Source of the DNA: Marinicauda salina
GTDB taxonomy: Bacteria; Pseudomonadota; Alphaproteobacteria; Caulobacterales; Maricaulaceae
Assembly (NCBI RefSeq): GCF_003122085.1
Contig: NZ_QEXV01000002.1
Location: forward strand, 62,001-126,000
Reading direction: 5' to 3'
Length of the DNA: 64,000 bases
Part shown: positions 1-64,000 of the stretch, piece by piece
How the letters are laid out: each line of letters begins with the position of its first letter
Position numbering within the stretch: the stretch's first letter is position 1
Translations under genes and position numbers: made by a program
The notes under the pieces: model-generated
What the model was told of the DNA's origin: nothing
Databases searched by the model: none
Seen by the model: the letters and a program-made list of their open reading frames with translations, nothing else

Positions 1-308
1 AGGGCGAGCGCATCCGCGTGCGCAAGACCGCCAATCTCCACACGGGCGGCGCGCTCCACGACGTCACCGACACGCTGCACCCCGAGATCGCGACAAGCGC
101 GGTGGCCGTCGCGCGCGCGATCGACATTCCCGTCGTCGGGGTGGATTTCATCGTCGACGCGCCCGATCGTCCCGACCATGTCTTCATCGAGGCGAACGAG
201 CGGCCGGGGCTGGCCAATCACGAGCCGCAGCCGACCGCCGAGCGCTTCATCGACCTTCTGTTTCCGCTTTCCGCCATTCGCCACGACGCTTCAGAGGCCA
301 CTGCTTGA
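1..308 (+). CDS. ngg: N-acetylglutaminylglutamine synthetase, C-terminal end (5' truncated)
   Basis: Only the last ~101 codons are inside the window; the frame is already open at base 3. The visible part is the end of an ATP-grasp ligase of the RimK/cyanophycin-synthetase type: RKTANLHTGG, then VVGVDFIVD, then FIEANERPGLANHEPQPT near the C-terminus, where the acidic E and N side chains bind Mg-ATP. This ending is characteristic of the GNAT/ATP-grasp protein of the NAGGN osmoprotectant system, which joins acetyl-glutamine and glutamine units. The stop TGA (306-308) overlaps the start of the M42 peptidase, the usual partner gene. The amidotransferase gene asnO should lie just upstream, outside the window. 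Confidence 0.85.
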   Translation, partial: GERIRVRKTANLHTGGALHDVTDTLHPEIATSAVAVARAIDIPVVGVDFIVDAPDRPDHVFIEANERPGLANHEPQPTAERFIDLLFPLSAIRHDASEATA

Positions 309-1474
309 CCGTGATCGACGACCGATATCTCAAGGACATTCTCCAGCGCTTGCTCGAGACGCCGAGCCCGACCGGGTATACCGACGAAATCGTACGCCTG
401 TGCTGCAAGGAGCTGGCCGATCTCGGCGTCGAGTACGAATTGACCCGCCGGGGCGCCATCCGGGCGCGCATCCCCGGCGAGGAGCAGATGCCCGCGCGCG
501 CGGTCATCGCCCATGTCGACACGCTTGGCGCGCAGGTGAAGGCGCTCAAGGAGAACGGGCGACTCGAGGTCGTTCCGATCGGGCACTGGTCGGCGCGCTT
601 CGCCGAGGGCGCGCGCTGCACGGTGTTCAGCATCGATCACGGCGCGTTTCGCGGGACGATCCTGCCGCTGAAGGCGTCGGGACACACCTTCAACGAGGAA
701 ATCGACACCCAGCCGGTCGCCTGGACCAATCTCGAGGTGCGGCCCGACGTGGTGGCGGAAAGCAAGGCCGACCTGGAGGCGCTCGGGTTTCACATCGGCG
801 ACTTCGTCGCGATCGATCCGCAGCCGGAGATGCTCGACAACGGGTTCGTCGTCTCCCGCCACCTGGACGACAAGGGCGGCGTGGCGGCGATGTTCGCCGC
901 GCTCAAGGCGCTCGTCGAAGGCGATGGCAAGGTCCCGGTCGACACCTATTTCCTGCTGACGATCTCCGAGGAGATCGGCCACGGCGCGAGCGGCATCCTC
1001 ACCAAGGACATCACCGCGATGGTGACCATCGACAACGGCACCCAGGCGCCGGGGCAGAACAGCCGCGAGTTCGGCGCCACGATCGCCATGGCCGACCAGA
1101 CCGGCCCGTTCGACTATCACCTGACCCAGAAGCTGCTGCGCCTGTGCGAGGACGAGAATATCGACCACCAGCGCGACATCTTCCGCTACTACCGCTCGGA
1201 TTCGGCGAGCGCCATCGAGTCCGGCGAGGATGTCCGAACCGCGCTGCTGACCTTCGGCATCGACGCCTCGCATGGCTATGAGCGCATCCACATGCATGCG
1301 CTGCATTCGGTGGCGCGGCTCATCCACGCCTACGCCCATTCCGACGTCGAAATCCCGCGCGACAAGGAGGAGCTCTCCTCGATCAGCGGCTTCACCGACC
1401 AGCCCATGGAGCCCGCCGAGGAGACCAGCTGGGACGGCCGCGACGAGCCGCCGGAGCCGCCCCAGGCTGAATAG
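305..1474 (+). CDS. NAGGN-system M42-family metallopeptidase
   Basis: 389-residue cytosolic hydrolase of the M42/M20 co-catalytic zinc clan. Metal-ligand motifs are visible: AHVDTLG (H70, D72), RHLDDKGG (bridging Asp near 188) and the catalytic pair EEIGHG (E222/E223). The last ~40 residues are acidic and Pro-rich. It starts at TTG 305, overlapping the upstream stop by four bases; a GTG at 311 is an alternative. Translational coupling to the NAGGN synthetase identifies it as the third member of the osmolyte trio. Its role is inferred, not proven: turnover of the dipeptide amide or trimming of a precursor. No other gene follows in this operon; the next gene is convergent. Confidence 0.87.
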   Translation: MTVIDDRYLKDILQRLLETPSPTGYTDEIVRLCCKELADLGVEYELTRRGAIRARIPGEEQMPARAVIAHVDTLGAQVKALKENGRLEVVPIGHWSARFAEGARCTVFSIDHGAFRGTILPLKASGHTFNEEIDTQPVAWTNLEVRPDVVAESKADLEALGFHIGDFVAIDPQPEMLDNGFVVSRHLDDKGGVAAMFAALKALVEGDGKVPVDTYFLLTISEEIGHGASGILTKDITAMVTIDNGTQAPGQNSREFGATIAMADQTGPFDYHLTQKLLRLCEDENIDHQRDIFRYYRSDSASAIESGEDVRTALLTFGIDASHGYERIHMHALHSVARLIHAYAHSDVEIPRDKEELSSISGFTDQPMEPAEETSWDGRDEPPEPPQAE

Positions 1475-1487
1475 GCCGGGCGTCGGC

Positions 1488-3578
1488 TCAGGCCGCTTTC
1501 ACGCCCTTGGTGAACTTCTCGACTTCCTCGCTCAGCTCGTTCGAATGCTGCGCGAGGCCCTTGGCGGCGGCGAGGACCTGTTCGGCCGCCGCGCCTGTCT
1601 TGCCCGCGCCTTTTTCGACATCGACGATGCTGCCGGTCACCTGTTCGGTGCCCTGGGCGGCCTCGTGGACATTCCGAGAGATTTCGTTGGTCGTCGCGTC
1701 CTGCTCCTCCATGGCGCCGGCGATGGCGCTGGCGATGCCGGCCATCTCCTCGATGACCTTCGAGATTTCGTCGATCGCCGAGACGGCTTCGGTGGTCGAA
1801 TCCTGGATCCCGTTGATCTGGGAGGCGATCTCTTCGGTCGCCTTGGTGGTCTGCTCGGCCAGCGACTTCACCTCGCTGGCGACGACGGCGAAGCCCTTGC
1901 CGGCTTCGCCGGCGCGGGCGGCCTCGATGGTGGCGTTGAGCGCGAGCAGGTTGGTCTGTTCGGCCACCTGCTCGATCAGGGTGACGATTTCGCCGATCCG
2001 CTTGGCGTCCGTGGCAAGCCCCTGGACGACTTCGTCGGTTTTCTGGGCGCTCGTGACGGCGCGCCCGGCGATGTCGGACGACTGTGCGGCCTGCGTCGAG
2101 ATTTCCCGGATCGAGGCGGCGAGTTCCTCCGTCGCGGTGGCTACCGTCTGAACGTTAGACGAAGTCTGGCCCGCCGCGCTCGCCACCGACGCCGAGTTCT
2201 GATTCGTCTCGTCGGCGGTTTCGGTCATCGATGTCGCGCTTGTCTCGAGCTCTTCGGCCGCCGTCGAGAGATTGCGCACGAGCGCGCCCACGGCGTCTTC
2301 GAATTTCGTGGTCAGATCGTTGATCTTCTGCGCCCGTTGCATCTTGGCTTCGTTCTCGGCCTCCTGCTCGGCGGCCATGCGGCGGTTCTCGATCAGGTTC
2401 TGGCGGAACACCTCGACGGCGCGGGCCAGGGCGCCGACCTCGTCGGTCCGATCGAGCGCCGGGACGGTGAGGTCCGTATCGCCTTCCGCCAACCGCCCGG
2501 TGGTGTCGGCCATCCGGCGCAGCGGACCGGCGATGCGGGCGCCGGCGATCCAGAACGAGAATCCGGCGATCGCGACGCCGACCAGCAGCAGGGCGAACTG
2601 GCCGATCAGCGTCCGCGTCGCCGTGGCGCTGGTCCGGTCGGCCAGATCGGCGGTCGCATCGCCGACGGCATCGCTAAGGGCGAGGATCGTGTCGATGGCG
2701 CCTGTCGCTTCCTCGATCCATTCCGAGCCTGTGAGAGGATAGGAGTCACCAGCCGCGCCCGCCGCGTAGACTCGCTCGCGAACCGACTGGAACTCCTGCA
2801 TGAAACCCTGCCGCACGCCGCGAATGGCCTGCTGGACCTCTTCGGGCGTGTTGTCCTGGGCGCCGTAGGCCTCGACCACGGCCCACGCCAGCTCGACGCG
2901 TCCCCGGTACTCTGCCAGCTGCTGAAGCGCGTCGGCGTCCAGCGGCTCCCCCGATGCGATCCGGGCGCCGAGGGCGGCCCGTTCGCGTCCGGCGAATTCG
3001 CTCATGACCCAGACGAAATGCTTGATCGACTGCAGCTCCGCGATCTGGGCCTGTTCGTCCTCGATCCGGTATTGGGCGGCGACCCGAAGATCCTGGCTGG
3101 CTTCGATGAGCCCGGTGAGCGCGGCGACGGCTTCACCGCCGAGCGACGGGTCGCGCTGGCTGCCGAAGCGCTCAAGGCCATCATCGACGCGCCGACGGAC
3201 GGCCGCCAGCGAGTCGCGCGCCTCGACGACGTCGCGGAACTCGGCCAGCTCGGCGCCGCCGCTCGTGCGGAGCCGCTCCAAGGCGCGCGCGAGGGCCGCG
3301 TCGCCGTCGCGCCGGCGTTGATCGATGCTGCTCCGCTGCGTGTCGCCGGCGGGCGCGTCGTTGTTGAGCGCGGTGTTGGTGAGGCCGCGTTCGACCGCCC
3401 AGTTGCCGGCGGCGACGAGCAGCAGGTCGGCGGTGGCGTTGGCGTCGCTGGTGAGTTGCGCCCGCGACCGGTCCTGCAGCGCAGAGAAGCTGAGGCTAAG
3501 CGTGACCCCGACGAGCATCACCGTCAGCGCGGTGATGACGGCGAACAGCAATGTGCGAAGCGTGAATCGATTCAACAT
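1488..3578 (-). CDS. Methyl-accepting chemotaxis protein with large periplasmic sensor
   Basis: 696-residue transmembrane chemoreceptor. TM1 is at about 9-31, followed by a ~290-residue all-helical periplasmic domain, TM2 at about 325-345 and a HAMP domain just after it ([17 protein letters not shown]). The cytoplasmic signalling hairpin carries the invariant tip [19 protein letters not shown]. The start of the sensor (NWAVERGLT) resembles a nitrate/nitrite-sensing NIT domain, but this is a weak match by eye. No C-terminal CheR/CheB tether pentapeptide is present. It stands alone: the NAGGN peptidase is convergent 13 bases away and the his operon diverges upstream. Together with motB it implies a motile cell. 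The ligand is unknown. Confidence 0.93.
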
Positions 3579-3811
3579 AAAGATGGCCTTCCAGATTCGA
3601 TCCTAAGAGCGCCCGCGTCGCCGACGAGGAATCGTCGGAGGCCTCGAGCGCGAATTTTCTATTTCAGGGAGGGTCTCGGTTTATCAGCGGTTAATGCCGG
3701 GTAATACGCGAATTCATGGCTACGACAGAAAGAGTTTGCGGCTATCTGCAGCGTCCGCTTGTATCAGTGCGATAACACGCTATATCGGCCTTCTCGAATG
3801 AGGAGGCGCCG
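3579..3811. promoter_or_regulatory. Divergent intergenic region between the chemoreceptor and the his operon
   Basis: A 233-base non-coding stretch, noticeably richer in A+T than the flanking genes, holding the promoters of both divergent units. A possible sigma-70-like promoter for the his operon is TTGTAT (3759-3764), 16 bases, TATATC (3781-3786); the match to consensus is only moderate. A strong ribosome binding site, AGGAGG (3801-3806), lies five bases before the ATG of the TrpR-like gene. No leader peptide rich in His codons and no attenuator-like stem loops with a T-run were seen. Confidence 0.4.
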
Positions 3812-4135
3812 ATGAATGCGCGACAGAACACCCCCAGGGGGCCGGCCGGCGGTCCGGCCGATATCGACGCGCTTTGCGAGGCGCTGCTCGTGCTGCGCAC
3901 GGCCGACGAGGCGAAGCGTTTCCTGATGGACCTCGCCACGCCGGGCGAACTCGCCGCGCTCGCCGAGCGCTGGCGGGTGGCGCTGATGCTCGACGCCGGC
4001 GAGAAGTCCTATCGCGAGATCAGCGCCGAGACCGGGGTCAGCACGACGACTGTGACGCGCGTGGCGCGGTTTCTCTCCCAGGAGCCCCACCAGGGCTATC
4101 GCCTCGTGCTCGACCGGCTGAGGGAGACGGCGTAA
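3812..4135 (+). CDS. YerC/YecD-family TrpR-like regulator at head of his operon
   Basis: 107-residue, all-helical DNA-binding protein of the TrpR superfamily. The family core runs from IDALCEALLVLRTADEAKRFLMDL to a helix-turn-helix SYREISAETGVSTTTVTRVARFL near residues 69-92. TrpR-like homologues have been proposed as histidine-biosynthesis repressors in Firmicutes. Here the gene is the first of the his operon, with its TAA overlapping the hisG ATG by one base, which strongly suggests an autoregulated, histidine-responsive repressor. That function is inference from position. The start is well supported by AGGAGG five bases upstream. Confidence 0.88.
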   Translation: MNARQNTPRGPAGGPADIDALCEALLVLRTADEAKRFLMDLATPGELAALAERWRVALMLDAGEKSYREISAETGVSTTTVTRVARFLSQEPHQGYRLVLDRLRETA

Positions 4136-5022
4136 TGACCGGTTCGCGACTGACGCTCGGTGTGCAGAAGAAGGGCCGCCTCGCCGAAGGCGGCATGGAG
4201 CTTGTCCGCCGCGCCGGGGTGAAGCTCGCCTGGGGGCGTGACGAACTGATGCGCCGGGCGGAGAACCTGCCGCTGGATCTCATGCTTATCCGCGACGACG
4301 ACATCCCGAACTTCGTCGCCAGCGGGGCGTGCGATTACGGGATTGTCGGCGAGAACGTGCTGTACGAGGCCCAGGCGCGATCGCCGCGCATAGCCGGGCT
4401 CGAGACAGTCATGAAGCTCGGCTACGCCCGTTGCCGGTTGAAGCTCGCCTCGCCGAAGGACGGCGAGGTCCGCGCCGTGGACGATCTCGCCGGGCGCACT
4501 GTGGCCACCAGCTATCCCAGTCTGACGGAGCGCTTCCTGAACGAACGCGGCGTCGACGCCGAGATCGTCGAGATGAGCGGCTCGGTCGAGATCGCGCCGC
4601 GGATGGGCATCGCCGACGCGATCTGCGATCTCGTCTCGAGCGGCGCGACGCTGGAGGCCAACGGCCTCGCCGCGTTCGAGACCGTGCTCGAGAGCGAGGC
4701 GGTGCTGATCCGCGCGCCGCGGTCGAAATCCGCCGAGATCGAGTCCACCGCCGAATTGCTCGTCGAGCGGTTCAAGGGCGTGATCGCCTCGCGGCAGACG
4801 AAATACATCCTCCTGAACGCGCCGAAGGACCGGCTGGAGGACGTGCGCGCCGTGCTGCCCGGCTCGGACGCGCCGACGGTCGCGCCGGTGGTCGGCCGCG
4901 ACGACGTCGTCGCCGTCCACGCCGTGTGCACCGAGGAGGTGTTCTGGTCGACGCTGGAAAAGCTCAAGGCGGTCGGGGCGCGCTCGATCCTCGTCATGCC
5001 GATCGAAAAGATGATGGCCTGA
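4135..5022 (+). CDS. hisG: ATP phosphoribosyltransferase, long form (HisG_L)
   Basis: First enzyme of histidine biosynthesis, joining ATP and PRPP to N1-(5-phosphoribosyl)-ATP. At 295 residues it is the long, self-regulated form with a C-terminal ACT-like domain (about 225-295, ending EKLKAVGARSILVMPIEKMMA), so no HisZ partner is needed and none is seen. N-terminal catalytic motifs include LGVQKKGRLAEG, the DIPNFVASGACDYGIVG region and the PRPP loop DAICDLVSSGATLEANGL. The ATG overlaps the upstream stop by one base, and hisD follows after four bases. It should be feedback-inhibited by histidine through the ACT-like domain, as in enterobacterial HisG. Confidence 0.95.
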   Translation: MTGSRLTLGVQKKGRLAEGGMELVRRAGVKLAWGRDELMRRAENLPLDLMLIRDDDIPNFVASGACDYGIVGENVLYEAQARSPRIAGLETVMKLGYARCRLKLASPKDGEVRAVDDLAGRTVATSYPSLTERFLNERGVDAEIVEMSGSVEIAPRMGIADAICDLVSSGATLEANGLAAFETVLESEAVLIRAPRSKSAEIESTAELLVERFKGVIASRQTKYILLNAPKDRLEDVRAVLPGSDAPTVAPVVGRDDVVAVHAVCTEEVFWSTLEKLKAVGARSILVMPIEKMMA

Positions 5023-5026
5023 AACG

Positions 5027-6334
5027 ATGCTGCACTCAGTGGTCTGGAAAACCGCGGACGCCCGGCGGCGCGCCGACGCGCTCGCCCGGCCGAGCGCGCG
5101 CGAGGACGCCGAGGCGACCGTCGCGCGCATCCTCGCCGCTGTTCGCGAACGCGGAGAGGCGGCGGTGCGCGAGTACGCCGAACGCTTCGACGGCTGGGCG
5201 CCGGCGGACGGATTCCGTGTGCCGGTCGAGGAGATGGATGCGGCCGAACGCGCGCTTTCCGACACTGACCGGCGGGCGATCCTGGACGCCGCCGACGCCG
5301 TCAGGCGTTTCCACGCCGAGCAGGGGTATCGGGCATATTCGTCCCAGACATGGCCGGGGACCACGGCGGAGCGCCGGGTGACGCCGATCGAAACGGCGGG
5401 GCTTTACATTCCCGCCGGCACGGCGCCGCTGGTCTCGACGGTGATCATGCTCGCCGTCCCCGCGCAGCTGGCCGGCGTGCCGCGCATCGCCGCGATCGCG
5501 CCGCCGCGCAAGGGCGCCGGCGTCGAGCCCACCGTGCTCGCTGCGGCGCGCCTCCTCGGACTCGACGAGGTCTACGCGATCGGCGGGGCCCACGGGATCG
5601 CTGCGCTGGGTTACGGGATCGCCGGTTTGCCGAAGGCCGACAAGATCTTCGGTCCGGGCAACGCCTGGGTCGCCGCGGCCAAGGCCGCGCTCGCCCGCGA
5701 GCCGGGCGGGCCTGCGGTGGACCTGCCCGCCGGGCCGAGCGAGGTGATGGTTATCGCCGATGACGGCGCCGACCCGGAGCTGGTGGCGGCCGATCTCCTG
5801 AGCCAGGCCGAACACGACGTCCTCGCCCAGGTCGTGCTGGTCGCCTGGTCGAAGCCGTTCGTCTCACTGGTCCGCGACGCCGTCGAACGCGGACTCGCCG
5901 GTTTGCCGCGGGCGCAGGTCGCGCGCGCCGCGCTGGCGACGTCTTGCGCGATCCTCGTGTCTGGTGACGCAGAGGCCGCCGAAGTCGCCGACGCGTATGC
6001 GCCCGAGCACCTGATCATACAGACCGGCGATCCCCGCGCGCTCTCGGACAAGGTGCGCAATGCGGGCTCGATCTTCCTCGGTCCGTGGACTCCGGAGGCG
6101 GCCGGTGATTACGCCGCCGGCCCCAATCACGCCCTGCCGACGGCGGGGGCGGCGCGCGTCCATGGCGGGGTCACCGTGGAGATGTTCCAGAAGACCACCA
6201 CCGTGCTCGAGATGTCGCCGGAGGGCGCGCGTGCCATGGGACCGACGGTGGAGCGGCTGGCCGCGCTGGAGGGGCTCGACGCGCATGGGCGCGCCATGGC
6301 GCTGCGCCGCCGGAAATCGGAGGCTGAGGAATGA
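5027..6334 (+). CDS. hisD: Histidinol dehydrogenase
   Basis: 435-residue zinc enzyme catalysing the last two NAD-dependent oxidations, L-histidinol to L-histidine. Recognisable blocks are ETAGLYIPAGTAPLVSTV (cofactor site), the loop GPGNAWVAAAK, the catalytic stretch PAGPSEVMVIAD, SQAEHD with the zinc and base residues, and GPNHALPTAGAAR near the C-terminus. Length is typical for the family. It sits four bases after hisG, and its stop overlaps the hisB start by four bases. The alternative, a sulfopropanediol-dehydrogenase paralogue, is ruled out by the operon. Confidence 0.96.
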   Translation: MLHSVVWKTADARRRADALARPSAREDAEATVARILAAVRERGEAAVREYAERFDGWAPADGFRVPVEEMDAAERALSDTDRRAILDAADAVRRFHAEQGYRAYSSQTWPGTTAERRVTPIETAGLYIPAGTAPLVSTVIMLAVPAQLAGVPRIAAIAPPRKGAGVEPTVLAAARLLGLDEVYAIGGAHGIAALGYGIAGLPKADKIFGPGNAWVAAAKAALAREPGGPAVDLPAGPSEVMVIADDGADPELVAADLLSQAEHDVLAQVVLVAWSKPFVSLVRDAVERGLAGLPRAQVARAALATSCAILVSGDAEAAEVADAYAPEHLIIQTGDPRALSDKVRNAGSIFLGPWTPEAAGDYAAGPNHALPTAGAARVHGGVTVEMFQKTTTVLEMSPEGARAMGPTVERLAALEGLDAHGRAMALRRRKSEAEE

Positions 6335-7542
6335 CGGCGCGGCTTGATCTCTCCCGTTCGCCCGCGGACCGTCGGCGTGCGGACGCCGAAGCGCTGCGCG
6401 CGCGGGCGGCGGCGTTTCTCGATTGCGACGCCGAGCGGCTCGCGCTCGCCGCCTCGCCGGCGGAAGCTCGCGCCGTCCTCGCCTCGGCCGGCGCGGATCG
6501 CATTGTCGATCTCACGGCTCTCGGGCCCGCCGCGCTCGTCGATGCGCCTGACGCCGCCCCGGCGCTGATCCGGCTGGGACCGGACGCCGCGCCGCTGACC
6601 GTCGTCCTGTGTCGCGATGAGGAGGAAGCGAACCGTCTCTCCGAACGCTTGTTCGAGCCCGCCGGGGCGCTCATCAAGGCGGGCCTCGGCGCGCTCGCGC
6701 CCGCCGCGCGCGATCAGGCCGCCGCCGAGGCGGCGGAGCGCCAGGCGCTGCTCGACGCCGCCAGCGCCTGGCTGGCCGCGGACGACTCTGTCGCCGCCGC
6801 GCGCGCCGACGCCGAGGGCCTCGTCCTGGAGCCGGCCGGCGACCCGGCCGAGATGGAAGCCGTGCTCGACCGGCTGGGCCTGAGCCTGGCGCGAAAGGGC
6901 GATCGCTTCGTCGCGTCCGTTCCCGACCTGGTGACCGCGCGCGCGCTCGCCGGCTGGCTCGGACTGAACGCGAGCCGGACGGCGCTGATCCGGCGCTCGA
7001 CGAAGGAGACCGATATCGCGGTGCGCGTCGATCTTGACGGCGAGGGCGCGCGCATCGCCACGGGCGTGAACTTCTTCGACCATATGCTCGAGCAGATCGC
7101 CCGCCACGCCGGGATCGCCCTCGATGTGAGCTGCGAGGGCGATGTCGAGGTCGACGCCCACCACACCATCGAGGATGTGTGTCTTGCGCTCGGCGCGGCG
7201 CTGAAAGAGGCGCTCGGCGACAAGCGCGGGCTCGGCCGGTTCGGCTTCGCGCTGCCGATGGACGAGACTCGCGCCGGGGTCTGGATCGATCTCTCCGGCC
7301 GGCCCTACTGCCGCTTCGACGGAACGATCCCCGGCGAGCGCGTGGGCGACTTTCCCGTCGAGATGGCGCCGCACGCCTTCCGCTCGCTTTCGGAGTCGCT
7401 GCAGGTGGCCATCCATGTCGAGGTCGACGGCGAGAACGCCCACCACATGATCGAGAGCTGTTTCAAGGCGTTCGGCCGGGCGCTGCGCCAGGCCGTGCGG
7501 GTCGAGGGCGACGCGCTGCCCACGACCAAGGGGGTGCTGTGA
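6331..7542 (+). CDS. hisB: Imidazoleglycerol-phosphate dehydratase with ~215-residue HisC-like N-terminal extension
   Basis: 403 residues, twice the ~195 of monofunctional HisB. Residues ~217-403 are a complete IGP dehydratase: NFFDHMLEQIARHAG, the metal site HHTIED, HAFRSLSE, NAHHMIES and the family ending LPTTKGVL. Residues 1-216 are Ala-rich and lack the DxD motif of the histidinol-phosphatase domain in enterobacterial HisB. They look instead like a shrunken aminotransferase: an N-terminal segment like the start of HisC (FLDCDAERLALAASPAEA), and a C-terminal segment like its small domain (LDRLGLSLARKGDRFVASV). The PLP lysine, the NPTG-type loop and the DEAY-type motif are all absent. It lies where hisC sits in hisGDCBHAFI operons. 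Start ATG overlaps hisD by four bases. Dehydratase function is certain; the origin of the extension is inference. Confidence 0.93.
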   Translation: MTARLDLSRSPADRRRADAEALRARAAAFLDCDAERLALAASPAEARAVLASAGADRIVDLTALGPAALVDAPDAAPALIRLGPDAAPLTVVLCRDEEEANRLSERLFEPAGALIKAGLGALAPAARDQAAAEAAERQALLDAASAWLAADDSVAAARADAEGLVLEPAGDPAEMEAVLDRLGLSLARKGDRFVASVPDLVTARALAGWLGLNASRTALIRRSTKETDIAVRVDLDGEGARIATGVNFFDHMLEQIARHAGIALDVSCEGDVEVDAHHTIEDVCLALGAALKEALGDKRGLGRFGFALPMDETRAGVWIDLSGRPYCRFDGTIPGERVGDFPVEMAPHAFRSLSESLQVAIHVEVDGENAHHMIESCFKAFGRALRQAVRVEGDALPTTKGVL

Positions 7543-7568
7543 TGGCTTTCTGCGCTGGCATGGCGGTT

Positions 7569-7666
7569 TTTTCCCTCCCCTTGAGGGGAGGGCCAGGGTG
7601 GGGTGGCCGCATTGGCGTCGACCATCGCTTCCCCCCACCCCGACCCTCCCCCGAGGGGGAGGGAGG
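7569..7666. repeat. Palindromic repeat pair inside the his operon
   Basis: Between hisB and hisH two GC-rich hairpins face each other. The left arm is CCCTCCCC-TTGA-GGGGAGGG (7573-7592) followed by CCAGGGTGGGGTGG. The right arm (about 7631-7664) is nearly its reverse complement, ending in a CCCTCCCCC..GGGGGAGGG palindrome. The two arms could also pair with each other over ~33 bases. Similar arms occur at 18229-18255, 42793-42838 and 59423-59442 plus 59563-59590. This is the only gap in an otherwise overlapping operon, and is probably a REP-like insertion between co-transcribed genes. Confidence 0.75.
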
Positions 7667-7708
7667 CCGATTGCGCGCGTGTCCCCCGGAGTTGGAAAGC
7701 CGCGCGCA

Positions 7709-8308
7709 ATGACCGTCGCCATCATCGACACCGCCACGGCGAACATCGCCTCGGTGCGCTTCGCGCTCGAACGGCTCGACGCCGATTACGCGCTGGCGCG
7801 CGATCCCGATGAGGCGGCGGATTGCGACCGGCTGATCCTCCCCGGCGTCGGCGCGGCCGGCCCGGCGATGCGCACGCTCGCCGCGCGCGGCTGGGCGGAG
7901 GCGCTGCAAGGCGAGGCGCGGCCGGTGCTCGGCCTGTGCCTGGGCATGCAGCTGCTGTTCGCGCAGTCGGAGGAGAGCCATTGCGATCTGCTGGGGCTGA
8001 TCCCGGGCCGGGTGATGAGGCTCGACCCGGGCGCGGCGGGGCCGTGGCCGCACATGGGCTGGAACAGCCTAGCGGACATCGAGCCGGACGAGCCGCTGCT
8101 GGCCGGCGTCGCGACGGGCGATCGCGTCTATTTCGTCCACGGCTTTCACGTCCCGGCGGGGCCGTACGCACGGGCGACGACCGAATATGGCGCGGCGATC
8201 ACTGCTGTCGCGCGCAAGGACAATGTCGCCGGCTGCCAGTTCCACCCGGAGCGGTCAGGCGCGGTCGGTGCGCGCATTCTCCGAAATTTCATCGAGGCTT
8301 CCGCATGA
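7709..8308 (+). CDS. hisH: Imidazole glycerol phosphate synthase, glutaminase subunit
   Basis: 199-residue class I glutamine amidotransferase that supplies ammonia to HisF. The nucleophile elbow GLCLGMQ places Cys near residue 77, and the His-Glu pair is in GCQFHPERSG near 178. The start MTVAIIDTATANIASV matches the family, although HisH often has an N(Y/S)GN-type start that is looser here. The ATG (7709) lies just after the palindromic repeat and has only a poor Shine-Dalgarno (GGAG at 7688-7691 is 17 bases away), so expression relative to hisB and hisA may be reduced. The stop overlaps the hisA start (ATGA). Confidence 0.94.
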   Translation: MTVAIIDTATANIASVRFALERLDADYALARDPDEAADCDRLILPGVGAAGPAMRTLAARGWAEALQGEARPVLGLCLGMQLLFAQSEESHCDLLGLIPGRVMRLDPGAAGPWPHMGWNSLADIEPDEPLLAGVATGDRVYFVHGFHVPAGPYARATTEYGAAITAVARKDNVAGCQFHPERSGAVGARILRNFIEASA

Positions 8309-9027
8309 TTCTTTATCCAGCGATCGACGTGCTCGACGGACGTGTCGTCCGGCTCGCGAAGGGCGATTTCGCCGCCGTCACCGAATACGGCGACGACCCC
8401 GGCGCGGTGGCCGAAGGCTACGCTGCGGCCGGCGCGGAGTGGATCCATCTCGTCGACCTGTCCGGCGCGCGGGACGAGACCCGGCGCCAGCCGGAGATCG
8501 TCGGAGCCGTCGCGCGCTCGGGTCTGAAGGTCCAGACCGGAGGCGGGGTGCGTCGCCGCGCCGACGTCGAGGCCCTGCTCGAAGCTGGCGCGCGCCGCGT
8601 CGTGATCGGCAGCCTCGCCGTGAGCGATCCCGAAACCGTCGCCGCCTGGCTCGGCGAGTTCGGGCCGGAGGTGATCGCGACGGCCTTCGACGTGCAGATC
8701 GCCGGCGGCGCGGCCTGGCCGACGCTCAAGGGCTGGCGTGAACGGGCCGAGCGCCCGCTCACCGACCTGCTGGGCGATTACGAGCAGGCGGGGCTCGTCC
8801 ACGCGCTCGTCACCGACACGGGTCGCGACGGCTTGCTCGAGGGGCCGAACACCGACCTCTACGCCGATCTCGTTCGCGCCCGCCCGGACATCGCCTGGCA
8901 GGCCTCCGGCGGGGTCTCGAGCCTCGAGGATCTGGCGGCGCTGAAGCAATCCGGCGCCGCCGGGGCGGTCGTGGGCAAGGCGCTGTTCGAGGGCCGGTTC
9001 ACGCTCGAGGAGGCGCTCAAGTGCTAG
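8305..9027 (+). CDS. hisA: Phosphoribosylformimino-AICAR phosphate isomerase (ProFAR isomerase)
   Basis: 240-residue TIM-barrel enzyme opening the ring of ProFAR to PRFAR. Catalytic Asp residues are recognisable in AIDVLDG (D8) and VTDTGRDG (near 170). Phosphate-binding half-barrel loops are [27 protein letters not shown] and [30 protein letters not shown] 8305 overlaps the hisH stop by four bases, and the 3' end overlaps the hisF GTG by seven bases, so the genes are translationally coupled. Length and motifs fit HisA, not the dual-function PriA of actinobacteria. Confidence 0.95.
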
Positions 9028-9788
9028 CCAAGCGCATCATCCCCTGCCTCGACGTGCGCGACGGCCGCGTGGTCAAGGGCGTGCGCTTTCGCGACCATGT
9101 CGATGTCGGCGACATCGTCGAGCTGGCGACGCGTTACGCCGCGGAGAACGCCGACGAGCTCGTCTTCTACGATATCGCCGCGAGTCCGGCCGACCGCACC
9201 GTCGAGCCCGAATGGGTCTCCCGGGTTGCGCGCGCGATCGACATTCCCTTCTGCGTGGCCGGGGGCATCCGCAGCGTCGATGACGCCCGCGCGCGCCTGT
9301 TCGCCGGCGCCGACAAGATCTCGGTGAACACGCCGGCGCTGCGCGATCCCGGCCTGATCGACCGGCTCGCTGGCGAGTTCGGAACCCAGTGCGTCGTCTG
9401 CGGGATCGATTCCCGCGTGATCGACGGCGAATGGCGGGTCCACCAGAACACCGGCGATCCGGACAAGACCGAGACCTCGCACCGGCGCACGCTAGACTGG
9501 ATCGCCGAGGCGACCGATCGCGGCGTCGGCGAGATCGTGCTCAACTGCATGGACCAGGACGGCGTGCGCGAGGGCTATGACATCGAGCAGCTCGCCGCGG
9601 CGCGGGCGGCCTGTCCGGTTCCGCTGATCGCCTCGGGCGGCGCCGGCGCGCGCGAACACTTCGCCGACGTCTTCGCGCAGGCCGACGTCGACGGCGCGCT
9701 GGCGGCCAGCGTCTTCCACAAGGGGCTGATCGCCATTCCCGAGCTGAAGGCCTGGCTCGCCGATCGCGGCGTGGAGATGCGGACATGA
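9021..9788 (+). CDS. hisF: Imidazole glycerol phosphate synthase, cyclase subunit
   Basis: 255-residue TIM barrel that uses ammonia from HisH and PRFAR to form imidazole glycerol phosphate and AICAR. Motifs are [15 protein letters not shown] (catalytic D11), [38 protein letters not shown] and [12 protein letters not shown]. It starts with GTG 9021, overlapping hisA by seven bases, and ends overlapping hisIE by four. It forms a complex with the HisH encoded one gene upstream. Confidence 0.96.
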
Positions 9789-10393
9789 CCGACGAGACGC
9801 TCGACTGGGACAAGGCCGGCGGGCTTCTGCCCGCCATCGTCCAGGACGCCGACACCGGCGAAGTGCTGATGCTCGGCTACATGAACGCCGAAGCGCTCGC
9901 GGAGACGCGCGAGAGCGGCCTGGTCACCTTCTTCAGCCGCTCGAAACAGCGCCTCTGGCGCAAGGGCGAAACGTCCGGGAACACGCTGGCTCTGGTTTCG
10001 ATCGAGGCCGATTGCGATCGCGACGCGCTGCTGGTGCGCGCGCGCCCCGCCGGACCGGTCTGCCATCTCGGGACGCGGTCCTGCTTCGGCGAGACGCAGG
10101 GGCCGACGCTCGCCTTTCTCGGCGAACTGGCCCGCATCGTCGAGGCGCGCGCCGGCGCCGATCCCGACGATAGCTACACGGCGCGACTCCTTGAGCGCGG
10201 CGCGCTCAAGGCCGCGCAGAAGGTGGGCGAGGAAGGCGTCGAGACCGCGCTCGCCGGCGCAGCGGAGGACGACGACGCGCTGATCGACGAGAGCGCCGAT
10301 CTCGTCTTCCACCTGATGGTGCTGCTGAAGGCGCGCGGGCTGTCGCTCGACGTCGTCGCCGAGCGGCTCCGCGCGCGTCATCGGGACTCCTAG
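9785..10393 (+). CDS. hisI: Bifunctional phosphoribosyl-AMP cyclohydrolase / phosphoribosyl-ATP pyrophosphatase
   Basis: 202-residue fusion carrying out steps two and three of histidine synthesis. Residues ~1-115 are the PRA-CH domain ([24 protein letters not shown], zinc site [17 protein letters not shown]). Residues ~120-202 are the MazG-like PRA-PH domain ([25 protein letters not shown]). Most alphaproteobacteria encode hisI and hisE separately, so the fused form plus the hisGD(C)BHAF order resembles the compact enterobacterial or Bacteroidetes operon. Last gene of the operon; its 3' end overlaps the convergent M14 peptidase gene by four bases. Confidence 0.95.
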
Positions 10394-12981
10394 TCGCCGC
10401 GCCGCGACGGGTTGCGGAAGTCGTTCCCGAAGAAGATCGCGTTCATGACCATCTTCGCCGTACCGCGGAAATAGGCGCGGAAATAGGGGTCGTCGGCGAA
10501 CAGGATCACCGAGCCTTCGCCCCGGCGCTCGGCGAACACCGAGCCCGCGCCGGCGAGCGCCTCGCGATTGCGCTGGGAAGCGTAGCCCGAGAGCAGCGGC
10601 TCGTCTGCGTAGCGCGCCGGCAGCGCGAAGGGGTTGTCCCCGGCGGCGAAGGCGTCGGTTCCGATCTTGTGAACGGGCAGGACCGGATCGCGATAGCCGA
10701 AGCCCAGCGGGTGGGTGACGTCGATCTCGGTCTCGAGGATCGCGCCGGAGACGCCGTGCTCGGTCTCCCAGAGCGCGAAGTCGTCGTAGGGGCGGGGCTC
10801 GGCGGTCACGGCCTCGGCCTCTTCGTCGGATGCATCCGATGTGAAGCGCACGTCGGCCAGCTCGTGCTCGACGACGAAGCGCGCGCCGCCGCGCATCGCG
10901 ATCAGCACGCCGCCATCGCTCGCCCACTCGCCCAGGCGTTCGGCGCCGGATTCGCCGAGCGCGGAGTCGTAACGCCCGTTCGGCAGGATGATGTGGGTGT
11001 AGCGGTCGAGATCGGCGCCGCCGAGTTCGCGGGCGTCGATCATGGACACCGGCATGCGCATCTCGAAATCGAGCAGGTGCCACATCTCGCCGGCGTCGTA
11101 TGAGCTGGTGACGCGGCCGGTGACCAGGAGGATTTCGGGCTTTTCGACATTCGAGAGGTCGAATCCGCCGAGATCGGAGCCGGCCGGGGTGAGGGCGCTC
11201 GTCGCGGCGTGGACGGTGACGCCGTCCTCGGCGGCCCGGGTCATCAGCGCGTGGATCTCCCCGGCGTCGATCTCCTGGCCGATCACGGGAATGACGACCG
11301 CGCCGCGGCCCGGGCTGACCTGGCCGGCCGGCGTGTCGAGCGTGATCGCGTCGGGGATCACGCGGGCGTGGAGGCCGGCGTCAAGCGCCCGGTAGAGCGC
11401 GCGCGGGGCGTGGAAATGGTCCCACTCCATCACGTAGGCCAGATCCGATTGCGCCGGCGCGGCCGCGGCCGCCTCGAAGCCCGTGACCGGCTCGCCGGTG
11501 ATGTTCGGCGCGAACAGGCCGGCGCGCACCTCGGCGTAGTCGAGGTCGTAGGCCAGCGGCTGGGTCCAGCCGGAGACGTCGTAGAACTCGGTCTCGTCCG
11601 TGATCACGCGAGTCTCGAAGATTCCCTTCAGAACCCGGTAGTTGCGCTGCCGCGTCGGGACGACGAAGGCCTCGCCCGGCTCGAACGTGATCCCGTCGAG
11701 CCGGATCTGCTGGGACAGTTCGCGCACCTCGATGCGGTGGACCGCCATCAGCTCGAGGAAGTCGGCGAGCCGCCCGCGATCGTTCGACGTGAACACGTAG
11801 GCCCGCACGGGGTCGGCGTCCGCCAGTCTCAGGCTCTCGGCGAAGAATGTCTGCTGGTGGTCGAGCAGCGCTTCGCGATTGGCGTCGGCGGCGCGGATGA
11901 GCGCGATGGCGACGCGGGCCTGCTGGCCGACCTTGTCGTCATAGCGAAGCACGCCGCGCTCGGTCTCCTGGATGATGCCGCGCACCGAGCTCTGCTCGAA
12001 CAGGTAGGGCACCGAGCCGAGCAGGCCCGGATAGCTGGAGCCGTAGCCGAGATAGAAATCGTCGAAGAACTCCTCGCTGACATAGAGCGCGCCCTCGGAA
12101 TCGAGCTGATCGGCGAGGAATTCGTTCATTTCGAGATTGAGTTCGAGCCCCGCCTGGCTGAGCAGCGGGTGCAGCCCGTCCACCGGGCCGGGCGAGAAGA
12201 AGAAGGTCGAGTTCGAGCCCATCTCGTGCATGTCGAGCGCCACGTTCGGCGCCCAGTGATGGGTCGAGTTCACCAGCGCCTCGGCCTCGGGCTGGGTGAC
12301 GGGGAGCCATTGCCGGTTGAGGTCGAACCAGTAGTGATTGGTCCGGCCCCAGGGCCACTCGAAGAAATGCTCGCGATGCTGGGGATCGGCGACCGGGACC
12401 TGCGCGCGGTGCATGTTGGTCCATTCGGCGAAACGATTGGCGCCGTCCGGGTTTATCAGCACGACCTGGTGCACCACGACGCGGTCGAGCAGGGCGTCGA
12501 TCTCCTCTCCCTGCGCGGCGGCGAGGAAGTAGAGCAGGGGCGCCGAGGCGTCGTAGCCGGACGCCTCCGCGCCGTGGACGCCGTGCGTGATCTGCACGAT
12601 CGTCGGCGCGTCGGCGTCGCGCGGTCCGGCGTCCGGATCGAGGGCGGCCAGGTGCGCGGCGCGGATCTCCTCGAGGCGGGCCTGATTCTCCGGCGAAGTC
12701 GTCGTCACGCGCAGGATCGGCCGGCCGAAATGCGACCGCCCTATGGTCTCGACGCTCACCCGGTCGGAGGCCGCCGCGACGGCCCTGACGTATTCGTGAA
12801 GCATCTCGGGCGTGAAAATTATCTCGCCCGAGCGCCGTCCCAGCACATCTTCCGGGGTCGGGATCGTCTCGTCGTAGCCGACGTCCTGATCGAGCAGTTC
12901 CGTGATCGGTTTCGGCTCGTAAGCATGCGCCGCGAACGAAACGGCGAGACAGGCGAGCAGGGCGGCGAGAATGCGCGGCAT
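10390..12981 (-). CDS. Secreted M14-family zinc carboxypeptidase-like protein
   Basis: 863 residues with a clear Sec signal peptide ([20 protein letters not shown]). The N-terminal half is an M14 domain: zinc motif HGAE in [11 protein letters not shown], substrate-binding NPDGANRF and YWFDLNRQW, third zinc ligand in ALDMHEMGS, and a catalytic-Glu candidate in IIQETERG. The C-terminal ~400 residues contain a stretch resembling a class I GATase-like fold ([22 protein letters not shown]) without an obvious catalytic Cys. Such long secreted M14 proteins are common in marine Gram-negatives and probably digest exogenous peptides in the periplasm. It is divergent from a TonB-dependent receptor and serine hydrolase 126 bases away, suggesting a nutrient-scavenging locus. 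The substrate is unknown. Confidence 0.88.
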
Positions 12982-13107
12982 CTTTGATCTTCCCCTCGAA
13001 CGGTTCGGGAACGCACGGTATTGCGCCGGTCGAGGGGGTCAAGCGCGGCGCGCGGCGTTGGACAGCGCCGGCGAGTTCCGCTTCGCTGCGCGGCGAAGGA
13101 GACCGAC

Positions 13108-15123
13108 TTGAAACGACATCTCTGCATCACCCTGGCGGCGGCGCTGACGGCGACGGCCGGGGCCGCCGCCCAGGAGGACGGCGACGTCATCGTCGTGACC
13201 GCGGCGCGGATCGCCGAAGCGCGCGACGCCGGCGCGACGCCGGTCGCGGTGCTGGGCGAGGCGGAGCTGACGCGCCTCGGAAGCCACCACATCGCCGAGG
13301 CGCTCAACCGCGCGCCGGGCGTGTTCATCAATCGGGGCAACGGGGTCGAGCACCTCACGGCGATCCGCTCGCCGGTGCTCACCGGCGGGGCCGGCGCGGG
13401 CTCCTTCCTCTTTCTCGAGGACGGCGTGGCGCTGCGCGCGCCGGGCTTCGCCAACGTCAACGGACTGTTCGAGGCCGCCGACGCGCTGGCCGCGCGCGTC
13501 GAGGTGATCCGGGGCCCGGGCGCGGCGGTCTACGGCTCCAACGCGCTCCACGGCCTGGTCAACGTGATCACGCAGGATCCGCGCGAGGCCGGCCGGCTCG
13601 CCGAGATTGAGGCCGGCTCGTTCGGACGCCTCCGTGCGCGCGCCTTCGCCGGCGGCGAGACCCGCTTCGGCGCCGGCTTCATTGGCGCGAGCGTGCGTCA
13701 CGAGGACGGCTGGCGCGACGACGCCTCGCTCGATCGGGGAACGCTCCAGTTCCGCGCCGACACCGAGCTGGGCGCGACCGAGCTCAGCCTGCGCGGAACC
13801 TTTCTCGACATCGACCAGGAGACGGCGACCTATGTCGGCGGGTTCAAGGCCTACGAGGACGAGGCGCTGTCGCGGGCGAACGCCGATCCCGAGGCGTTCC
13901 GAAATGCCCGCTCGGCGCGGCTGTCGCTACATCTCGGCCGGCGGCTTTCCGAGGACTGGCGCGCGACGGGCGTCGTCTACGGCCGGTCGAACGATCTCGC
14001 CTTCCGCCTCCACTTTCTGCCGTCGGAGGCGCTCGAACTGTCGGGCCACGACAGCCTCGGCCTCCAGTCGGCGCTCGTGCGCGAGACGGATCGGGGCCGG
14101 CTCATGGCCGGCGTCGATCTCGACTGGACGCGCGGCTACCTCTTCGAGGACCAGACGCGGCCGACGCTGGGCCCGTTCATCCAGGGCGTCCACTACGACT
14201 ACGAGATCGATGCGCTCGTCGTCGCGGGCTTCGTGCAGGGGCGTCTCGACGTCGGCGACAGCCTCGCGATCGAGGGCGGGGCGCGGCTGGAGACGACAGC
14301 CTACGACTACGACAACCTGACGGCAGACGGCGCGGTCGGACGGTATCTGCGCCCGGCCGACCGGTCGGATGACTACACGACCGTCGCCCCGCATCTCGGC
14401 TTCACCTACGATGCTTCCGAAAACATTCAGCTCTTCGGCCGCGCCGCCCGCGGCGTGCGCGCGCCGCAGACCGCCGAACTCTACCGGCTCCAGCCCGGAC
14501 AGGTCATCGAGGGCATCGACCCCGAAACCCTCGACAGCCTCGAGGCCGGCGTCCGCGTCGGCCTGCCCCGCGACGGCCGCATCGAGGTCACCGGCTTCGT
14601 GATGGAGAAGGAGAACGTCTTCTTCCGCGACGCCGACGGCTTCAACGTCACCGACGGCGCGACCGATCATGTCGGCGTGGAGGTCGACCTGCATGCGCCG
14701 ATCACCGACACGCTCGCCGTGCGGGGGTCATTGACCTGGGCCGATCACGAATACGCTTTCGACCGACCGGTGGGGCGAAGCTCGGAAAGCATCTCCGACG
14801 GCGCTCAGGTCGACACCGCGCCGGAATGGCTCTGGAATGCGCGGCTGATCTGGACGCCGGTCGAGACGGCGACGGCCGAACTGGAGTGGGTCCATGTCGG
14901 CGAGTACTTTCTCGATGCGGCGAATTCGGCGAGCTATGAGGGGCATGACGTCATCAATGTGCGCGGCCGCTACGCGCTGCGCGACGGGCTCGAGGTGTTC
15001 GCCGCGATCCGCAACGCCGGCGACGTGCGCTACGCCGAACGCGCCGACTTCGCCTTCGGCGGCTATCGCTACTTCCCCGGCGAGCCGCGCAGCGTGTCGA
15101 TCGGCGTGCGCCTGACGGGCTGA
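13108..15123 (+). CDS. TonB-dependent outer-membrane receptor
   Basis: 671-residue outer-membrane protein. A signal peptide (about residues 1-21, ending AAAQ) is followed by a TonB-box-like DVIVVTA, then the plug domain (IAEALNRAPGVFINRG, VEVIRGPGAAVYGSNALHGLVNVIT) and a C-terminal beta barrel ending SIGVRLTG. I choose TTG 13108 because a GAAGGAG site lies 7-9 bases upstream and the signal peptide then begins correctly; the open frame extends further upstream with no signal. The plug is closest in style to siderophore/cobalamin receptors, but the cargo cannot be told. The downstream serine hydrolase 27 bases away is probably co-transcribed. Confidence 0.92.
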   Translation: MKRHLCITLAAALTATAGAAAQEDGDVIVVTAARIAEARDAGATPVAVLGEAELTRLGSHHIAEALNRAPGVFINRGNGVEHLTAIRSPVLTGGAGAGSFLFLEDGVALRAPGFANVNGLFEAADALAARVEVIRGPGAAVYGSNALHGLVNVITQDPREAGRLAEIEAGSFGRLRARAFAGGETRFGAGFIGASVRHEDGWRDDASLDRGTLQFRADTELGATELSLRGTFLDIDQETATYVGGFKAYEDEALSRANADPEAFRNARSARLSLHLGRRLSEDWRATGVVYGRSNDLAFRLHFLPSEALELSGHDSLGLQSALVRETDRGRLMAGVDLDWTRGYLFEDQTRPTLGPFIQGVHYDYEIDALVVAGFVQGRLDVGDSLAIEGGARLETTAYDYDNLTADGAVGRYLRPADRSDDYTTVAPHLGFTYDASENIQLFGRAARGVRAPQTAELYRLQPGQVIEGIDPETLDSLEAGVRVGLPRDGRIEVTGFVMEKENVFFRDADGFNVTDGATDHVGVEVDLHAPITDTLAVRGSLTWADHEYAFDRPVGRSSESISDGAQVDTAPEWLWNARLIWTPVETATAELEWVHVGEYFLDAANSASYEGHDVINVRGRYALRDGLEVFAAIRNAGDVRYAERADFAFGGYRYFPGEPRSVSIGVRLTG

Positions 15124-15150
15124 CGCGCCGTCGCGAAAAGGAGAGACAGG

Positions 15151-16353
15151 ATGCTGGACAAGCTCACCATTTCGATCTGCGGCGCGCTGGCGCTGACGGC
15201 GACCGCCGCCGCGCAGGACTATTTCCCGCCGGCCGACGACGCGGCCTGGGAACGGCGCGCGCCGGAAGACGCCGGGTTCGACCCCGAGGCGCTGCAGGCG
15301 GCGATCGACTTCGCCGTCGCCAACGAGACGCGCCACGACGATCCCGCGCTCGAGGCGGTCTCGCCGGCCAGCAATCTGCCCGTCACCGTGCCCCTGACCT
15401 GGTCGTTCGAACCGTTCTCCAGCCCCGTAGGCCCGCTCAAGGAACGCGGCGCGCCGACGGGGATCATCCTCCGCGACGGCTATATCGTCGCCGAGTGGGG
15501 CGAGCCCGAACGCGTCGACATGACGTTCTCGGTCTCCAAGAGCTTTCTCAGCCATGTCGTCGGGCTCGCCGTCGACGACGGTCTGATCGACAGCGTCGCC
15601 GACCCGGTCGCGGGCTATGTCGACGACGACCGCTTCCATACCGACCACAACGCGCCGATCACCTGGGACCAGATGCTGCGCCAGACGAGCGGCTGGTGGG
15701 GAACCCTGTTCGACAAGCCCGCCTGGGCCGACCGGCCCTCGCGCGACGATCCGGCCTCGGATCTCGTCGCCGGACCGCCGGAGCCGGGCGCGGAGTGGGA
15801 ATACAACGACGTGCGCGTCAACGCGCTGGCGCTGGCCGCGCTTCATGTCTGGCGGCGGCCGCTGCCCGAGGTGCTACGCGAACGGATCATGGATCCGATC
15901 GGCGCGTCGGAAGACTGGGTCTGGCACGGCTATGAAAACTCCTACGTCACGATCGACGGCGAGGAGATTCAGTCGGTCTCCGGCGGCGGCCACTGGGGCG
16001 GGGGCATGTGGCTCACCGCCTACGACCAGGCGCGCTTCGGCCTGCTGGGACTCAATCGCGGCGAATGGGACGGCGAACGGCTGCTGAGCGACGCCTGGTA
16101 CGACGCCTCGCTGACGCCGACCGAGGTGTTTCCGAGCTACGGCTACATGAATTTCTTCCTCAACCGGGCGGACGACGAGCGCGCCGCGATCGCCGCGCCC
16201 TCGGCGCCGGACAGCGCCTTCGCCTATCTCGGCGCGGGATCGAACGTGGTCTTCATCGATCCCGAGCACGACATTGTCGCCGTCGTCCGCTGGATCGATT
16301 CCGGCGAGCGCAACGGCTTCATCGAGCGCCTGATGGCGGCGGTGGAGGAGTAG
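15151..16353 (+). CDS. Secreted class C beta-lactamase-like serine hydrolase
   Basis: 400 residues with a signal peptide ending ATAAAQ. It has the serine beta-lactamase/DD-peptidase fold signature SxxK (FSVSKSFLSH, near residue 130) and a YxN-like second motif (EYNDVRVNALALAALH). The third KTG-type motif is not obvious; GAGSNVVFID may occupy that place. Such proteins are usually esterases or peptidases rather than true beta-lactamases. AAAAGGAGAGACAGG gives a strong ribosome binding site before ATG 15151. Co-transcription with the TonB-dependent receptor suggests it processes the receptor's cargo. No resistance role is implied. Confidence 0.88.
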   Translation: MLDKLTISICGALALTATAAAQDYFPPADDAAWERRAPEDAGFDPEALQAAIDFAVANETRHDDPALEAVSPASNLPVTVPLTWSFEPFSSPVGPLKERGAPTGIILRDGYIVAEWGEPERVDMTFSVSKSFLSHVVGLAVDDGLIDSVADPVAGYVDDDRFHTDHNAPITWDQMLRQTSGWWGTLFDKPAWADRPSRDDPASDLVAGPPEPGAEWEYNDVRVNALALAALHVWRRPLPEVLRERIMDPIGASEDWVWHGYENSYVTIDGEEIQSVSGGGHWGGGMWLTAYDQARFGLLGLNRGEWDGERLLSDAWYDASLTPTEVFPSYGYMNFFLNRADDERAAIAAPSAPDSAFAYLGAGSNVVFIDPEHDIVAVVRWIDSGERNGFIERLMAAVEE

Positions 16354-16417
16354 GCGGGCTTGCCAGCCGCGCCGCGCCCGGGCTAGCTGCGGCCTCTTCC
16401 GCCACAGAGGCCTTGTC

Positions 16418-18067
16418 ATGCCCAAACGCACCGGAGCCCAGCATCTCGTCGACGCGCTCGCCGCCAACCAGACCGATCTCGTTTTCGGCGTGCCCGGCGA
16501 GAGCTATCTCGCCGTCCTCGACGCGCTCGTCGACGCGCCGCAGGTCCGCTTCATCACCTGCCGGCACGAGGCGGGCGCGGCGAACATGGCCGAGGCGCAC
16601 GGCAAGCTCACCGGCCGGCCGGGCGTGTGCATGGTCACGCGCGGACCCGGCGCGACGCACGCTTCGGTGGGCGTCCACACCGCGATGCAGGATTCGACGC
16701 CGATGATCCTGCTGGTGGGCCAGGTCGCCCGCTCGATGCGCGACCGCGAGGCCTTCCAGGAAGTCGACTACCGGCGCTTCTTCGCCGACCAGTGCAAGTG
16801 GGTCGCCGAGATCGACGACCCCGCCCGCGTCCCCGAATACATGGCGCGCGCCTACGCCACCGCGATGAACGGCCGGCCGGGCCCGGTCGTGCTGGCGCTG
16901 CCCGAGGACATGCTGGTCGAGGCCGCCGAGGCCGCCGCGATTGGCGGGGCGGAGCCGGCTCGCGCCGCCCCGGCGCGGCGCGACATCGCGCAGCTCAAGA
17001 CCCTTCTCTCGTCCGCGAAGCGCCCCTTCGTCCTGCTCGGCGGCGGAGGCTGGACGGCGCAGGCGGTGAGGGACGCCCAAGCCTTCGTCGAGGCCAACGA
17101 CCTGCCCGTGGGCTGCTCGTTTCGGGCGAAGGACTATTACGACAACACCCGGCCGAACTACGCCGGCGATGTGGGCATCGCGCCCAACCCGAAACTGGCG
17201 GAGCGCATTCGTGACGCCGACCTGGTGATCGCGCTTGGGCCGCGTCTCGGCGAGATGACCACCAGCGGCTACACGCTGTTCGAGCCGCCCGTCCCGAAGC
17301 AGGCGCTTGTCCATATCCATCCCGGCGCCGAGGAGCTCGGCCGGGTCTATCAGCCCGCGCTGGCGATCAACGCCTCGATCCCGGAAGCCGCCCGCGCGCT
17401 CAAGTCGGTGAAGGTCGACGCGACCGCCTGGGCGGGCGAGGCGGAAGCCGCCCACGCCGAGTTCGAGCGCTTCACGACTCCGGTCGACGCTCCGGCAGGC
17501 GCCAATCTTTCCAAGGTCTTCGCCTGGCTTTCGGAGAATCTGCCAAAAGACGCGATCGTCACCAACGGGGCGGGCAATTACGCCGCCTGGCTGCACCGCT
17601 TCTACAAGCACAAGGCCTGGCGCACCCAGCTCGCGCCCACCTCGGGCGCGATGGGTTACGGAGTGCCCGCCGCGATCGCGGCCAAGCTCGCCGCGCCCCG
17701 CCGGACCGTGGTCTCGGTCAATGGCGACGGCTGCTTCCTGATGTGCGGCCAGGAGCTGGCGACGGCGGCGCGCTACGACGCCCGCGTCATCTTCCTGATC
17801 GTTGACAACGGCGTCTACGGCACGATCCGCATGCACCAGGAGCGCGACTATCCCGGCCGCGTCTCGGGCACGGATCTCAGCAATCCCGACTTCGTCCAGT
17901 ACGCGAAGAGCTTCGGCGCGCTCGGGCTTTCCGTCGAGCACGAGGACGAGTTTCCCGAAGCGTTCGCCAAGGCGAAGCGCGCGCGCCGGCCCGCCGTCAT
18001 CGTCATCAGGGGCGACAGCGAGGCCATCGCGCCGGGCCGGCGCCTGAGCGAGATGGGCCGGGGGTAG
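16418..18067 (+). CDS. Thiamine-diphosphate-dependent enzyme, acetolactate-synthase-like
   Basis: 549 residues with the three-domain ThDP decarboxylase/carboligase architecture: PYR domain with catalytic Glu51 (CRHEAGAANMAEAHGKLTG), a central nucleotide-binding-like domain, and a PP domain with the ThDP/Mg motif GDGCFLMCGQEL...DNGVYGTIRMHQE. No small regulatory subunit (ilvN/ilvH) is near, and conserved ilvB features are diluted, so it is more likely one of the many uncharacterised ThDP oxo-acid enzymes than the biosynthetic acetolactate synthase. It stands alone, with a repeat-rich gap of 414 bases downstream. Confidence 0.85.
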   Translation: MPKRTGAQHLVDALAANQTDLVFGVPGESYLAVLDALVDAPQVRFITCRHEAGAANMAEAHGKLTGRPGVCMVTRGPGATHASVGVHTAMQDSTPMILLVGQVARSMRDREAFQEVDYRRFFADQCKWVAEIDDPARVPEYMARAYATAMNGRPGPVVLALPEDMLVEAAEAAAIGGAEPARAAPARRDIAQLKTLLSSAKRPFVLLGGGGWTAQAVRDAQAFVEANDLPVGCSFRAKDYYDNTRPNYAGDVGIAPNPKLAERIRDADLVIALGPRLGEMTTSGYTLFEPPVPKQALVHIHPGAEELGRVYQPALAINASIPEAARALKSVKVDATAWAGEAEAAHAEFERFTTPVDAPAGANLSKVFAWLSENLPKDAIVTNGAGNYAAWLHRFYKHKAWRTQLAPTSGAMGYGVPAAIAAKLAAPRRTVVSVNGDGCFLMCGQELATAARYDARVIFLIVDNGVYGTIRMHQERDYPGRVSGTDLSNPDFVQYAKSFGALGLSVEHEDEFPEAFAKAKRARRPAVIVIRGDSEAIAPGRRLSEMGRG

Positions 18068-18090
18068 GGCGGTCGCCGCCTGCGATAACT

Positions 18091-18210
18091 GTCCGATCCC
18101 CTCATCCTGAGGAGGCCTGTTCCCTCGTGCTTCGAGACGCTCCCCCGGATCAAGTCCGGGGTCGCCCTCAGCATGAGGGAACAGGGCGTCTCGAAGGACG
18201 GGGATCGGAC
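18091..18210. repeat. Long imperfect hairpin repeat of the CCTCATCCTGAGG type
   Basis: Outer arms GTCCGATCCCC (18091-18101) and GGGGATCGGAC (18200-18210) are exact inverted copies. Inside, TTCGAGACGC pairs with GCGTCTCGAA, and a third inner stem CCCCGGATCAAGTCCGGGG (18143-18161) forms a cruciform-like core. Elements with CCTCATCCTGAGG and CGAAGGA arms are widespread in alphaproteobacterial intergenic DNA. A related element lies at 31188-31312. Confidence 0.8.
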
Positions 18211-18228
18211 GGCGCACCGGCCGGCCCA

Positions 18229-18384
18229 CCCTCCCCACGAGGGGGGAGGGAGGGGCGCGCAGTGGCCCGAGTAGTGGGGCGCATGTGCCTGAAACCCCGG
18301 CCGACCGGAGGGAGAGCCGGGGCCTCTGGGAGAGCAATCGCTGGGAGGTCCCGAATCGCGCCTGCGGCGCGTCCGGGATTTCAA
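18229..18384. repeat. Composite intergenic repeat, copy 1 (modules A, B, C)
   Basis: Module A is a CCCTCCCC..GGGGGGAGGG palindrome (about 18229-18255). Module B (18286-18326) begins TGCCTGAAACCCCGGCCGAC and ends GCCGGGGCCTC, itself a palindrome. Module C (18346-18384) is AGGTCCCGAATCGCGCC then GGCGCGTCCGGGATTTCA, another palindrome. The same B-C order recurs at 42845-42943, and in inverted orientation at 59448-59542. Confidence 0.85.
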
Positions 18385-18481
18385 CATCCTGGACGACACC
18401 CGCCCCCATCACCGTTTGCCCGCGCCCGGCGTCTCGGCTATCTCCGGGCGCACATCGTTCCGCCGCACCGGGAAGCCCTCC

Positions 18482-19684
18482 ATGTCCGAGTCCTTCTACG
18501 ATCAGCTCCGCGAGACGCTGAAGGAGATCGAGGCCGAGGGCCTCTACAAGCGCGAGCGCATCATCACCTCGCAGCAATTCTCCGAGATCGACGTGCGCTC
18601 GAACGGCGGCTCGAAGCACGTGCTGAATTTCTGCGCCAACAACTATCTGGGCCTGGCCAACCGGCCCGAGCTGATCGAGGCGGCGAAGACCGCGCTCGAC
18701 CGCTACGGCTACGGCGTGGCCTCGGTGCGCTTCATCTGCGGCGCCCAGGATGTTCATCGCGAACTCGAGCAGCGGCTGGCGCAATGGACGGGCCAGGAGG
18801 ATGCGATCCTCTACGCCGCCGCCTTCGACGCAAACGGCGGGCTGTTCGAGCCGCTGCTGGGCCCCGACGACGCCATCATCTCGGACGCGCTCAACCACGC
18901 CTCGATCATCGACGGGATCCGGCTGTGCAAGGCGAAGCGCTATCGCTACGCCAATTCCGACATGGACGATCTGGAGGCGAAGCTGAAAGAGGCCCGCGCC
19001 GACGGCTCGCGCAACATCCTGATCGCCACCGACGGCGTGTTCTCGATGGACGGCTATATCGCGAAGCTCAATGAAATCTGCGATCTGGCCGATAAGTATG
19101 ATGCGCTGACCATGGTCGACGACTGCCACGCCCACGGCTTCATGGGCGCCAAGGGCCGCGGCACGCCGGAGCATTGCGGCGTCATGGACCGCATCGACAT
19201 CATCACCGGCACGCTCGGCAAGGCGCTCGGCGGCGCGATGGGCGGCTTCACCGCGGCGAAGCAGCCCGTCATCGACATGCTGCGCCAGCGCTCGCGGCCC
19301 TACCTGTTCTCGAACTCTTTGGCGCCGGCGATCGTGGGCGCGAGCCTTACCGCCCTCGACATGGTCGAGGCCGGCGACGATCTGCGCGCGCGGCTGTTCG
19401 ACAACGCGAAGCGCTTCCGGGCGGGCATGACCGAGGCGGGTTTCGAGCTTCTGCCCGGCGAGCATCCGATCATCCCGGTCATGCTGGGCGACGCGGCGCT
19501 GTCTCAGAAGATGGCCGACCGGCTGATGGAGGAGGGCGTCTACGTGATCGGCTTCTTCTATCCGGTCGTGCCCAAGGGAAAGGCGCGCATCCGCACGCAG
19601 ATGAGCGCCGCCCACACCCCGGACATGATCGACCGCGCGGTGGCCGCCTTCACGAAGGTGGGCAAGGAGCTGGGCGTGGTGTGA
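18482..19684 (+). CDS. kbl: Glycine C-acetyltransferase (2-amino-3-ketobutyrate CoA ligase)
   Basis: 400-residue PLP enzyme of the alpha-oxoamine synthase family. It cleaves 2-amino-3-oxobutyrate with CoA to glycine and acetyl-CoA, the second step of threonine catabolism. Motifs are [55 protein letters not shown], and the PLP lysine in [17 protein letters not shown] (near residue 246). The presence of tdh 1.4 kb downstream separates it from its relatives BioF and HemA; the true hemA is at 60687. I chose ATG 18482 ([13 protein letters not shown]), the conserved Kbl start; an in-frame ATG 22 codons upstream gives no family match. Confidence 0.94.
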
Positions 19685-19759
19685 GAGCCGCGCATCCAGG
19701 GTGCGGGGCTTGGCCTGCGCGAGCTGGGCGGCTAGCGTTCCCCCGGAGGGGGAATAACC

Positions 19760-21001
19760 ATGACAGACACCACGACTCCGACCGGCGACGAGATGTCAGC
19801 GGGCGATGCCGACGCGACGCATGAAGAAGGCGTCGCGCCGCGTTCGAGCGCGCGGCCGTCCGATGAGATGCTGCCGTTCCTGAACAACTTCCACGACATC
19901 TTCACGACCATTGGCATCCTGATCCTTCTAGGCGGCCTCGGCCTGGGCGTGGGGCAGTTGCTGGGCGTGATCGGCTTCGCCGCCGGGACAGTGGCGTGGC
20001 AGGTGTGCGCGATCACCCTGATCGCCGCGACCGCCATCGTGCTGTGGGGGCTGTCCACAATCCTGGTCGGGTCCCAGCGCCGCATCCTGCCGGGCATCGT
20101 TCTCAGTCTCGGATTCGCCGGCGCGGCCGCCGCCGCGTTGATCTGGCTCTACGTGCTGGTCTCGATCCAGCTCGCCGGGGTCGACGAGGAAGCCTTCTCG
20201 ACCGCGTTCGACGCCGCGACGGGCATGGAGGCGTTGCGCGAGCAGGTCGATTCCGTCGCGGCCAACCTGCCCCTGCAGGTGCGGGCGTTCCCGATCGTGA
20301 TCGCGCTCGCCTTCCTGGCGCCGGTGCTGGCCTATTATCGCAGCTTCCGGCTTCCGTTCGCCGGCGGTCTGGTCGGCGCCGGTCTGGTGGGGCTGGCGAT
20401 CAGCGCGTATCTCGTCGCGAAGCCTTACGAGTTCATCGTCTATTCGCCGCTCATCAACGTGATCGCCGGGCTGGCGCTGTTCGTCGCCGGCCTGGTCTTC
20501 GACATGCGCGACCCGGAGCGCGCGACGCGTCTGTCGGGCACGGGGTTCTGGCTGCATTTCTTCGCGGCGCCGACGCTGCTCGGCGCGGCGGTCAACGCCA
20601 CCTACACGGGCTGGACTCTCGACGAGAGCGATTTCGAGCTGGTGGCCGCGCGCGATCCCGTGACGGCCGCAGCGACCGGCGACGCCAGCCAGGCCGTGGA
20701 GGCGGCGGCCGTCACGCTTGCCGTCATCGCGGGCTTCGCGCTGGTTTCGCTCCTGATCAACCGGCGCGCCCTGATCGTCGCCGGGCTGCTGACGGCGGGC
20801 GTGTCGATCGGGGTGCTTGTCAGCCAGGTCGGGCTCGGCGTCGGCGCGGTCGTGGCGATCACCTTGCTCGCGCTCGGGGGCGTCGTCGTGCTCCTCGGCG
20901 CGGCATGGAATCCGGTGCGGCGCGTCCTGCTAGCGCCGTTTCCCGACACGGGCCCTCTGGCGCGGCTGTTTCCGCCGGCGCGCGCGGGCGCCGAAGGATA
21001 G
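19760..21001 (+). CDS. Polytopic membrane protein of unknown function between kbl and tdh
   Basis: 413 residues. A hydrophilic, Thr/Asp/Ala-rich N-terminus (~1-45) is followed by about ten hydrophobic segments (starting at FTTIGILILLGGLGLGVGQLL), with one soluble loop of ~50 residues after the third segment and a second one near residues 275-310. The C-terminus is short and soluble. No transporter signature or catalytic motif was recognised. The N-terminal part is reminiscent of DUF2157/DUF4401-type bacterial membrane proteins, but this is only an impression. It lies on the same strand as kbl and tdh (75 and 87 bases away), so a role in threonine/glycine handling is possible but unproven. Confidence 0.8.
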   Translation: MTDTTTPTGDEMSAGDADATHEEGVAPRSSARPSDEMLPFLNNFHDIFTTIGILILLGGLGLGVGQLLGVIGFAAGTVAWQVCAITLIAATAIVLWGLSTILVGSQRRILPGIVLSLGFAGAAAAALIWLYVLVSIQLAGVDEEAFSTAFDAATGMEALREQVDSVAANLPLQVRAFPIVIALAFLAPVLAYYRSFRLPFAGGLVGAGLVGLAISAYLVAKPYEFIVYSPLINVIAGLALFVAGLVFDMRDPERATRLSGTGFWLHFFAAPTLLGAAVNATYTGWTLDESDFELVAARDPVTAAATGDASQAVEAAAVTLAVIAGFALVSLLINRRALIVAGLLTAGVSIGVLVSQVGLGVGAVVAITLLALGGVVVLLGAAWNPVRRVLLAPFPDTGPLARLFPPARAGAEG

Positions 21002-21088
21002 TCGCGGGCGCGATCGCACCGGCGTCGATTGTCTTGAAGGGGCGGGTCGCGCTAGATCAGCGCCATTCGCCGCCGGAAGCCCGAACCC

Positions 21089-22123
21089 ATGAAAGCCCTC
21101 GTCAAAGCCAAGCCCGAAGAGGGCATCTGGATGCAGGACGCGCCGGTTCCCGAGATCGGGCCGGACGACGTGCTCATCCGCGTCGAGAAGACCGCGATCT
21201 GCGGCACCGACGTGCATATCTACAATTACGATGACTGGGCGCGGGCCAACGTGCCGGTGCCGATGGTCGTCGGCCATGAGTTCGGCGGCGTCATCGAGAA
21301 GGTCGGCGACGACGTCACCCGCGTGAAGCCGGGCCAGCGGGTCTCCGGCGAAGGCCATGTCGTGGGCGTCAAATCGCGTGCGGTGCGGGCCGGCCGCTTC
21401 CATCTCGATCCCGAGACGAAGGGCGTCGGGGTGAACATGCCCGGCGCGTTCGCGGAGTATCTCAAGATCCCCGCCTTCAACGTCGTGCCTTTGCCCGACG
21501 AGATTCCGATGGAGATCGCCGCCATCCTCGATCCGCTGGGCAATGCGGTGCACACCGCGACCGCCTACGATCTCGTCGGCGAGGACGTGCTGATCACCGG
21601 GGCCGGCCCGATCGGCATCATGGCCGCCGCCGTGGCGCGCCATTGCGGCGCCCGGCACATCGTCGTCACCGACATCAATCCCGACCGGCTGAAGCTGCTC
21701 GCCCAGGTCTGCCCGAGCGCGCGCGGCGTCGACACGACCAAGGAGGACCTCCACGACGTGCGCGCCGAGTTGAAGATGACCGAGGGCTTCGATGTCGGCA
21801 TGGAGATGTCCGGCGCCGAGCCCGCCTTCAACCAGATGGTCGACCACATGATCATGGGCGGTCGCATCGCCATGCTCGGCCTGCCGTCGAAGCCGTTCAC
21901 GCTGTCGATGGACGCGCTCATCATGAAGGCGATCACCTTCAAGGGCGTCTACGGCCGCGAGATGTTCGAGACCTGGTACAAGATGATCGCCATGCTGCAG
22001 TCGGGTCTCGATCTGTCGAAGCTGATCACCCACCGCCTGCCGGCCCGGGAGTTCCAGACCGGGTTCGACGCCATGCGTTCGGGCAAGTCGGGCAAGGTCG
22101 TGCTGGATTGGAGCGAGGTGTGA
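21089..22123 (+). CDS. tdh: L-threonine 3-dehydrogenase (lacking structural-zinc cysteines)
   Basis: 344-residue zinc-dependent medium-chain dehydrogenase oxidising L-threonine to 2-amino-3-oxobutyrate, the substrate of Kbl. The catalytic zinc ligands are C38 ([15 protein letters not shown]) and H63 (VVGHEFGG). The NAD-binding fold follows ([18 protein letters not shown]). The four cysteines that bind structural zinc in E. coli Tdh are all replaced here (residues 90-107, [18 protein letters not shown]); similar Cys-free lobes occur in other alphaproteobacterial Tdh proteins as I recall them. The stop overlaps the sulfotransferase start by one base. Confidence 0.94.
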
Positions 22124-22860
22124 TGAACGGCGGGTCCGGCGGCGAGCGCGACGATTACGTGCGCTTCCTCATCGTGTTTCATCCCCGATGCGGCAGCAGC
22201 TGGCTGCGCTCGATGCTCGCGGCGAACGCCAATCTCGAGGCGGGCGCCGAACTGCTGGCCGACAAGCAATCGGCGGATCGCCAGCGCGCCTTCATGGACG
22301 CGTTCTACACGAAGCCGCGCAAGAACGGGATCGAGGCCGTCGGCTTCAAGGCGGGACCTCACCAGATCATCGACAAGCCGGCCTTCGTCGAGCAGGTCTC
22401 CCGACTGGGCCTGAGGGTGATCGAGATCACGCGCGACGACTTGCTGAAAACGTCCATTTCGCAGATCCGCCGCGGCGAGCTGGCCGAGCAGGCGAAGAAC
22501 GCGACCGGCAAGGCGGTCCAGAATCTCGTGGACGGGCTCGACCGGCCGCCGCCGAGCACGATCAACCCCGCCGAGCTGCTGCGCCAGCTGCGCCGGGACG
22601 ACACCGCGCGCAACGACGCGAAACTGGTCGCCGGCCTGGCCAGCAGTCCGCGGCTGACGCTGACCTACGAGACCCTGCTCCGGGACCGGCACGCTGCGCT
22701 GGACCGGGTCGCGGATTTCCTGGGGGTCGAGATCGCCGAACGCGACGACTTTCGTCCGCGGAAGAACACGCCCGACGATCTCGCCGAGGCGGTGGCCAAT
22801 CTCGACGAGGTGAGGGAAGCGTTGCTCGACAGCGACTATGCGGGCCTGATCGAGACGTAA
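22123..22860 (+). CDS. Sulfotransferase-family protein
   Basis: 245 residues. The N-terminus carries the PAPS 5'-phosphosulfate loop of cytosolic/bacterial sulfotransferases, [21 protein letters not shown] (P-loop-like, residues ~17-37). A later block, [26 protein letters not shown], fits the family's C-terminal helix. The 3'-phosphate-binding R..S motif may lie in [20 protein letters not shown]. The acceptor substrate is unknown; bacterial relatives sulfate polysaccharides, lipids or small molecules. It overlaps tdh by one base, so it is probably co-transcribed, without an obvious metabolic link. Confidence 0.8.
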
Positions 22861-22889
22861 GCCCCGCGCGAACGCCGAAGGGATCAAGC

Positions 22890-23564
22890 ATGGGCGACGA
22901 ACCGCGGGTTCCGCTTGAATTCGAGACGCGCCCCGAATCCGAGATGCGCGCGCGGGCCAAGGCCTTCTACGAGGAGATGCGGACCCGCCGGACCGTGCGC
23001 GATTTCTCCGATCGTCCGGTTCCGCGCGAGCTCATCGAGCACGCGATCCTTGCGGCCGGAACCGCGCCGTCCGGCGCCAATCACCAGCCTTGGCATTTCA
23101 GCGTCATCGGCAAGGGCCCGATCCGCGCCAGGCTGCGCGAAGCCGCCGAGGCGGAGGAGCGCGCCTTCTATCAATCGAAGGCGAGCGCGGAGTGGCTGGA
23201 GGCGCTCGAACCTCTCGGCACCGACGAAAGCAAGCCGTTTCTCGAGATCGCGCCCTGGCTCATCGCGGTGTTCGCCCAGCGTCGCGGCGGTCCGGAGCCC
23301 GGCGATGACCGGAAGAACTATTACGTCAACGAGTCCGTGGGCATCGCCTGCGGACTTCTGCTCGCCGCGCTCCACCACGCCGGACTGGCGACGCTGACCC
23401 ACACGCCCAACCCGATGGGGTTTCTCTCCGATATCTGTGGTCGGCCGGCGAGCGAGAAACCCTACATGCTGATCGTCGCGGGCTACCCCGCCGAGGGTGC
23501 GACCGTGCCGGTTCACGCGCTGAAGAAGAAGCCGTTGGACCAGATCGCCGACTTCCTCGACTGA
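22890..23564 (+). CDS. Nitroreductase-fold flavoprotein, probable iodotyrosine (halotyrosine) deiodinase
   Basis: 224 residues. FMN-phosphate contacts lie in [10 protein letters not shown] (31-40), and the nitroreductase signature is [12 protein letters not shown] (59-70). Beyond the generic fold it follows vertebrate/bacterial iodotyrosine deiodinase closely: [20 protein letters not shown] then [20 protein letters not shown] and the C-terminal KKKPLDQI. The substrate-clamping triad Glu-x3-Tyr...Lys is present as E90, Y94 and K115, with the same 4- and 21-residue spacing as human IYD (E157, Y161, K182). Predicted reaction: reductive dehalogenation of mono/di-halotyrosine. The start ATG 22890 follows a GAAGGGA site. 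Substrate assignment is inference from the triad. Confidence 0.85.
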
Positions 23565-23653
23565 ATCCCGCTGCAGCCGGGCCCGGCCTGCTGACGAAAA
23601 ATAAACCCCGCTCCCGCCACGCTGATAAATGTCACAACTGGTGGGGGTGAACC

Positions 23654-24328
23654 ATGCAGACGGCCTGGAGCGGCGCGGCGACGGACACGGACCTGGAGCG
23701 GGCGAACGACTTTCGCGCGACCATGGCGCGGCGACGCTCGGTTCGGGATTTCAGCGGCGAGGCGGTCGATCGGGAACTGATCCGCTGCGCCATCGAGACG
23801 GCCGCCCAGGCGCCGAGCGGCGTCAACCGGCAACCGTGGCGCTTTTACGCCATCGGCGACGCCCAGGCGCGATCGATGGTGCGCGAGCTCGCCTGCGAGC
23901 AGGAAGCCGAGGACGGCGGGGAGGCCGCGCGCGCCGCATTCGCCCGCAATGTCGCGCCGGTCTCCCCGGATCCCGACAAGGCCTGCTTCAGCGACGCGCC
24001 GTGGCTGATCGCGGTTTTCGGGGCGTTGAAGGACCCGCAGGCCGTCGATCCGTTCTTTACCCGCGAGTCGCTGGGGATCGCGACGGGAATGCTGGTGACG
24101 GCGCTGCATGTCGCGGGCGTCTCGAGCCTCGTCCACGCGCCGGTGGCCGAAGACTATCTCGCGGAAGTCTGCGGCGCGGACGAGGCGGATCGCCTGTTTC
24201 TGCTGGTGCTCGCGGGCTATCCGGCCCGGGCGACGCGCCAGCCCGCCGCACTCACGCCGCGCAAGTCCTTCCACCAGGTCGCCGAGTTCATCGACGGGCC
24301 CGCTGGCGACGGAACGCCGCTCGACTAG
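23654..24328 (+). CDS. Nitroreductase-family protein, divergent tandem paralogue
   Basis: 224 residues, the same length and domain plan as its upstream neighbour: RRRSVRDFS (27-34), AQAPSGVNRQPWRF (51-64), [10 protein letters not shown], and ESLGIATGMLVTALHVAG. K109 aligns with the deiodinase lysine (K-x5-AP), but no tyrosine occurs in residues 66-109, so the halotyrosine clamp is not conserved and its substrate must differ. It also lacks the KPLDQI ending, having RKSFHQVAEFIDG instead. The 89-base gap upstream is relatively A+T-rich and may hold its own promoter; GGTGGGGGTGA precedes ATG 23654. Its 3' end overlaps the next, convergent gene. Confidence 0.84.
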   Translation: MQTAWSGAATDTDLERANDFRATMARRRSVRDFSGEAVDRELIRCAIETAAQAPSGVNRQPWRFYAIGDAQARSMVRELACEQEAEDGGEAARAAFARNVAPVSPDPDKACFSDAPWLIAVFGALKDPQAVDPFFTRESLGIATGMLVTALHVAGVSSLVHAPVAEDYLAEVCGADEADRLFLLVLAGYPARATRQPAALTPRKSFHQVAEFIDGPAGDGTPLD

Positions 24329-24516
24329 CTGCTGGCGACGCGCGCGCGGCGTTCGCTCGCCGTCGTCGACCAGATGAGCGCGACGAACCAGCCGATGACC
24401 GTCCAGCCCAGAAGCAGATTGGTCAGGAAGATCGCGAACGCGTTGTGATGGCCGCGCGCCAGCGCGATCACCGTCGGCAGGAAATGCAGCAGGGCGAGGA
24501 GAACCAGGACTTCCAT
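24325..24516 (-). CDS. Small superinfection-immunity-like membrane protein
   Basis: 63 residues with two hydrophobic helices separated by a basic turn: MEVLVLLALLHFLPTVIALARGHHN, then AIFLTNLLLGWTVIGWFVALIWS, then a short basic tail. This is the pattern of the Imm_superinfect family (named after phage T4 Imm), which is widespread on bacterial chromosomes, where its role is unknown. I prefer ATG 24516, which is nine bases after GGAGG; a TTG at 24525 is in frame but leaves no room for a ribosome binding site. A 17-base perfect palindrome lies just upstream (24535-24551). No phage genes are nearby. Confidence 0.75.
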   Translation of the reverse strand: MEVLVLLALLHFLPTVIALARGHHNAFAIFLTNLLLGWTVIGWFVALIWSTTASERRARVASS

Positions 24517-24534
24517 CGGGACCAACCTCCGTTC

Positions 24535-24551
24535 TTATCGAATTTCGATAA
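24535..24551. promoter_or_regulatory. Perfect 17-base palindrome upstream of the small membrane protein gene
   Basis: TTATCGAA-T-TTCGATAA is an exact 8+1+8 inverted repeat in an A+T-rich patch between the fadD-like stop (24596) and the start of the 63-residue membrane protein (24516). Size and symmetry suit an operator for a dimeric regulator (TetR, GntR or MarR type). It sits five bases upstream of the GGAGG of that gene on the minus strand. Whether it is bound is unknown. Confidence 0.5.
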
Positions 24552-24595
24552 ACGTAGCGGAGGTCGCGGCCCGACGCAAGACCTGGCCGGTTCGC

Positions 24596-26239
24596 CTAAC
24601 TTCCGCCGTCCGCGTCCGGGAACTCGTAGTCGGCGAATATCTCGCGGAGCTTGGTCTTGAGCACCTTGCCGGTCGCGCCCAGCGGCATCTCCTCGATGAA
24701 CTCGATGCCGTCGGGGATCCACCATTTCGGCACGCGCTCGGCGAGATAGCCGCGGATGTCGTCGGCCGTCGGGCTCGTGTTCGGCTTGGCCTGCACGACG
24801 AGCAGGGGGCGTTCCTGCCATTTCGGGTGCGGCATGCCGATCGCCGCGGCGATCGCGACGTCGGGATGACCCATCGCGACGTTCTCGAGATCGATCGAGC
24901 TGATCCACTCGCCGCCCGACTTGATGACGTCCTTCGAGCGATCGGTGATCGTCATGTAGCCGTCTTCGTCGATATGGCCGACATCGCCGGTGCGGAACCA
25001 GCCGTCCTCGGTGAAGGCCTCCGGTCCGGCGCCGCGATAGTAGCTCTCGATGATCCAGGGCCCGCGGACCTGGACATGGCCGGCCGACTGGCCGTCGCGG
25101 GGGAGCACATTGCCCTCGTCGTCGACGGTGCGCATCTCGACGCCGAACACGAGCCGGCCCTGCTTGAGCTTGATCTTGATCTTCTCGTCCTCGGAGAGAT
25201 CGGCGTGCTTGGGCAGCAGATTGCCGACCGTACCGAGCGGGCTCATCTCGGTCATGCCCCAGCCCTGCTGCATGTCGACGCCGTACTCGTCCTGATAGGC
25301 GCGAAGGAGCGCTTCGGGCATCGCCGAGCCGCCCATCAGCACCTTGTCGACGCTGTCGATGCGGTTTCCGCTGTCGCGCAGATACTGCAGCAGGCCGAGC
25401 CAGACGGTGGGGACGCCGAGCACCTGGTTGACCTGTTCGCGATCGATCAGGCTGTGCAAGCTCTCGCCGTCGAGCTGGGCGCCCGGCATGACGAGCTTGG
25501 CCCCGGCCATCGCCGCGGCGTAGGGCACGCCCCAGGCGTTGACGTGGAACATCGGCACCACCGGCATGATGACGCCTTCCGCGCCGACGCCGATCGTGTC
25601 GGTGGACAGGCTCATCAGCGCGTGCAGCACCGTTGAGCGGTGCGAATAGAGCGCGCCCTTGGGCTCTCCCGTCGTGCCCGAGGTGTAGCAGAGCCCGGCG
25701 GCGGCGTTCTCGTCGAACTCCGGCCAGTCATAGTCGTCCTCGGCGTTGGCGAGCAGCGTCTCGTAGGCCTCGGACTTCGTCTTCATCTGGGGCTTGTGGC
25801 CCTCGTCGGTCATCGCGACCCAGCGCTTGACGGTCTTGCAGCTCTTGGCGACGGCGTCGACGATCGGCGCGAAGGTGACGTCGAAGAAGACGTGCTTGGC
25901 CTTGGCGTGATTGAGGATCCACGCGATCTGCTCGGGCCCGAGCCTCGGATTGACCGTGTGGATCACCGCGCCCATGCCCGAAACGGCGTAGTAGAGTTCG
26001 AGATGCCGGTGCGTGTTCCAGGCGATCGTCGCCACCCGGTCGCCCGGCTTGGTCTTCATGTCCTCGAGCGCGTTTGCGAGCTGCATCGCGCGATCGTGAC
26101 AATCCTTCCAGCCATAGCGGTGGATCTCGCCCGAATCCGGCAGGCGCGAGACGATCTCGCGCTTTCCGTGGTTCTGGGCGGCGTGCTTGAGAATGTCAGC
26201 GATCATCAGCTGACGGTTCATCATCTGGCCACGCAGCAT
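24596..26239 (-). CDS. Medium/long-chain acyl-CoA synthetase (AMP-forming)
   Basis: 547-residue ANL-superfamily adenylating enzyme. The P-loop-like motif is YTSGTTGEPKGALYSH (near 190-205), followed by QGWGMTEMSPLGTVG (adenine/substrate), GWFRTGDVGHIDEDGYMTITDRSKDVIKSGGEWIS (hinge) and the catalytic lysine in ATGKVLKTKL near the end. It activates free carboxylic acids to acyl-CoA at the membrane face; it resembles AlkK/DmdB-type enzymes, so medium-chain or methylthiopropionate substrates are as likely as long-chain ones. ATG 26239 is preceded by GGGGAGG at eight bases. Monocistronic; a Ser/Thr dehydratase-like gene diverges 157 bases away. Confidence 0.92.
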   Translation of the reverse strand: MLRGQMMNRQLMIADILKHAAQNHGKREIVSRLPDSGEIHRYGWKDCHDRAMQLANALEDMKTKPGDRVATIAWNTHRHLELYYAVSGMGAVIHTVNPRLGPEQIAWILNHAKAKHVFFDVTFAPIVDAVAKSCKTVKRWVAMTDEGHKPQMKTKSEAYETLLANAEDDYDWPEFDENAAAGLCYTSGTTGEPKGALYSHRSTVLHALMSLSTDTIGVGAEGVIMPVVPMFHVNAWGVPYAAAMAGAKLVMPGAQLDGESLHSLIDREQVNQVLGVPTVWLGLLQYLRDSGNRIDSVDKVLMGGSAMPEALLRAYQDEYGVDMQQGWGMTEMSPLGTVGNLLPKHADLSEDEKIKIKLKQGRLVFGVEMRTVDDEGNVLPRDGQSAGHVQVRGPWIIESYYRGAGPEAFTEDGWFRTGDVGHIDEDGYMTITDRSKDVIKSGGEWISSIDLENVAMGHPDVAIAAAIGMPHPKWQERPLLVVQAKPNTSPTADDIRGYLAERVPKWWIPDGIEFIEEMPLGATGKVLKTKLREIFADYEFPDADGGS

Positions 26240-26396
26240 ATTGGAAGCCTCCCCTTGTCGCGCGCGGCCGTCTTTCGGCGCGGCCGCGTCGCGTGATTGC
26301 TGTTCACCGACATCAAAGTCGTCTCCGCGCGGCGGCGCAATCCTTCAACGTCAGAAAACCGCGCCTTCATATGGAATTCGCGCTAGAGATCGATTC

Positions 26397-27383
26397 ATGA
26401 CCGATACGGATTCGCCGCCGACCTTCGACGACGTCGCCTCCGCCGCAGCCCGCCTCGAGGGGCTGGCGGTCCGCACGCCGCTCATCCATCACCCCGAGCT
26501 CGACGCCGCTATCGGCGGCCGCGTATTCCTGAAGGCCGAGACGCTGCAGCGGACCGGCTCATTCAAGTTCCGCGGCGCCTACAACGCCATCGCGCAGCTG
26601 CCGCCCGACGCGCGGGAGCGCGGCGTCGTGGCCTTCTCGTCGGGCAATCACGCCCAGGGCGTGGCCGAGGCGGCCCGGCTGCTCGGCGTGAAGGCGACGA
26701 TCGTGATGCCCTCGGACGCGCCCGCCGTGAAGGCCGACGGCGTGCGTCGCCGCGGCGCCGAGCTCATCACCTATGACCGGGAGCGCGATAGCCGCGAGGC
26801 GATCGCCGCGAAATTCGCCGACGAATCCGGCGCGACGGTGATTCCGTCTTTCGACCATCGCGACGTCATCGCGGGGCAGGGGACGTGCGGGCTCGAGATC
26901 TTCGAGACGCTGACCGGTCTCGGCGAGACCGCCGACCAGCTTGTCTGCTGCGTCGGCGGCGGCGGGCTGATCGCGGGCATCGGGATCGCCGCGGCCGAGC
27001 TGTCCGCCGACACGCAGCTCTACGGCGCCGAACCGGAGGGGTTCGACGATCATCGCCGCTCGCTGGAGAGCGGACGCATCGAGACCAATGAACGCCGCGG
27101 CGGCTCGATCTGCGACGCGCTGCTTTCCGAAGCCCCGGGGCGGCTGACCTTCGAACTCAACCGCCGCCGGCTCAGCGGAGTCGGCGTGGTCAGCGACGCC
27201 GAGGCGCTCGACGCGGTGGCGTTCGCGTTTGCCCGCCTGAAGCTCGTTATCGAGCCCGGCGGGGCGGCGGCGCTCGCCGCCGTGCTGAGCGGCAAGATCG
27301 AGGCGCGGGATCGCACGACGGTCGTCGTCGCCACCGGCGCCAATGTCGATCCGGCCCTGTTCGGACGGGTGATCGCCGGTTAG
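26397..27383 (+). CDS. PLP-dependent threonine/serine dehydratase or serine racemase
   Basis: 328-residue fold-type II PLP enzyme. The Schiff-base lysine is K57 in GSFKFRGAYNA, followed by FSSGNHAQGVAEAA and the phosphate-binding CCVGGGGLIAG. There is no C-terminal ACT domain, so this is the catabolic or racemase type rather than biosynthetic IlvA. Products would be 2-oxobutyrate or pyruvate plus ammonia, or D-serine. ATG 26397 is chosen because the 52 codons upstream in the frame give no family match. The 3' end overlaps the convergent lytic transglycosylase by four bases. Confidence 0.88.
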   Translation: MTDTDSPPTFDDVASAAARLEGLAVRTPLIHHPELDAAIGGRVFLKAETLQRTGSFKFRGAYNAIAQLPPDARERGVVAFSSGNHAQGVAEAARLLGVKATIVMPSDAPAVKADGVRRRGAELITYDRERDSREAIAAKFADESGATVIPSFDHRDVIAGQGTCGLEIFETLTGLGETADQLVCCVGGGGLIAGIGIAAAELSADTQLYGAEPEGFDDHRRSLESGRIETNERRGGSICDALLSEAPGRLTFELNRRRLSGVGVVSDAEALDAVAFAFARLKLVIEPGGAAALAAVLSGKIEARDRTTVVVATGANVDPALFGRVIAG

Positions 27384-29677
27384 TCCCGGGCGGCGTCGTC
27401 GGCGGCGGCCTGCTGCGCGCCTTCCGGGCGCGACGCCGATGCGGCCTCGTCATCCAGCGGAGCGCTGAGCAGCGGGGCGCCTTCGGTGGCGTTGGGCTCG
27501 GCCTCGGACGCGCCATCGCCTCCGGCCGCCGGCGCCTCGAGGGGCCCGCCCATCCCGTTCATCCCGTCGCCGGCTTCGCCGGCGCGGGCGGCGGCCTCGG
27601 CCTCGCGCACGGCGGCGAGGAAGTCCTCGGGCAGGCCCGGCAGGTCGCGGGCGAACGGCGAGGCGCCGGCCATGTCGCGATCCATCTGCAGCGGGCCCGG
27701 GCTGGCGCCGTCATTCATGCGCGCGCGATAGACCTGAAGGTTTTCGATGACGCGCTGTACATAGTTGCGCGTCTCGCTGAACGGGATGCTCTCCACCCAA
27801 TCGATCGGGTCGACCTCGCCGGTGCGCGGGTCGCCGTAGACGCGGATCCAGCGGCGCGCCCTGGTCGGGCCGGCGTTGTAGGCGGCCAGCGCGATCACCA
27901 GCGCGCCGTCATACTCCTCGACCACCTCGTCGAGATGGGCCATGCCGAGCGTGAGATTGTAGTCGGGATCGTCGGTCAGCCAGCGGAAATTGTACGGCGC
28001 GCCGATGTCGCGAGCCGTGTCGCGGGCCGTCCACGGCATCATCTGCATCAGTCCGCGCGCGCCCGCCGGGCTCACCGCCTGGGGATCGAATTCGGTCTCC
28101 TGGCGGATCACCGAGTGCGTGAGCGCGGCTTCGGGGAAGACCGGCGCATTGTCGGGAAGCTCGATCACGGGATAGGCGCGCTCGGCCAGCGTGACGCCCT
28201 GCATGCGGGCGGTCTTCGCCGCGCGGACGGCCTGGCGCGTGCGCAGGTATTCCGTCGCGATGTCGGCGAGCATGGCCTGGTCGGTCTCGGTCTCCATCTC
28301 GTCGTCGAGGTGATAGATGAAGACGCGGAAGTAATAGTCCTCGTCGAGCTCGCCGATAAGGCGCAGCGCCTGGATGCGCTCGCGCGCGTTGAACGCGGCG
28401 CGCTGCTCGTCGGAGATTTCGGGTTCCGGCGGCAGCTCGAGTTCCGCGGAGTCGGGGCCGAGGGCGAGCATGGCGAGCTGGCCGTAATAGGCGGTGGCGT
28501 GCTGAGCCGCGGCGGCGAAGCGGTCGCGGGCGTGGTCGAGATCGCCCATCGCCTCGGCGGCGCGGCCTTGCCAGTACTTGGCGCGCGCCAGCGAAACCGG
28601 CGTGCTCACCCCGGCCTCGAGCCGGGCGAAATGATCGAGCGCCTCCTCGGGCAGGCCGAGATGGGTCAGCGCGAGCCAGCCGGCGAGAAACTCCGCATCG
28701 GCGAAATCGACGCCCGACGACATGCCGTTGGCCGCGGCGAGTTCGTAGGCGGTCTGGTAGTCGCGGTCGCGCAGCAGATCGAGGATCATCAGCTTGCGCT
28801 CGGTCCACATCGCCTCGAGCACGCCTTCGCTCTGGTGCCCGGACGGCAGCTCGAGCAGCAAGGGCAGGGCGGTGTCGAGTCCCGCTCGGCGGCGCCAGCG
28901 GGCGCGCTCGTAGACGAGGCCGGGATGGGCGGCCAGGTGGTCGGGCACCTGGTTGACGGCCCGGTCGACCCCCGGCCCGCGCGCGGCGAGCTGGATGCGT
29001 GCCTCGGCCAGGTCGCGGTCACCCCGGTCGAGTTGCGGCAATAGGCGGCTCGCCGCGGCGCGCTGTCCCGACCAGATCAGGAAATCGACCCGCTCGGCGT
29101 GGTCGGCGCGGCTGAAAAGGTCGCCGTGGCGGCGCAACACGTCGCGCTGCACGCTCAGACGCATGGACTGGCTGCGCCAGGCTTCGCGGATCTCGGCGTG
29201 GCCCTCCTCGACGCGATCGAGCGCGATCAGGGCCTCGCCGAGCTCGACGCGGCCTTCGCCGGTGACGGGCTCGCGGTCCTCGAACCAGGCCACGATCATC
29301 GCGGGACCCATTCCGGATTCGTCGATCTTCCACTCCGCTTCGCGCTGGACGGCGGAGGCGCGCGGCCAGCCCTCGAGCGCGGCGACGGCGCGGTCCAGCT
29401 CCGAAAAGGTCGCGCGCGGATCCGACGTCGCCATCCGCCATTGCAGCACCTTGCGCGCGACGGGGTGGGTGAGCGAATCCATGGCGCCGCGCACGGTGCT
29501 CCACTCGCCGTCCTCGGCCGCGCGCATGCCGTGACGGAACACACGGAAATCGGCGTCGTCGAGGATCTCGGAATGGTTGGGAACCGGCGGCTTGATGCGC
29601 GGCGTGGGCGCCTGGGCGAGCGCCGCCGATGTCAGTGCGGCGAAGGCGGCCAGGAGGGCGGCGGCGCGGTGCAGCAT
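27380..29677 (-). CDS. Soluble lytic murein transglycosylase (SLT family)
   Basis: 765 residues. The signal peptide MLHRAAALLAAFAALTSAALAQA is followed by ~480 residues of helical repeats (ring-like U/L domains as in Slt70), then a C-terminal SLT domain with catalytic Glu in THSVIRQETEFDPQAVSPAGARGLMQMMPWTA (about 500) and AYNAGPTRARRW. The last ~110 residues are low-complexity, Ala/Gly/Glu-rich. It cleaves peptidoglycan glycan strands to 1,6-anhydromuropeptides in the periplasm. ATG 29677 is selected from the signal peptide; the open frame continues upstream into the leader of dapA, where it has no signal and no ribosome binding site. Confidence 0.9.
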   Translation of the reverse strand: MLHRAAALLAAFAALTSAALAQAPTPRIKPPVPNHSEILDDADFRVFRHGMRAAEDGEWSTVRGAMDSLTHPVARKVLQWRMATSDPRATFSELDRAVAALEGWPRASAVQREAEWKIDESGMGPAMIVAWFEDREPVTGEGRVELGEALIALDRVEEGHAEIREAWRSQSMRLSVQRDVLRRHGDLFSRADHAERVDFLIWSGQRAAASRLLPQLDRGDRDLAEARIQLAARGPGVDRAVNQVPDHLAAHPGLVYERARWRRRAGLDTALPLLLELPSGHQSEGVLEAMWTERKLMILDLLRDRDYQTAYELAAANGMSSGVDFADAEFLAGWLALTHLGLPEEALDHFARLEAGVSTPVSLARAKYWQGRAAEAMGDLDHARDRFAAAAQHATAYYGQLAMLALGPDSAELELPPEPEISDEQRAAFNARERIQALRLIGELDEDYYFRVFIYHLDDEMETETDQAMLADIATEYLRTRQAVRAAKTARMQGVTLAERAYPVIELPDNAPVFPEAALTHSVIRQETEFDPQAVSPAGARGLMQMMPWTARDTARDIGAPYNFRWLTDDPDYNLTLGMAHLDEVVEEYDGALVIALAAYNAGPTRARRWIRVYGDPRTGEVDPIDWVESIPFSETRNYVQRVIENLQVYRARMNDGASPGPLQMDRDMAGASPFARDLPGLPEDFLAAVREAEAAARAGEAGDGMNGMGGPLEAPAAGGDGASEAEPNATEGAPLLSAPLDDEAASASRPEGAQQAAADDAARD

Positions 29678-29828
29678 GTCGCGGACGGAGCCTCCGAAGG
29701 AGCCTGACGAGGAAGGTTGAGGCATGGACGGGGAGGTGTCCATAGGGCTAAAGCAGGCTTTACCCTCCGCCGGCGGTCGCCGGCGGCGAAGCGCTTGAAT
29801 TGCTGATCGGACGAAAGACGCAAACGCC
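29678..29828. promoter_or_regulatory. Divergent leader between lytic transglycosylase and dapA
   Basis: A 151-base gap carrying the promoters of both genes. Just before dapA there are two small stem-loops: AAAGC-AG-GCTTT (about 29750-29761) and an exact 8-base stem CCGCCGGC-GGTC-GCCGGCGG (29767-29786). There is no T-run after either, so they are not classical terminators. No lysine riboswitch-like architecture was recognised; the region is too short for one. Confidence 0.4.
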
Positions 29829-30701
29829 ATGTTCCGGGGATCCTTCACCGCGCTCGTCACGCCATTCAAGAACGGCGCCGTCGACGAGTCCGCCTTCGCC
29901 GATCTGATCGAGCGCCAGATCGCGGCCGGAACGCACGGCCTCGTGCCCGGCGGGACCACCGGCGAGACGCCGACGCTCACCGCCGAGGAGCGCCGGACCG
30001 TGCTCGAACGCGCCGTCGAGATCGCCGCCGGCCGCGTGCCGGTGATCGCGGGCACGGGGACGAACGCGACGGCCTCGACGATCGAATGGCAGGCCTTCGC
30101 CAAGACGATCGGCGCCGATGCGGGGCTCGTCGTCTCGCCATATTACAACAAACCGTCCCAGGACGGGCTGGCGGCTCATTTTTGCGCGGTCGCCGACGCC
30201 GTCGAGATGCCGATCTTCGTCTACAACATTCCCGGCCGCTCGATCGTCGATATTCAGCCCGAGACGATGGCGCGCATCGCCGAGCATCCCAACGTGATCG
30301 GCGTGAAGGACGCCACCGGCGAGGTCGAGCGCGTGACGCGCCAGCGCAATCTCGTCGGCGAGGCCTTCATCCAGATGTCGGGCGAGGACGCCAGCGCGCT
30401 CGGTTTCAACGCCCATGGCGGGGTCGGGGCGATCTCGGTGACCTCGAACGTCGCCCCGGAGCTGTGCGCGAAGTTCCAGGAAGCTACGCTCGAGGGGCGT
30501 TGGGACGAGGCGCGCGCGTTCAACGACATGCTCACGCCGCTGCACGATGCGCTGTTCGCCGCGCCCAGCCCGGCGCCGACGAAATATGCGCTCTCCTTGC
30601 TGGGGCTGTGCGAAGCCGAGGTGCGCCTGCCGCTGGTCGAATGTCCCGAGGACGTGAAGACTCGCGTCCGCGAGGCGATGGAAGGCTGCGGGCTGCTATG
30701 A
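29829..30701 (+). CDS. dapA: 4-hydroxy-tetrahydrodipicolinate synthase
   Basis: 290-residue class I aldolase condensing pyruvate with aspartate semialdehyde, the committed step to diaminopimelate and lysine. Motifs are [56 protein letters not shown], and the Schiff-base lysine in [10 protein letters not shown] (near 161). Length and order are typical. The stop overlaps the smpB start (ATGA), the conserved dapA-smpB arrangement of alphaproteobacteria. The lytic transglycosylase diverges upstream. Confidence 0.96.
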
Positions 30702-31174
30702 GCAAGGCCGACAAGAAAGGCGGGGACGGGCTCGTCGCGGTCAATCGCCGCGCGCGCTTCGACTACGAGATCGAGGAGACGTTCGAGGCGGGCCTGCAGC
30801 TGGTGGGCACCGAGGTGAAGTCGCTGCGCCAGGGCAAGGCCAATATCGCCGAGGCTTATGTGAGTCCCGAGAAGGGCGCGCTGTACCTCATCAATTCCGA
30901 CATCCCGCTTTACGAGGCCGGCAACCGCTTCAATCACGAGCCGCGCCGGCACCGGAAGCTGCTTATGCACAAACGCGAGATCGAAAAGCTCGCCGGCGCG
31001 GTGACGCGCCAGGGCCGTACGATCGTGCCGCTGCGGCTCTACTTCAACAATCGCGGGATCGCGAAGCTCCAGATCGGGCTCGCCAAGGGCAAGAAGACGA
31101 TCGACAAGCGCGAGACCAAGAAGGAGCGCGACTGGCAGCGCCAGAAGCAGCGCCTGATGAAGAATTACGGGTAG
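30698..31174 (+). CDS. smpB: SsrA-binding protein (tmRNA partner)
   Basis: 158-residue beta-barrel RNA-binding protein of trans-translation. Family blocks are [80 protein letters not shown], and the basic tail [14 protein letters not shown] that enters the ribosomal mRNA channel. The ATG overlaps the dapA stop by four bases. No ssrA gene was found in the 218 bases downstream, which hold a palindromic repeat instead. Confidence 0.97.
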
Positions 31175-31187
31175 GGGGGTGCTGTTT

Positions 31188-31312
31188 CCCCATCCTTCGA
31201 GGCTCGCCTTTGGCTCGCACCTCAGGATGAGGGGAGTGTTCACGGCTCTTTGCGAAATCCGATACTGCAGCCTCACCCTGAGGCGCCCGGCGCCAGCCGG
31301 GCCTCGAAGGGT
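31188..31312. repeat. Palindromic CATCCTTCGAGG/CCTCGAAGGGT repeat downstream of smpB
   Basis: Arms CCCATCCTTCGAGGC (about 31189-31203) and GCCTCGAAGGGT (31301-31312) are inverted relatives. Inner stems are GGCTCGC-CTTTG-GCTCGC-like repeats, CCTCAGGATGAGG (31220-31232) and CGCCCGGC-GCCA-GCCGGGC (31284-31302). It belongs to the same broad family as 18091-18210. It may act as a 3' mRNA stabiliser or terminator for dapA-smpB, but has no T-run. No gene was seen between 31175 and 31392. Confidence 0.7.
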
Positions 31313-31392
31313 CGGAGGGAGGGCGCTTTATGATCTCCGTGCGTCGGCCCTTCCCGCCATTGCGGGGACAAGCCGGCGGGACGGAGAGGGGC

Positions 31393-32052
31393 CTAACCCA
31401 CCCGCGCCTTCGCCTCGGCGAACACGTCGTGGAACATGGCCTCGGTGAGCCGGCCGGTGTTCGTGTTGTAGCGCGAGCAATGATAGCTGCTGAGAAGGGT
31501 CAGCGGCCCGGCCGGACCGGCGACGGCGTAGCTCGCGGCGTGGCCGAAGGGATGGTCCTTCAACTTCAGTCCGAGCGCGCGCACCGTGTTGTCGTGGGCG
31601 ATCTTGCCGAGGGTGAGCAGCACGCGCAGACGCGGCAGGGCGTCGATCCGGGACGCCAGGTAGGGCCGGCATCTATTGCATTCGGCCCCGACGGGCTTGT
31701 TCTCCGGCGGGACGCAGCGCACCGCGTTGGTGATCATCGCGCCGACGAGGCGCAGATCGTCGTCGCCGTCCTTGTCATAGCGGCCTCGCGCAAACCCGAA
31801 TTTTTCAAGCGTCGGGTAGAGCAGGTCGCCCGCCCAGTCGCCGGTGAAGGGCCGGGCGGTGCGGTTGGCGCCGGTTCGGCCGGGCGCCAGCCCGACCACC
31901 AGAAGGCGCGCGGCCGCGTCGCCGAAGCTTACCACCGGCGCGTTGTGCCAGTCGGGTTCAGCCGCTGCGTTGGCCTCGCGATAGGCGACGAGCCGCGGGC
32001 AGAGCGCGCAGTCGAGCGGCGGTTCGGGCGGAAATTCGACCCCGTCGCGCAC
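31393..32052 (-). CDS. Type-5 uracil-DNA glycosylase (UdgB-like, Fe-S)
   Basis: 219 residues. Family 5 signature motif A is VVGLAPGRTGANRTARPFTGD, with no catalytic Asp/Asn after GLAPG, as expected for UDGb. The HPSxxN-like motif is HCSRYNTNTG near the C-terminus. Four Cys for a [4Fe-4S] cluster are visible in DCALCPRL (N-terminal), NAVRC and ECNRCRP. It removes uracil, hypoxanthine or related deaminated bases from DNA. GTG 32052 overlaps the upstream NYN gene stop by one base (TAGTG), so the two are an operon. Confidence 0.9.
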   Translation of the reverse strand: MRDGVEFPPEPPLDCALCPRLVAYREANAAAEPDWHNAPVVSFGDAAARLLVVGLAPGRTGANRTARPFTGDWAGDLLYPTLEKFGFARGRYDKDGDDDLRLVGAMITNAVRCVPPENKPVGAECNRCRPYLASRIDALPRLRVLLTLGKIAHDNTVRALGLKLKDHPFGHAASYAVAGPAGPLTLLSSYHCSRYNTNTGRLTEAMFHDVFAEAKARVG

Positions 32053-32621
32053 TATTCGTCTTCGTCGTTGTTGTCGTAGCTCTCGCGCTGGCGACGCTCG
32101 CGGCCGACGAGCTTGCCGAGCTCGACCAGCTCGATGAAGGCGTCGGCCTGGCGGCGCAGATCGTCGGACGCCATCGGCGGGGAGGATTTCAGCGTGGAAA
32201 CCACGGAGACGCGGACGCCGCGGCGCTGGACCGCCTCGACGACGCGGCGGAAATCGCCGTCGCCGGAAAACAGGATGACATGATCGAGATAGTTGGCCGC
32301 CTCCATGATGTCGACGGTGATCTCGACGTCCATGTCGCCCTTGATGCGGCGCCGGCCGGTGTCGTCGCTGTATTCCTTGGCCGGCTTGGTCACGACCTTG
32401 AAGCCGTTATAGTCCAGCCAGTCGATCAGCGGCCGGATCGGCGTGTATTCGTCGTTCTCCAGCAGGGCGGTGTAGTAGTTGGCGCGGATCAGCCGGCCGC
32501 GCTTGCGAAACTCCTCGAGGAGTTTCCGGTAATCTATGTCGAAATCTAGGGATTTCGCAGCCGAGTAGAGATTGGCGCCGTCGATGAACATGCCGAGGCG
32601 CTCATTGGGGTAGAATGTCAT
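32052..32621 (-). CDS. NYN-domain (LabA/DUF88) putative ribonuclease
   Basis: 189-residue PIN-like protein. Acidic metal-site residues are in MFIDGANLYSAAK (D14), KGDMDVEITVDIMEAA and ILFSGDGDFRRVVEAVQRRG. The C-terminus is acidic and disordered. Homologues are common next to folK/rpoZ in alphaproteobacteria and are thought to process RNA, but the substrate is unknown. It forms an operon with the UDG gene downstream. Its ATG (32619-32621) lies inside the first codons of the divergent folK gene, so promoters of both must lie within coding sequence. Confidence 0.9.
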   Translation of the reverse strand: MTFYPNERLGMFIDGANLYSAAKSLDFDIDYRKLLEEFRKRGRLIRANYYTALLENDEYTPIRPLIDWLDYNGFKVVTKPAKEYSDDTGRRRIKGDMDVEITVDIMEAANYLDHVILFSGDGDFRRVVEAVQRRGVRVSVVSTLKSSPPMASDDLRRQADAFIELVELGKLVGRERRQRESYDNNDEDE

Positions 32622-33199
32622 CGGAAATGCCTTCCTGCAGAACGGAATCTGAAAATCGAGCCGGGAATCGCATCTATGTCGCGCTCGGCGCGAACCAAGC
32701 CTACAGGCGTCGCACCCCGCTTGAAAACCTCCGGCGGGCGCTGAACCGGCTGCAATCGCAGGGGATCGAGATCGCTGCGTGCTCGCGTCCGTGGCGGACG
32801 CCGGCCTGGCCCGACCCCTCCGATCCGCCCTACGTCAACGGCGTGGTCGAGGTTTCAACCGACCTGCCGGCCCCGGCGTTGATGGAGGCGCTGCACGCCG
32901 TGGAGGCCGAATTCGGCCGGACGCGGCGAGAGCGCAACGCGCCCCGGCCGATCGATCTCGACCTTATCGATTATCGCGGGAAGGTCGCCGAGGCGGGCTC
33001 GCCGATCCTGCCGCATCCGCGCATGGCCGAGCGGGCCTTCGTCCTGCTGCCGCTGCGCGACATCGCCCCGCACTGGCGCCATCCCGCCACCGGCCGGTCG
33101 CTCGATCAGCTCATCGGACGCCTGCCCGCGGCCGACCGGCGCGCGGCGCGGCCTCACGGCGGGACGTTGTGCGCTGCACCGTCTCGCTTGAAGGCTTGA
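32615..33199 (+). CDS. folK: 2-amino-4-hydroxy-6-hydroxymethyldihydropteridine pyrophosphokinase
   Basis: 194 residues; folate biosynthesis, transferring pyrophosphate from ATP to the pterin. Motifs are IYVALGANQ (the usual LGSN site), the RTPAW-xDPSDPPYVNGVVEV block, EAEFGRTRRERNAPRPIDLDLIDYRG (metal-binding D-x-D) and LPHPRMAERAFVLLPL. ATG 32615 overlaps the divergent NYN start; ATG 32627 is an equally good start, and the conserved domain begins only at residue 19. rpoZ follows 56 bases downstream. Confidence 0.92.
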   Translation: MSSEMPSCRTESENRAGNRIYVALGANQAYRRRTPLENLRRALNRLQSQGIEIAACSRPWRTPAWPDPSDPPYVNGVVEVSTDLPAPALMEALHAVEAEFGRTRRERNAPRPIDLDLIDYRGKVAEAGSPILPHPRMAERAFVLLPLRDIAPHWRHPATGRSLDQLIGRLPAADRRAARPHGGTLCAAPSRLKA

Positions 33200-33255
33200 T
33201 CGTGCTAGTCTATGTGACGCCGTTTACGGCGTAAGACTGAAGGAGCGCCCCTCGC

Positions 33256-33624
33256 ATGGCTCGCGTCACCGTCGAAGACTGCATCGAAAAGGTCCCGAAC
33301 CGGTTCCGGCTGGTTCTGCTGTCCGCGCATCGTTCGCGCAACATCGCGGCGGGCGCGCCGCTGCAGCTCGATCGCGACAACGACAAGAACCCGGTCGTGT
33401 CGCTGCGCGAGATCGCCGAGGACAAGCTCGATCTCGACAGCCTCGCCGAGAGCCTCGTGACCGGTCTCGAGCGCGTGCTCCCGCCGGAAGAGGACGAGGA
33501 GGCCGCCGCCGAGGAGGCCGCCAAGCCCGAGCCGGCCGCGCTGCCGCAGCCGGAGATGGACGAGCAGGCGATGCTGCGCGCCCTGCAGAGCGATCGGGAC
33601 GGGCCGCCAGACGGCCGTCTTTAG
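33256..33624 (+). CDS. rpoZ: DNA-directed RNA polymerase omega subunit
   Basis: 122 residues. The conserved core is [30 protein letters not shown] then [17 protein letters not shown], which wraps the beta-prime C-terminus and helps form a ppGpp site. The C-terminal ~45 residues are a Glu/Ala/Pro-rich tail typical of alphaproteobacteria. It is followed after three bases by the RSH gene, so the ppGpp-sensing subunit and ppGpp enzyme are co-transcribed. A GAAGGAG site precedes the ATG. Confidence 0.96.
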
Positions 33625-33627
33625 GCC

Positions 33628-35889
33628 TTGAGCGCGCTGGCGAGCCCGGACGCCCTCTCCACCGCCGACGCCATCCCGAGCGCCGACGATCTGGTCGCGC
33701 GCGTTCAGGCCTATCACAAGAACGCCGACGCCGGTCTGATCCGGCGGGCCTACGAGTATGCGCGCGACAAGCACGCCGGCCAGACGCGCTATTCCGGCGA
33801 CCCCTATTACGGGCACACCGTCGCCGTGGCGATGCTGCTGGCGGATCTTCGCCTCGACGTGGCGACCGTCTGCACCGGGCTGCTTCACGATACGGTCGAG
33901 GACACCGACGCGACGCTGGAAGAGCTCTCCGAGCTGTTCGGCGATGACATCGCCGGCCTCGTCGACGGCGTCACCAAGCTCACCCAGATGGAGCTCGGCT
34001 CGAAGCGCACCAAGCAGGCCGAAAACCTCCAGAAGCTCGTCGTCGCCATCACCCGCGACGTCCGCGTTCTGCTGGTGAAGCTGTGCGACCGGCTTCACAA
34101 CATGCGCACGCTGGACGCGGTGCCGAAGCCGGAGAAGCGACGCCAGACCGCCCGCGAGACGCTCGAGATCTATGCGCCGCTCGCCCGGCGCATCGGCGTC
34201 AACCGGATCTGCGTCCAGCTCGAGGACCTGGCGTTCCAGTACCTGAACCCGTCGGGCTACGAATCGATCACCCGACGGCTCGCCGAACTGAGCGAAAGCC
34301 GGGTCGACTCGGTCTCGGCGGCGTCGGAAGCCATCACCGAGAAGCTGAACGAATCCGGGGTCGAGTGCCGGGTGTTCGGCCGCAAGAAGCGGCCCTACTC
34401 GATCTGGCGCAAGCTCGAACGCAAGGGCGTCTCCTTTGACGAGATCGCCGATATCTACGCCTTCCGCGTGCTCGTTGACTCTGTCGAAGACTGCTATCGA
34501 GCGCTTGGCGTCGTCCACCAGACTTGGCGGTGCGTACCGGAGCGCTTCCGCGACTACATCTCTACGCCCAAGCCGAACAATTACCGCTCCCTGCACACCA
34601 CCATCATCGGGCCGCGCAACACGCGCCTCGAGCTGCAGATCCGCACCGAGGAGATGGAGGCGGTCGCGGAGACGGGCGTGGCCGCCCACTGGCGCTACAA
34701 GTCCGGCGGCTACGCCTACGACCCCCAGGCCGCCGAGGCCGCCGGCGGCGATCCACTCGACCGGCTGCGCCCGTTCGTGGAGATCCTGGAGCAGGGCGGC
34801 GACCCGGACGAATTCCTCGAGCACGCCAAGCTCGAGATGTTCTCCGACCAGGTCTACGCCTTCACGCCGAAGGGCGAGCTGATCGCCCTGCCGCAGGGCG
34901 CGACGGCGCTCGATTTCGCCTTCGCCGTCCACACCGAGCTCGGGGCGCACGCGGTCAGCGCGCGCATCAACAGCCGCGAGCGGCCGCTGCGCAGCCGCGT
35001 GCGCAACGGCGACGTGGTCGACATCATCAAGGGCGGCACGCGCCATCTCCAGCCGGGCTGGGAGGACATGGTCGTCACCGGCCGGGCGCGCGCCGCCATT
35101 CGTCGCCAGGTGCGCGCCTCCGAGCAGGAGGAGTTCATCCGCATCGGCAAGGTGATCGCCGAGCACGCCTTCATGCGCGAGGGCAAGGTGTTCAAGGAGA
35201 AGGCGCTCGCCGACGCGCTCAAGCGCCTCGAGGTGGACGACGCCGATAATCTCTATCTCGCGCTCGGCAAGGGCCGTATCAGTTCGACGGAGCTGTTCGA
35301 CGCGGTCTATCCCGGCCAGCGCGACCAGCGCGGCGACACGCCCAGCGATCGCGAGCTGATCAATGACGAGAAGGCGCGGCTCTACGTGCACGGCCGCGGC
35401 CTGACGCCCGGCGTGACGCTGCATTTCGCGCGCTGCTGTTCGCCGCTGCCGGGCGACCGTATCGTCGGCGTGCTGCGGCCGGGCCGCGGCGTCGACATCC
35501 ATGTCATCGACTGCGAGCAGCTCGGCGGTCTCGACGACGACGCCGAGCTCGTGAACTGGATCGACCTGCGCTGGACGCCGGAGGCCGAGGCCGAATCGGT
35601 CTCCATCGGCCGGATCATCGCGACAGTGCGGAACGAACCCGGCGCGCTCGCCGAGATCGCCAGCGCGGTGGGCGAGGCGCGCGGCAACATCGCCAACGTC
35701 AAGACGCTGCACCGCACCCGCGACTTCTTCGACATGGCCTTCGACATCGAGGTGTTCGACGCGCGCCACCTGTCGAACATCCTCGCGGCGCTGAAGACCT
35801 GCGACCGCGTCGTCACCGCCGAGCGGGCCCGCGCCGACCAGGACCACGCCGCCGGCGAGGGCGCAGAGGAGCGCCGCGCCGATGCCTGA
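33628..35889 (+). CDS. Bifunctional (p)ppGpp synthetase/hydrolase (RSH)
   Basis: 753 residues. An active HD hydrolase domain is present (YYGHTVAVAMLL and LLHDTVEDT near 85-95, CDRLHNMRTL), then a synthetase domain (GRKKRPYSIWRKLERKG, FRVLVDSVEDCYRALGVVH, PKPNNYRSLHTT). The regulatory TGS (VYAFTPKGELIALPQGATALDFAF), a Cys-containing zinc-finger region (HFARCCSPLPGDRIVGVL) and a C-terminal ACT domain follow. Both activities look intact, as in the single Rel/SpoT of alphaproteobacteria. TTG start three bases after rpoZ; the 3' end overlaps pdxJ by eight bases. Confidence 0.95.
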   Translation: MSALASPDALSTADAIPSADDLVARVQAYHKNADAGLIRRAYEYARDKHAGQTRYSGDPYYGHTVAVAMLLADLRLDVATVCTGLLHDTVEDTDATLEELSELFGDDIAGLVDGVTKLTQMELGSKRTKQAENLQKLVVAITRDVRVLLVKLCDRLHNMRTLDAVPKPEKRRQTARETLEIYAPLARRIGVNRICVQLEDLAFQYLNPSGYESITRRLAELSESRVDSVSAASEAITEKLNESGVECRVFGRKKRPYSIWRKLERKGVSFDEIADIYAFRVLVDSVEDCYRALGVVHQTWRCVPERFRDYISTPKPNNYRSLHTTIIGPRNTRLELQIRTEEMEAVAETGVAAHWRYKSGGYAYDPQAAEAAGGDPLDRLRPFVEILEQGGDPDEFLEHAKLEMFSDQVYAFTPKGELIALPQGATALDFAFAVHTELGAHAVSARINSRERPLRSRVRNGDVVDIIKGGTRHLQPGWEDMVVTGRARAAIRRQVRASEQEEFIRIGKVIAEHAFMREGKVFKEKALADALKRLEVDDADNLYLALGKGRISSTELFDAVYPGQRDQRGDTPSDRELINDEKARLYVHGRGLTPGVTLHFARCCSPLPGDRIVGVLRPGRGVDIHVIDCEQLGGLDDDAELVNWIDLRWTPEAEAESVSIGRIIATVRNEPGALAEIASAVGEARGNIANVKTLHRTRDFFDMAFDIEVFDARHLSNILAALKTCDRVVTAERARADQDHAAGEGAEERRADA

Positions 35890-36655
35890 CGCGTCCAAGG
35901 CTCCCGGTCCGGTCCGCCTCGGCGTGAACATCGACCACGTCGCGACCATCCGGAACGCGCGCGGCGGTCTCCATCCCGACCCGGTGCGGGCGGCGCACAT
36001 GGCCGAGGAGGCCGGCGCCGACGGGATCACCGCGCACCTGCGCGAGGATCGCCGCCATATCGGCGATAACGACATCAACCGGCTCGTCGAGGAGCTGCGC
36101 CTGCCGCTCAATCTCGAGATGGCCGCGACCGAGGAGATGCTGGCGATCGCGCTGAGACACGCGCCGCGCGCCTGCTGCATCGTTCCGGAGAAGCGCGAGG
36201 AGCGCACCACCGAAGGCGGGCTCGACGTCGCCGCCGGCCATGCGCATCTCAAGCCGTATGTTGCGAAACTCGCCGACGCCGGCGTGCGGGTATCGCTGTT
36301 CATCGAGCCCGACCCGGTCCAGGTCGCCGTCGCCGAGGCGCTCGGCGCCGCCGTCGTCGAGCTTCACACCGGACGCTATGTCGAGCATGTCTTCGCCGGC
36401 GAGACCGAGGCGGCCGAGCGCGAGCTCGACCGGCTGCGCAGCGCCGCCGCCGAGGGCGCCGCGCGCGGGCTCGAGATCCACGCCGGCCACGGCCTGACCT
36501 ACGACACGGTGAAGCCCGTCGCGGCGATCCCGCAGGTCGTCGAGCTCAATATCGGTCATTTCCTGATCGGCGAGGCGATATTCCGCGGGTTGAAGGATGC
36601 GGTGTCCACGATGCGCGGGCTGATCGCCGAAGCGCGCGAAGGAGCCGCGGCGTGA
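35882..36655 (+). CDS. pdxJ: Pyridoxine 5'-phosphate synthase
   Basis: 257-residue TIM-barrel enzyme forming pyridoxine phosphate from 1-deoxyxylulose 5-phosphate and 3-amino-2-oxopropyl phosphate. Motifs are [78 protein letters not shown] and [13 protein letters not shown]. The ATG overlaps the RSH gene by eight bases and the stop overlaps the acpS GTG by four, so it is part of one tightly coupled operon. The PLP it provides serves the many PLP enzymes in this window. Confidence 0.97.
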
Positions 36656-37068
36656 TTATCGGCGTCGGCACGGACATCATCGACATCCGCCGCATCGAGC
36701 GCTCCATCGACCGCTTCGGCGAGCGTTTCACCAACCGCGTCTTCACCGAGGGCGAACGCGCCAAGGCCGATGCGCGGCGCCGCCGCGCCGAGACCTACGC
36801 CAAGCGTTTCGCCGCCAAGGAAGCCTGCGCCAAGGCGCTCGGCACGGGCATCTATCGCGGCGTGGCCTGGCGGCACATGGAGGTGATCAACCGGCCGGGC
36901 GGCCAGCCGAGCCTGAAGCTTTCCGGCGCGGCGCTCGAACGGATGCAATTGCTCACCCCGACGGGCCTCGCGCCGCACATCCAGCTGACGCTCACCGACG
37001 ATCACCCCTGGGCGCAGGCCTTCGTCATCATCCAGGCGCTCGAACCCGGCGCCGCGGACGGGCTATGA
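36652..37068 (+). CDS. acpS: Holo-[acyl-carrier-protein] synthase
   Basis: 138-residue phosphopantetheinyl transferase that activates ACP. The family motif [18 protein letters not shown] (Mg ligand D8) is followed by [27 protein letters not shown] and [14 protein letters not shown]. It starts with GTG 36652, overlapping pdxJ by four bases, and its stop overlaps the rnc ATG by four. In many alphaproteobacteria lepB (signal peptidase I) lies between acpS and rnc; here it is absent. Confidence 0.96.
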
Positions 37069-37811
37069 AGGCGCGCGCGGAGCGACTCGCGGCGCGGATC
37101 GAAACTCGGGACGGCTCATCCATGGCGGACACGCTGGATCTCTTCCAGGACGAGATCGGATACCGGTTCGGCGGCGCCGGCCTGCTCGAACTCGCGCTGA
37201 CGCACGCCAGCCACGGCGACGGGCGGGCGCGCAGCCAGTCCAACGAGCGGCTGGAGTTTCTCGGCGACCGCGTGCTCGGCCTGCTCGCCGCCGAGCGCCT
37301 CTACGAAGCGTTCGGCGAGATGGACGAGGGCGGGCTCGCCCATCGCCTGAACGCGATCGTCAACAAGGACGCCTGCGCGCGGGCCGCCGAGCGCTGCAAT
37401 CTCGGCGCTGCGCTGCGCCTGTCGCCGGCCGAGGAGCGGCTGGGCGGCCGCGAAAAGCCGTCCATCCTCGCCGACGCCTGCGAGGCGGTCATCGGCGCGC
37501 TCTATCTCGACGGGGGCCTGGAGGCGGCGCGGGACTTCTTCGAGCGCTACTGGGGCGAGGACCTCGACGGGCTCCTCCGCCGGCCGAAGGATCCCAAGTC
37601 GCGCCTGCAGGAATGGGCCGCGCAGCGCGGGCTTGGGACGCCGGCCTACGAGACCGTCGGGCGCAAGGGGCCGGACCACCGCCCGGTCTTCACCGTCTCG
37701 GTGAGCCTGCCAGGCGCCGGCGAGGCGACGGGCGAGGGGGCCTCCAAGCAGGACGCCCAGCGCGCCGCCGCCGCGGCCCTGCTGGAGAAGGAACACGTCG
37801 ATGAACGCTGA
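37065..37811 (+). CDS. rnc: Ribonuclease III
   Basis: 248-residue double-strand-specific endoribonuclease. The catalytic domain signature [18 protein letters not shown] (near 61-78) carries the Mg-binding Glu/Asp, and the second acidic cluster is [18 protein letters not shown]. The C-terminal dsRNA-binding domain is at about 168-244 ([37 protein letters not shown]). The first ~19 residues are extra; MADTLDLF at 37122 is an alternative start, but ATG 37065 gives the ATGA overlap with acpS. It processes rRNA precursors, like its neighbour era acts on 16S rRNA. Confidence 0.96.
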
Positions 37812-38748
37812 GGCGAAAACACGGGCCGGCTTCGCCGCGATCATCGGCGCGCCGAACGCCGGCAAGTCGACGCTGGTCAACCGGCTCGTGGGCCGCAAGG
37901 TCTCGATCGTCACCCACAAGGTCCAGACCACGCGCTTTCCCGTGCGCGGGGTGATGATGCGCGACAAGGCGCAGGTCGTGCTCGTCGACACGCCGGGCGT
38001 GTTCGCGCCGCGCCGCCGGCTCGACCGCGCCATGGTGGCCGCGGCGTGGGCCGGGGCCGAGGACGCCGACGCGATCGTCCATGTCGTCGACGCCGCCGCC
38101 GAGGCGCGCTGCGCCCGCGATCAGGCGAAGGGTCAGGACGTCCGCGCCCACGAAGACGTCGCGCGCGTCGTCGAAGGGCTGAAGCAGGCCGGGCGGAAAG
38201 CCATCCTGGCGCTCAACAAGATCGACGAGATTCGCCGCGAGGAGCTGCTGGCGATCGCGCAAACCCTCCACGAATCGGGCGCCTACGATGAGGTTTTGAT
38301 GATCTCGGCGGAAAAGGGCGACGGCGTCGACGACCTCGCCAAGGCGCTCGCCGCGGCGATGCCCGAAAGCCCGTATCTCTATCCGGAAGACCAGATCGCC
38401 GACCTGCCCGAGCGTCTGCTCGCCGCCGAGGTCACGCGCGAGAAGCTCTATCTGCGCGTCCACGAGGAGCTTCCGTATTCGCTCACCGTCGAGACCGAAA
38501 GCTGGCAGGAGCGCAAGGACGGCTCTGTGCGCATCGAGCAGACCGTCTATGTCGAGCGCGAGGGCCACAAGCCAATCGTGCTCGGCAAGAACGGGCGCAC
38601 GATCAAGGATGTGGGCTCGGCGGCGCGCAAGGAGCTCGAGGCCGATCTCGGCCGCAAGGTCCATCTCTTCCTGCACGTGAAGGTCCGTCCGGGCTGGGGC
38701 GAGGAGCGGGCGCGCTACGCCGCGATGGGCCTGGACTTCGACGTGTGA
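37801..38748 (+). CDS. era: GTPase Era
   Basis: 315 residues. G-domain motifs are GAPNAGKST (P-loop, ~17-25), TRFPVRG, DTPGVF, NKID and ISAEKGDG. A C-terminal KH domain binds the 3' end of 16S rRNA (EGHKPIVLGKNGRTIKDVGSAARKELE). Era usually has the switch-I sequence QTTR; here it is QTTRFP. The start lies 11 bases inside rnc, indicating coupled translation. recO follows after a palindromic repeat, 197 bases on. Confidence 0.97.
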   Translation: MNAEAKTRAGFAAIIGAPNAGKSTLVNRLVGRKVSIVTHKVQTTRFPVRGVMMRDKAQVVLVDTPGVFAPRRRLDRAMVAAAWAGAEDADAIVHVVDAAAEARCARDQAKGQDVRAHEDVARVVEGLKQAGRKAILALNKIDEIRREELLAIAQTLHESGAYDEVLMISAEKGDGVDDLAKALAAAMPESPYLYPEDQIADLPERLLAAEVTREKLYLRVHEELPYSLTVETESWQERKDGSVRIEQTVYVEREGHKPIVLGKNGRTIKDVGSAARKELEADLGRKVHLFLHVKVRPGWGEERARYAAMGLDFDV

Positions 38749-38790
38749 GGGTCACTAGCGGCGCGCCGCGAGCTTTCGAACACGCCGCGG

Positions 38791-38880
38791 CGTCATTCCC
38801 GCGAAAGCGGGAACCCAGAGAGGCCGCGTCGCGACCGACGCTTCCTGGGTCCCCGACGGCCTTCGGCCTCGGGGATGACG
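38791..38880. repeat. Inverted repeat of the CGTCATTCCCGCGAAAGCGGGAA type
   Basis: The left arm (38791-38818) starts CGTCATTCCCGCGAAAGCGG and ends CCCAG. The right arm (38844-38880) starts CTGGGTCCCCG, holds a small stem GCCTTCGGC, and ends CGGGGATGACG. The outer CGTCAT..ATGACG ends are exact inverted copies. This element type is widespread in proteobacterial intergenic regions. It splits the usually contiguous era-recO pair. Confidence 0.8.
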
Positions 38881-38945
38881 ATGAAGAAATATGGCGCCGC
38901 GCCCCGTCATGGCCAGCGGGCCGGCGAGGCGATACGAACATCCCC

Positions 38946-39674
38946 ATGGAATGGACCGAACGCGGCCGGATCGTCGCCGTCCGCCCTCACGGCGAGACCA
39001 GCGCGATCGTCGAGATCCTCACCGCCTCGCACGGCCGCCACGCCGGGCTGGTCCGGGGCGGGCGCTCGCGCTCCATGCGGCCCGTCCTGCAGCCGGGCAA
39101 TGCGGTCATTGCGACGTGGCGGGCGCGCCTGGAGGACCATCTCGGCAATTTCCAGATCGAGCCCGACCAGCTCGACGCCGGCGCGCTGATGGAGGACCCG
39201 CTCGCGCTGTCGGGCCTCAACGCGGCCTGCGCCATGGCGACGGCCTGCCTGCCCGAACGCGAGGCCCATCCCCGGGTCGCCGACGCCTTCGAGGTGCTCG
39301 TGGGCGCGCTCGGCGCGGACGAGGTCTGGCCGGCGATCTACGTGCAGTGGGAGGCCGGCGTGCTCGCCGACCTGGGATACGGGCTGGACCTGAGGAAATG
39401 CGCCGCCACCGGCGAGACCGATAACCTCGTCTATGTCAGCCCGCGCACCGGCCGGGCCGTCAGCGCCGAGGCCGGCGAGCCCTACCAGCAGAAGATGCTC
39501 GCCCTGCCGGGCTTCATGACCGGGGCGGGGGATCTCCGGCCGGGCGACGTCGCGGCGGGGCTGAGGCTCACCGCCCATTTCATCGAGCGCCGCGTGCTCT
39601 GGCCCGCCGATCGCGTCCTGCCGGACTCCCGCGCCCGCATGATCGAGCGGCTGGAGACGGCGGGGCGGTTGTAG
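38946..39674 (+). CDS. recO: DNA repair protein RecO
   Basis: 242 residues. N-terminal OB fold (EWTERGRIVAVRPHGETSAIVEILTASHGRHAGLVRGG) and a helical C-terminal domain. The zinc-binding region typical of other bacteria is reduced to a single Cys (LRKCAATGETDNLVYVSPRTGRAV), a pattern usual in alphaproteobacteria. RecO works with RecR to load RecA on SSB-coated single strands. ATG 38946 begins MEWTERG, the conserved alphaproteobacterial start; the upstream part of the open frame is repeat DNA. Confidence 0.95.
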   Translation: MEWTERGRIVAVRPHGETSAIVEILTASHGRHAGLVRGGRSRSMRPVLQPGNAVIATWRARLEDHLGNFQIEPDQLDAGALMEDPLALSGLNAACAMATACLPEREAHPRVADAFEVLVGALGADEVWPAIYVQWEAGVLADLGYGLDLRKCAATGETDNLVYVSPRTGRAVSAEAGEPYQQKMLALPGFMTGAGDLRPGDVAAGLRLTAHFIERRVLWPADRVLPDSRARMIERLETAGRL

Positions 39675-39679
39675 GGAGT

Positions 39680-39799
39680 GTCATCCCGGAAGCCTGCAGG
39701 GCTATCCGGGACCTACCGGAATCGCGAACCGACGTCGGGAGGCGCTGTCGGTAGGTCCCGGGTCTCCCCTCGATCAAGTCGAGGGTCGCCCGGGATGAC
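39680..39799. repeat. Nested inverted repeat between recO and parC
   Basis: The outer arms GTCATCCCGG (39680-39689) and CCGGGATGAC (39790-39799) are exact inverted copies. A second nested pair, CCGGGACCTACCG (39707-39719) and CGGTAGGTCCCGG (39749-39761), is also exact, and an inner stem CCCTCGATCAAGTCGAGGG follows. No gene is seen from 39675 to 39889; parC must be expressed from the last ~90 bases or by read-through. Confidence 0.82.
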
Positions 39800-39889
39800 A
39801 CCGCGTCGGAAGCAACGAGTGCGTCGCATCCAAGCGTTCCAACCTCAGCCTTCCTATACTCTCCCCAAAGCGAATCGCGGAGCAGCCCC

Positions 39890-42133
39890 ATGGGCGAACA
39901 TGTCTCGCCGGACGACGCCGGCCGCATCTTCGACGAGCCGTTCGACGAGGCGCTGTCCTCGCGCTACCTGGCCTATGCGCTGTCGACGATCACGCAGCGC
40001 GCGCTGCCGGACGCGCGCGACGGGCTGAAGCCGGTCCATCGCCGGCTGATGCACGCCATGCGGCTCCTGAAGCTCGATCCCGACACGGCGTTCAAGAAGA
40101 GCGCCCGCGTCGTCGGCGACGTCATCGGCCGCTTCCACCCCCATGGCGACCAGGCCGTCTACGAGGCGCTGGTCCGGCTCGCCCAGGACTTCGCCGCGCG
40201 CTATCCGCTCGTCGAGGGGCAGGGCAATTTCGGCAATATCGACGGCGATACCGCCGCGGCGATGCGCTACACCGAGGCGCGCCTGACGGAAGCCGCGCAG
40301 CTCATGCTGCGGGACATCACCGAGGGCACGGTCGATTTCCGCGAAACCTATGACGGCGAGGACGACGAGCCGGTCGTGCTGCCCGCGGCGTTTCCCAACC
40401 TGCTGGCCAACGGCGCGTCGGGCATCGCGGTGGGCATGGCCACCAACATCCCGCCCCACAACGCCGCCGAGCTGTGCGACGCGGCCCGCCATCTGATCAA
40501 GACGCCGAACGCGCGCACCGAGACCCTGATGAACTACGTCCAGGGCCCGGACTTCCCCACCGGCGGGGTGTGCGTGGAATCGCGCGAATCCATGCTCGAA
40601 GCCTACGAGACCGGCCGCGGCGGCTTCCGCCTGCGCGCGAAGTGGGAGACCGAGGATCTCGGCCGCGGCCAGTGGCGCATCGTGATCACCGAGATTCCCT
40701 ATCTCGTCCAGAAGGCCAAGCTGGTCGAGCGCATCGCCGTGCTCATGGAGAGCAAGAAACTGCCGCTGCTCGGCGACGTCATGGACGAGAGCGCCGAGGA
40801 CGTCCGCCTCGTGCTCGAGCCGAAGAGCCGGACGGTCGATCCCGCGCTGCTGATGGAGTCGCTCTACCGCACGACCGACCTGGAGGTGCGCTTCGCGCTG
40901 AACCTCAACGTGCTCGATCCCAAGGGCGCGCCGCGCGTGATGGGCCTCAAGGAGGCGCTGCAGATCTGGCTCGACCATCGCCGCGAGGTGGTGGTGCGCC
41001 GATCGACGCGGCGGCTGGAGCAGGTCGAGGACCGGCTCGAGGTTCTGGCGGGCTATCTCGTCGCCTTCCTCAATCTCGACGAGGTGATCCGCATCATCCG
41101 CGAGACCGACGAGCCCAGGCCCGAGCTGATGAAGGCGTTCAAGCTCTCCGAGCGCCAGGCCGAGGCCATCCTCAACATGCGCCTTCGCAGCCTGCGCAAG
41201 CTCGAGGAGATCGAGATCCGCGCCGAGGAGGGCCGGCTGCAGGAGGAGCGCGACGAATTCAAGGCGCTGCTCGCCAGCGAAGACCTGCAGTGGAAGACGG
41301 TCGACGGCGAGATCGCCGAGGTGAAGAAGCGCTTCGGTCCCGACACCGAGATCGGCCGCCGGCGCACCCGGTTCGCCGACGCGCCCGCCGAGGACATCGC
41401 CGAGGCCGTCGAGGAGGCGCTCACGCCGAAGGAGCCGATCACGGTCGTGCTTTCGGAGAAGGGCTGGATCCGCGCGCTCAAGGGCCATGTCGACGATCTC
41501 TCGACGCTCAAGCACAAGGAGGGCGACGACACGGCGTTCTCCGTGAAGGCCGAGACCACCGACAAGCTGATCCTGTTCACCAGCGACGGGCGCTTCTTCA
41601 CGCTGGATGCGGCGAAACTGCCCGGCGGGCGGGGCTTCGGCGAGCCGGTGCGATTGATGATCGATCTCGACGAGGACGCCGCCCCGGTCGCGCTCTATCG
41701 CCACGACCCGGAGCGCAAGCTCCTGATCGCCTCGACGTCGGGCCACGGCTTCGTCGTGAGCGAGGCCGAGGTGCTGTCGGCCAAGCGCGGCGGCCGCCAG
41801 GTGCTCAACGTCATGGAAGGCGAGGAGGCGATGGCCGCCATCCCCGCCGCCGGCGACCGGGTGGCGATCATCGGCGAGAACAAGAAGCTCCTGATCTTCC
41901 GGCTCGACGAGATCCCCGAGATGCAGCGCGGCAAGGGGGTGAAGCTCTTCGGCGGCAAGAAGGGCAAGATCGCCGATCTCACCGTGTTCGCCGCCTCCGA
42001 CGGCCTGGCGCGCATCGACAGCGCCGGCCGGCGCCACGAGATCGAGAACTGGAAGCTGTTCGAGGCCAAGCGCGCCCAGGCCGGGCGCCTCGCGCCGAAA
42101 GGCTTCTCGGCGAAGAGTTTCGGGGCGCGCTGA
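39890..42133 (+). CDS. parC: DNA topoisomerase IV subunit A
   Basis: 747-residue type IIA topoisomerase subunit that decatenates daughter chromosomes. The breakage-reunion domain has [33 protein letters not shown] (quinolone-resistance region) and the active-site tyrosine in [11 protein letters not shown] (near 126). Greek-key blades of the C-terminal domain include GRRGGRQ-like [15 protein letters not shown]. The length and the degenerate GyrA-box fit ParC rather than GyrA (~900 residues). parE is not in the window. Confidence 0.95.
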
Positions 42134-42221
42134 GCCCGGGATTTCTTGGCGCGGCGCGGCGAACCGGGTTAGTTAGACGCAAGCGGCGCAACCCTGCGCC
42201 CCGGCGAAGGACGGACCGGTC

Positions 42222-42782
42222 ATGGAATTTCTCGTCATCCTGATCATTCTCGGCGTCATCGGCTTGGCGGTCGTGCTCGTTTACAACCGGCTGGTGGCGC
42301 TCCGGCAGACCACGCACCAGGCCTGGGGCGATATCGATGTCCAGCTCAAGCAGCGCCACGATCTCGTGCCCAATCTCGTGGAGACGGTGAAGGGCTACGC
42401 CACCCACGAGAAGGAAACGCTGGAGAACGTCACCAAGGCGCGCCAGCAGGCGATCGACGCCGACTCGCTGAAAGGCCTCGCCGAGGCGGAGAACATGCTC
42501 ACCGGCGCGCTGCGCCAGCTCTTCGCCGTCGCCGAGAGCTATCCCGATCTCAAGGCGAACCAGAACTTCCTGTCGCTTCAGACCGAACTCGCCGATCTTG
42601 AGAACAAGATCGCCGCGGCCCGGCGCTTCTTCAACAACGCCGTGGCCGAGTACAACACCGCCATCGAGCAGTTCCCCGCGGTGATCCTCGCCAACCCGTT
42701 CGGCTTCGAGAAGCGGGAGTTCTTCGAGGTCGCCGCCAGCGAGCGCGCCCGCGTCGAGACCGCGCCCGAGGTGAAGTTCTGA
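42222..42782 (+). CDS. LemA-family protein
   Basis: 186 residues: one N-terminal membrane helix (FLVILIILGVIGLAVVLVYNRLV), then a four-helix bundle with the family motif QAWGDIDVQLKQRHDLVPNLVETVKGYATHEKETLENVTKAR and the ending EYNTAIEQFPAVILANPFGF. The function is unknown; the domain faces the periplasm or outside. It is routinely paired with an M48 peptidase, as here (next gene on the same strand), and the pair may act in membrane-protein quality control. Confidence 0.93.
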   Translation: MEFLVILIILGVIGLAVVLVYNRLVALRQTTHQAWGDIDVQLKQRHDLVPNLVETVKGYATHEKETLENVTKARQQAIDADSLKGLAEAENMLTGALRQLFAVAESYPDLKANQNFLSLQTELADLENKIAAARRFFNNAVAEYNTAIEQFPAVILANPFGFEKREFFEVAASERARVETAPEVKF

Positions 42783-42987
42783 TGTTCGCAGCCGCCGCCG
42801 CGCCCTCCCTCCCCCTCGCGAGGGACGGCCGGGGCGGGGATGCTGCGCCTGAAACCCCGGCCGACCGCAGGGAGCGCCGGGGCCTCCCGGCGACCGCTTG
42901 CGAAGAGGTCCCGGATCGCGCCTTCGGCGCGTCCGGGAATTCAGCCCGCCCTCTCTGAAGGGCGAGCGCCGGATGGAGCTTTGATCC
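42783..42987. repeat. Composite intergenic repeat, copy 2 (modules A, B, C)
   Basis: Between the LemA and M48 genes. Module A-like arm CCCTCCCTCCCCCTCGCGAGGG (about 42793-42814) is followed by GGGGCGGGGATG. Module B (42845-42886) begins TGCGCCTGAAACCCCGGCCG and ends GCCGGGGCCTC. Module C (42905-42943) runs AGAGGTCCCGGATCGCGCC to GGCGCGTCCGGGAATTCA. Same order and orientation as copy 1 at 18229-18384. Confidence 0.85.
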
Positions 42988-44022
42988 ATGACCCCGGCGA
43001 CCGGCCTGCGCAGCTATATCTGGAACAACGACCTGAAGTCGGCCGTGTTGCTGGCCGGGTTTCCGCTGCTGCTCCTGATGCTCGCCTATGCGGGCACGCT
43101 GGTTTTCGTCGCCGCCTGGGGGTTCGACGAGACGCAGGTCTTCGCCGGCGGCGAGGCGCAGACGCTCGGCGCGCAGGCGCGCGAGGCGCTCAGGGTCCTG
43201 CCCGGCGTCATCCCCTGGGTGGCGATCGCGGTCGCGGTCTGGTTCACGATCGCCTGGTTCGCCCATCAGCGCATCATCGACCTGGCCACCGGCGCGCGGC
43301 CGGTCTCTCGGGCCGACGAGCCTGAACTCTACAACCTGCTGGAAAATCTCTGCATCTCGCGCGGGCTGACGATGCCGCGCCTGCGCGTGATCGAGACTGA
43401 TGCGCTGAACGCCTACGCCTCGGGGCTCCATGAGGGCCAGTATTCCGTCACCGTCACGCGCGGGCTGATGGACGAACTCGACACCGACGAGCTGGAGGCC
43501 GTGCTCGCCCACGAGCTCAGCCATATCCGCCATCACGACGTGCGGCTCCTGGTGATCGGGATCATCTTCGTGGGCATCATCTCCTTCGTCGGCGAGCTTA
43601 TCGCGCGGGGCCTGTTCCGCGGCGTGCTTTTCCGCGCGGGCGGCGCGCGCCGCGGCCGCGGCGGCAACATGATCGCCGTCATCGCGATCGCCGCGATCAT
43701 CGTCGCCGTGGCGTGGGTGCTCGCCGTCGCCATCCGCTTCGCGGTCTCGCGCAAGCGCGAGTTCATGGCCGACGCGGGTTCGGTCGAACTCACCAAGAAT
43801 CCGGATGCGATGATCTCAGCGCTGAGGAAGGTCGCCGCCGGTCCGCGAGTAGAGAAGGCGACGCCGGAGCTCAGGCAGATGTTCCTGCACGACCGGCCCG
43901 CCGAGGCGGGCTTCACCGGCATGTTCGCCACCCATCCCCCGATCGAGAAGCGCATCGCCGCGCTGATCGAGTATGGCGGCGGCCGCGGCGAGCCGCCGGC
44001 CGGCGCGGTCCCCGCCGTCTAG
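42988..44022 (+). CDS. M48-family membrane zinc metallopeptidase (HtpX-like)
   Basis: 344 residues. Two N-terminal membrane helices (VLLAGFPLLLLMLAYAGTLVF and VAIAVAVWFTIAWFAH) precede the catalytic zinc motif HELSHIRHHD (HExxH, near 172-176) and two further helices, then the third ligand Glu in KREFMADAGSV. Active-site features are complete, so it should be a functional protease at the inner membrane. It partners the LemA gene 205 bases upstream. Its 3' end overlaps the convergent AI-2E permease gene by four bases. Confidence 0.92.
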   Translation: MTPATGLRSYIWNNDLKSAVLLAGFPLLLLMLAYAGTLVFVAAWGFDETQVFAGGEAQTLGAQAREALRVLPGVIPWVAIAVAVWFTIAWFAHQRIIDLATGARPVSRADEPELYNLLENLCISRGLTMPRLRVIETDALNAYASGLHEGQYSVTVTRGLMDELDTDELEAVLAHELSHIRHHDVRLLVIGIIFVGIISFVGELIARGLFRGVLFRAGGARRGRGGNMIAVIAIAAIIVAVAWVLAVAIRFAVSRKREFMADAGSVELTKNPDAMISALRKVAAGPRVEKATPELRQMFLHDRPAEAGFTGMFATHPPIEKRIAALIEYGGGRGEPPAGAVPAV

Positions 44023-45146
44023 GAGTCGCCGTCCTCGTCCGCGCGTTTCCCGGGCTCCGCCAAGAGCGGGGCGTAGGACTGGGCGTAGATGTACCAGACC
44101 GAGGTGAACAGCGCGGCGATCACCGGGCCGATGACGATGCCGATCGCGCCGAACAGCATCAGCCCGCCCAGCGTCGAGAGCAGGACCATCAGGTCGGACA
44201 TCTTGGCGTCCTTGCCGACGAGGACGGGGCGCAGGATGTTGTCGAGCACGCCGACGACCGCCGCGCCCCAGACCAGTACGGCGACGCCGGCGACGGTCTG
44301 GCCCTCGGCGATCAGCCAGATCCCGGCCGGCGCCCAGACCAGCGGCGGTCCGACGCCGGGGATGATGGCGAGCAGGCCCGCCAGCGTGCCCCAGAAGGCC
44401 GAACCCGGCACGCCGGCGATCGCCAGCGCAGCGCCGGTAAGCACGCCCTGGATAAGCGCGATCACGAACGTGCCCTTCACCGTGGCGCGGATGGTCGACA
44501 GCGTGCGCTCGGCCAGCATCTCGCGGTCGTCCGCGGTCATGGGCAGCAGGTTGATCGCGCGCCGACTCATCTGCTCGCCGCGGGTGAGGAAGAGAAACAG
44601 CGCGAACAGCACGACAACGGTGTTGAGCACGAAGCCGAGCGTGCCGCCGGTCGCGCGCCTGAGCCCGCTCACCAGCAGCCCGCCGAGATTGGAGGCGAAC
44701 TGGCCGATCTGGGAGGTCAGCTCGGCCTGGTAGGGCGCGAGCGCCTCGCGGAAGGGCAGCCAGTCGGGCAGGCCCTCGAGGCCTTCGGCGCGGACGGCGG
44801 CGACCTGGTCCTGTATCCACGGGATGAGGATCTGGCTCACCTCGACGGCCTGGTCGACCACGAGCGCGAACACCGCCAGCAGCGGCAGACCCGCGATCAG
44901 CACCGCGATCAGCAGCACGACCGCGGCGGCGGCCTTGCGTCCGCCGCGGAACAGGCGCGCCAGCCGGTCCTGCAGCGGCATCAGGAAGATGGTGAGAACC
45001 GCGGCGAGGAAGAGCGCGCCGAGAAAGCTGCGGATCATCCACAGGAAGACCGCCGAGACGACGAGCGCGAGGATGAGGATGAAGCTGCGCTGCAGCGCCT
45101 GGCGCTGGGCGTGGTTGGCGTCGTGCGGGTTCGGTCCGTCAGTCAT
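44019..45146 (-). CDS. AI-2E/PerM-family permease
   Basis: 375 residues with the hydrophobic pattern of the AI-2E exporter superfamily: paired N-terminal helices (FILILALVVSAVFLWMIRSFLGALFLAAVLTIFL), a central soluble segment with QAVEVSQI, and C-terminal glycine-rich helices (PLVWAPAGIWLIAEG). Members move diverse solutes (autoinducer, Na+/H+, auxin); the substrate cannot be called. Its start overlaps the end of dctM by eight bases, so it is the last gene of the TRAP operon, an unusual companion. Confidence 0.87.
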   Translation of the reverse strand: MTDGPNPHDANHAQRQALQRSFILILALVVSAVFLWMIRSFLGALFLAAVLTIFLMPLQDRLARLFRGGRKAAAAVVLLIAVLIAGLPLLAVFALVVDQAVEVSQILIPWIQDQVAAVRAEGLEGLPDWLPFREALAPYQAELTSQIGQFASNLGGLLVSGLRRATGGTLGFVLNTVVVLFALFLFLTRGEQMSRRAINLLPMTADDREMLAERTLSTIRATVKGTFVIALIQGVLTGAALAIAGVPGSAFWGTLAGLLAIIPGVGPPLVWAPAGIWLIAEGQTVAGVAVLVWGAAVVGVLDNILRPVLVGKDAKMSDLMVLLSTLGGLMLFGAIGIVIGPVIAALFTSVWYIYAQSYAPLLAEPGKRADEDGDS

Positions 45147-46713
45147 AGAGCAGGCCGGGCAGGGCGGTCGCGAGCCAGGGCGCGGCGATCACCGCCGCGA
45201 TGGCGACGAGCTGTATGATGACGAAGGGCGCGGCGCCGCGATAGATGGCCGACGTCTTCACCTCCGGCGGCGCCACCCCGCGCAGGTAGAACAGCGCGAA
45301 GCCGAAGGGCGGCGTGAGGAAGCTCGTCTGCAGGTTCATCGCCATCAGCACGCCGAGCCAGACCGGGTCGACGCCCATCATGAACAGCACCGGCGCGACG
45401 ATCGGCACCACGACGAAGGTGATCTCGATGAAGTCGAGGAAGAAGCCGAGCAGGAACATCACGATCATGATCACCGCGAGCGCGCCGAACACGCCCCCGG
45501 GCACGGCGTTCAAGGCGTCGCGCACGCTCTCGTCGCCGCCGAGCTCGCGGAAGACCAGCGAGAACAGCGAGGCGCCGATCAGGATCACGAACACCATCGC
45601 CGAGATCTGCGCCGTCGAGGTCATGACGTCGTCGAGCACGCCGGAGCGCTTCAGCCGCACCAGCGCGGCGAGCGAACCGAGCCCGGCGAGGCCCGCCAGG
45701 CCGTAGGCGATGTTGAGCGCCGGCCCGGACGCGCCGGACCGGAGGTCGACGAAGAACGTCGAGGCGATCAATGCGATCAGCGCCAGCGCGCCGAGCGCCA
45801 CGAAATTACGGCCCAGCCGCGGATTGGTCTCGCCGCCGGCGTTGCGAAAACCCGCCAGCAGCGTCGCCCCGAGCGCGCCGACGCCGGCGGCCTCGGTCGG
45901 CGTGGCGAGGCCTGACAGGATCGAGCCCAAGACCGCGATGATCAGCGCGAGCGGCGGCAGCAGGGCGTTGAAGACCGTGCGCAGATCGACCTTCACCTCG
46001 CCGGGCGGGATCGCCGGCGAGCTCGTCGGCCGCGTGATGGCGACGAAGACCTGGTAGGCGATGTAGACGCCGACGAGCAGCAATCCGGGCACGAGCGCGC
46101 CGGCGAAGAGGTCGCCGACCGAAACGACGTCGGGCGAGAACACGCCCTGGGCGCGCTGCGCCTCGGCGTAGGCCGAGGAGAGCTGGTCGCCGAGCAGCAC
46201 GAGCACGATCGAGGGCGGGATGATCTGGCCGAGCGTGCCCGCCGCCGCGATCGAACCGGAGGCGAGGCCGGGGTCGTAGCCGCGCTTGAGCATGGTCGGC
46301 AGCGAGAGCAGGCCCATCGTCACCACCGTCGCGCCGACGATGCCCGTCGAGGCGGCCAGAAGCGCGCCGACCACGACCACCGAGATTCCGAGTCCGCCGC
46401 GCAGCGATCCGAACAGCGCGCCCATCGCGTCGAGCAGCTCCTCGGCTACCTTCGACTTTTCGAGCATGACGCCCATGAAGACGAAGAGCGGCACGGCCAC
46501 CAGGATGAATTTGTCCATCTCCATGATGTTGCCGTAGATGCGCTGCGGGAAGGCGCGCAGATGGATCGGGTCGAAAATCCCCATCGCCACGCCGAGGACG
46601 GCGAAGGCGATGGCGACGCCCGCCAGCGTGAAGGCGACGGGATAGCCGCGCAGCAGCGCGACGAACGCGCCGAGGAACATCAGGAAAGGCAGGATCTCGA
46701 GAAACAGCGCCAA
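45139..46713 (-). CDS. dctM: TRAP transporter large permease (DctM)
   Basis: 524 residues with ~13 predicted membrane helices (ALFLEILPFLMFLGAFVALLRGYPVAFTLAG at the start). It has the DctM hallmarks LVAVPLFVFMGVMLEKS, GIVGATVVTMGLLSLPTMLKRGYDPGLASGSIAAAGTLGQIIPPSIVLVLLGD and FTLTPPFGFALFYLRGV (as FLTPPFGFALFYLRGVAP). A long central insertion (~200-330) marks the larger DctM subtype that pairs with TakP-type receptors. It drives Na+-dependent uptake of a carboxylate. Confidence 0.94.
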   Translation of the reverse strand: MALFLEILPFLMFLGAFVALLRGYPVAFTLAGVAIAFAVLGVAMGIFDPIHLRAFPQRIYGNIMEMDKFILVAVPLFVFMGVMLEKSKVAEELLDAMGALFGSLRGGLGISVVVVGALLAASTGIVGATVVTMGLLSLPTMLKRGYDPGLASGSIAAAGTLGQIIPPSIVLVLLGDQLSSAYAEAQRAQGVFSPDVVSVGDLFAGALVPGLLLVGVYIAYQVFVAITRPTSSPAIPPGEVKVDLRTVFNALLPPLALIIAVLGSILSGLATPTEAAGVGALGATLLAGFRNAGGETNPRLGRNFVALGALALIALIASTFFVDLRSGASGPALNIAYGLAGLAGLGSLAALVRLKRSGVLDDVMTSTAQISAMVFVILIGASLFSLVFRELGGDESVRDALNAVPGGVFGALAVIMIVMFLLGFFLDFIEITFVVVPIVAPVLFMMGVDPVWLGVLMAMNLQTSFLTPPFGFALFYLRGVAPPEVKTSAIYRGAAPFVIIQLVAIAAVIAAPWLATALPGLLYD

Positions 46714-46722
46714 TCCCGCCCC

Positions 46723-47502
46723 CTAAAGCTCGTGCTCGGTCGTCGCGCCTGCGGGCGGCGCGGGACGATCGGACAGGACGAGCGCCGCGCGCGCAGCCAT
46801 GGCCAGGCCCTGCAGGATCATCAGGACGGCGAAGACGGGTATCGCCGTCTTCAACAGGAAGACCAGCGGCAGGCCGTCGCTCTCGCGCGAGCGCTCGAGG
46901 ATCCGCCACGCGCCGCCGACATAGGACTGTGAAGTCTGCAGGATGAGCCAGCACATCGGCAGCAGCGCGAGATAGGTCCCAAGAAGGTCGGTCCAGGCGC
47001 GTCCGCGCTCGCCGAGTTTCGTGAACAGGATGTCGACGCGGACATGCGCGCCCGAGAGCAGCGCCGCGCCGCTCGACAGCAGGAAGAGTCCAGCGTGCAT
47101 GTAGATCACGCTTTCCTGGAGCTTCGTCGAGGAAGCTCCGAAAACATAACGCTGAACGACGACGAACACGGTTACGAGAACCAGGCCGAGCGCGAACCAG
47201 CGGGCCAGGTCGGCGATGGTCACGGAAATCTTGTCGATGGCCCGGGCGGCGCGGGTCAGCAGCCTCGCCGCGCCGTCGGGCAATCCCGCAATGCGGCCCC
47301 AGAGGGCGGCGGCGAGCGGGATCAGGGCGAACGGAGACAGCGCGAGCCCCAGCCAGCCGAGCGCCTCTCCGGCGGTTCCGCCATAGCTCGCCAGATTGGC
47401 CTGGATCCAGGACTGGACCGCGCCGCCCGTGGCGCCGTCGGCGACGACGCCGGCCAGCGACGCCGCGATCAGGCCGATCAGGAGACGGTCGCCCGCGCGC
47501 AT
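46723..47502 (-). CDS. dctQ: TRAP transporter small permease (DctQ) with extended N-terminus
   Basis: 259 residues. The DctQ core is at ~90-235 (DKISVTIADLARWFALGLVLVTVFVVVQRYVFGASSTKLQESVIYMHAGLFLLSSGAALLSGAHVRVDILF), four helices with the conserved W/E/H residues. The first ~85 residues, with two extra hydrophobic segments, are more than most DctQ proteins have (about 160-190 in total). It lies four bases after dctP and ten before dctM, in transport-operon order P-Q-M. Confidence 0.9.
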   Translation of the reverse strand: MRAGDRLLIGLIAASLAGVVADGATGGAVQSWIQANLASYGGTAGEALGWLGLALSPFALIPLAAALWGRIAGLPDGAARLLTRAARAIDKISVTIADLARWFALGLVLVTVFVVVQRYVFGASSTKLQESVIYMHAGLFLLSSGAALLSGAHVRVDILFTKLGERGRAWTDLLGTYLALLPMCWLILQTSQSYVGGAWRILERSRESDGLPLVFLLKTAIPVFAVLMILQGLAMAARAALVLSDRPAPPAGATTEHEL

Positions 47503-47505
47503 CGC

Positions 47506-48639
47506 CTAACGACCGAGCACGAGTTCGCGCTTCTCGTAATAGGGCGCCTCGGAGATGTTGGCCCAGTCGCGGCCGAGGCGGCGGGCCTGGACGTAGCTGT
47601 CATAGACGCGCCGCGAGAGCGGATCGGCGTTCGCCGTGTCGGCGACGACCTGCTCGGCGATCCGGCCGACCTCGCGCCAGATCTCGTCGGAGAAGGAGCG
47701 CAGCTGCACGCCGTGCTCTTCGGTGAGCGTGCGCAGGGCGAGCCCGTTCTGATGGGTGAACTCGGCGAGGCTCTGATTGTTCGCCGCCCGGCAGGCCGAG
47801 CGCACGATGGCCTGGTGCTCCGACGACAGCGATTCCCAGACCTCGAGATTGATCCCGACGGCGAGCGCCGATCCGGGCTCGTGGAAGCCGGGACCGTAAT
47901 AGAAGGGCGCCTCGCGGTAGAAACCGAAGGCCAGATCGTTCCAGGGTCCGACCCATTCGGTGGCGTCGATCGCGCCGGACTGCAGCGACTGGTAGATCTC
48001 CCCGCCCGACAGCGCGACGGCCGCGCCGCCGAGCTCTCGGATCACCGTGCCGCCCAGGCCGGGAATGCGCATCCTGAGCCCGCGGAAATCCTCGAGCGAG
48101 TTGATCTCCTGCTTGAACCAGCCGCCCATCTGGTGGCCGGTATTGCCGGCCTGGAAAGGCTGGATGTTGAACTGGTGCGAGAGGTCCTCCCAGAGCTCCT
48201 GACCGCCGCCATACTCGACCCAGGCCATGATCTCGTAGGCGGTCATGCCCATCGGCACGGCGCAGAAGAAGTTGTAGGCCGGCGAGCGGCCCTGCCAGTA
48301 ATAGTCGGCGGCGTGATACATGTCGGCGACGCCGTTGGAGACGGCGTCGAACACCTCGAACGCGCCGACGATCTCGCCCGCGCCGAAAACCTCCACTTCG
48401 AGGCTTCCGCCCGACATGGCGTTGATCAGTTCGGCCGTGCGTTCGGCGGCGGTGCCCAGCCCGGGAAAGCCGGGCGGCCAGGTCGTCACCATGCGCAGGC
48501 GGCGCGTCCGGTTGCGATTGACCGACGGCGCGCCCGACGCCGCGGTCTCGCTGCCGGCGCCCGCGCCCTCGGGCGAGCAGGCCGCGGCCGCGCCGGCGGC
48601 CGCCACGGCGGCTCCGCTCAGGAATCTCCTGCGATCCAT
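47506..48639 (-). CDS. dctP: TRAP transporter substrate-binding protein (TakP-like)
   Basis: 377 residues. Tat-type signal MDRRRFLSGAAVAAAGAAAACSPEG, which also has a lipobox-like AAAC, so it may be anchored. The mature part is close to TakP-type oxo-acid receptors: QMGGWFKQEINSLEDFRGLRMRIPGLGG, VALSGGEIYQSLQSGAIDATEWVGPWND and YYYGPGFHEPG-like FYYGPGFHEPGSA. The ligand is probably a 2-oxo acid or similar carboxylate. ATG 48639 follows GGGGAGGAA, which lies inside the longer open frame and rules out the upstream TTG. Confidence 0.93.
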   Translation of the reverse strand: MDRRRFLSGAAVAAAGAAAACSPEGAGAGSETAASGAPSVNRNRTRRLRMVTTWPPGFPGLGTAAERTAELINAMSGGSLEVEVFGAGEIVGAFEVFDAVSNGVADMYHAADYYWQGRSPAYNFFCAVPMGMTAYEIMAWVEYGGGQELWEDLSHQFNIQPFQAGNTGHQMGGWFKQEINSLEDFRGLRMRIPGLGGTVIRELGGAAVALSGGEIYQSLQSGAIDATEWVGPWNDLAFGFYREAPFYYGPGFHEPGSALAVGINLEVWESLSSEHQAIVRSACRAANNQSLAEFTHQNGLALRTLTEEHGVQLRSFSDEIWREVGRIAEQVVADTANADPLSRRVYDSYVQARRLGRDWANISEAPYYEKRELVLGR

Positions 48640-48697
48640 GAATTCCTCCCCCAAACAGGTTTATGGCCCCGGCCGTTTCGTCGGCGTCTCGGGCGGG

Positions 48698-49441
48698 CTA
48701 GCCGGACGTCTCCCGTTCCTCCGCGGTGAGCGGCCGCCAGCCGGTCGGCTCGAGAATCTCCAGCGGCTTGTAGCGCGCCTTGTACTCCATCTTCGGGCTG
48801 CCCTGCACCCAATAGCCGAGATAGACGTGGGCGTGTCCGGCCTCGGCGGCGCGGAGGACATGATCGAGAATGATGAAGGAGCCGAGGCTGTCGCGCTCCC
48901 GCTCCGGCTCGAAGAAGCTGTAGACAAGCGAGTAGCCGTCCGAAAGCTCGTCGACGAGGGCGGCGGCGACCAGCGCGCCGTCGGCGTCGCGGTACTCGAC
49001 CAGATCGGTGCGCTGAGCGCCGTCCTCGATCATGCCGGCGAACTCGAAGAAATCCATGCCCGCCATGTCGCCTTCGGCGTGGCGCGTATCGAGATAGCGC
49101 GAGAGCAGGCTGTACTGCTCGGGCGTGGCCTCGGCCGGGCGGACGCTGCGGACGAGGTCGTTCGCCCTGCGCAAGGTGCGCCGCATCGAGCGCGTCCACT
49201 CAAACCGTTCGACCGGGATGCGCGCCGACTTGCACGCCGCGCACTGCTCGCAGGCGGGCCGGTAGAGGATGGACTGGGAGCGCCGGAAGCCGGCGTGGGT
49301 GAGCGCGTCGTTGAGCTGAGGCCCTTCGCCGGGTTCGAGCTTGGTGAAGACCTTCCGCTCGAGCCGCCCGGGCAGGTAGGGGCACGGCGAAGGCGCCGTC
49401 AGGAAGAAGGGCAGTTGCTTGGTCGCGAACGGATGCGTCAC
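48698..49441 (-). CDS. bpt: Aspartate/glutamate leucyltransferase (N-end rule, Bpt)
   Basis: 247-residue aminoacyl-tRNA-protein transferase of the ATE C-terminal type that adds Leu to proteins with N-terminal Asp or Glu, marking them for ClpS/ClpAP. Motifs are SPCPYLPGRLERKVFTKL, RSQSILYRPACEQCAACKSARIPVE (conserved Cys pairs) and YLGYWVQGSPKMEYKARYKPLEI. It starts with GTG 49441. It is a single gene; dctP begins 58 bases downstream with its own ribosome binding site. Confidence 0.93.
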   Translation of the reverse strand: MTHPFATKQLPFFLTAPSPCPYLPGRLERKVFTKLEPGEGPQLNDALTHAGFRRSQSILYRPACEQCAACKSARIPVERFEWTRSMRRTLRRANDLVRSVRPAEATPEQYSLLSRYLDTRHAEGDMAGMDFFEFAGMIEDGAQRTDLVEYRDADGALVAAALVDELSDGYSLVYSFFEPERERDSLGSFIILDHVLRAAEAGHAHVYLGYWVQGSPKMEYKARYKPLEILEPTGWRPLTAEERETSG

Positions 49442-49484
49442 GGTCGTATGGCTCGAGCCTGCGCCGGGATTCGGTGTGTTTTCG

Positions 49485-51332
49485 TCATCCTAGCGCGCTG
49501 TCGGAGATCCCGAAACTCACCGTGATGTAAATGGTGAAGACGATCCAGATCACGATCGAGAGCGGGACCCCGGCGCGTACGAAATCCATGAAGCGGTACT
49601 TGCCCGGGCCCATGACGAGCAGGTTCGTCTGGTATCCGATCGGGGTGGCGAAGCAGGTGTTGGCCGCGTAGAGCACGGTCAGCGCGAACACGAGCGGATC
49701 CGCCCCGGTCTGCTGGGCGGCGCCCACCGCGATCGGCGTGAACAGGATGGCCGTGGCGTTGTTCGACAGCACGTTGGTGAGCAGCATCACCAGGAAGAAC
49801 ATCGCCGACAGGAGCACGACCGTGCCGTAGGGCTGGAACAGGGCGACCACCGAGAAGGCGAGGACGTCCGCTCCGCCGGTCGCCTGCAGGGCTGTTCCCA
49901 GCGCGAAGGCCGAGCCGATGAGCATGTAGACCTTCATGTCGACGGCGCGCGCGGCCTGGCGCACGTTGAGGCAGCCCGCCGCGAGCATGCCAACCGCGCC
50001 CAGCATGGACGCGACGACGATCGGCAACAGGTTGGTCGCCGCCGTCGCCACCACGAACAGGAAGATCAGGCGCGCGGCGCTGGCGCGCCGCGGGTCGGGC
50101 AGGTCGCTCGTCGCCCACTCCATGAGCAGCAGGTCGCGGTCGGCGCGCAGGCGGCGCATGGCGTCGCCGCTGCCGAACAGGAGAAGCACGTCGCCCGCCT
50201 CGAGCCGGATTTCGCCCATGCCGGCGCGGAACATCCGCGAGCGCCGCTGCACGCCGAGCACGATCGCGCCCATGGCGTGACGGAAGCCGATCTGGCGGAT
50301 GGTCCGCCCGATCAGCCGTGAACCGGGCGAGACCACCGCCTCGGTTACGGTCAGGCGTTCGCCGGGCGTGGGCGCCTCGCCGGGACCGGCCGCGCGCAGC
50401 ATGCCCTTGAGGAAATCGGCCCGCCGCGACAGCAGCTCGGTGAGCTTCTTGCGCGTCGCGGCGATGATGATGACGTCCCCCGGCTGCAGTTCGATATCGT
50501 CGAACGGCGGAAGCAGGGCGGTCTCGCCGCGCTGGATCATGCGCACGGTGATGTCGGGCAGGTCCGGGAACATGCCGGCAACCGGCTTCGACCCGACGAG
50601 CGGGTGGCCCGGCGCGACCTCGATCTGGGCGATGTACTGCTTGCCGCTGGCGCCGGCGAGCTCGGTCTCCATCGTGCCGCGTTCGGGCAATGTCCGAGGC
50701 AGAATGAAGGCGACATAGACGAGCCCGGCCGCGGCCAGGACGAGGCCCGGCACGGTGGGCGTGAAGAACCCGATTTCGATATCCGCCGTCGTACGAAGCG
50801 AGTCTGCGACGAGCAGGTTGGTGGACGAGCCGATCAGCGTCGTCATGCCGGCCAGGATGCACGCGAAGCTCAGCGGCATCATGTACTTGGACGGCGAGTC
50901 CTTCGTTCGTGCGGCGATTGCGGCGAGGATCGGCACGAACATCACCACGACGGGCGTGTTGTTGATGAAGGCCGAGACCACGAAGACGAACGCGAACAGC
51001 AGCGCGATCGTCAGCATCGGGCGCACGTCGAACAGCGCCAGCATGTTCCGGGTCGGGCCTTCGAGCGCCCCGGTCTGGAATATTCCCTGTCCCACGATGA
51101 GCAGCGCCAGGATCGTGATCAGCGCCGGATTGGCGAATCCCGACAGGAGCGCGGCCGCGCCGGGGGCGTCCGGACCGCCGAACACCTCGAAGAAAAGCAG
51201 CAGCGCGGCGACGATCGCGCCGGAGACAAGCTCGAGGGCGAAGCGCTCCCACGCATAGAAGACGATGGCGCCGGCGACGAACGCCAGCACCGCCCACATC
51301 CGCCAGTCGCCGACAGCTTCCAGTTCGGTCAT
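49485..51332 (-). CDS. SLC13/DASS-family permease with two RCK_C (TrkA-C) domains
   Basis: 615 residues. The first membrane block (1-170) has the family signature SAFINNTPVVVMFVPILAAIA and GSSTNLLVAD (Na+ and substrate sites). Two soluble TrkA-C-like domains follow at about 205-380 (FDDIELQPGDVIIIAATRKKL and EIRLEAGDVLLLFGSGDAM). The second membrane block repeats the signature as NVLSNNATAILFTPIAVGAA and TPIGYQTNLLVMGPGKY. Substrate could be sulfate, silicate or dicarboxylate. I chose ATG 51332 (MTELEAVGDW) over a start 15 codons upstream that has no ribosome binding site. Confidence 0.93.
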   Translation of the reverse strand: MTELEAVGDWRMWAVLAFVAGAIVFYAWERFALELVSGAIVAALLLFFEVFGGPDAPGAAALLSGFANPALITILALLIVGQGIFQTGALEGPTRNMLALFDVRPMLTIALLFAFVFVVSAFINNTPVVVMFVPILAAIAARTKDSPSKYMMPLSFACILAGMTTLIGSSTNLLVADSLRTTADIEIGFFTPTVPGLVLAAAGLVYVAFILPRTLPERGTMETELAGASGKQYIAQIEVAPGHPLVGSKPVAGMFPDLPDITVRMIQRGETALLPPFDDIELQPGDVIIIAATRKKLTELLSRRADFLKGMLRAAGPGEAPTPGERLTVTEAVVSPGSRLIGRTIRQIGFRHAMGAIVLGVQRRSRMFRAGMGEIRLEAGDVLLLFGSGDAMRRLRADRDLLLMEWATSDLPDPRRASAARLIFLFVVATAATNLLPIVVASMLGAVGMLAAGCLNVRQAARAVDMKVYMLIGSAFALGTALQATGGADVLAFSVVALFQPYGTVVLLSAMFFLVMLLTNVLSNNATAILFTPIAVGAAQQTGADPLVFALTVLYAANTCFATPIGYQTNLLVMGPGKYRFMDFVRAGVPLSIVIWIVFTIYITVSFGISDSALG

Positions 51333-51431
51333 GCGTGAACATCCCGGCGCGCGAGGGGCTCGCGCAGGAAGCGCCAAACCTAGACGGGCTTCGCCCCGCG
51401 GTGGAAGGCCTGATTTGAGGCGGGCGGCGTT

Positions 51432-52337
51432 CTAGAGGCGGTGATCCGGCGGGACGACCGGCGCCTCGCGCAGCAAGGTGATGGAGAGCCTGCGATTGCC
51501 CGCCATGTAGGGATCGTCCGGGAACAGCGGCTCCGAGCCGCCCTTGCCGCGCACCTCGGCGATGCGATGATCGGGCACCCCGTTCTCGCGCAGGGTGGTG
51601 AGCGCGGCGCTGGCGCGGTCGGCTGAAAGCTGCCAGTTCGACGGCGCGCCGGCCGGCGGCGTCGACGCGTCCGTGTGGCCCGCGATCGCGATGCGGTTGG
51701 GCAGGTTCTCGGCGACGTCGGCGACGGCGCGCAGCAGCAGGACGGCGCGTTCGTTCGGCTGCACGGAGCCGGGGTCGAACATCGGCCGGCCTTCCTCGTC
51801 GACGAGCTGGATGCGCAGGCCTTCGGGCGTCTCCTCGATCAGGACGTGGCGGGACAGCTCGGCGAGCTCGGGCATCTCCCGCAGCGCCTGGCGCAGGCTG
51901 ACCTCTGCGCTCTCGAACTCGGCGGCCTCCCGGCGAGCGAGCGCGTTGGCGAGCGCGTCGCGCGAAAGCTCGGGCTGCTCGGAGGCTTCCGGCCCCGACG
52001 AGCGCTGGCGGTCGGCGTTGACCTCGGGGGTTTGCGGGGCGAGCTGCTCCACGACCGACGAGGAGCCGGAGGAGCGCACGCCCTCGTCGCCGAAGACCGT
52101 ACCGGCGAGGAGGCCGCCGGAGCCGGAGTTCGACGGGCTGACGCTGGCGGGCGCAAAATAGTCGGCGATGCCCCGCTTGGTCTGCTCGTCCACGGCGTTG
52201 ATCAGCCACATGAGCAGGAAGAAGGCCATCATCGCGGTCACGAAGTCGGCGTAGGCGACCTTCCACGCGCCGCCATGGTGGCCGTGCCCGCCGCTTTTCT
52301 TGACTTTCTTGATGATGATCGGTTGATCCGACGCCAT
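51432..52337 (-). CDS. motB: Flagellar motor stator protein MotB
   Basis: 301 residues. A short cytoplasmic Lys/Gly/His-rich tail (KKVKKSGGHGHHGGAWK) is followed by the single membrane helix with the proton-binding Asp (VAYADFVTAMMAFFLLMWLINA, D31 or nearby). Then comes a periplasmic linker rich in Ser/Glu and an OmpA-like peptidoglycan-binding domain (IAIAGHTDAS near 213-222, NWQLSADRASAALTTLRENGV). No motA lies beside it; motA is often unlinked in alphaproteobacteria. It anchors the stator for flagellar torque. Confidence 0.93.
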   Translation of the reverse strand: MASDQPIIIKKVKKSGGHGHHGGAWKVAYADFVTAMMAFFLLMWLINAVDEQTKRGIADYFAPASVSPSNSGSGGLLAGTVFGDEGVRSSGSSSVVEQLAPQTPEVNADRQRSSGPEASEQPELSRDALANALARREAAEFESAEVSLRQALREMPELAELSRHVLIEETPEGLRIQLVDEEGRPMFDPGSVQPNERAVLLLRAVADVAENLPNRIAIAGHTDASTPPAGAPSNWQLSADRASAALTTLRENGVPDHRIAEVRGKGGSEPLFPDDPYMAGNRRLSITLLREAPVVPPDHRL

Positions 52338-52425
52338 ACCCGCCCACTCTTCGCAGTGTTGGACGGTGATTAGACGACATCCGGGTTAAGCCCGCGTTTG
52401 CGCGGCCGATCAGGAGGTTTCCGCT

Positions 52426-52896
52426 TTGAAGCAGACTCGCGCCTATCGCGACGCTCTGGCTCGCTATCCCACCGGCGTCGCGTTGGTGACGGTCGCCGAG
52501 GCCGGCCGCGCCCGGGTCATGACGGTGAATTCGTTCGCCTCGGTCTCGCTCGAACCGCCGCTCGTGCTGTGGTCGCTGGCCCATGACAGCGACCGCTACC
52601 GCACATTCCGCGACGCCGAACGATTCGCCGTCAACGTGCTGGCCGCGGACCAGGAATCGCTTGCGACGGATGGCGCGCGGCTGGACGATCTCGACGAGAC
52701 CGGGGCGGCCTGGTCGACCGGCGCGCACGGAACGCCGCTCACCGCCGACGCCGTGGCGCGGTTCGAATGCCGGACCATCGCCGTGCATGAGGCGGGCGAT
52801 CACGACATCATCGTCGGCGAAGTGCTCGGCTTCGACGCGCCGCGCGACGCGCCGGCGCTGGTTTTCCACAAATCGGAATACTCACAGGCGGACTGA
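52426..52896 (+). CDS. Flavin reductase-like FMN-binding protein
   Basis: 156 residues with the split-barrel flavin reductase fold: YPTGVALVTVAEAGRARVMTVNSFASVSLEPPLVLWSL at the start and RTIAVHEAGDHDIIVGEVLGFD near the end. Members supply reduced flavin to two-component monooxygenases or reduce iron-flavin; no oxygenase gene is adjacent. Start TTG 52426 is supported by AGGAGG ten bases upstream. The next gene, a beta-hydroxyacid dehydrogenase, follows after 17 bases. Confidence 0.9.
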   Translation: MKQTRAYRDALARYPTGVALVTVAEAGRARVMTVNSFASVSLEPPLVLWSLAHDSDRYRTFRDAERFAVNVLAADQESLATDGARLDDLDETGAAWSTGAHGTPLTADAVARFECRTIAVHEAGDHDIIVGEVLGFDAPRDAPALVFHKSEYSQAD

Positions 52897-52913
52897 CGCC
52901 GGAAAGGACTGCG

Positions 52914-53783
52914 ATGACCAAGGCGGTGTTTCTCGGGCTCGGCGTGATGGGCTACCCGATGGCGGGCCATCTCGTCTCCGCCGGCCATGACGTGAAGGTC
53001 TGGAACCGCACCGCGCGCAAGGCGCGCGAATGGGCCGACGAGCACGGCGGGACGGCCTGCGACACGGTAGAGGACGCCGTCGCCGACCGCGACATCGTGC
53101 TGATGTGCCTGGGCGACGATCCAGACGTGGAGGCCGTCGCAGGCCCGGCGATCGCGGCGATGCGCAAAGGCGCGGTGCTGGTCGATCACACGACGGCCTC
53201 GGCCGATCTGGCGCGGCGGCTGGCCGAGCAGGCGAGCGCGGCCGGCCTCGAAGGGTTCGTCGACGCGCCCGTCTCAGGCGGCCAGGCCGGCGCCGAGAAC
53301 GGCCAGCTCGCGATCATGTGCGGCGGCGACGATGCGGCCTACGGGACGGCCAAGCCGGTGATGGAGGCCTACGCCAAGCAGATCACCCACGCCGGCCCGG
53401 CCGGCGCCGGCCAGCTCACCAAGATGGTCAACCAGATCTGCATCGCCGGCGTGGTGCAGGGGCTCTCCGAAGGGCTACACTTCGCCCAGCGGGCCGGCCT
53501 CGATCCCGAAACCGTCATCGACGCCATCTCCAAGGGCGCGGCGCAGAGCTGGCAGATGGAGAATCGCTGGCGGACCATGGTCGACGGCGAGTTCGATTTC
53601 GGCTTTGCTGTCGACTGGATGCGCAAGGATCTTCGGATCACGCTCGAGGAAGCGCGCCGCAACGGCGCGCGTCTGCCTGTCGCCGCGCTCGTCGATCAGT
53701 TCTACGCTGAGGTCCAGGCCATGGGCGGGGAGCGCTGGGACACCTCCAGCCTGATCGCCCGGCTGGAGAACGCGGACCGCTAG
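52914..53783 (+). CDS. Beta-hydroxyacid dehydrogenase (3-hydroxyisobutyrate dehydrogenase-like)
   Basis: 289-residue NAD(P)-dependent enzyme. Rossmann motif FLGLGVMGYPMAGHL (5-19), substrate motif FVDAPVSGGQAGAENG, catalytic lysine in GAGQLTKMVNQICIAGVVQGLSE (near 170). It belongs to the family of tartronate semialdehyde reductase, glyoxylate/succinate-semialdehyde reductase and MmsB. The true mmsB is at 59654, so this one probably reduces another semialdehyde. It is in a same-strand run with the flavin reductase and DUF389 genes. Confidence 0.9.
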   Translation: MTKAVFLGLGVMGYPMAGHLVSAGHDVKVWNRTARKAREWADEHGGTACDTVEDAVADRDIVLMCLGDDPDVEAVAGPAIAAMRKGAVLVDHTTASADLARRLAEQASAAGLEGFVDAPVSGGQAGAENGQLAIMCGGDDAAYGTAKPVMEAYAKQITHAGPAGAGQLTKMVNQICIAGVVQGLSEGLHFAQRAGLDPETVIDAISKGAAQSWQMENRWRTMVDGEFDFGFAVDWMRKDLRITLEEARRNGARLPVAALVDQFYAEVQAMGGERWDTSSLIARLENADR

Positions 53784-53797
53784 GGAGGCGTGCGCGC

Positions 53798-54802
53798 GTG
53801 CGCCTGATCGAACTCACTCTGCCCGACGGCGACCGCGTCCAGGCGGTCCTCAAGGCGACGCTCAAGACCGAGCCGCTGGATTACTGGCTGTCCGGGCCGG
53901 ACGAGCACGATCGCCGCCTGCTGCGGCTGACCTTCCGCACCGGCGAGGGCCAGAAGGCGATCGACGCCATCCAGGCGCTCCTCGAGGACGAGGAGGACTG
54001 GCGTCTGCTCATCGTGCCCGTCGAGGCGAGCCTGCCCAAGATCGAGGACGAGAACGGCGAGGAGCAGCGCCAGGAGCGAACGCTGGCCCTGCGCGAGGAG
54101 CTGTACCAGGACATCGCCAAGGGCGCGAAGGTCAACGCGGACTTCCTGCTGCTGACCTTCCTGTCCACGGTCGTGGTCGTGTTCGGCCTGTCGGCGGACA
54201 ATATCGCGGCGGTCATCGGCGCGATGGTGATCGCGCCGCTGCTGGGGCCGATCCTGTCGTTTTCCTTCGCCTCGGCGCTCGGCGATCTGCCGCTGATGGC
54301 CAAGGCGGCGCGCACGTCGCTGCTCGGGCTCGGGCTCGGCCTTCTCGTCAGCTTCGCCGTCGGGCTCGTCTTCGACGTCAATTTCTCCTCCCACGAGCTG
54401 ATGAGCCGGACCGTCGTCGGGCTGGATTCGCCCGCATTGGCGCTCGCGGCCGGCGCGGCGGCGGCGCTGTCGATCGCGGCGGGGCTGTCGAGCGCGCTCG
54501 TGGGCGTGATGGTCGCCGTGGCGCTGCTGCCGCCGGCGGGCGCGGCCGGCATGCTGGCCGGGGCCGGGGAGTGGGGGCTGGCCATGCGGGCCGGACTGCT
54601 GCTCCTTATCAACGTGGTCAGCGTCAATCTGGCGGCGCTCATCGTCTATTACCTCAAGGGCGTACGGCCGCGGACCTGGCTCGAGCGGCGTTCGGCCAAG
54701 CGCTCGGTCTACGTCAACGCTGCGGTCTGGGCGGCGATGATCGTCGCGCTCACCGCCATCGCGGCCCATTTCGCAGCCCAGCCCGGCGGCCCGCTGCCGT
54801 GA
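53798..54802 (+). CDS. DUF389 / TIGR00341-family membrane protein
   Basis: 334 residues. A soluble N-terminal domain of ~110 residues (RLIELTLPDGDRVQAVLKAT, ending at ALREELYQDIAKGAK) precedes about seven membrane helices with the family core LLLTFLSTVVVVFGLSADNIAAVIGAMVIAPLLGPILSFSFASALGD. DUF389 function is not established; some members have been tied to phosphate-poor or stress conditions. GTG 53798 is preceded by AGGGAGG. The stop overlaps the TRIC gene by four bases, suggesting a joint role in the inner membrane. Confidence 0.88.
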   Translation: MRLIELTLPDGDRVQAVLKATLKTEPLDYWLSGPDEHDRRLLRLTFRTGEGQKAIDAIQALLEDEEDWRLLIVPVEASLPKIEDENGEEQRQERTLALREELYQDIAKGAKVNADFLLLTFLSTVVVVFGLSADNIAAVIGAMVIAPLLGPILSFSFASALGDLPLMAKAARTSLLGLGLGLLVSFAVGLVFDVNFSSHELMSRTVVGLDSPALALAAGAAAALSIAAGLSSALVGVMVAVALLPPAGAAGMLAGAGEWGLAMRAGLLLLINVVSVNLAALIVYYLKGVRPRTWLERRSAKRSVYVNAAVWAAMIVALTAIAAHFAAQPGGPLP

Positions 54803-55431
54803 GCGTCGAGCTCGTCTTCTCCGTCCTCGATTTCGTCGGCGTGTTCTTCTTCGCGCTGTCGGGCGGAATCCTCGCCGCCAGAAAGACTCTCGATCCCTTC
54901 GGCGCGGCGATCGTCGGCGCGGCGGCGGGCATGGGCGGCGGCACGCTTCGCGATCTCTTCCTCGGCGCGCTGCCCGTGTTCTGGGTCGACGCGCCGGCCT
55001 ATCTCGGAGTCGCCGTCGTCGCCGCGCTCGTCGGCTATTACGGCTCGACCATCGTGCGCGGAGAGCGCGGGGCGCGCCAGCGCGCGCTCGCCTGGGCCGA
55101 CGCGGCGGGCCTGAGCGTGTTCACCGTCATCGGCGCCGAGGCGGGCCTCGCCGCCGGCGCGCACTGGTCGATCGCCATGCTCACCGGGGTGATGAGCGCG
55201 GCCTTCGGCGGGCTCATCCGCGACGTCATCGTCAACGACGTGCCGCTGGTGCTGCGCGCCGAGATCTATGCGCTCGCGTCTCTGGCGGGGGCGGGCGTCT
55301 ATGTCGCCGCGATCGCGCTCGGCCTATCCGGCGAGATCGCCGCGCCGGCGACGGCCGCGCTCGTCTTCGCGCTGCGCGGCGCGGCGATGATCTTCAACTG
55401 GACGCTGCCGCCGGTGAGCAAGCTCGACTGA
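54799..55431 (+). CDS. TRIC-family (UPF0126/YadS) cation channel protein
   Basis: 210 residues, two homologous halves each with a bent glycine-rich helix set: FFFALSGGILAARKTLDPFGAAIVGAAAGMGGGTLRDLFLG and the second FGGLIRDVIVNDVPLVL. Prokaryotic TRIC proteins form homotrimeric monovalent-cation (K+) channels in the inner membrane. The GTG start overlaps the DUF389 gene by four bases. A DUF4396 membrane protein follows 23 bases later. Confidence 0.92.
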   Translation: MSVELVFSVLDFVGVFFFALSGGILAARKTLDPFGAAIVGAAAGMGGGTLRDLFLGALPVFWVDAPAYLGVAVVAALVGYYGSTIVRGERGARQRALAWADAAGLSVFTVIGAEAGLAAGAHWSIAMLTGVMSAAFGGLIRDVIVNDVPLVLRAEIYALASLAGAGVYVAAIALGLSGEIAAPATAALVFALRGAAMIFNWTLPPVSKLD

Positions 55432-55454
55432 ACCCTTCGGCCCGAACGGGCGTT

Positions 55455-56123
55455 GTGGCGGCCATGACCGTGATCACCGCCATGCTTTCCTCGCCCTGGT
55501 TTCTGGGCCTGTGGGCCGCCCAGGCGCTCATCGCCGTGGCGCTGCTCGTCCGCGACGTGCGCACGGTGAACGCCGCCATGCCGGGCCTGATGAAATGGGT
55601 CTGGAGTTTCACGGTCGGCTATTCGGGCCTGCTGGGCCTCATCGTCTACTGGGTCTCGGGCCGGCCGCGAATCGCCGACGACGCCGACTGGCGGCGCGGC
55701 GCGCGCTCGACGGCGCACTGCTATTCCGGCTGCGGGGCGGGCGAGATCACCGGCATCGTCATCACGGTGGGCATCCTGTCGCTGGGAACCTGGCCGGTGG
55801 CGCTGACCACCTTCGCGCTCGCCTATGTCTTCGGCTACGCCCTCACCGTCGCCCCCTTGATGCAGGAGGGCGTCGGCCTGCCCACCGCGCTCAAGGACGC
55901 CTTCTATTCCGAAACCGCCTCCATCGCTGTGATGGAGATCGTCGCCATCGGCGCGGACCTCTACCTGGCCGGAAACGCGGGCATGGGCGACGTGCGCTTC
56001 TGGAGCTCGCTGGTCGTGTCGCTCAGCCTCGGCTATCTCGCCGCCTGGCCGGTCAATATCGCGCTGGTGAAAATGGGTGTGAAGGAAGGCATGGGCGATC
56101 CGCGGGAGTACGGCCGGGGCTAA
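55455..56123 (+). CDS. DUF4396-domain membrane protein
   Basis: 222 residues, about six membrane helices. The N-terminal helices (WFLGLWAAQALIAVALLVRDV, WSFTVGYSGLLGLIVYWVSG) are followed by the DUF4396 core with a distinctive loop ARSTAHCYSGCGAGEITGIVI containing two Cys and a His, then FALAYVFGYALTVAPLMQEG and FYSETASIAVMEIVAIGADLYLAG. A metal-related role is conceivable from the H-C-x3-C motif but unproven. GTG 55455 or ATG 55464 may be the start. The 3' end overlaps the convergent hemB by four bases. Confidence 0.85.
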   Translation: MAAMTVITAMLSSPWFLGLWAAQALIAVALLVRDVRTVNAAMPGLMKWVWSFTVGYSGLLGLIVYWVSGRPRIADDADWRRGARSTAHCYSGCGAGEITGIVITVGILSLGTWPVALTTFALAYVFGYALTVAPLMQEGVGLPTALKDAFYSETASIAVMEIVAIGADLYLAGNAGMGDVRFWSSLVVSLSLGYLAAWPVNIALVKMGVKEGMGDPREYGRG

Positions 56124-57106
56124 TCGTGCAGCAACTGCGCCGCCCGCGGCGCGAAATAGGTGAGCACGCCGTCGGCGCCGGCGCGCTTGAACGCCAGCAG
56201 GCTCTCCATCATCGCGCGCTCGCCGTCGATCCAGCCATTCGCCGCGGCGGCCTCGATCATCGCGTACTCGCCGGAGACCTGGAAGGCGTAGGTCGGCAGG
56301 CCGAACGTCTCCTTCACGCGGGCGACGATGTCGAGATAGGGCAGGCCGGGCTTGACCATCACCATGTCCGCGCCCTCCTCGATGTCGAGTTCGACCTCGC
56401 GCAACGCCTCGTCGGTGTTGGCGGGATCCATCTGGTAGGTCTTCTTGTCGCCGGCGAGCGCCTTGGCCGAGCCGATGGCGTCGCGATAGGGCCCGTAGAA
56501 GGCCGAGGCGTATTTCGCCGCATAGGACAGGATCATCACGTCCTCGAAGCCCTCGGCGTCGAGCGCGTCGCGGATCGCGCCGACGCGCCCGTCCATCATG
56601 TCGCTCGGCGCGATGACGTCGCAGCCGGCGCGGGCCTGGACGAGCGCCTGCTCGCACAGCCGCTCCACCGTGGCGTCATTGAGGACGCGGCCGTCCTCGA
56701 CGACGCCGTCATGGCCGTGCGTGGTGAAGGGATCCAGCGCGACGTCGCAGATGACGCCGACGCCCGGCGCGGCGTCCTTGATCGCCTTGATCGCGTCGGG
56801 AACGAGGCCGTCGGCGTTGACCGCCTCGGAGCCGGCCGCGTCCTTCTTCGCCGGATCGATGTTCGGAAACAGCGCGATCGCGGGGATGCCCAGCCGCTCG
56901 GCCTCCTCGGCGGCGGTGGCGGCCATGTGGACCGACAGCCGTTCGACGCCGGGCATCGACTCGACCGGCTCGGACGCGTCGACGCGGTCGGAGACGATCA
57001 TCGTCCAGACCAGGTCGTCGACGCTCAGCCGGGTCTCGCGCACCAGGCGGCGCGACCAGTCATGCGCGCGGGTTCGCCGCAGGCGCGTTGTGGGAAAGGA
57101 AGCCAT
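56120..57106 (-). CDS. hemB: Porphobilinogen synthase (delta-aminolevulinate dehydratase)
   Basis: 328 residues; condenses two 5-aminolevulinates to porphobilinogen, the step after HemA (60687). Schiff-base lysines are in ILSYAAKYASAFYGPYRDA and MVMVKPGLPYLD. The metal loop reads VALDPFTTHGHDG, with Asp in place of the Cys residues of zinc-dependent enzymes, so this is the Mg/K-dependent class found in alphaproteobacteria. Monocistronic, with an AAAGGAAG site before ATG 57106; the acyl-CoA dehydrogenase gene diverges 88 bases away. Confidence 0.96.
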   Translation of the reverse strand: MASFPTTRLRRTRAHDWSRRLVRETRLSVDDLVWTMIVSDRVDASEPVESMPGVERLSVHMAATAAEEAERLGIPAIALFPNIDPAKKDAAGSEAVNADGLVPDAIKAIKDAAPGVGVICDVALDPFTTHGHDGVVEDGRVLNDATVERLCEQALVQARAGCDVIAPSDMMDGRVGAIRDALDAEGFEDVMILSYAAKYASAFYGPYRDAIGSAKALAGDKKTYQMDPANTDEALREVELDIEEGADMVMVKPGLPYLDIVARVKETFGLPTYAFQVSGEYAMIEAAAANGWIDGERAMMESLLAFKRAGADGVLTYFAPRAAQLLHD

Positions 57107-57194
57107 GGTGGTCTATCTCGCCTCGACCAGGGGACGCCTTGCCCGGCGCGAAGCTCCGCGCTAGGCCTCTGCCCGCCTTGTAAGGAGATTTTCC

Positions 57195-58331
57195 GTGCAT
57201 TTCGAGCTGAGCGAAGATCAGACCCTGATCCAGGACGCGGCGCGCCGCTTCGCAGACGACCGCCTCAAACCCAACGCGGCGAAGTGGGACGAGGAGAAAA
57301 TCTTCCCCGTCGATGTCATGCGCGAGGCCGCTGAGCTGGGCTTCGCCGGCATCTATACGAGCGAAGACGTCGGCGGCTCGGGCATGAGCCGGCTCGACGC
57401 CGCCCTCATCTTCGAGCAGCTCTCGCGCGGCTGCGTCTCCACGGCGGCCTTCATCTCCATCCACAACATGGTCTCGTGGATGATCGACACGTGGGGGAAT
57501 GACGCCCAGCGCAAGAAGTGGCTGCCGAAGCTCACCACGATGGAGCTGATCGGCTCCTACTGCCTCACGGAGCCCGGCGCGGGCTCGGACGCCGCCAGCC
57601 TCAGAACGAAGGCGAAGCGCGACGGCGACCATTACGTCCTCAACGGATCGAAGGCCTTCATCTCCGGCGCCGGAACCTCCGACGTCTATGTCGTGATGTG
57701 CCGCACCGGCGGGGAGGGGCCGAAGGGCGTCTCCACCATCGTCGTCGAGAAGGACACGCCCGGCCTGTCCTTCGGCGCGATGGAGAAGAAGATGGGCTGG
57801 AACTCCCAGCCGACCGCCGTGGTCAATTTCGAGGACTGCCGCGTGCCCGTCGAAAACCGGCTGGGCGAGGAGGGGATCGGCTTCTCCATCGCGATGAACG
57901 GCCTCAATGGCGGACGCATCAATATCGGCGCCTGCTCGCTCGGCGGCGCGACGGAGGCCTTCGAGACGGCGAAGGAATACGTCCAGGGCCGGACACAGTT
58001 CGGCCGGGCGATCGCCGATTTCCAGGCCACCCAGTTCAAGCTCGCCGACATGGCCACCGAGCTCGAGGCCTCGCGGCTGATGCTCTACCGCGCCGCCGCC
58101 GCGCTCGACGCCAAGGATGGAAGCGCGCCGAAATACTGCGCCATGGCCAAGCGCTTCGCGACCGACATGGGCTTCAAGATCGCCAATGACGCGCTGCAGC
58201 TTCATGGCGGCTACGGCTATCTGCGGGACTATCCGCTCGAACGCATCGTGCGCGATCTGCGCGTCCACCAGATCCTGGAGGGCACGAACGAGATCATGCG
58301 CGTCATCATCGCGAAGGACCTGATGAAATGA
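57195..58331 (+). CDS. Acyl-CoA dehydrogenase, probably isobutyryl-CoA dehydrogenase
   Basis: 378-residue FAD enzyme. Signature [41 protein letters not shown] (about 118-158), second signature [30 protein letters not shown], and the catalytic Glu in [21 protein letters not shown]. Its place, overlapping a 3-hydroxyisobutyryl-CoA hydrolase gene and followed by mmsB, points to valine breakdown (isobutyryl-CoA to methacrylyl-CoA). GTG start with AAGGAG at eight bases. Substrate is inferred from neighbours. Confidence 0.93.
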
Positions 58332-59374
58332 CCGACGACGTGATCATCCGCCGCGCCGGCGATGTCGGCCGGATCACGCTCAATCGCCCCAAGGCGCTCA
58401 ACGCGCTCAACCAGGACATGGTCGAGGCGATGATCGCCGCGCTGACCGAATGGCGCGACGACGACGCGGTCGCCGCCGTCGTGGTCGACGGCGAGGGCGA
58501 GAAGGGCTTCTGCGCGGGCGGCGACATCAAGGTGCTCGCCGACAGCGGCCGGGCCGGCGACGACCGCGCCTGGCGGTTCTGGCGCGACGAGTACCGGCTG
58601 AACACGCTGATCAAGGAATTCTCCAAGCCCTACATCGCGCTGATCGACGGCGTGACGATGGGCGGCGGCGTCGGGATCTCGGTCCACGGCTCGCACCGCG
58701 TGGCCGGCGACCGCACACTGTTCGCCATGCCCGAGACCGGCATCGGCTTTCACCCGGATGTCGGCGGGGCGTTTTTCCTGCCGCGGCTGGCCGGCGAACT
58801 CGGCATGTGGATGGGTCTGACCGGCGCGCGGCTGAAGACCGCCGACTCGATCGCGGCGGGCGTGGCCACGCACTACGTGCCGAGCGAGCGCATGGACGAG
58901 CTGATCGACGCGCTCGAGACCGACAGAATCGATCCCGAGGGCGAGCGCATCGAGGCGCTGCTCGAGGGATTCGGCGGCGACGCGGGCTCGTCGGATCTCG
59001 CCCACACGCGCGGTCTCATCGACGCGGCGTTTTCGGGCGAGACCGTCGAGACGATCCTCGAGCGGCTGGACGAGGCCGGCGACGCCTGGTCGACGAAGCA
59101 GGCCGCCACCCTGAGGAAGAAGTCGCCGACTTCGTGCCGGATCACGCTGGAAGCGCTCCGGCGCGGCGCCGATCTCGACTTCCGCGAGGTGATGGCCCAG
59201 GACCTGCGGGTCTCGATCCGCTGCCTCGCCGAGGGCTCCGACTTCTACGAGGGCGTTCGCGCCGTCGTCGTCGACAAGGACAACGAGCCGCACTGGGGCG
59301 CGGCGGCGTCCGACGCGCAGATCGAGGCGTATTTCGCCCCGCTCGACGCCGATCACGAGATGACGTTCGTCTAG
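58328..59374 (+). CDS. 3-hydroxyisobutyryl-CoA hydrolase (enoyl-CoA hydratase superfamily)
   Basis: 348 residues, longer than simple enoyl-CoA hydratases (~260) and the size of HIBCH. The oxyanion-hole motif is [14 protein letters not shown] (near 61-74), and the HIBCH-specific block is [40 protein letters not shown], with catalytic Glu. It hydrolyses 3-hydroxyisobutyryl-CoA to the free acid, the substrate of mmsB downstream. ATG overlaps the acyl-CoA dehydrogenase stop by four bases. Confidence 0.93.
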
Positions 59375-59653
59375 GTCTCATGCGCTGTCGATTGAGCACC
59401 GAAAGGAATTTCGCCTCCACTTTAGGGGAGGGCCAGGGTGGGTGAATTGAAATCCCGGACGCGCCGCAGGCGCGATCCGGGACCTGGGCGCGATATTTTC
59501 TGGGCGAGGCCCCGGCTCTCCCTTTGGTCGGCCGGGGTTTCATGGAGACCACGCTCGACCCCAATCCTCCCCCGAGAGGGGGGAGGGAGGACGTTCACGA
59601 ACGCTCCGGTGACGCAATAGAAGCAGCCGCCGGATCAGAAAGCTGGAGAGACA
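59375..59653. repeat. Composite intergenic repeat, copy 3 (inverted orientation)
   Basis: Between the hydrolase and mmsB genes. Order is A (AGGGGAGGGCCAGGGTGGG, 59424-59442), inverted C (59448-59483: TGAAATCCCGGACGCGCC to GGCGCGATCCCGGGAC-like end), inverted B (59506-59542: GAGGCCCCGGCTCTCC to GGCCGGGGTTTCA), then a second A arm (CCTCCCCCGAGAGGGGGGAGGG, about 59567-59588). B and C are almost exact reverse complements of copy 1 (18286-18384). The A arms at both ends make the whole an ~170-base inverted-repeat-bounded unit. Confidence 0.85.
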
Positions 59654-60562
59654 ATGATGGCGCTCATCGGATTCATCGGACTGGGAAACATGGGCTCCGG
59701 CATGGCCGCGAACTTGGTCAAGGCCGGCCACGAGGTGCGCGGCTTCGACCTCAATCCCGACGCCGTAAAGCAGCTCGCCGAAAAGGGCGCGACGGCGGCG
59801 AAAAGCGTTGAAGAGGCCGTCGACGGCGCCGATGCGGTGGTGACGATGCTGCCCGCCGGCCAGCACGTGCGCGGCATCTATGAGGGCGATGGCGGCATCC
59901 TGTCGCTCGCCAAGTCCGACGCGGTGTTGATCGACTGCTCGACCATCGACGTCGCGTCGGCGCGGGCCGTCGCCGAGGCGGCGAAAGAGAAGGGTTTCGC
60001 CTTTGTCGACGCGCCGGTCTCGGGCGGCGTCGCCGCCGCCGAAGGCGGCACGCTGACCTTCATGGTCGGCGGCTCGCAGGAGGCTTTCGCCAAGGCCGAG
60101 CCCATCCTGCAAGGCATGGGCAAGGCGGTGATCCGCGCCGGCGAGGCCGGCGACGGCCAGGCCGCCAAGATCTGCAACAACATGCTGCTCGCCATCCACA
60201 TGATCGGCACTTGCGAAGCGATGAACCTCGCCCAGCGGCTGGGGCTCGATCCGCAGAATTTCTTCAACATCGCCTCGCAGGCGTCCGGCCAGAACTGGTC
60301 GCTGACGAGCTACTGCCCGGTGCCGGGCCCGGTGCCGGCCGCGCCGTCGAATCGCGACTACAAGCCCGGCTTCGCTGCGCCGATGATGCTCAAGGACCTG
60401 AAGCTGGCGATGGATGCGGCGCGCTCGGTCGACGCGTCGACGCCGCTCGGCGCCGAGGCCCAGGCGCTCTACCAGATGTTCAACCAGCTGGGCGGCGAGA
60501 GCCTCGACTTCTCGGGCATCATCAAGATGGTGTCGGGCGAGTTCGGCGAGAGCGCCGATTGA
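59654..60562 (+). CDS. mmsB: 3-hydroxyisobutyrate dehydrogenase
   Basis: 302-residue beta-hydroxyacid dehydrogenase oxidising 3-hydroxyisobutyrate to methylmalonate semialdehyde with NAD. Rossmann motif FIGLGNMGSGMAANLVKAGH, then substrate motif FVDAPVSGGVAAAEGGTLTFMVGG and catalytic lysine in GDGQAAKICNNMLLAIHMIGTCEAM. The C-terminal GQNWSLTSYCPVPG and NRDYKPGFAAPMMLKDLKLAMD are specific for true MmsB. It completes a three-gene valine segment; mmsA and the methacrylyl-CoA hydratase are not in the window. GGAGAG precedes the double ATG (59654/59657). Confidence 0.95.
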   Translation: MMALIGFIGLGNMGSGMAANLVKAGHEVRGFDLNPDAVKQLAEKGATAAKSVEEAVDGADAVVTMLPAGQHVRGIYEGDGGILSLAKSDAVLIDCSTIDVASARAVAEAAKEKGFAFVDAPVSGGVAAAEGGTLTFMVGGSQEAFAKAEPILQGMGKAVIRAGEAGDGQAAKICNNMLLAIHMIGTCEAMNLAQRLGLDPQNFFNIASQASGQNWSLTSYCPVPGPVPAAPSNRDYKPGFAAPMMLKDLKLAMDAARSVDASTPLGAEAQALYQMFNQLGGESLDFSGIIKMVSGEFGESAD

Positions 60563-60686
60563 AATTGCGAAGCGTTTTCAGACGCTAGCCGCGACCTTTG
60601 GTCCCCGAGCCCTTTCGCGTGGAAGCGCGTAGGCGTATGTCTATGTAAGGTCAGGTCAGGGAGAGTCGCCGCTCCGCGGCGCACGC
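60563..60686 (+). promoter_or_regulatory. hemA leader with stem-loop between Shine-Dalgarno and start
   Basis: A 124-base gap. The best Shine-Dalgarno, GGGAG (60659-60663), is 23 bases from ATG 60687, too far for normal initiation. Between them is an exact hairpin CGCCGC-TCC-GCGGCG (60667-60681). Folding of the hairpin would shorten the effective spacing to about eight bases, or could modulate initiation. Direct short repeats (GGTCA GGTCA) precede it. No promoter consensus was recognised. Confidence 0.45.
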
Positions 60687-61910
60687 ATGATGGACTACAC
60701 CGGCGCTTTCAAGTCCGCCGTCGCGCGGGTCCGGGCCGAGGGCCGCTATCGGGTCTTCGCCGATCTGCTGCGCAAGCGCGGCGAGTTTCCCCGCGCGCGC
60801 TACCGCACCGAGCACGGCGACACCCGCGAGGTCACCGTCTGGTGCTCGAACGACTATCTCGGCATGGGCCAGAGCAATTGCGTCATCGGCGCGATGAAGA
60901 ACGCGATCGACGATGTCGGCGCCGGGGCGGGCGGCACGCGCAACATCTCCGGGACCACGCACTATCACGTCGAGCTTGAGCGCTCGCTCGCCGACCTTCA
61001 CCAGAAGGAAGCCGCGCTTCTGTTCACGTCGGGCTATCTCGCCAACCAGGCGACGCTCGCCACGCTGGGCAAGATCCTGCCCGGCCTGATCGTGTTCTCC
61101 GACGAGCTCAACCACGCCTCGATGATCGAGGGCGTGAAGGGCGCGCGCTGCGAAAAGCATGTCTGGCGGCACAATGACGTCGCTCACCTCGAGGAGCTTC
61201 TGAAGGCTGCGCCTGCCGACGCGCCCAAGGTGATCGCGCTCGAGTCCGTCTACTCGATGGACGGCGATGTCGGACCGCTCGAGGCGGTGTGCGATCTCGC
61301 CGACAAGTACGGCGCGCTCACCTATCTCGACGAGGTTCACGCGGTCGGCCTCTATGGCCTGCGCGGCGCTGGCGTCGCCGAGCGCGACGGCCTGCTCGAC
61401 CGCATCGACATCATCGAGGGCACGCTCGGCAAGGCCTTCGGCGTGATGGGCGGCTATATCGCCGCCGACGCGGTCGTGTGCGACGCCATCCGCTCGTGGG
61501 CGCCGGGCTTCATCTTCACCACCTCGCTGGCGCCGGTGCTGGCCGCCGGGGCGCGGGCGAGCGTGGAGTATCTCAAATCCGCGAATCACCTGCGCGAGGC
61601 GCACCAGGAGCGCGCCGCGACGCTGAAGCGGCGGCTGGCGGAGGAGGGGGTGCCGGTCATGGACTCGGAAACGCACATCGTTCCCGTCCATGTCGGCGAT
61701 CCGGTCCGCTGCAAGCGCATGACCGATCTTCTCCTCGATCAGCACGGCATCTATGTCCAGCCGATCAATTACCCGACCGTGCCCAAGGGGACCGAGCGGA
61801 TGCGGCTGACCCCGACGCCGCTCCACACCGATGCGATGTTCGACGAGCTCATCGCCGCGCTGAAGGCCGTCTATGCAGAGAGCGCCGGCGAATTGCGGGT
61901 CGTGGGATGA
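60687..61910 (+). CDS. hemA: 5-aminolevulinate synthase
   Basis: 407-residue PLP enzyme condensing glycine and succinyl-CoA, the first committed step of heme synthesis in alphaproteobacteria. Motifs are [35 protein letters not shown] (glycine site), [38 protein letters not shown] and the PLP lysine in [18 protein letters not shown] (near 249). The [10 protein letters not shown] and HAVG details separate it from Kbl (18482). The stop overlaps the next small gene by four bases (ATGA). The two successive Met codons leave the exact start uncertain by one residue. Confidence 0.96.
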
Positions 61911-62152
61911 GCGGCGGCGATCCGGACCCGGGTCGCGAGATCATCTTCGAATTCCAGAGCGTGGGCGATTCCGTGCGCGTCGCCGCGGTCGACGTGGCGA
62001 CCGGCGAGGAGGTCGTCATCAGCGGCCCGGCGTCGACGCCGCAGGCCGATCTCGAGCGGATCGCCGCGCGCAAGCTCGCCCGGCGGCTCCAGGGGCGCGA
62101 GGATCCGGAATCGAAAACGCCCCGGCGCGGCGGCCGGGGCGTGATCATATAG
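61907..62152 (+). CDS. Small conserved alphaproteobacterial protein (DUF6898-like)
   Basis: 81 residues, no signal or membrane segment. The conserved part is [35 protein letters not shown] followed by a helical [11 protein letters not shown] and a basic Arg/Gly-rich tail. Similar small proteins accompany hemA or glyA genes in alphaproteobacteria; no function is known. Translationally coupled to hemA (ATGA overlap). A hairpin that looks like the mucR terminator lies inside its last codons. Confidence 0.72.
62114..62141 (-). terminator. Probable intrinsic terminator of mucR, inside the upstream neighbour's 3' end
   Basis: An exact 8-base stem CGCCCCGG (62118-62125) / CCGGGGCG (62134-62141) with an eight-base loop is followed, read on the minus strand, by TTTT (62114-62117). 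It lies 37 bases past the mucR stop codon (62178-62180). The same bases encode the Pro-Arg-Arg-Gly-Gly tail of the convergent small gene. The T-run is short, so strength is uncertain. Confidence 0.5.
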
Positions 62153-62177
62153 TTGAAGCGTCCTGGATGATGCGGCG

Positions 62178-62603
62178 TCAGCGCGACTTGCGGCCGCCGC
62201 GGCCCAGGCCGATCTCCTTGGCGAAGTCGGAACGGCGACGCGAATAGCTGGGCGCCACCATGGGATAGTCGGCGGGCAGCCCCCACTTGCGCCGATACTC
62301 TTCCGGCGACATGCCGTATTGCGAGCGCAGATAGCGCTTGAGCATTTTCAGCTTCTTGCCGTCTTCCAGGCAGACGATGTAGTCGTCGGTCACCGACTTG
62401 GAGACCGGAACCGCCGGCTTGGGCTTCGATTCCGGCTTTGCTTCGCCGCCGGAAATCTCCTTCATGGTGCCGTGAACCGACTTGATGAGATCGGGGACGT
62501 TCTCCGACGGAACTGAATTGTGCGTAAGGAAAGACGCCACGATATCGGTGGTCATGCGGAGAAGTTCCTCATTGTCCACCGGCTGAATGTTTTCTTCGGT
62601 CAT
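62178..62603 (-). CDS. mucR: MucR/Ros-family transcriptional regulator with degenerate zinc finger
   Basis: 141 residues. The N-terminal oligomerisation region (EELLRMTTDIVASFLTHNSVPSENVPDLIKSVHGTM) and C-terminal DNA-binding domain (KSVTDDYIVCLEDGKKLKMLKRYLRSQYGMSPEEYRRKWGLPADYPMVAPSYSRRRS) match the family well. Where Ros has C-x2-C...H..H, here only the first Cys remains: C-L-E-D, then Tyr and Gln in place of the two His (KRYLRSQY). Relatives that have lost zinc still fold and bind A+T-rich DNA. MucR proteins control cell cycle, exopolysaccharide and virulence genes as H-NS-like silencers. AAGGA precedes ATG 62603. Confidence 0.92.
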   Translation of the reverse strand: MTEENIQPVDNEELLRMTTDIVASFLTHNSVPSENVPDLIKSVHGTMKEISGGEAKPESKPKPAVPVSKSVTDDYIVCLEDGKKLKMLKRYLRSQYGMSPEEYRRKWGLPADYPMVAPSYSRRRSDFAKEIGLGRGGRKSR

Positions 62604-62657
62604 TTCACAGATCCTTATCGGACAGCTGGTCGAGGGGAATCACAGGCTTTCGTCCCT

Positions 62658-62686
62658 CGTATAGTCCTCGTCGTTGAGCTTCGCAA
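62658..62686 (-). promoter_or_regulatory. Candidate mucR promoter
   Basis: On the minus strand TTGCGA (62681-62686), a 17-base spacer, then TATACG (62658-62663): four of six matches in each box. The -10 box lies about 55 bases before the mucR ATG. The whole 247-base gap (62604-62850) is A+T-richer than its surroundings, as expected for a region bound by MucR itself, and also carries the glyA promoter; no clear glyA box was recognised. Confidence 0.45.
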
Positions 62687-62850
62687 GTAATACGGCGAAC
62701 ATTTTCAGTGAAGAATTTCCGAACTCGAGCTACATTCAAGACGCAGCGTTGAAACCCGCAAGAACCGGCGCGTCGCCAGTTCGCACCGGTGGTGTTGTCC
62801 CGATCCCCTGCGCGCCGTATGTGTAGCGCCGAGCAAAGCAGGAGCATGCA

Positions 62851-64000
62851 ATGGCGGACGCGCCGCACCACGACAAGACCGGCGGATTCTTCACCGACAG
62901 CCTCGGCGCCCGCGATCCGGAGATCGCCGATGCGATCGGCAAGGAGATCCGGCGCCAGCAGCAGCAGATCGAGCTGATCGCGTCGGAGAACATTGTTTCG
63001 CGCGCCGTCCTCGAGGCCCAGGGCTCTCCGCTGACCAACAAGTACGCCGAGGGCTATCCGGGCAAGCGCTATTACGGCGGCTGCGAATTCGTCGACATCG
63101 CCGAGGATCTGGCGATCGACCGCGCCAAGCGCCTGTTCGATGCGGCCTACGCGAACGTCCAGCCCAATTCCGGCAGCCAGGCCAATCAGGCCGTCTTCCT
63201 CGCCCTGCTCAAACCCGGCGACAAGATTCTCGGCATGGACCTGTCGGCGGGCGGCCACCTGACGCACGGCGCGAAGCCGAACATCTCGGGCAAGTGGTTC
63301 GAGGCGCATCACTACGGCGTGCGCGAGGACGACGCGCGCATCGACTATGACGCGCTGCGCGAGCAGGCGAAGGAGCTCCAGCCGCAGCTGATCATCGCCG
63401 GCGGGTCGGCCTATCCCCGCGTCATCGACTTCAAGGCGTTCCGCGAGATCGCCGACGAGGTCGGCGCGTACCTGCTCGTCGACATGGCGCATTTCGCCGG
63501 CCTCGTCGCCGGCGGCGCCTATCCCAATCCCGTGCCGTTCGCCGACGCGGTCACGACCACGACCCACAAGACGCTGCGCGGCCCGCGCGGCGGCATGATC
63601 CTGTCGCGCGACGCCGATCTCGGGAAGAAATTCAATTCGGCGGTCTTCCCCGGTCTGCAGGGCGGTCCGCTGATGCATGTCATCGCCGCCAAGGCCGTGG
63701 CGTTCGGCGAGGCGCTGCAGCCGGAATTCCGCACCTACGCCGCTTCGGTGATCGAGAACTGCCGGGCGATGTCCGCCGCGCTGTCGGAGGCCGGGCTCGA
63801 TCTCGTCTCGGGCGGGACGGACAGCCATCTCGCGCTCGTCGACCTGCGGCCGAAGGGGCTGACGGGCAACATTTCCGAGCAGGCGCTCGAGCGGGCCAAC
63901 ATCACCTGCAACAAGAACGGCGTGCCGTTCGACCCGGAGAAGCCGATGGTGACGTCGGGGCTGCGCATTGGGTCGCCGGCGGGCACCACGCGCGGTTTCG
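62851..64000 (+). CDS. glyA: Serine hydroxymethyltransferase (3' end beyond window)
   Basis: The first 383 residues are visible and the frame is still open at base 64000; the family is ~430 long. PLP fold-type I enzyme interconverting serine and glycine with tetrahydrofolate. Motifs are [60 protein letters not shown] and the PLP lysine in [15 protein letters not shown] (near 239). Start ATG 62851 is preceded by GGAG at six bases. Supplies glycine for HemA and one-carbon units; divergent from mucR. Confidence 0.96.

Follow-up and report, generated by a model that had tools for sequence, protein, structure and literature searches.

A putative relic of histidinol-phosphate aminotransferase in front of HisB in Marinicauda salina and its relatives

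The window analysed, a stretch of 64,000 nucleotides from Marinicauda salina (contig NZ_QEXV01000002.1, positions 62,001 to 126,000), carries a compact histidine operon in the order yerC/trpR-like gene, hisG, hisD, fused hisB, hisH, hisA, hisF and hisIE. All of the following lie on the plus strand: hisG (4135..5022; TIGR00070, E 2.4e-54), hisD (5027..6334; TIGR00069, E 1.8e-141), hisH (7709..8308; TIGR01855, E 3.7e-56), hisA (8305..9027; TIGR00007, E 1.3e-64, 218 bits, slightly below the cut-off of 228.95), hisF (9021..9788; TIGR00735, E 4.4e-96) and hisIE (9785..10393; NF002747, E 3e-79). No separate hisC was found between hisD and hisIE in this operon. Immediately downstream of hisD, a single open reading frame (6331-7542, +) encodes a HisB protein of 403 residues; by the ORF coordinates and the sequence, it starts within an ATGA (6331..6334, +) that overlaps the hisD stop by four bases.

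Residues 214-403 of this protein, with the stop codon (6970..7542, +), form a normal HisB, an imidazoleglycerol-phosphate dehydratase (IGPD). The sole Pfam match of the whole protein was the IGPD family PF00475 (residues 244-385, E 1.5e-58, 197.4 bits against a cut-off of 27), the NCBIfam HisB models matched the same domain, and in a phmmer search with the whole protein solved IGPDs aligned from residue 212 on, over the HisB part only. The NCBIfam model of the bifunctional HisNB (NF003937) aligned residues 213-403 with its positions 164-355 only, at 280.7 bits against a cut-off of 443, and its phosphatase half is thus unmatched; the protein is not a HisNB with an N-terminal HAD phosphatase domain. 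This agrees with an earlier reading, made from the letters of this DNA alone, that the extra residues lack the HAD phosphatase DxD motif. That sequence-only reading had also described extra residues before HisB; these are real and have no significant Pfam or NCBIfam match, and their boundary falls at residues 212-213 rather than 216. Since the IGPD domain is complete and is the only one found in the M. salina genome, the HisB of this organism should be active, as judged from sequence.

The N-terminal extension (residues 1-212; 6331..6966, +) had no significant sequence match in Pfam, NCBIfam or the PDB. Searches with residues 1-220 gave only LprI (E 0.083) and RRP40_N (E 4.4) in Pfam, both far below cut-off, and zero matches in NCBIfam. 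Pfam searches of all 32 extensions of this kind, from M. salina and its relatives, returned scattered weak matches (best E 0.0099), with the aminotransferase family PF00155 in none at E <=1. By the cut-offs of TIGR01141 or PF00155, the extension does not score as a HisC. A profile of 12 extensions gave one match among PDB sequences, a DnaA chain at E 0.42, which was put down to chance. No relative of the extension was found among PLSDB plasmids (tblastn, E 1e-5).

The catalytic motifs of HisC are missing from the extension. For these motifs we use the names NPTG, DEAY and SK, and HAD for the phosphatase pattern, which we take from general knowledge and from the sequence-only reading. In live HisC domains, NPTG occupies positions 154-157, DEAY 180-183 and the lysine that binds pyridoxal phosphate (PLP) position 210. 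NPTG and DEAY were absent from 32 of 32 dead extensions, no column of the 32 exceeded 25% lysine, and in profile alignments the segment that holds the PLP lysine in live domains is missing. The letters LSK occur in five extensions, at residue 7 in four of them and at the HisB junction in the fifth, and never at the place of the active lysine. The sequence-only reading had already listed the PLP lysine, NPTG, DEAY and SK as gone, and this holds. Among 17 live domains, 33 polar residues are invariant; none of the polar columns of the 32 dead extensions is conserved to 85%. Gly83 and Pro124 do not vary among the 32, and apart from these a few Leu and Ala positions are kept. Judged by its residues, the extension cannot carry out aminotransferase catalysis.

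Profile comparison linked both ends of the extension to HisC. With hhalign, 32 extensions aligned with 17 live HisCs so that residues 110-212 (6658..6966, +) corresponded to HisC 241-351, the C-terminal small domain (score 40.0, E 5.6e-5). With 12 extensions the score was 39.2; column shuffling reached at most 20.6 in 200 trials, and reversing the alignment gave 19.1. The score rose to 45.7 once three remnants from Brevundimonas (see below) joined the HisC side. Aligned alone, the other half placed residues 19-50 (6385..6480, +) on HisC 57-88 (E 3.2e-5; score 35.5, against at most 19.6 in 200 column shuffles). This alignment is collinear with the first. The stretch that separates the two, residues 51-109 (6481..6657, +), counts 59 residues, compared with 152 in HisC (89-240). 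As had been proposed from the letters alone, both ends thus resemble HisC and the middle is missing. Some results count against this relationship: swapping query and template lowered the 12-extension score to 33.9 (E 5.1e-4), the dead extensions compared with the Brevundimonas remnants alone gave a nonsignificant score of 22.3 (E 0.02), and the profile scores, although significant, are modest, with probabilities of 61-84%.

Structure prediction gave a similar picture. AlphaFold2 modelled the extension from 32 sequences with a mean pLDDT of 94.8, and the whole protein from 12 sequences with a pLDDT of 87.9 and a pTM of 0.82. The predicted model of the extension has a fold-type-I aminotransferase fold closest to that of HisC. 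In a Foldseek search of the PDB its best matches were HisC (1gey, E 3.4e-4), and the four matches at E <=0.001 comprised three HisCs and one diaminopelargonic acid aminotransferase. VIA-align, whose rows re-examine Foldseek's own list, gave HisC titles in 17 of the 19 best rows, with 7szp_B on top (Z 13.0). An unrelated fold had been named in the sequence-only reading as the outcome that would speak against HisC; both programs returned the opposite. Two features of these results count against a close match: the superposition on 7szp_B, over 196 of 212 residues, has a large rmsd of 3.9 A, and LL-diaminopimelate and other aminotransferases follow from Z 11.4, less than 2 Z units behind.

Collectively, the profiles, the AlphaFold models, the structural matches and the intact HisC found at this place in relatives identify the extension, within what sequence comparison and predicted structure can tell, as a relic of a HisC domain, degenerate and non-catalytic. 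It shares with HisC (TIGR01141, PF00155) its descent, its fold, the order of the two aligned parts and the place between hisD and hisB; it differs in lacking the PLP lysine, NPTG and DEAY, in being about 40% shorter and in escaping the family models. An origin in the HAD phosphatase half of a HisNB enzyme, or in some unrelated protein, is very improbable. A HAD origin would suit the grouping of the HisB half with gammaproteobacterial HisBs and a weak HAD match in one of the 32 extensions (PF00702, E 0.14), and an unrelated origin could draw on other weak matches in some extensions, such as DUF3708 (E 0.0099 in 2 of 32). The relatives, however, carry HisC and not HAD at that place, the HisNB model covers only its HisB part, and both profile and structural matches point to HisC; descent from a HisN phosphatase was set aside on these grounds. 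Enterobacterial HisNB (NF003937) resembles the M. salina protein in having a HisB of the same broad group, an extra N-terminal domain and a compact his operon, but its extra domain is an active HAD phosphatase, whereas that of M. salina is a dead HisC.

Relatives of M. salina preserve stages of the fusion and of the decay. When 61 genomes were searched with the whole protein, many relatives turned out to encode a longer HisB (543-555 residues) that opens with a complete HisC. The 17 live HisC domains that were aligned (16 from Maricaulaceae, one from another family; 353-365 residues) share an invariant DEAY tyrosine and an invariant lysine, and among 19 live proteins read for motifs (18 from the family of M. 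salina, plus G040), DEAY and TLSK were present in all and an NPTG-like motif in 18, G002 lying outside the pattern used. Here, family f1 is taken to be Maricaulaceae and genus g21 to be Brevundimonas. In this family, 120 of 137 genomes have a HisB of this type, and M. salina shares with the HisC-HisB fusions of its relatives a HisC-derived part in frame with HisB directly after hisD. Frame lengths, matches to HisC and the translated loci sort the 120 genomes into 32 with a short dead extension (M. salina included), 20 with a HisD-HisB fusion and 68 of a live type. The live type was assigned from frame length together with HisC matches: 64 of the 68 have a HisC above the curated cut-off in the HisB frame, and four (G089, G096, G131 and G157) a partial one.

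The dead extensions of the 32 genomes measure 184-219 residues. Their presence in 31 genomes of the family besides M. salina excludes a chance open frame, and identity to the M. salina extension falls to 27-44%. That of G003, at 31%, still aligns over its whole length. In a quick HisB tree the dead domain of G003 seemed to have arisen separately; this was not counted, because a tree with G003 beside the family's dead and HisD-HisB rows had a likelihood higher by 4.34 (p-AU 0.579) and because its extension aligns at full length. Close relatives give a readable series, from live HisC-HisB through a lysine-substituted remnant of some 288 residues to the 184-219-residue extension and on to complete loss in HisD-HisB; by length, the stages stand at 356 (live), about 288 (Brevundimonas), 207-212, 184-189 and 0 residues. 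The sequence-only reading had asked for an intact hisC at this place or the same fusion in related genomes, and both are present in the family. It had proposed that hisC decayed and became fused in frame to hisB. Both events are supported, and their order is changed: since relatives carry HisC-HisB fusions with an intact HisC, an active HisC was most likely fused first and decayed second.

A second decay appears to have taken place in Brevundimonas, where 118 of 131 genomes have a HisB of this type and sequences were read in 30 of the 118 with a HisB match. At two of these 30 loci (G197 and G253) the fused HisC keeps its lysine and the genome also has a stand-alone HisC, the redundant state before decay. 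At the others the lysine position is Leu in 24 and Met in one, and three lack an in-frame site: in G172 and G220 nothing but the domain's end is left, and the remnant of G244 is interrupted by a frameshift and shows the site, as Leu, in a different frame. Where the site could be read, 23 of 25 remnants were 277-305 residues long. The HisB tree joins the dead Brevundimonas rows to the two live ones as sisters (support 93). A single origin for the decays of Brevundimonas and Maricaulaceae was disfavoured and not rejected at 0.05 (p-AU 0.0712). Because live and dead Brevundimonas are sisters and the remnants of the two groups differ in their missing parts, two decays are likelier, and the decay in Brevundimonas was, on these sequences, probably independent of that in Maricaulaceae.

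The prediction that a working hisC must exist elsewhere in M. salina is supported by sequence. A stand-alone HisC of 359 residues, belonging to a separate HisC lineage, lies at another locus on another contig (G000:C7:25674-26723), scores 300.6 bits with TIGR01141 (cut-off 276.55) and neighbours genes for a DUF2125 protein, an acyltransferase and a hydroxyacylglutathione hydrolase. A HisC above cut-off away from HisB was present in 32 of 32 genomes with a dead extension, in 18 of 20 with HisD-HisB (not found in G112 and G117) and in 15 of 68 of the live type; it was not found in 53 live-type genomes, some of which are only 65-90% complete, so that its absence there is unsure. The association of the dead domain with a stand-alone HisC by genome counts is strong (Fisher p 9.6e-18, with related genomes that are not independent). 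Counting against it, independent phylogenetic pairs number one on well-supported branches and three on all branches, fewer than a test needs.

The fused and the stand-alone HisCs have separate histories. A HisC tree of 68 rows placed 21 of the 22 fused HisCs in one clade (98), on the side of the operon HisCs of gammaproteobacteria and Balneolota, and 30 of 31 stand-alone HisCs in a distant clade (100); the outliers were the fused row L164 and the stand-alone row L276 of G141 (branch 2.97). In a HisB tree of 98 rows, which took 8 of the 20 HisD-HisB rows, the fused and dead types grouped with HisBs of gammaproteobacteria and Balneolota and were split (100) from ten stand-alone HisBs of the same order. 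In seven of the tree's 16 NB-labelled rows the HAD pattern used was not found. Both trees are quick ones with SH-aLRT support only. They fit the entry of a gamma-like his operon into a lineage that had its own HisC; the donor, the direction of transfer and the loss of the phosphatase domain on the way are what we infer. Twelve of 16 genomes without a HisB match were also without hisD and IGPD, and 11 of these 12 keep a stand-alone HisC above cut-off (G203 has a partial one, 217.6 bits). This suggests that the stand-alone HisC has work outside histidine synthesis, and a second task of that kind may be what preserved it in these lineages.

Purifying selection acts on the extension. For the 13 of 18 pairs whose dS is <1, its dN/dS (NG86) was 0.16-0.38; the full set of 18 gave 0.05-0.41, with four pairs near saturation (dS >1.2) and one at a dS of 1.10. 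The pairs, 17 from Maricaulaceae and one from Brevundimonas, share genomes among them. Neutral simulations of four extensions gave means of 0.84-1.13 with lower 2.5% bounds of 0.52-0.72; the lowest single neutral run, in one of 16 settings of 150 runs, was 0.39. The HisB part had a dN/dS of 0.01-0.17, below that of the extension in 18 of 18 pairs. Since dN/dS lies below the neutral simulations, the amino-acid sequence of the extension is held by purifying selection, weaker than that on HisB. The sequence-only reading had argued for selection from the open frame, which is weak by itself with HisB downstream in the same frame; dN/dS supplies what that argument lacked.

We consider it probable that the extension is a HisC relic that decayed as a spare copy and was retained as a structural part of HisB. 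The ancestor would have carried two copies of HisC, one of them spare: the first encoded in a his operon of gammaproteobacterial type, in frame with a hisB that lacked the phosphatase domain, and the second unlinked. Some lineages would then have lost the unlinked HisC and kept the HisC-HisB fusion; in the lineage of M. salina, the unlinked HisC would have stayed and the fused one would have been stripped of its N-terminal part and of most of the PLP-binding middle, leaving a compact, folded, non-catalytic domain in front of HisB. That domain may be kept as a structural part of the polypeptide, its good folding being needed for the solubility and assembly of HisB. Translation of hisB begins at the coupled start codon, which would make clean removal of the domain hard, and the HisD-HisB fusions may be what such removal looks like. 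A structural role of the dead domain is the likeliest reading, and a strict structural need is doubtful in the 20 HisD-HisB genomes, which lack the domain altogether, and in Brevundimonas G244, where it is frameshifted.

The same evidence bears on other explanations of why the domain persists. Purifying selection and the confident fold, known from sequence comparison and a predicted model, would be indirect signs that a pseudoenzyme has acquired a non-catalytic function. The dead domain may have gained a new task on HisB, in docking, scaffolding or regulation, by binding the stand-alone HisC, another pathway enzyme or a metabolite; the pTM of the predicted full-length model (0.82) is suggestive of a defined packing between the two domains, and the domain is kept across six genera (g1, g5, g8, g11, g14 and g15) of the main clade. 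We nevertheless regard this as rather unlikely, given that the 32 sequences lack the well-conserved polar residues expected of a binding or regulatory site, that 20 genomes of the family do without the domain and that identity to the M. salina extension is as low as 27-44%. One form of the idea, which we offer tentatively and with some doubt, is that the dead HisC has been taken into the HisB assembly as a non-catalytic part and keeps the stand-alone HisC near HisB, so that a covalent bifunctional enzyme would have become a non-covalent complex by way of what is left of one of its domains. It is improbable that the domain is mere dead weight that shrinks by drift and deletion until it is lost and survives simply through its in-frame position between HisB and the coupled start codon. 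Such an account would explain the length series from 356 to 0 residues, the complete loss in HisD-HisB genomes, the frameshift in G244 and an extension dN/dS above that of HisB in 18 of 18 pairs, but it conflicts with values of 0.16-0.38 (13 pairs, dS <1) that lie below the neutral lower 2.5% bounds of 0.52-0.72. Retention as a structural part of HisB is the reading we prefer, and the series of relatives makes it testable why a dead domain persists under purifying selection inside an active enzyme.

Gene fusion is recurrent in the histidine pathway. As fused his genes, the parts of the reviews available to us name hisD, N, B, H, F, I and E, and not hisC (PMC1963479, PMC10138114, PMC8305728). 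The fusions covered in the available text of two of them include hisB and hisD, as does the present case, but no HisC-HisB or HisD-HisB pair was seen there (PMC1963479, PMC10138114). According to the accessible portion of PMC1963479, the N-terminal region of fungal HIS4 differs in being of unknown origin and in belonging to another enzyme (HisI-HisE-HisD). In the portion of PMC1173090 available, Rhodobacter sphaeroides HisHb-TyrA likewise places a HisC-type aminotransferase in a gene fusion, and Pasteurella and Haemophilus likewise have two HisC copies, broad (HisHb) and narrow (HisHn), one of them in the his operon; the fusion partner there is TyrA, and no decay is described in that portion. 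No report of a HisC-HisB fusion was found in the open-licence literature by titles and the beginnings of abstracts. The M. salina protein belongs to a known class, that of gene fusions in which one partner has become a pseudoenzyme, and as far as that literature was searched the HisC-HisB case is apparently new; as far as it shows, HisC-HisB and HisD-HisB are additions to the his gene fusions. The strings 'hisC-hisB' and 'hisDCB' occur, in the text portions searched, in papers on Corynebacterium glutamicum.

In addition to the fusions that involve HisC, an in-frame fusion of HisD to HisB was found in 20 genomes of the family to which M. salina belongs (loci L084 in G009, L085 in G025, L138 in G077, and L139-L155), where roughly 20-25 linker residues join the two enzymes. 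All but one of these genomes (19/20) fall within a single genus, inferred to be Maricaulis. Since the remaining genome, G077, belongs to another genus and carries a linker unlike that of the Maricaulis genomes, the HisD-HisB fusion perhaps arose in two events.

In the Brevundimonas genome G244, which consists of one contig, a frameshift breaks the dead HisC remnant (approximately positions 504-1100 of the locus), while the downstream HisB frame is open. This frameshift is either a natural test of the dispensability of the HisC remnant or a sequencing error.

Neither hisD nor hisB was found in 12 of the genomes compared (G016, G034, G035, G166, G203, G208, G223, G233, G234, G245, G269 and G277), in which histidine synthesis has probably been lost. 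A stand-alone HisC scoring above the TIGR01141 curated cut-off was retained in 11 of the 12. Genome G141, which carries a live HisC-HisB fusion, has in addition a small contig (L276, G141:C10) that encodes another HisB, unfused, together with a highly divergent HisC, perhaps reflecting contamination or a foreign his cluster.

Within the window, three further matches to class I/II aminotransferases (PF00155; 18617-19651, 60828-61862 and 63139-63987) were not identified as HisC in a TIGR01141 search (E 1e-40). The his operon of the window lacks a histidinol phosphatase, and any of four inositol-monophosphatase family genes in the M. salina genome (contig C7, position 5925; C1, 773890 and 826457; C3, 600264) could supply this absent enzyme.

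A gene for a YerC/YecD-type TrpR-like regulator (3812-4135) lies directly 5' of hisG, as in xanthomonad his operons. Between hisB and hisH, a GC-rich palindromic repeat (7573-7663) comprises two copies of a 20-base palindrome with 0 to 3 mismatches, against 0.03 matches expected by chance. A third, weaker copy was detected at 59413.
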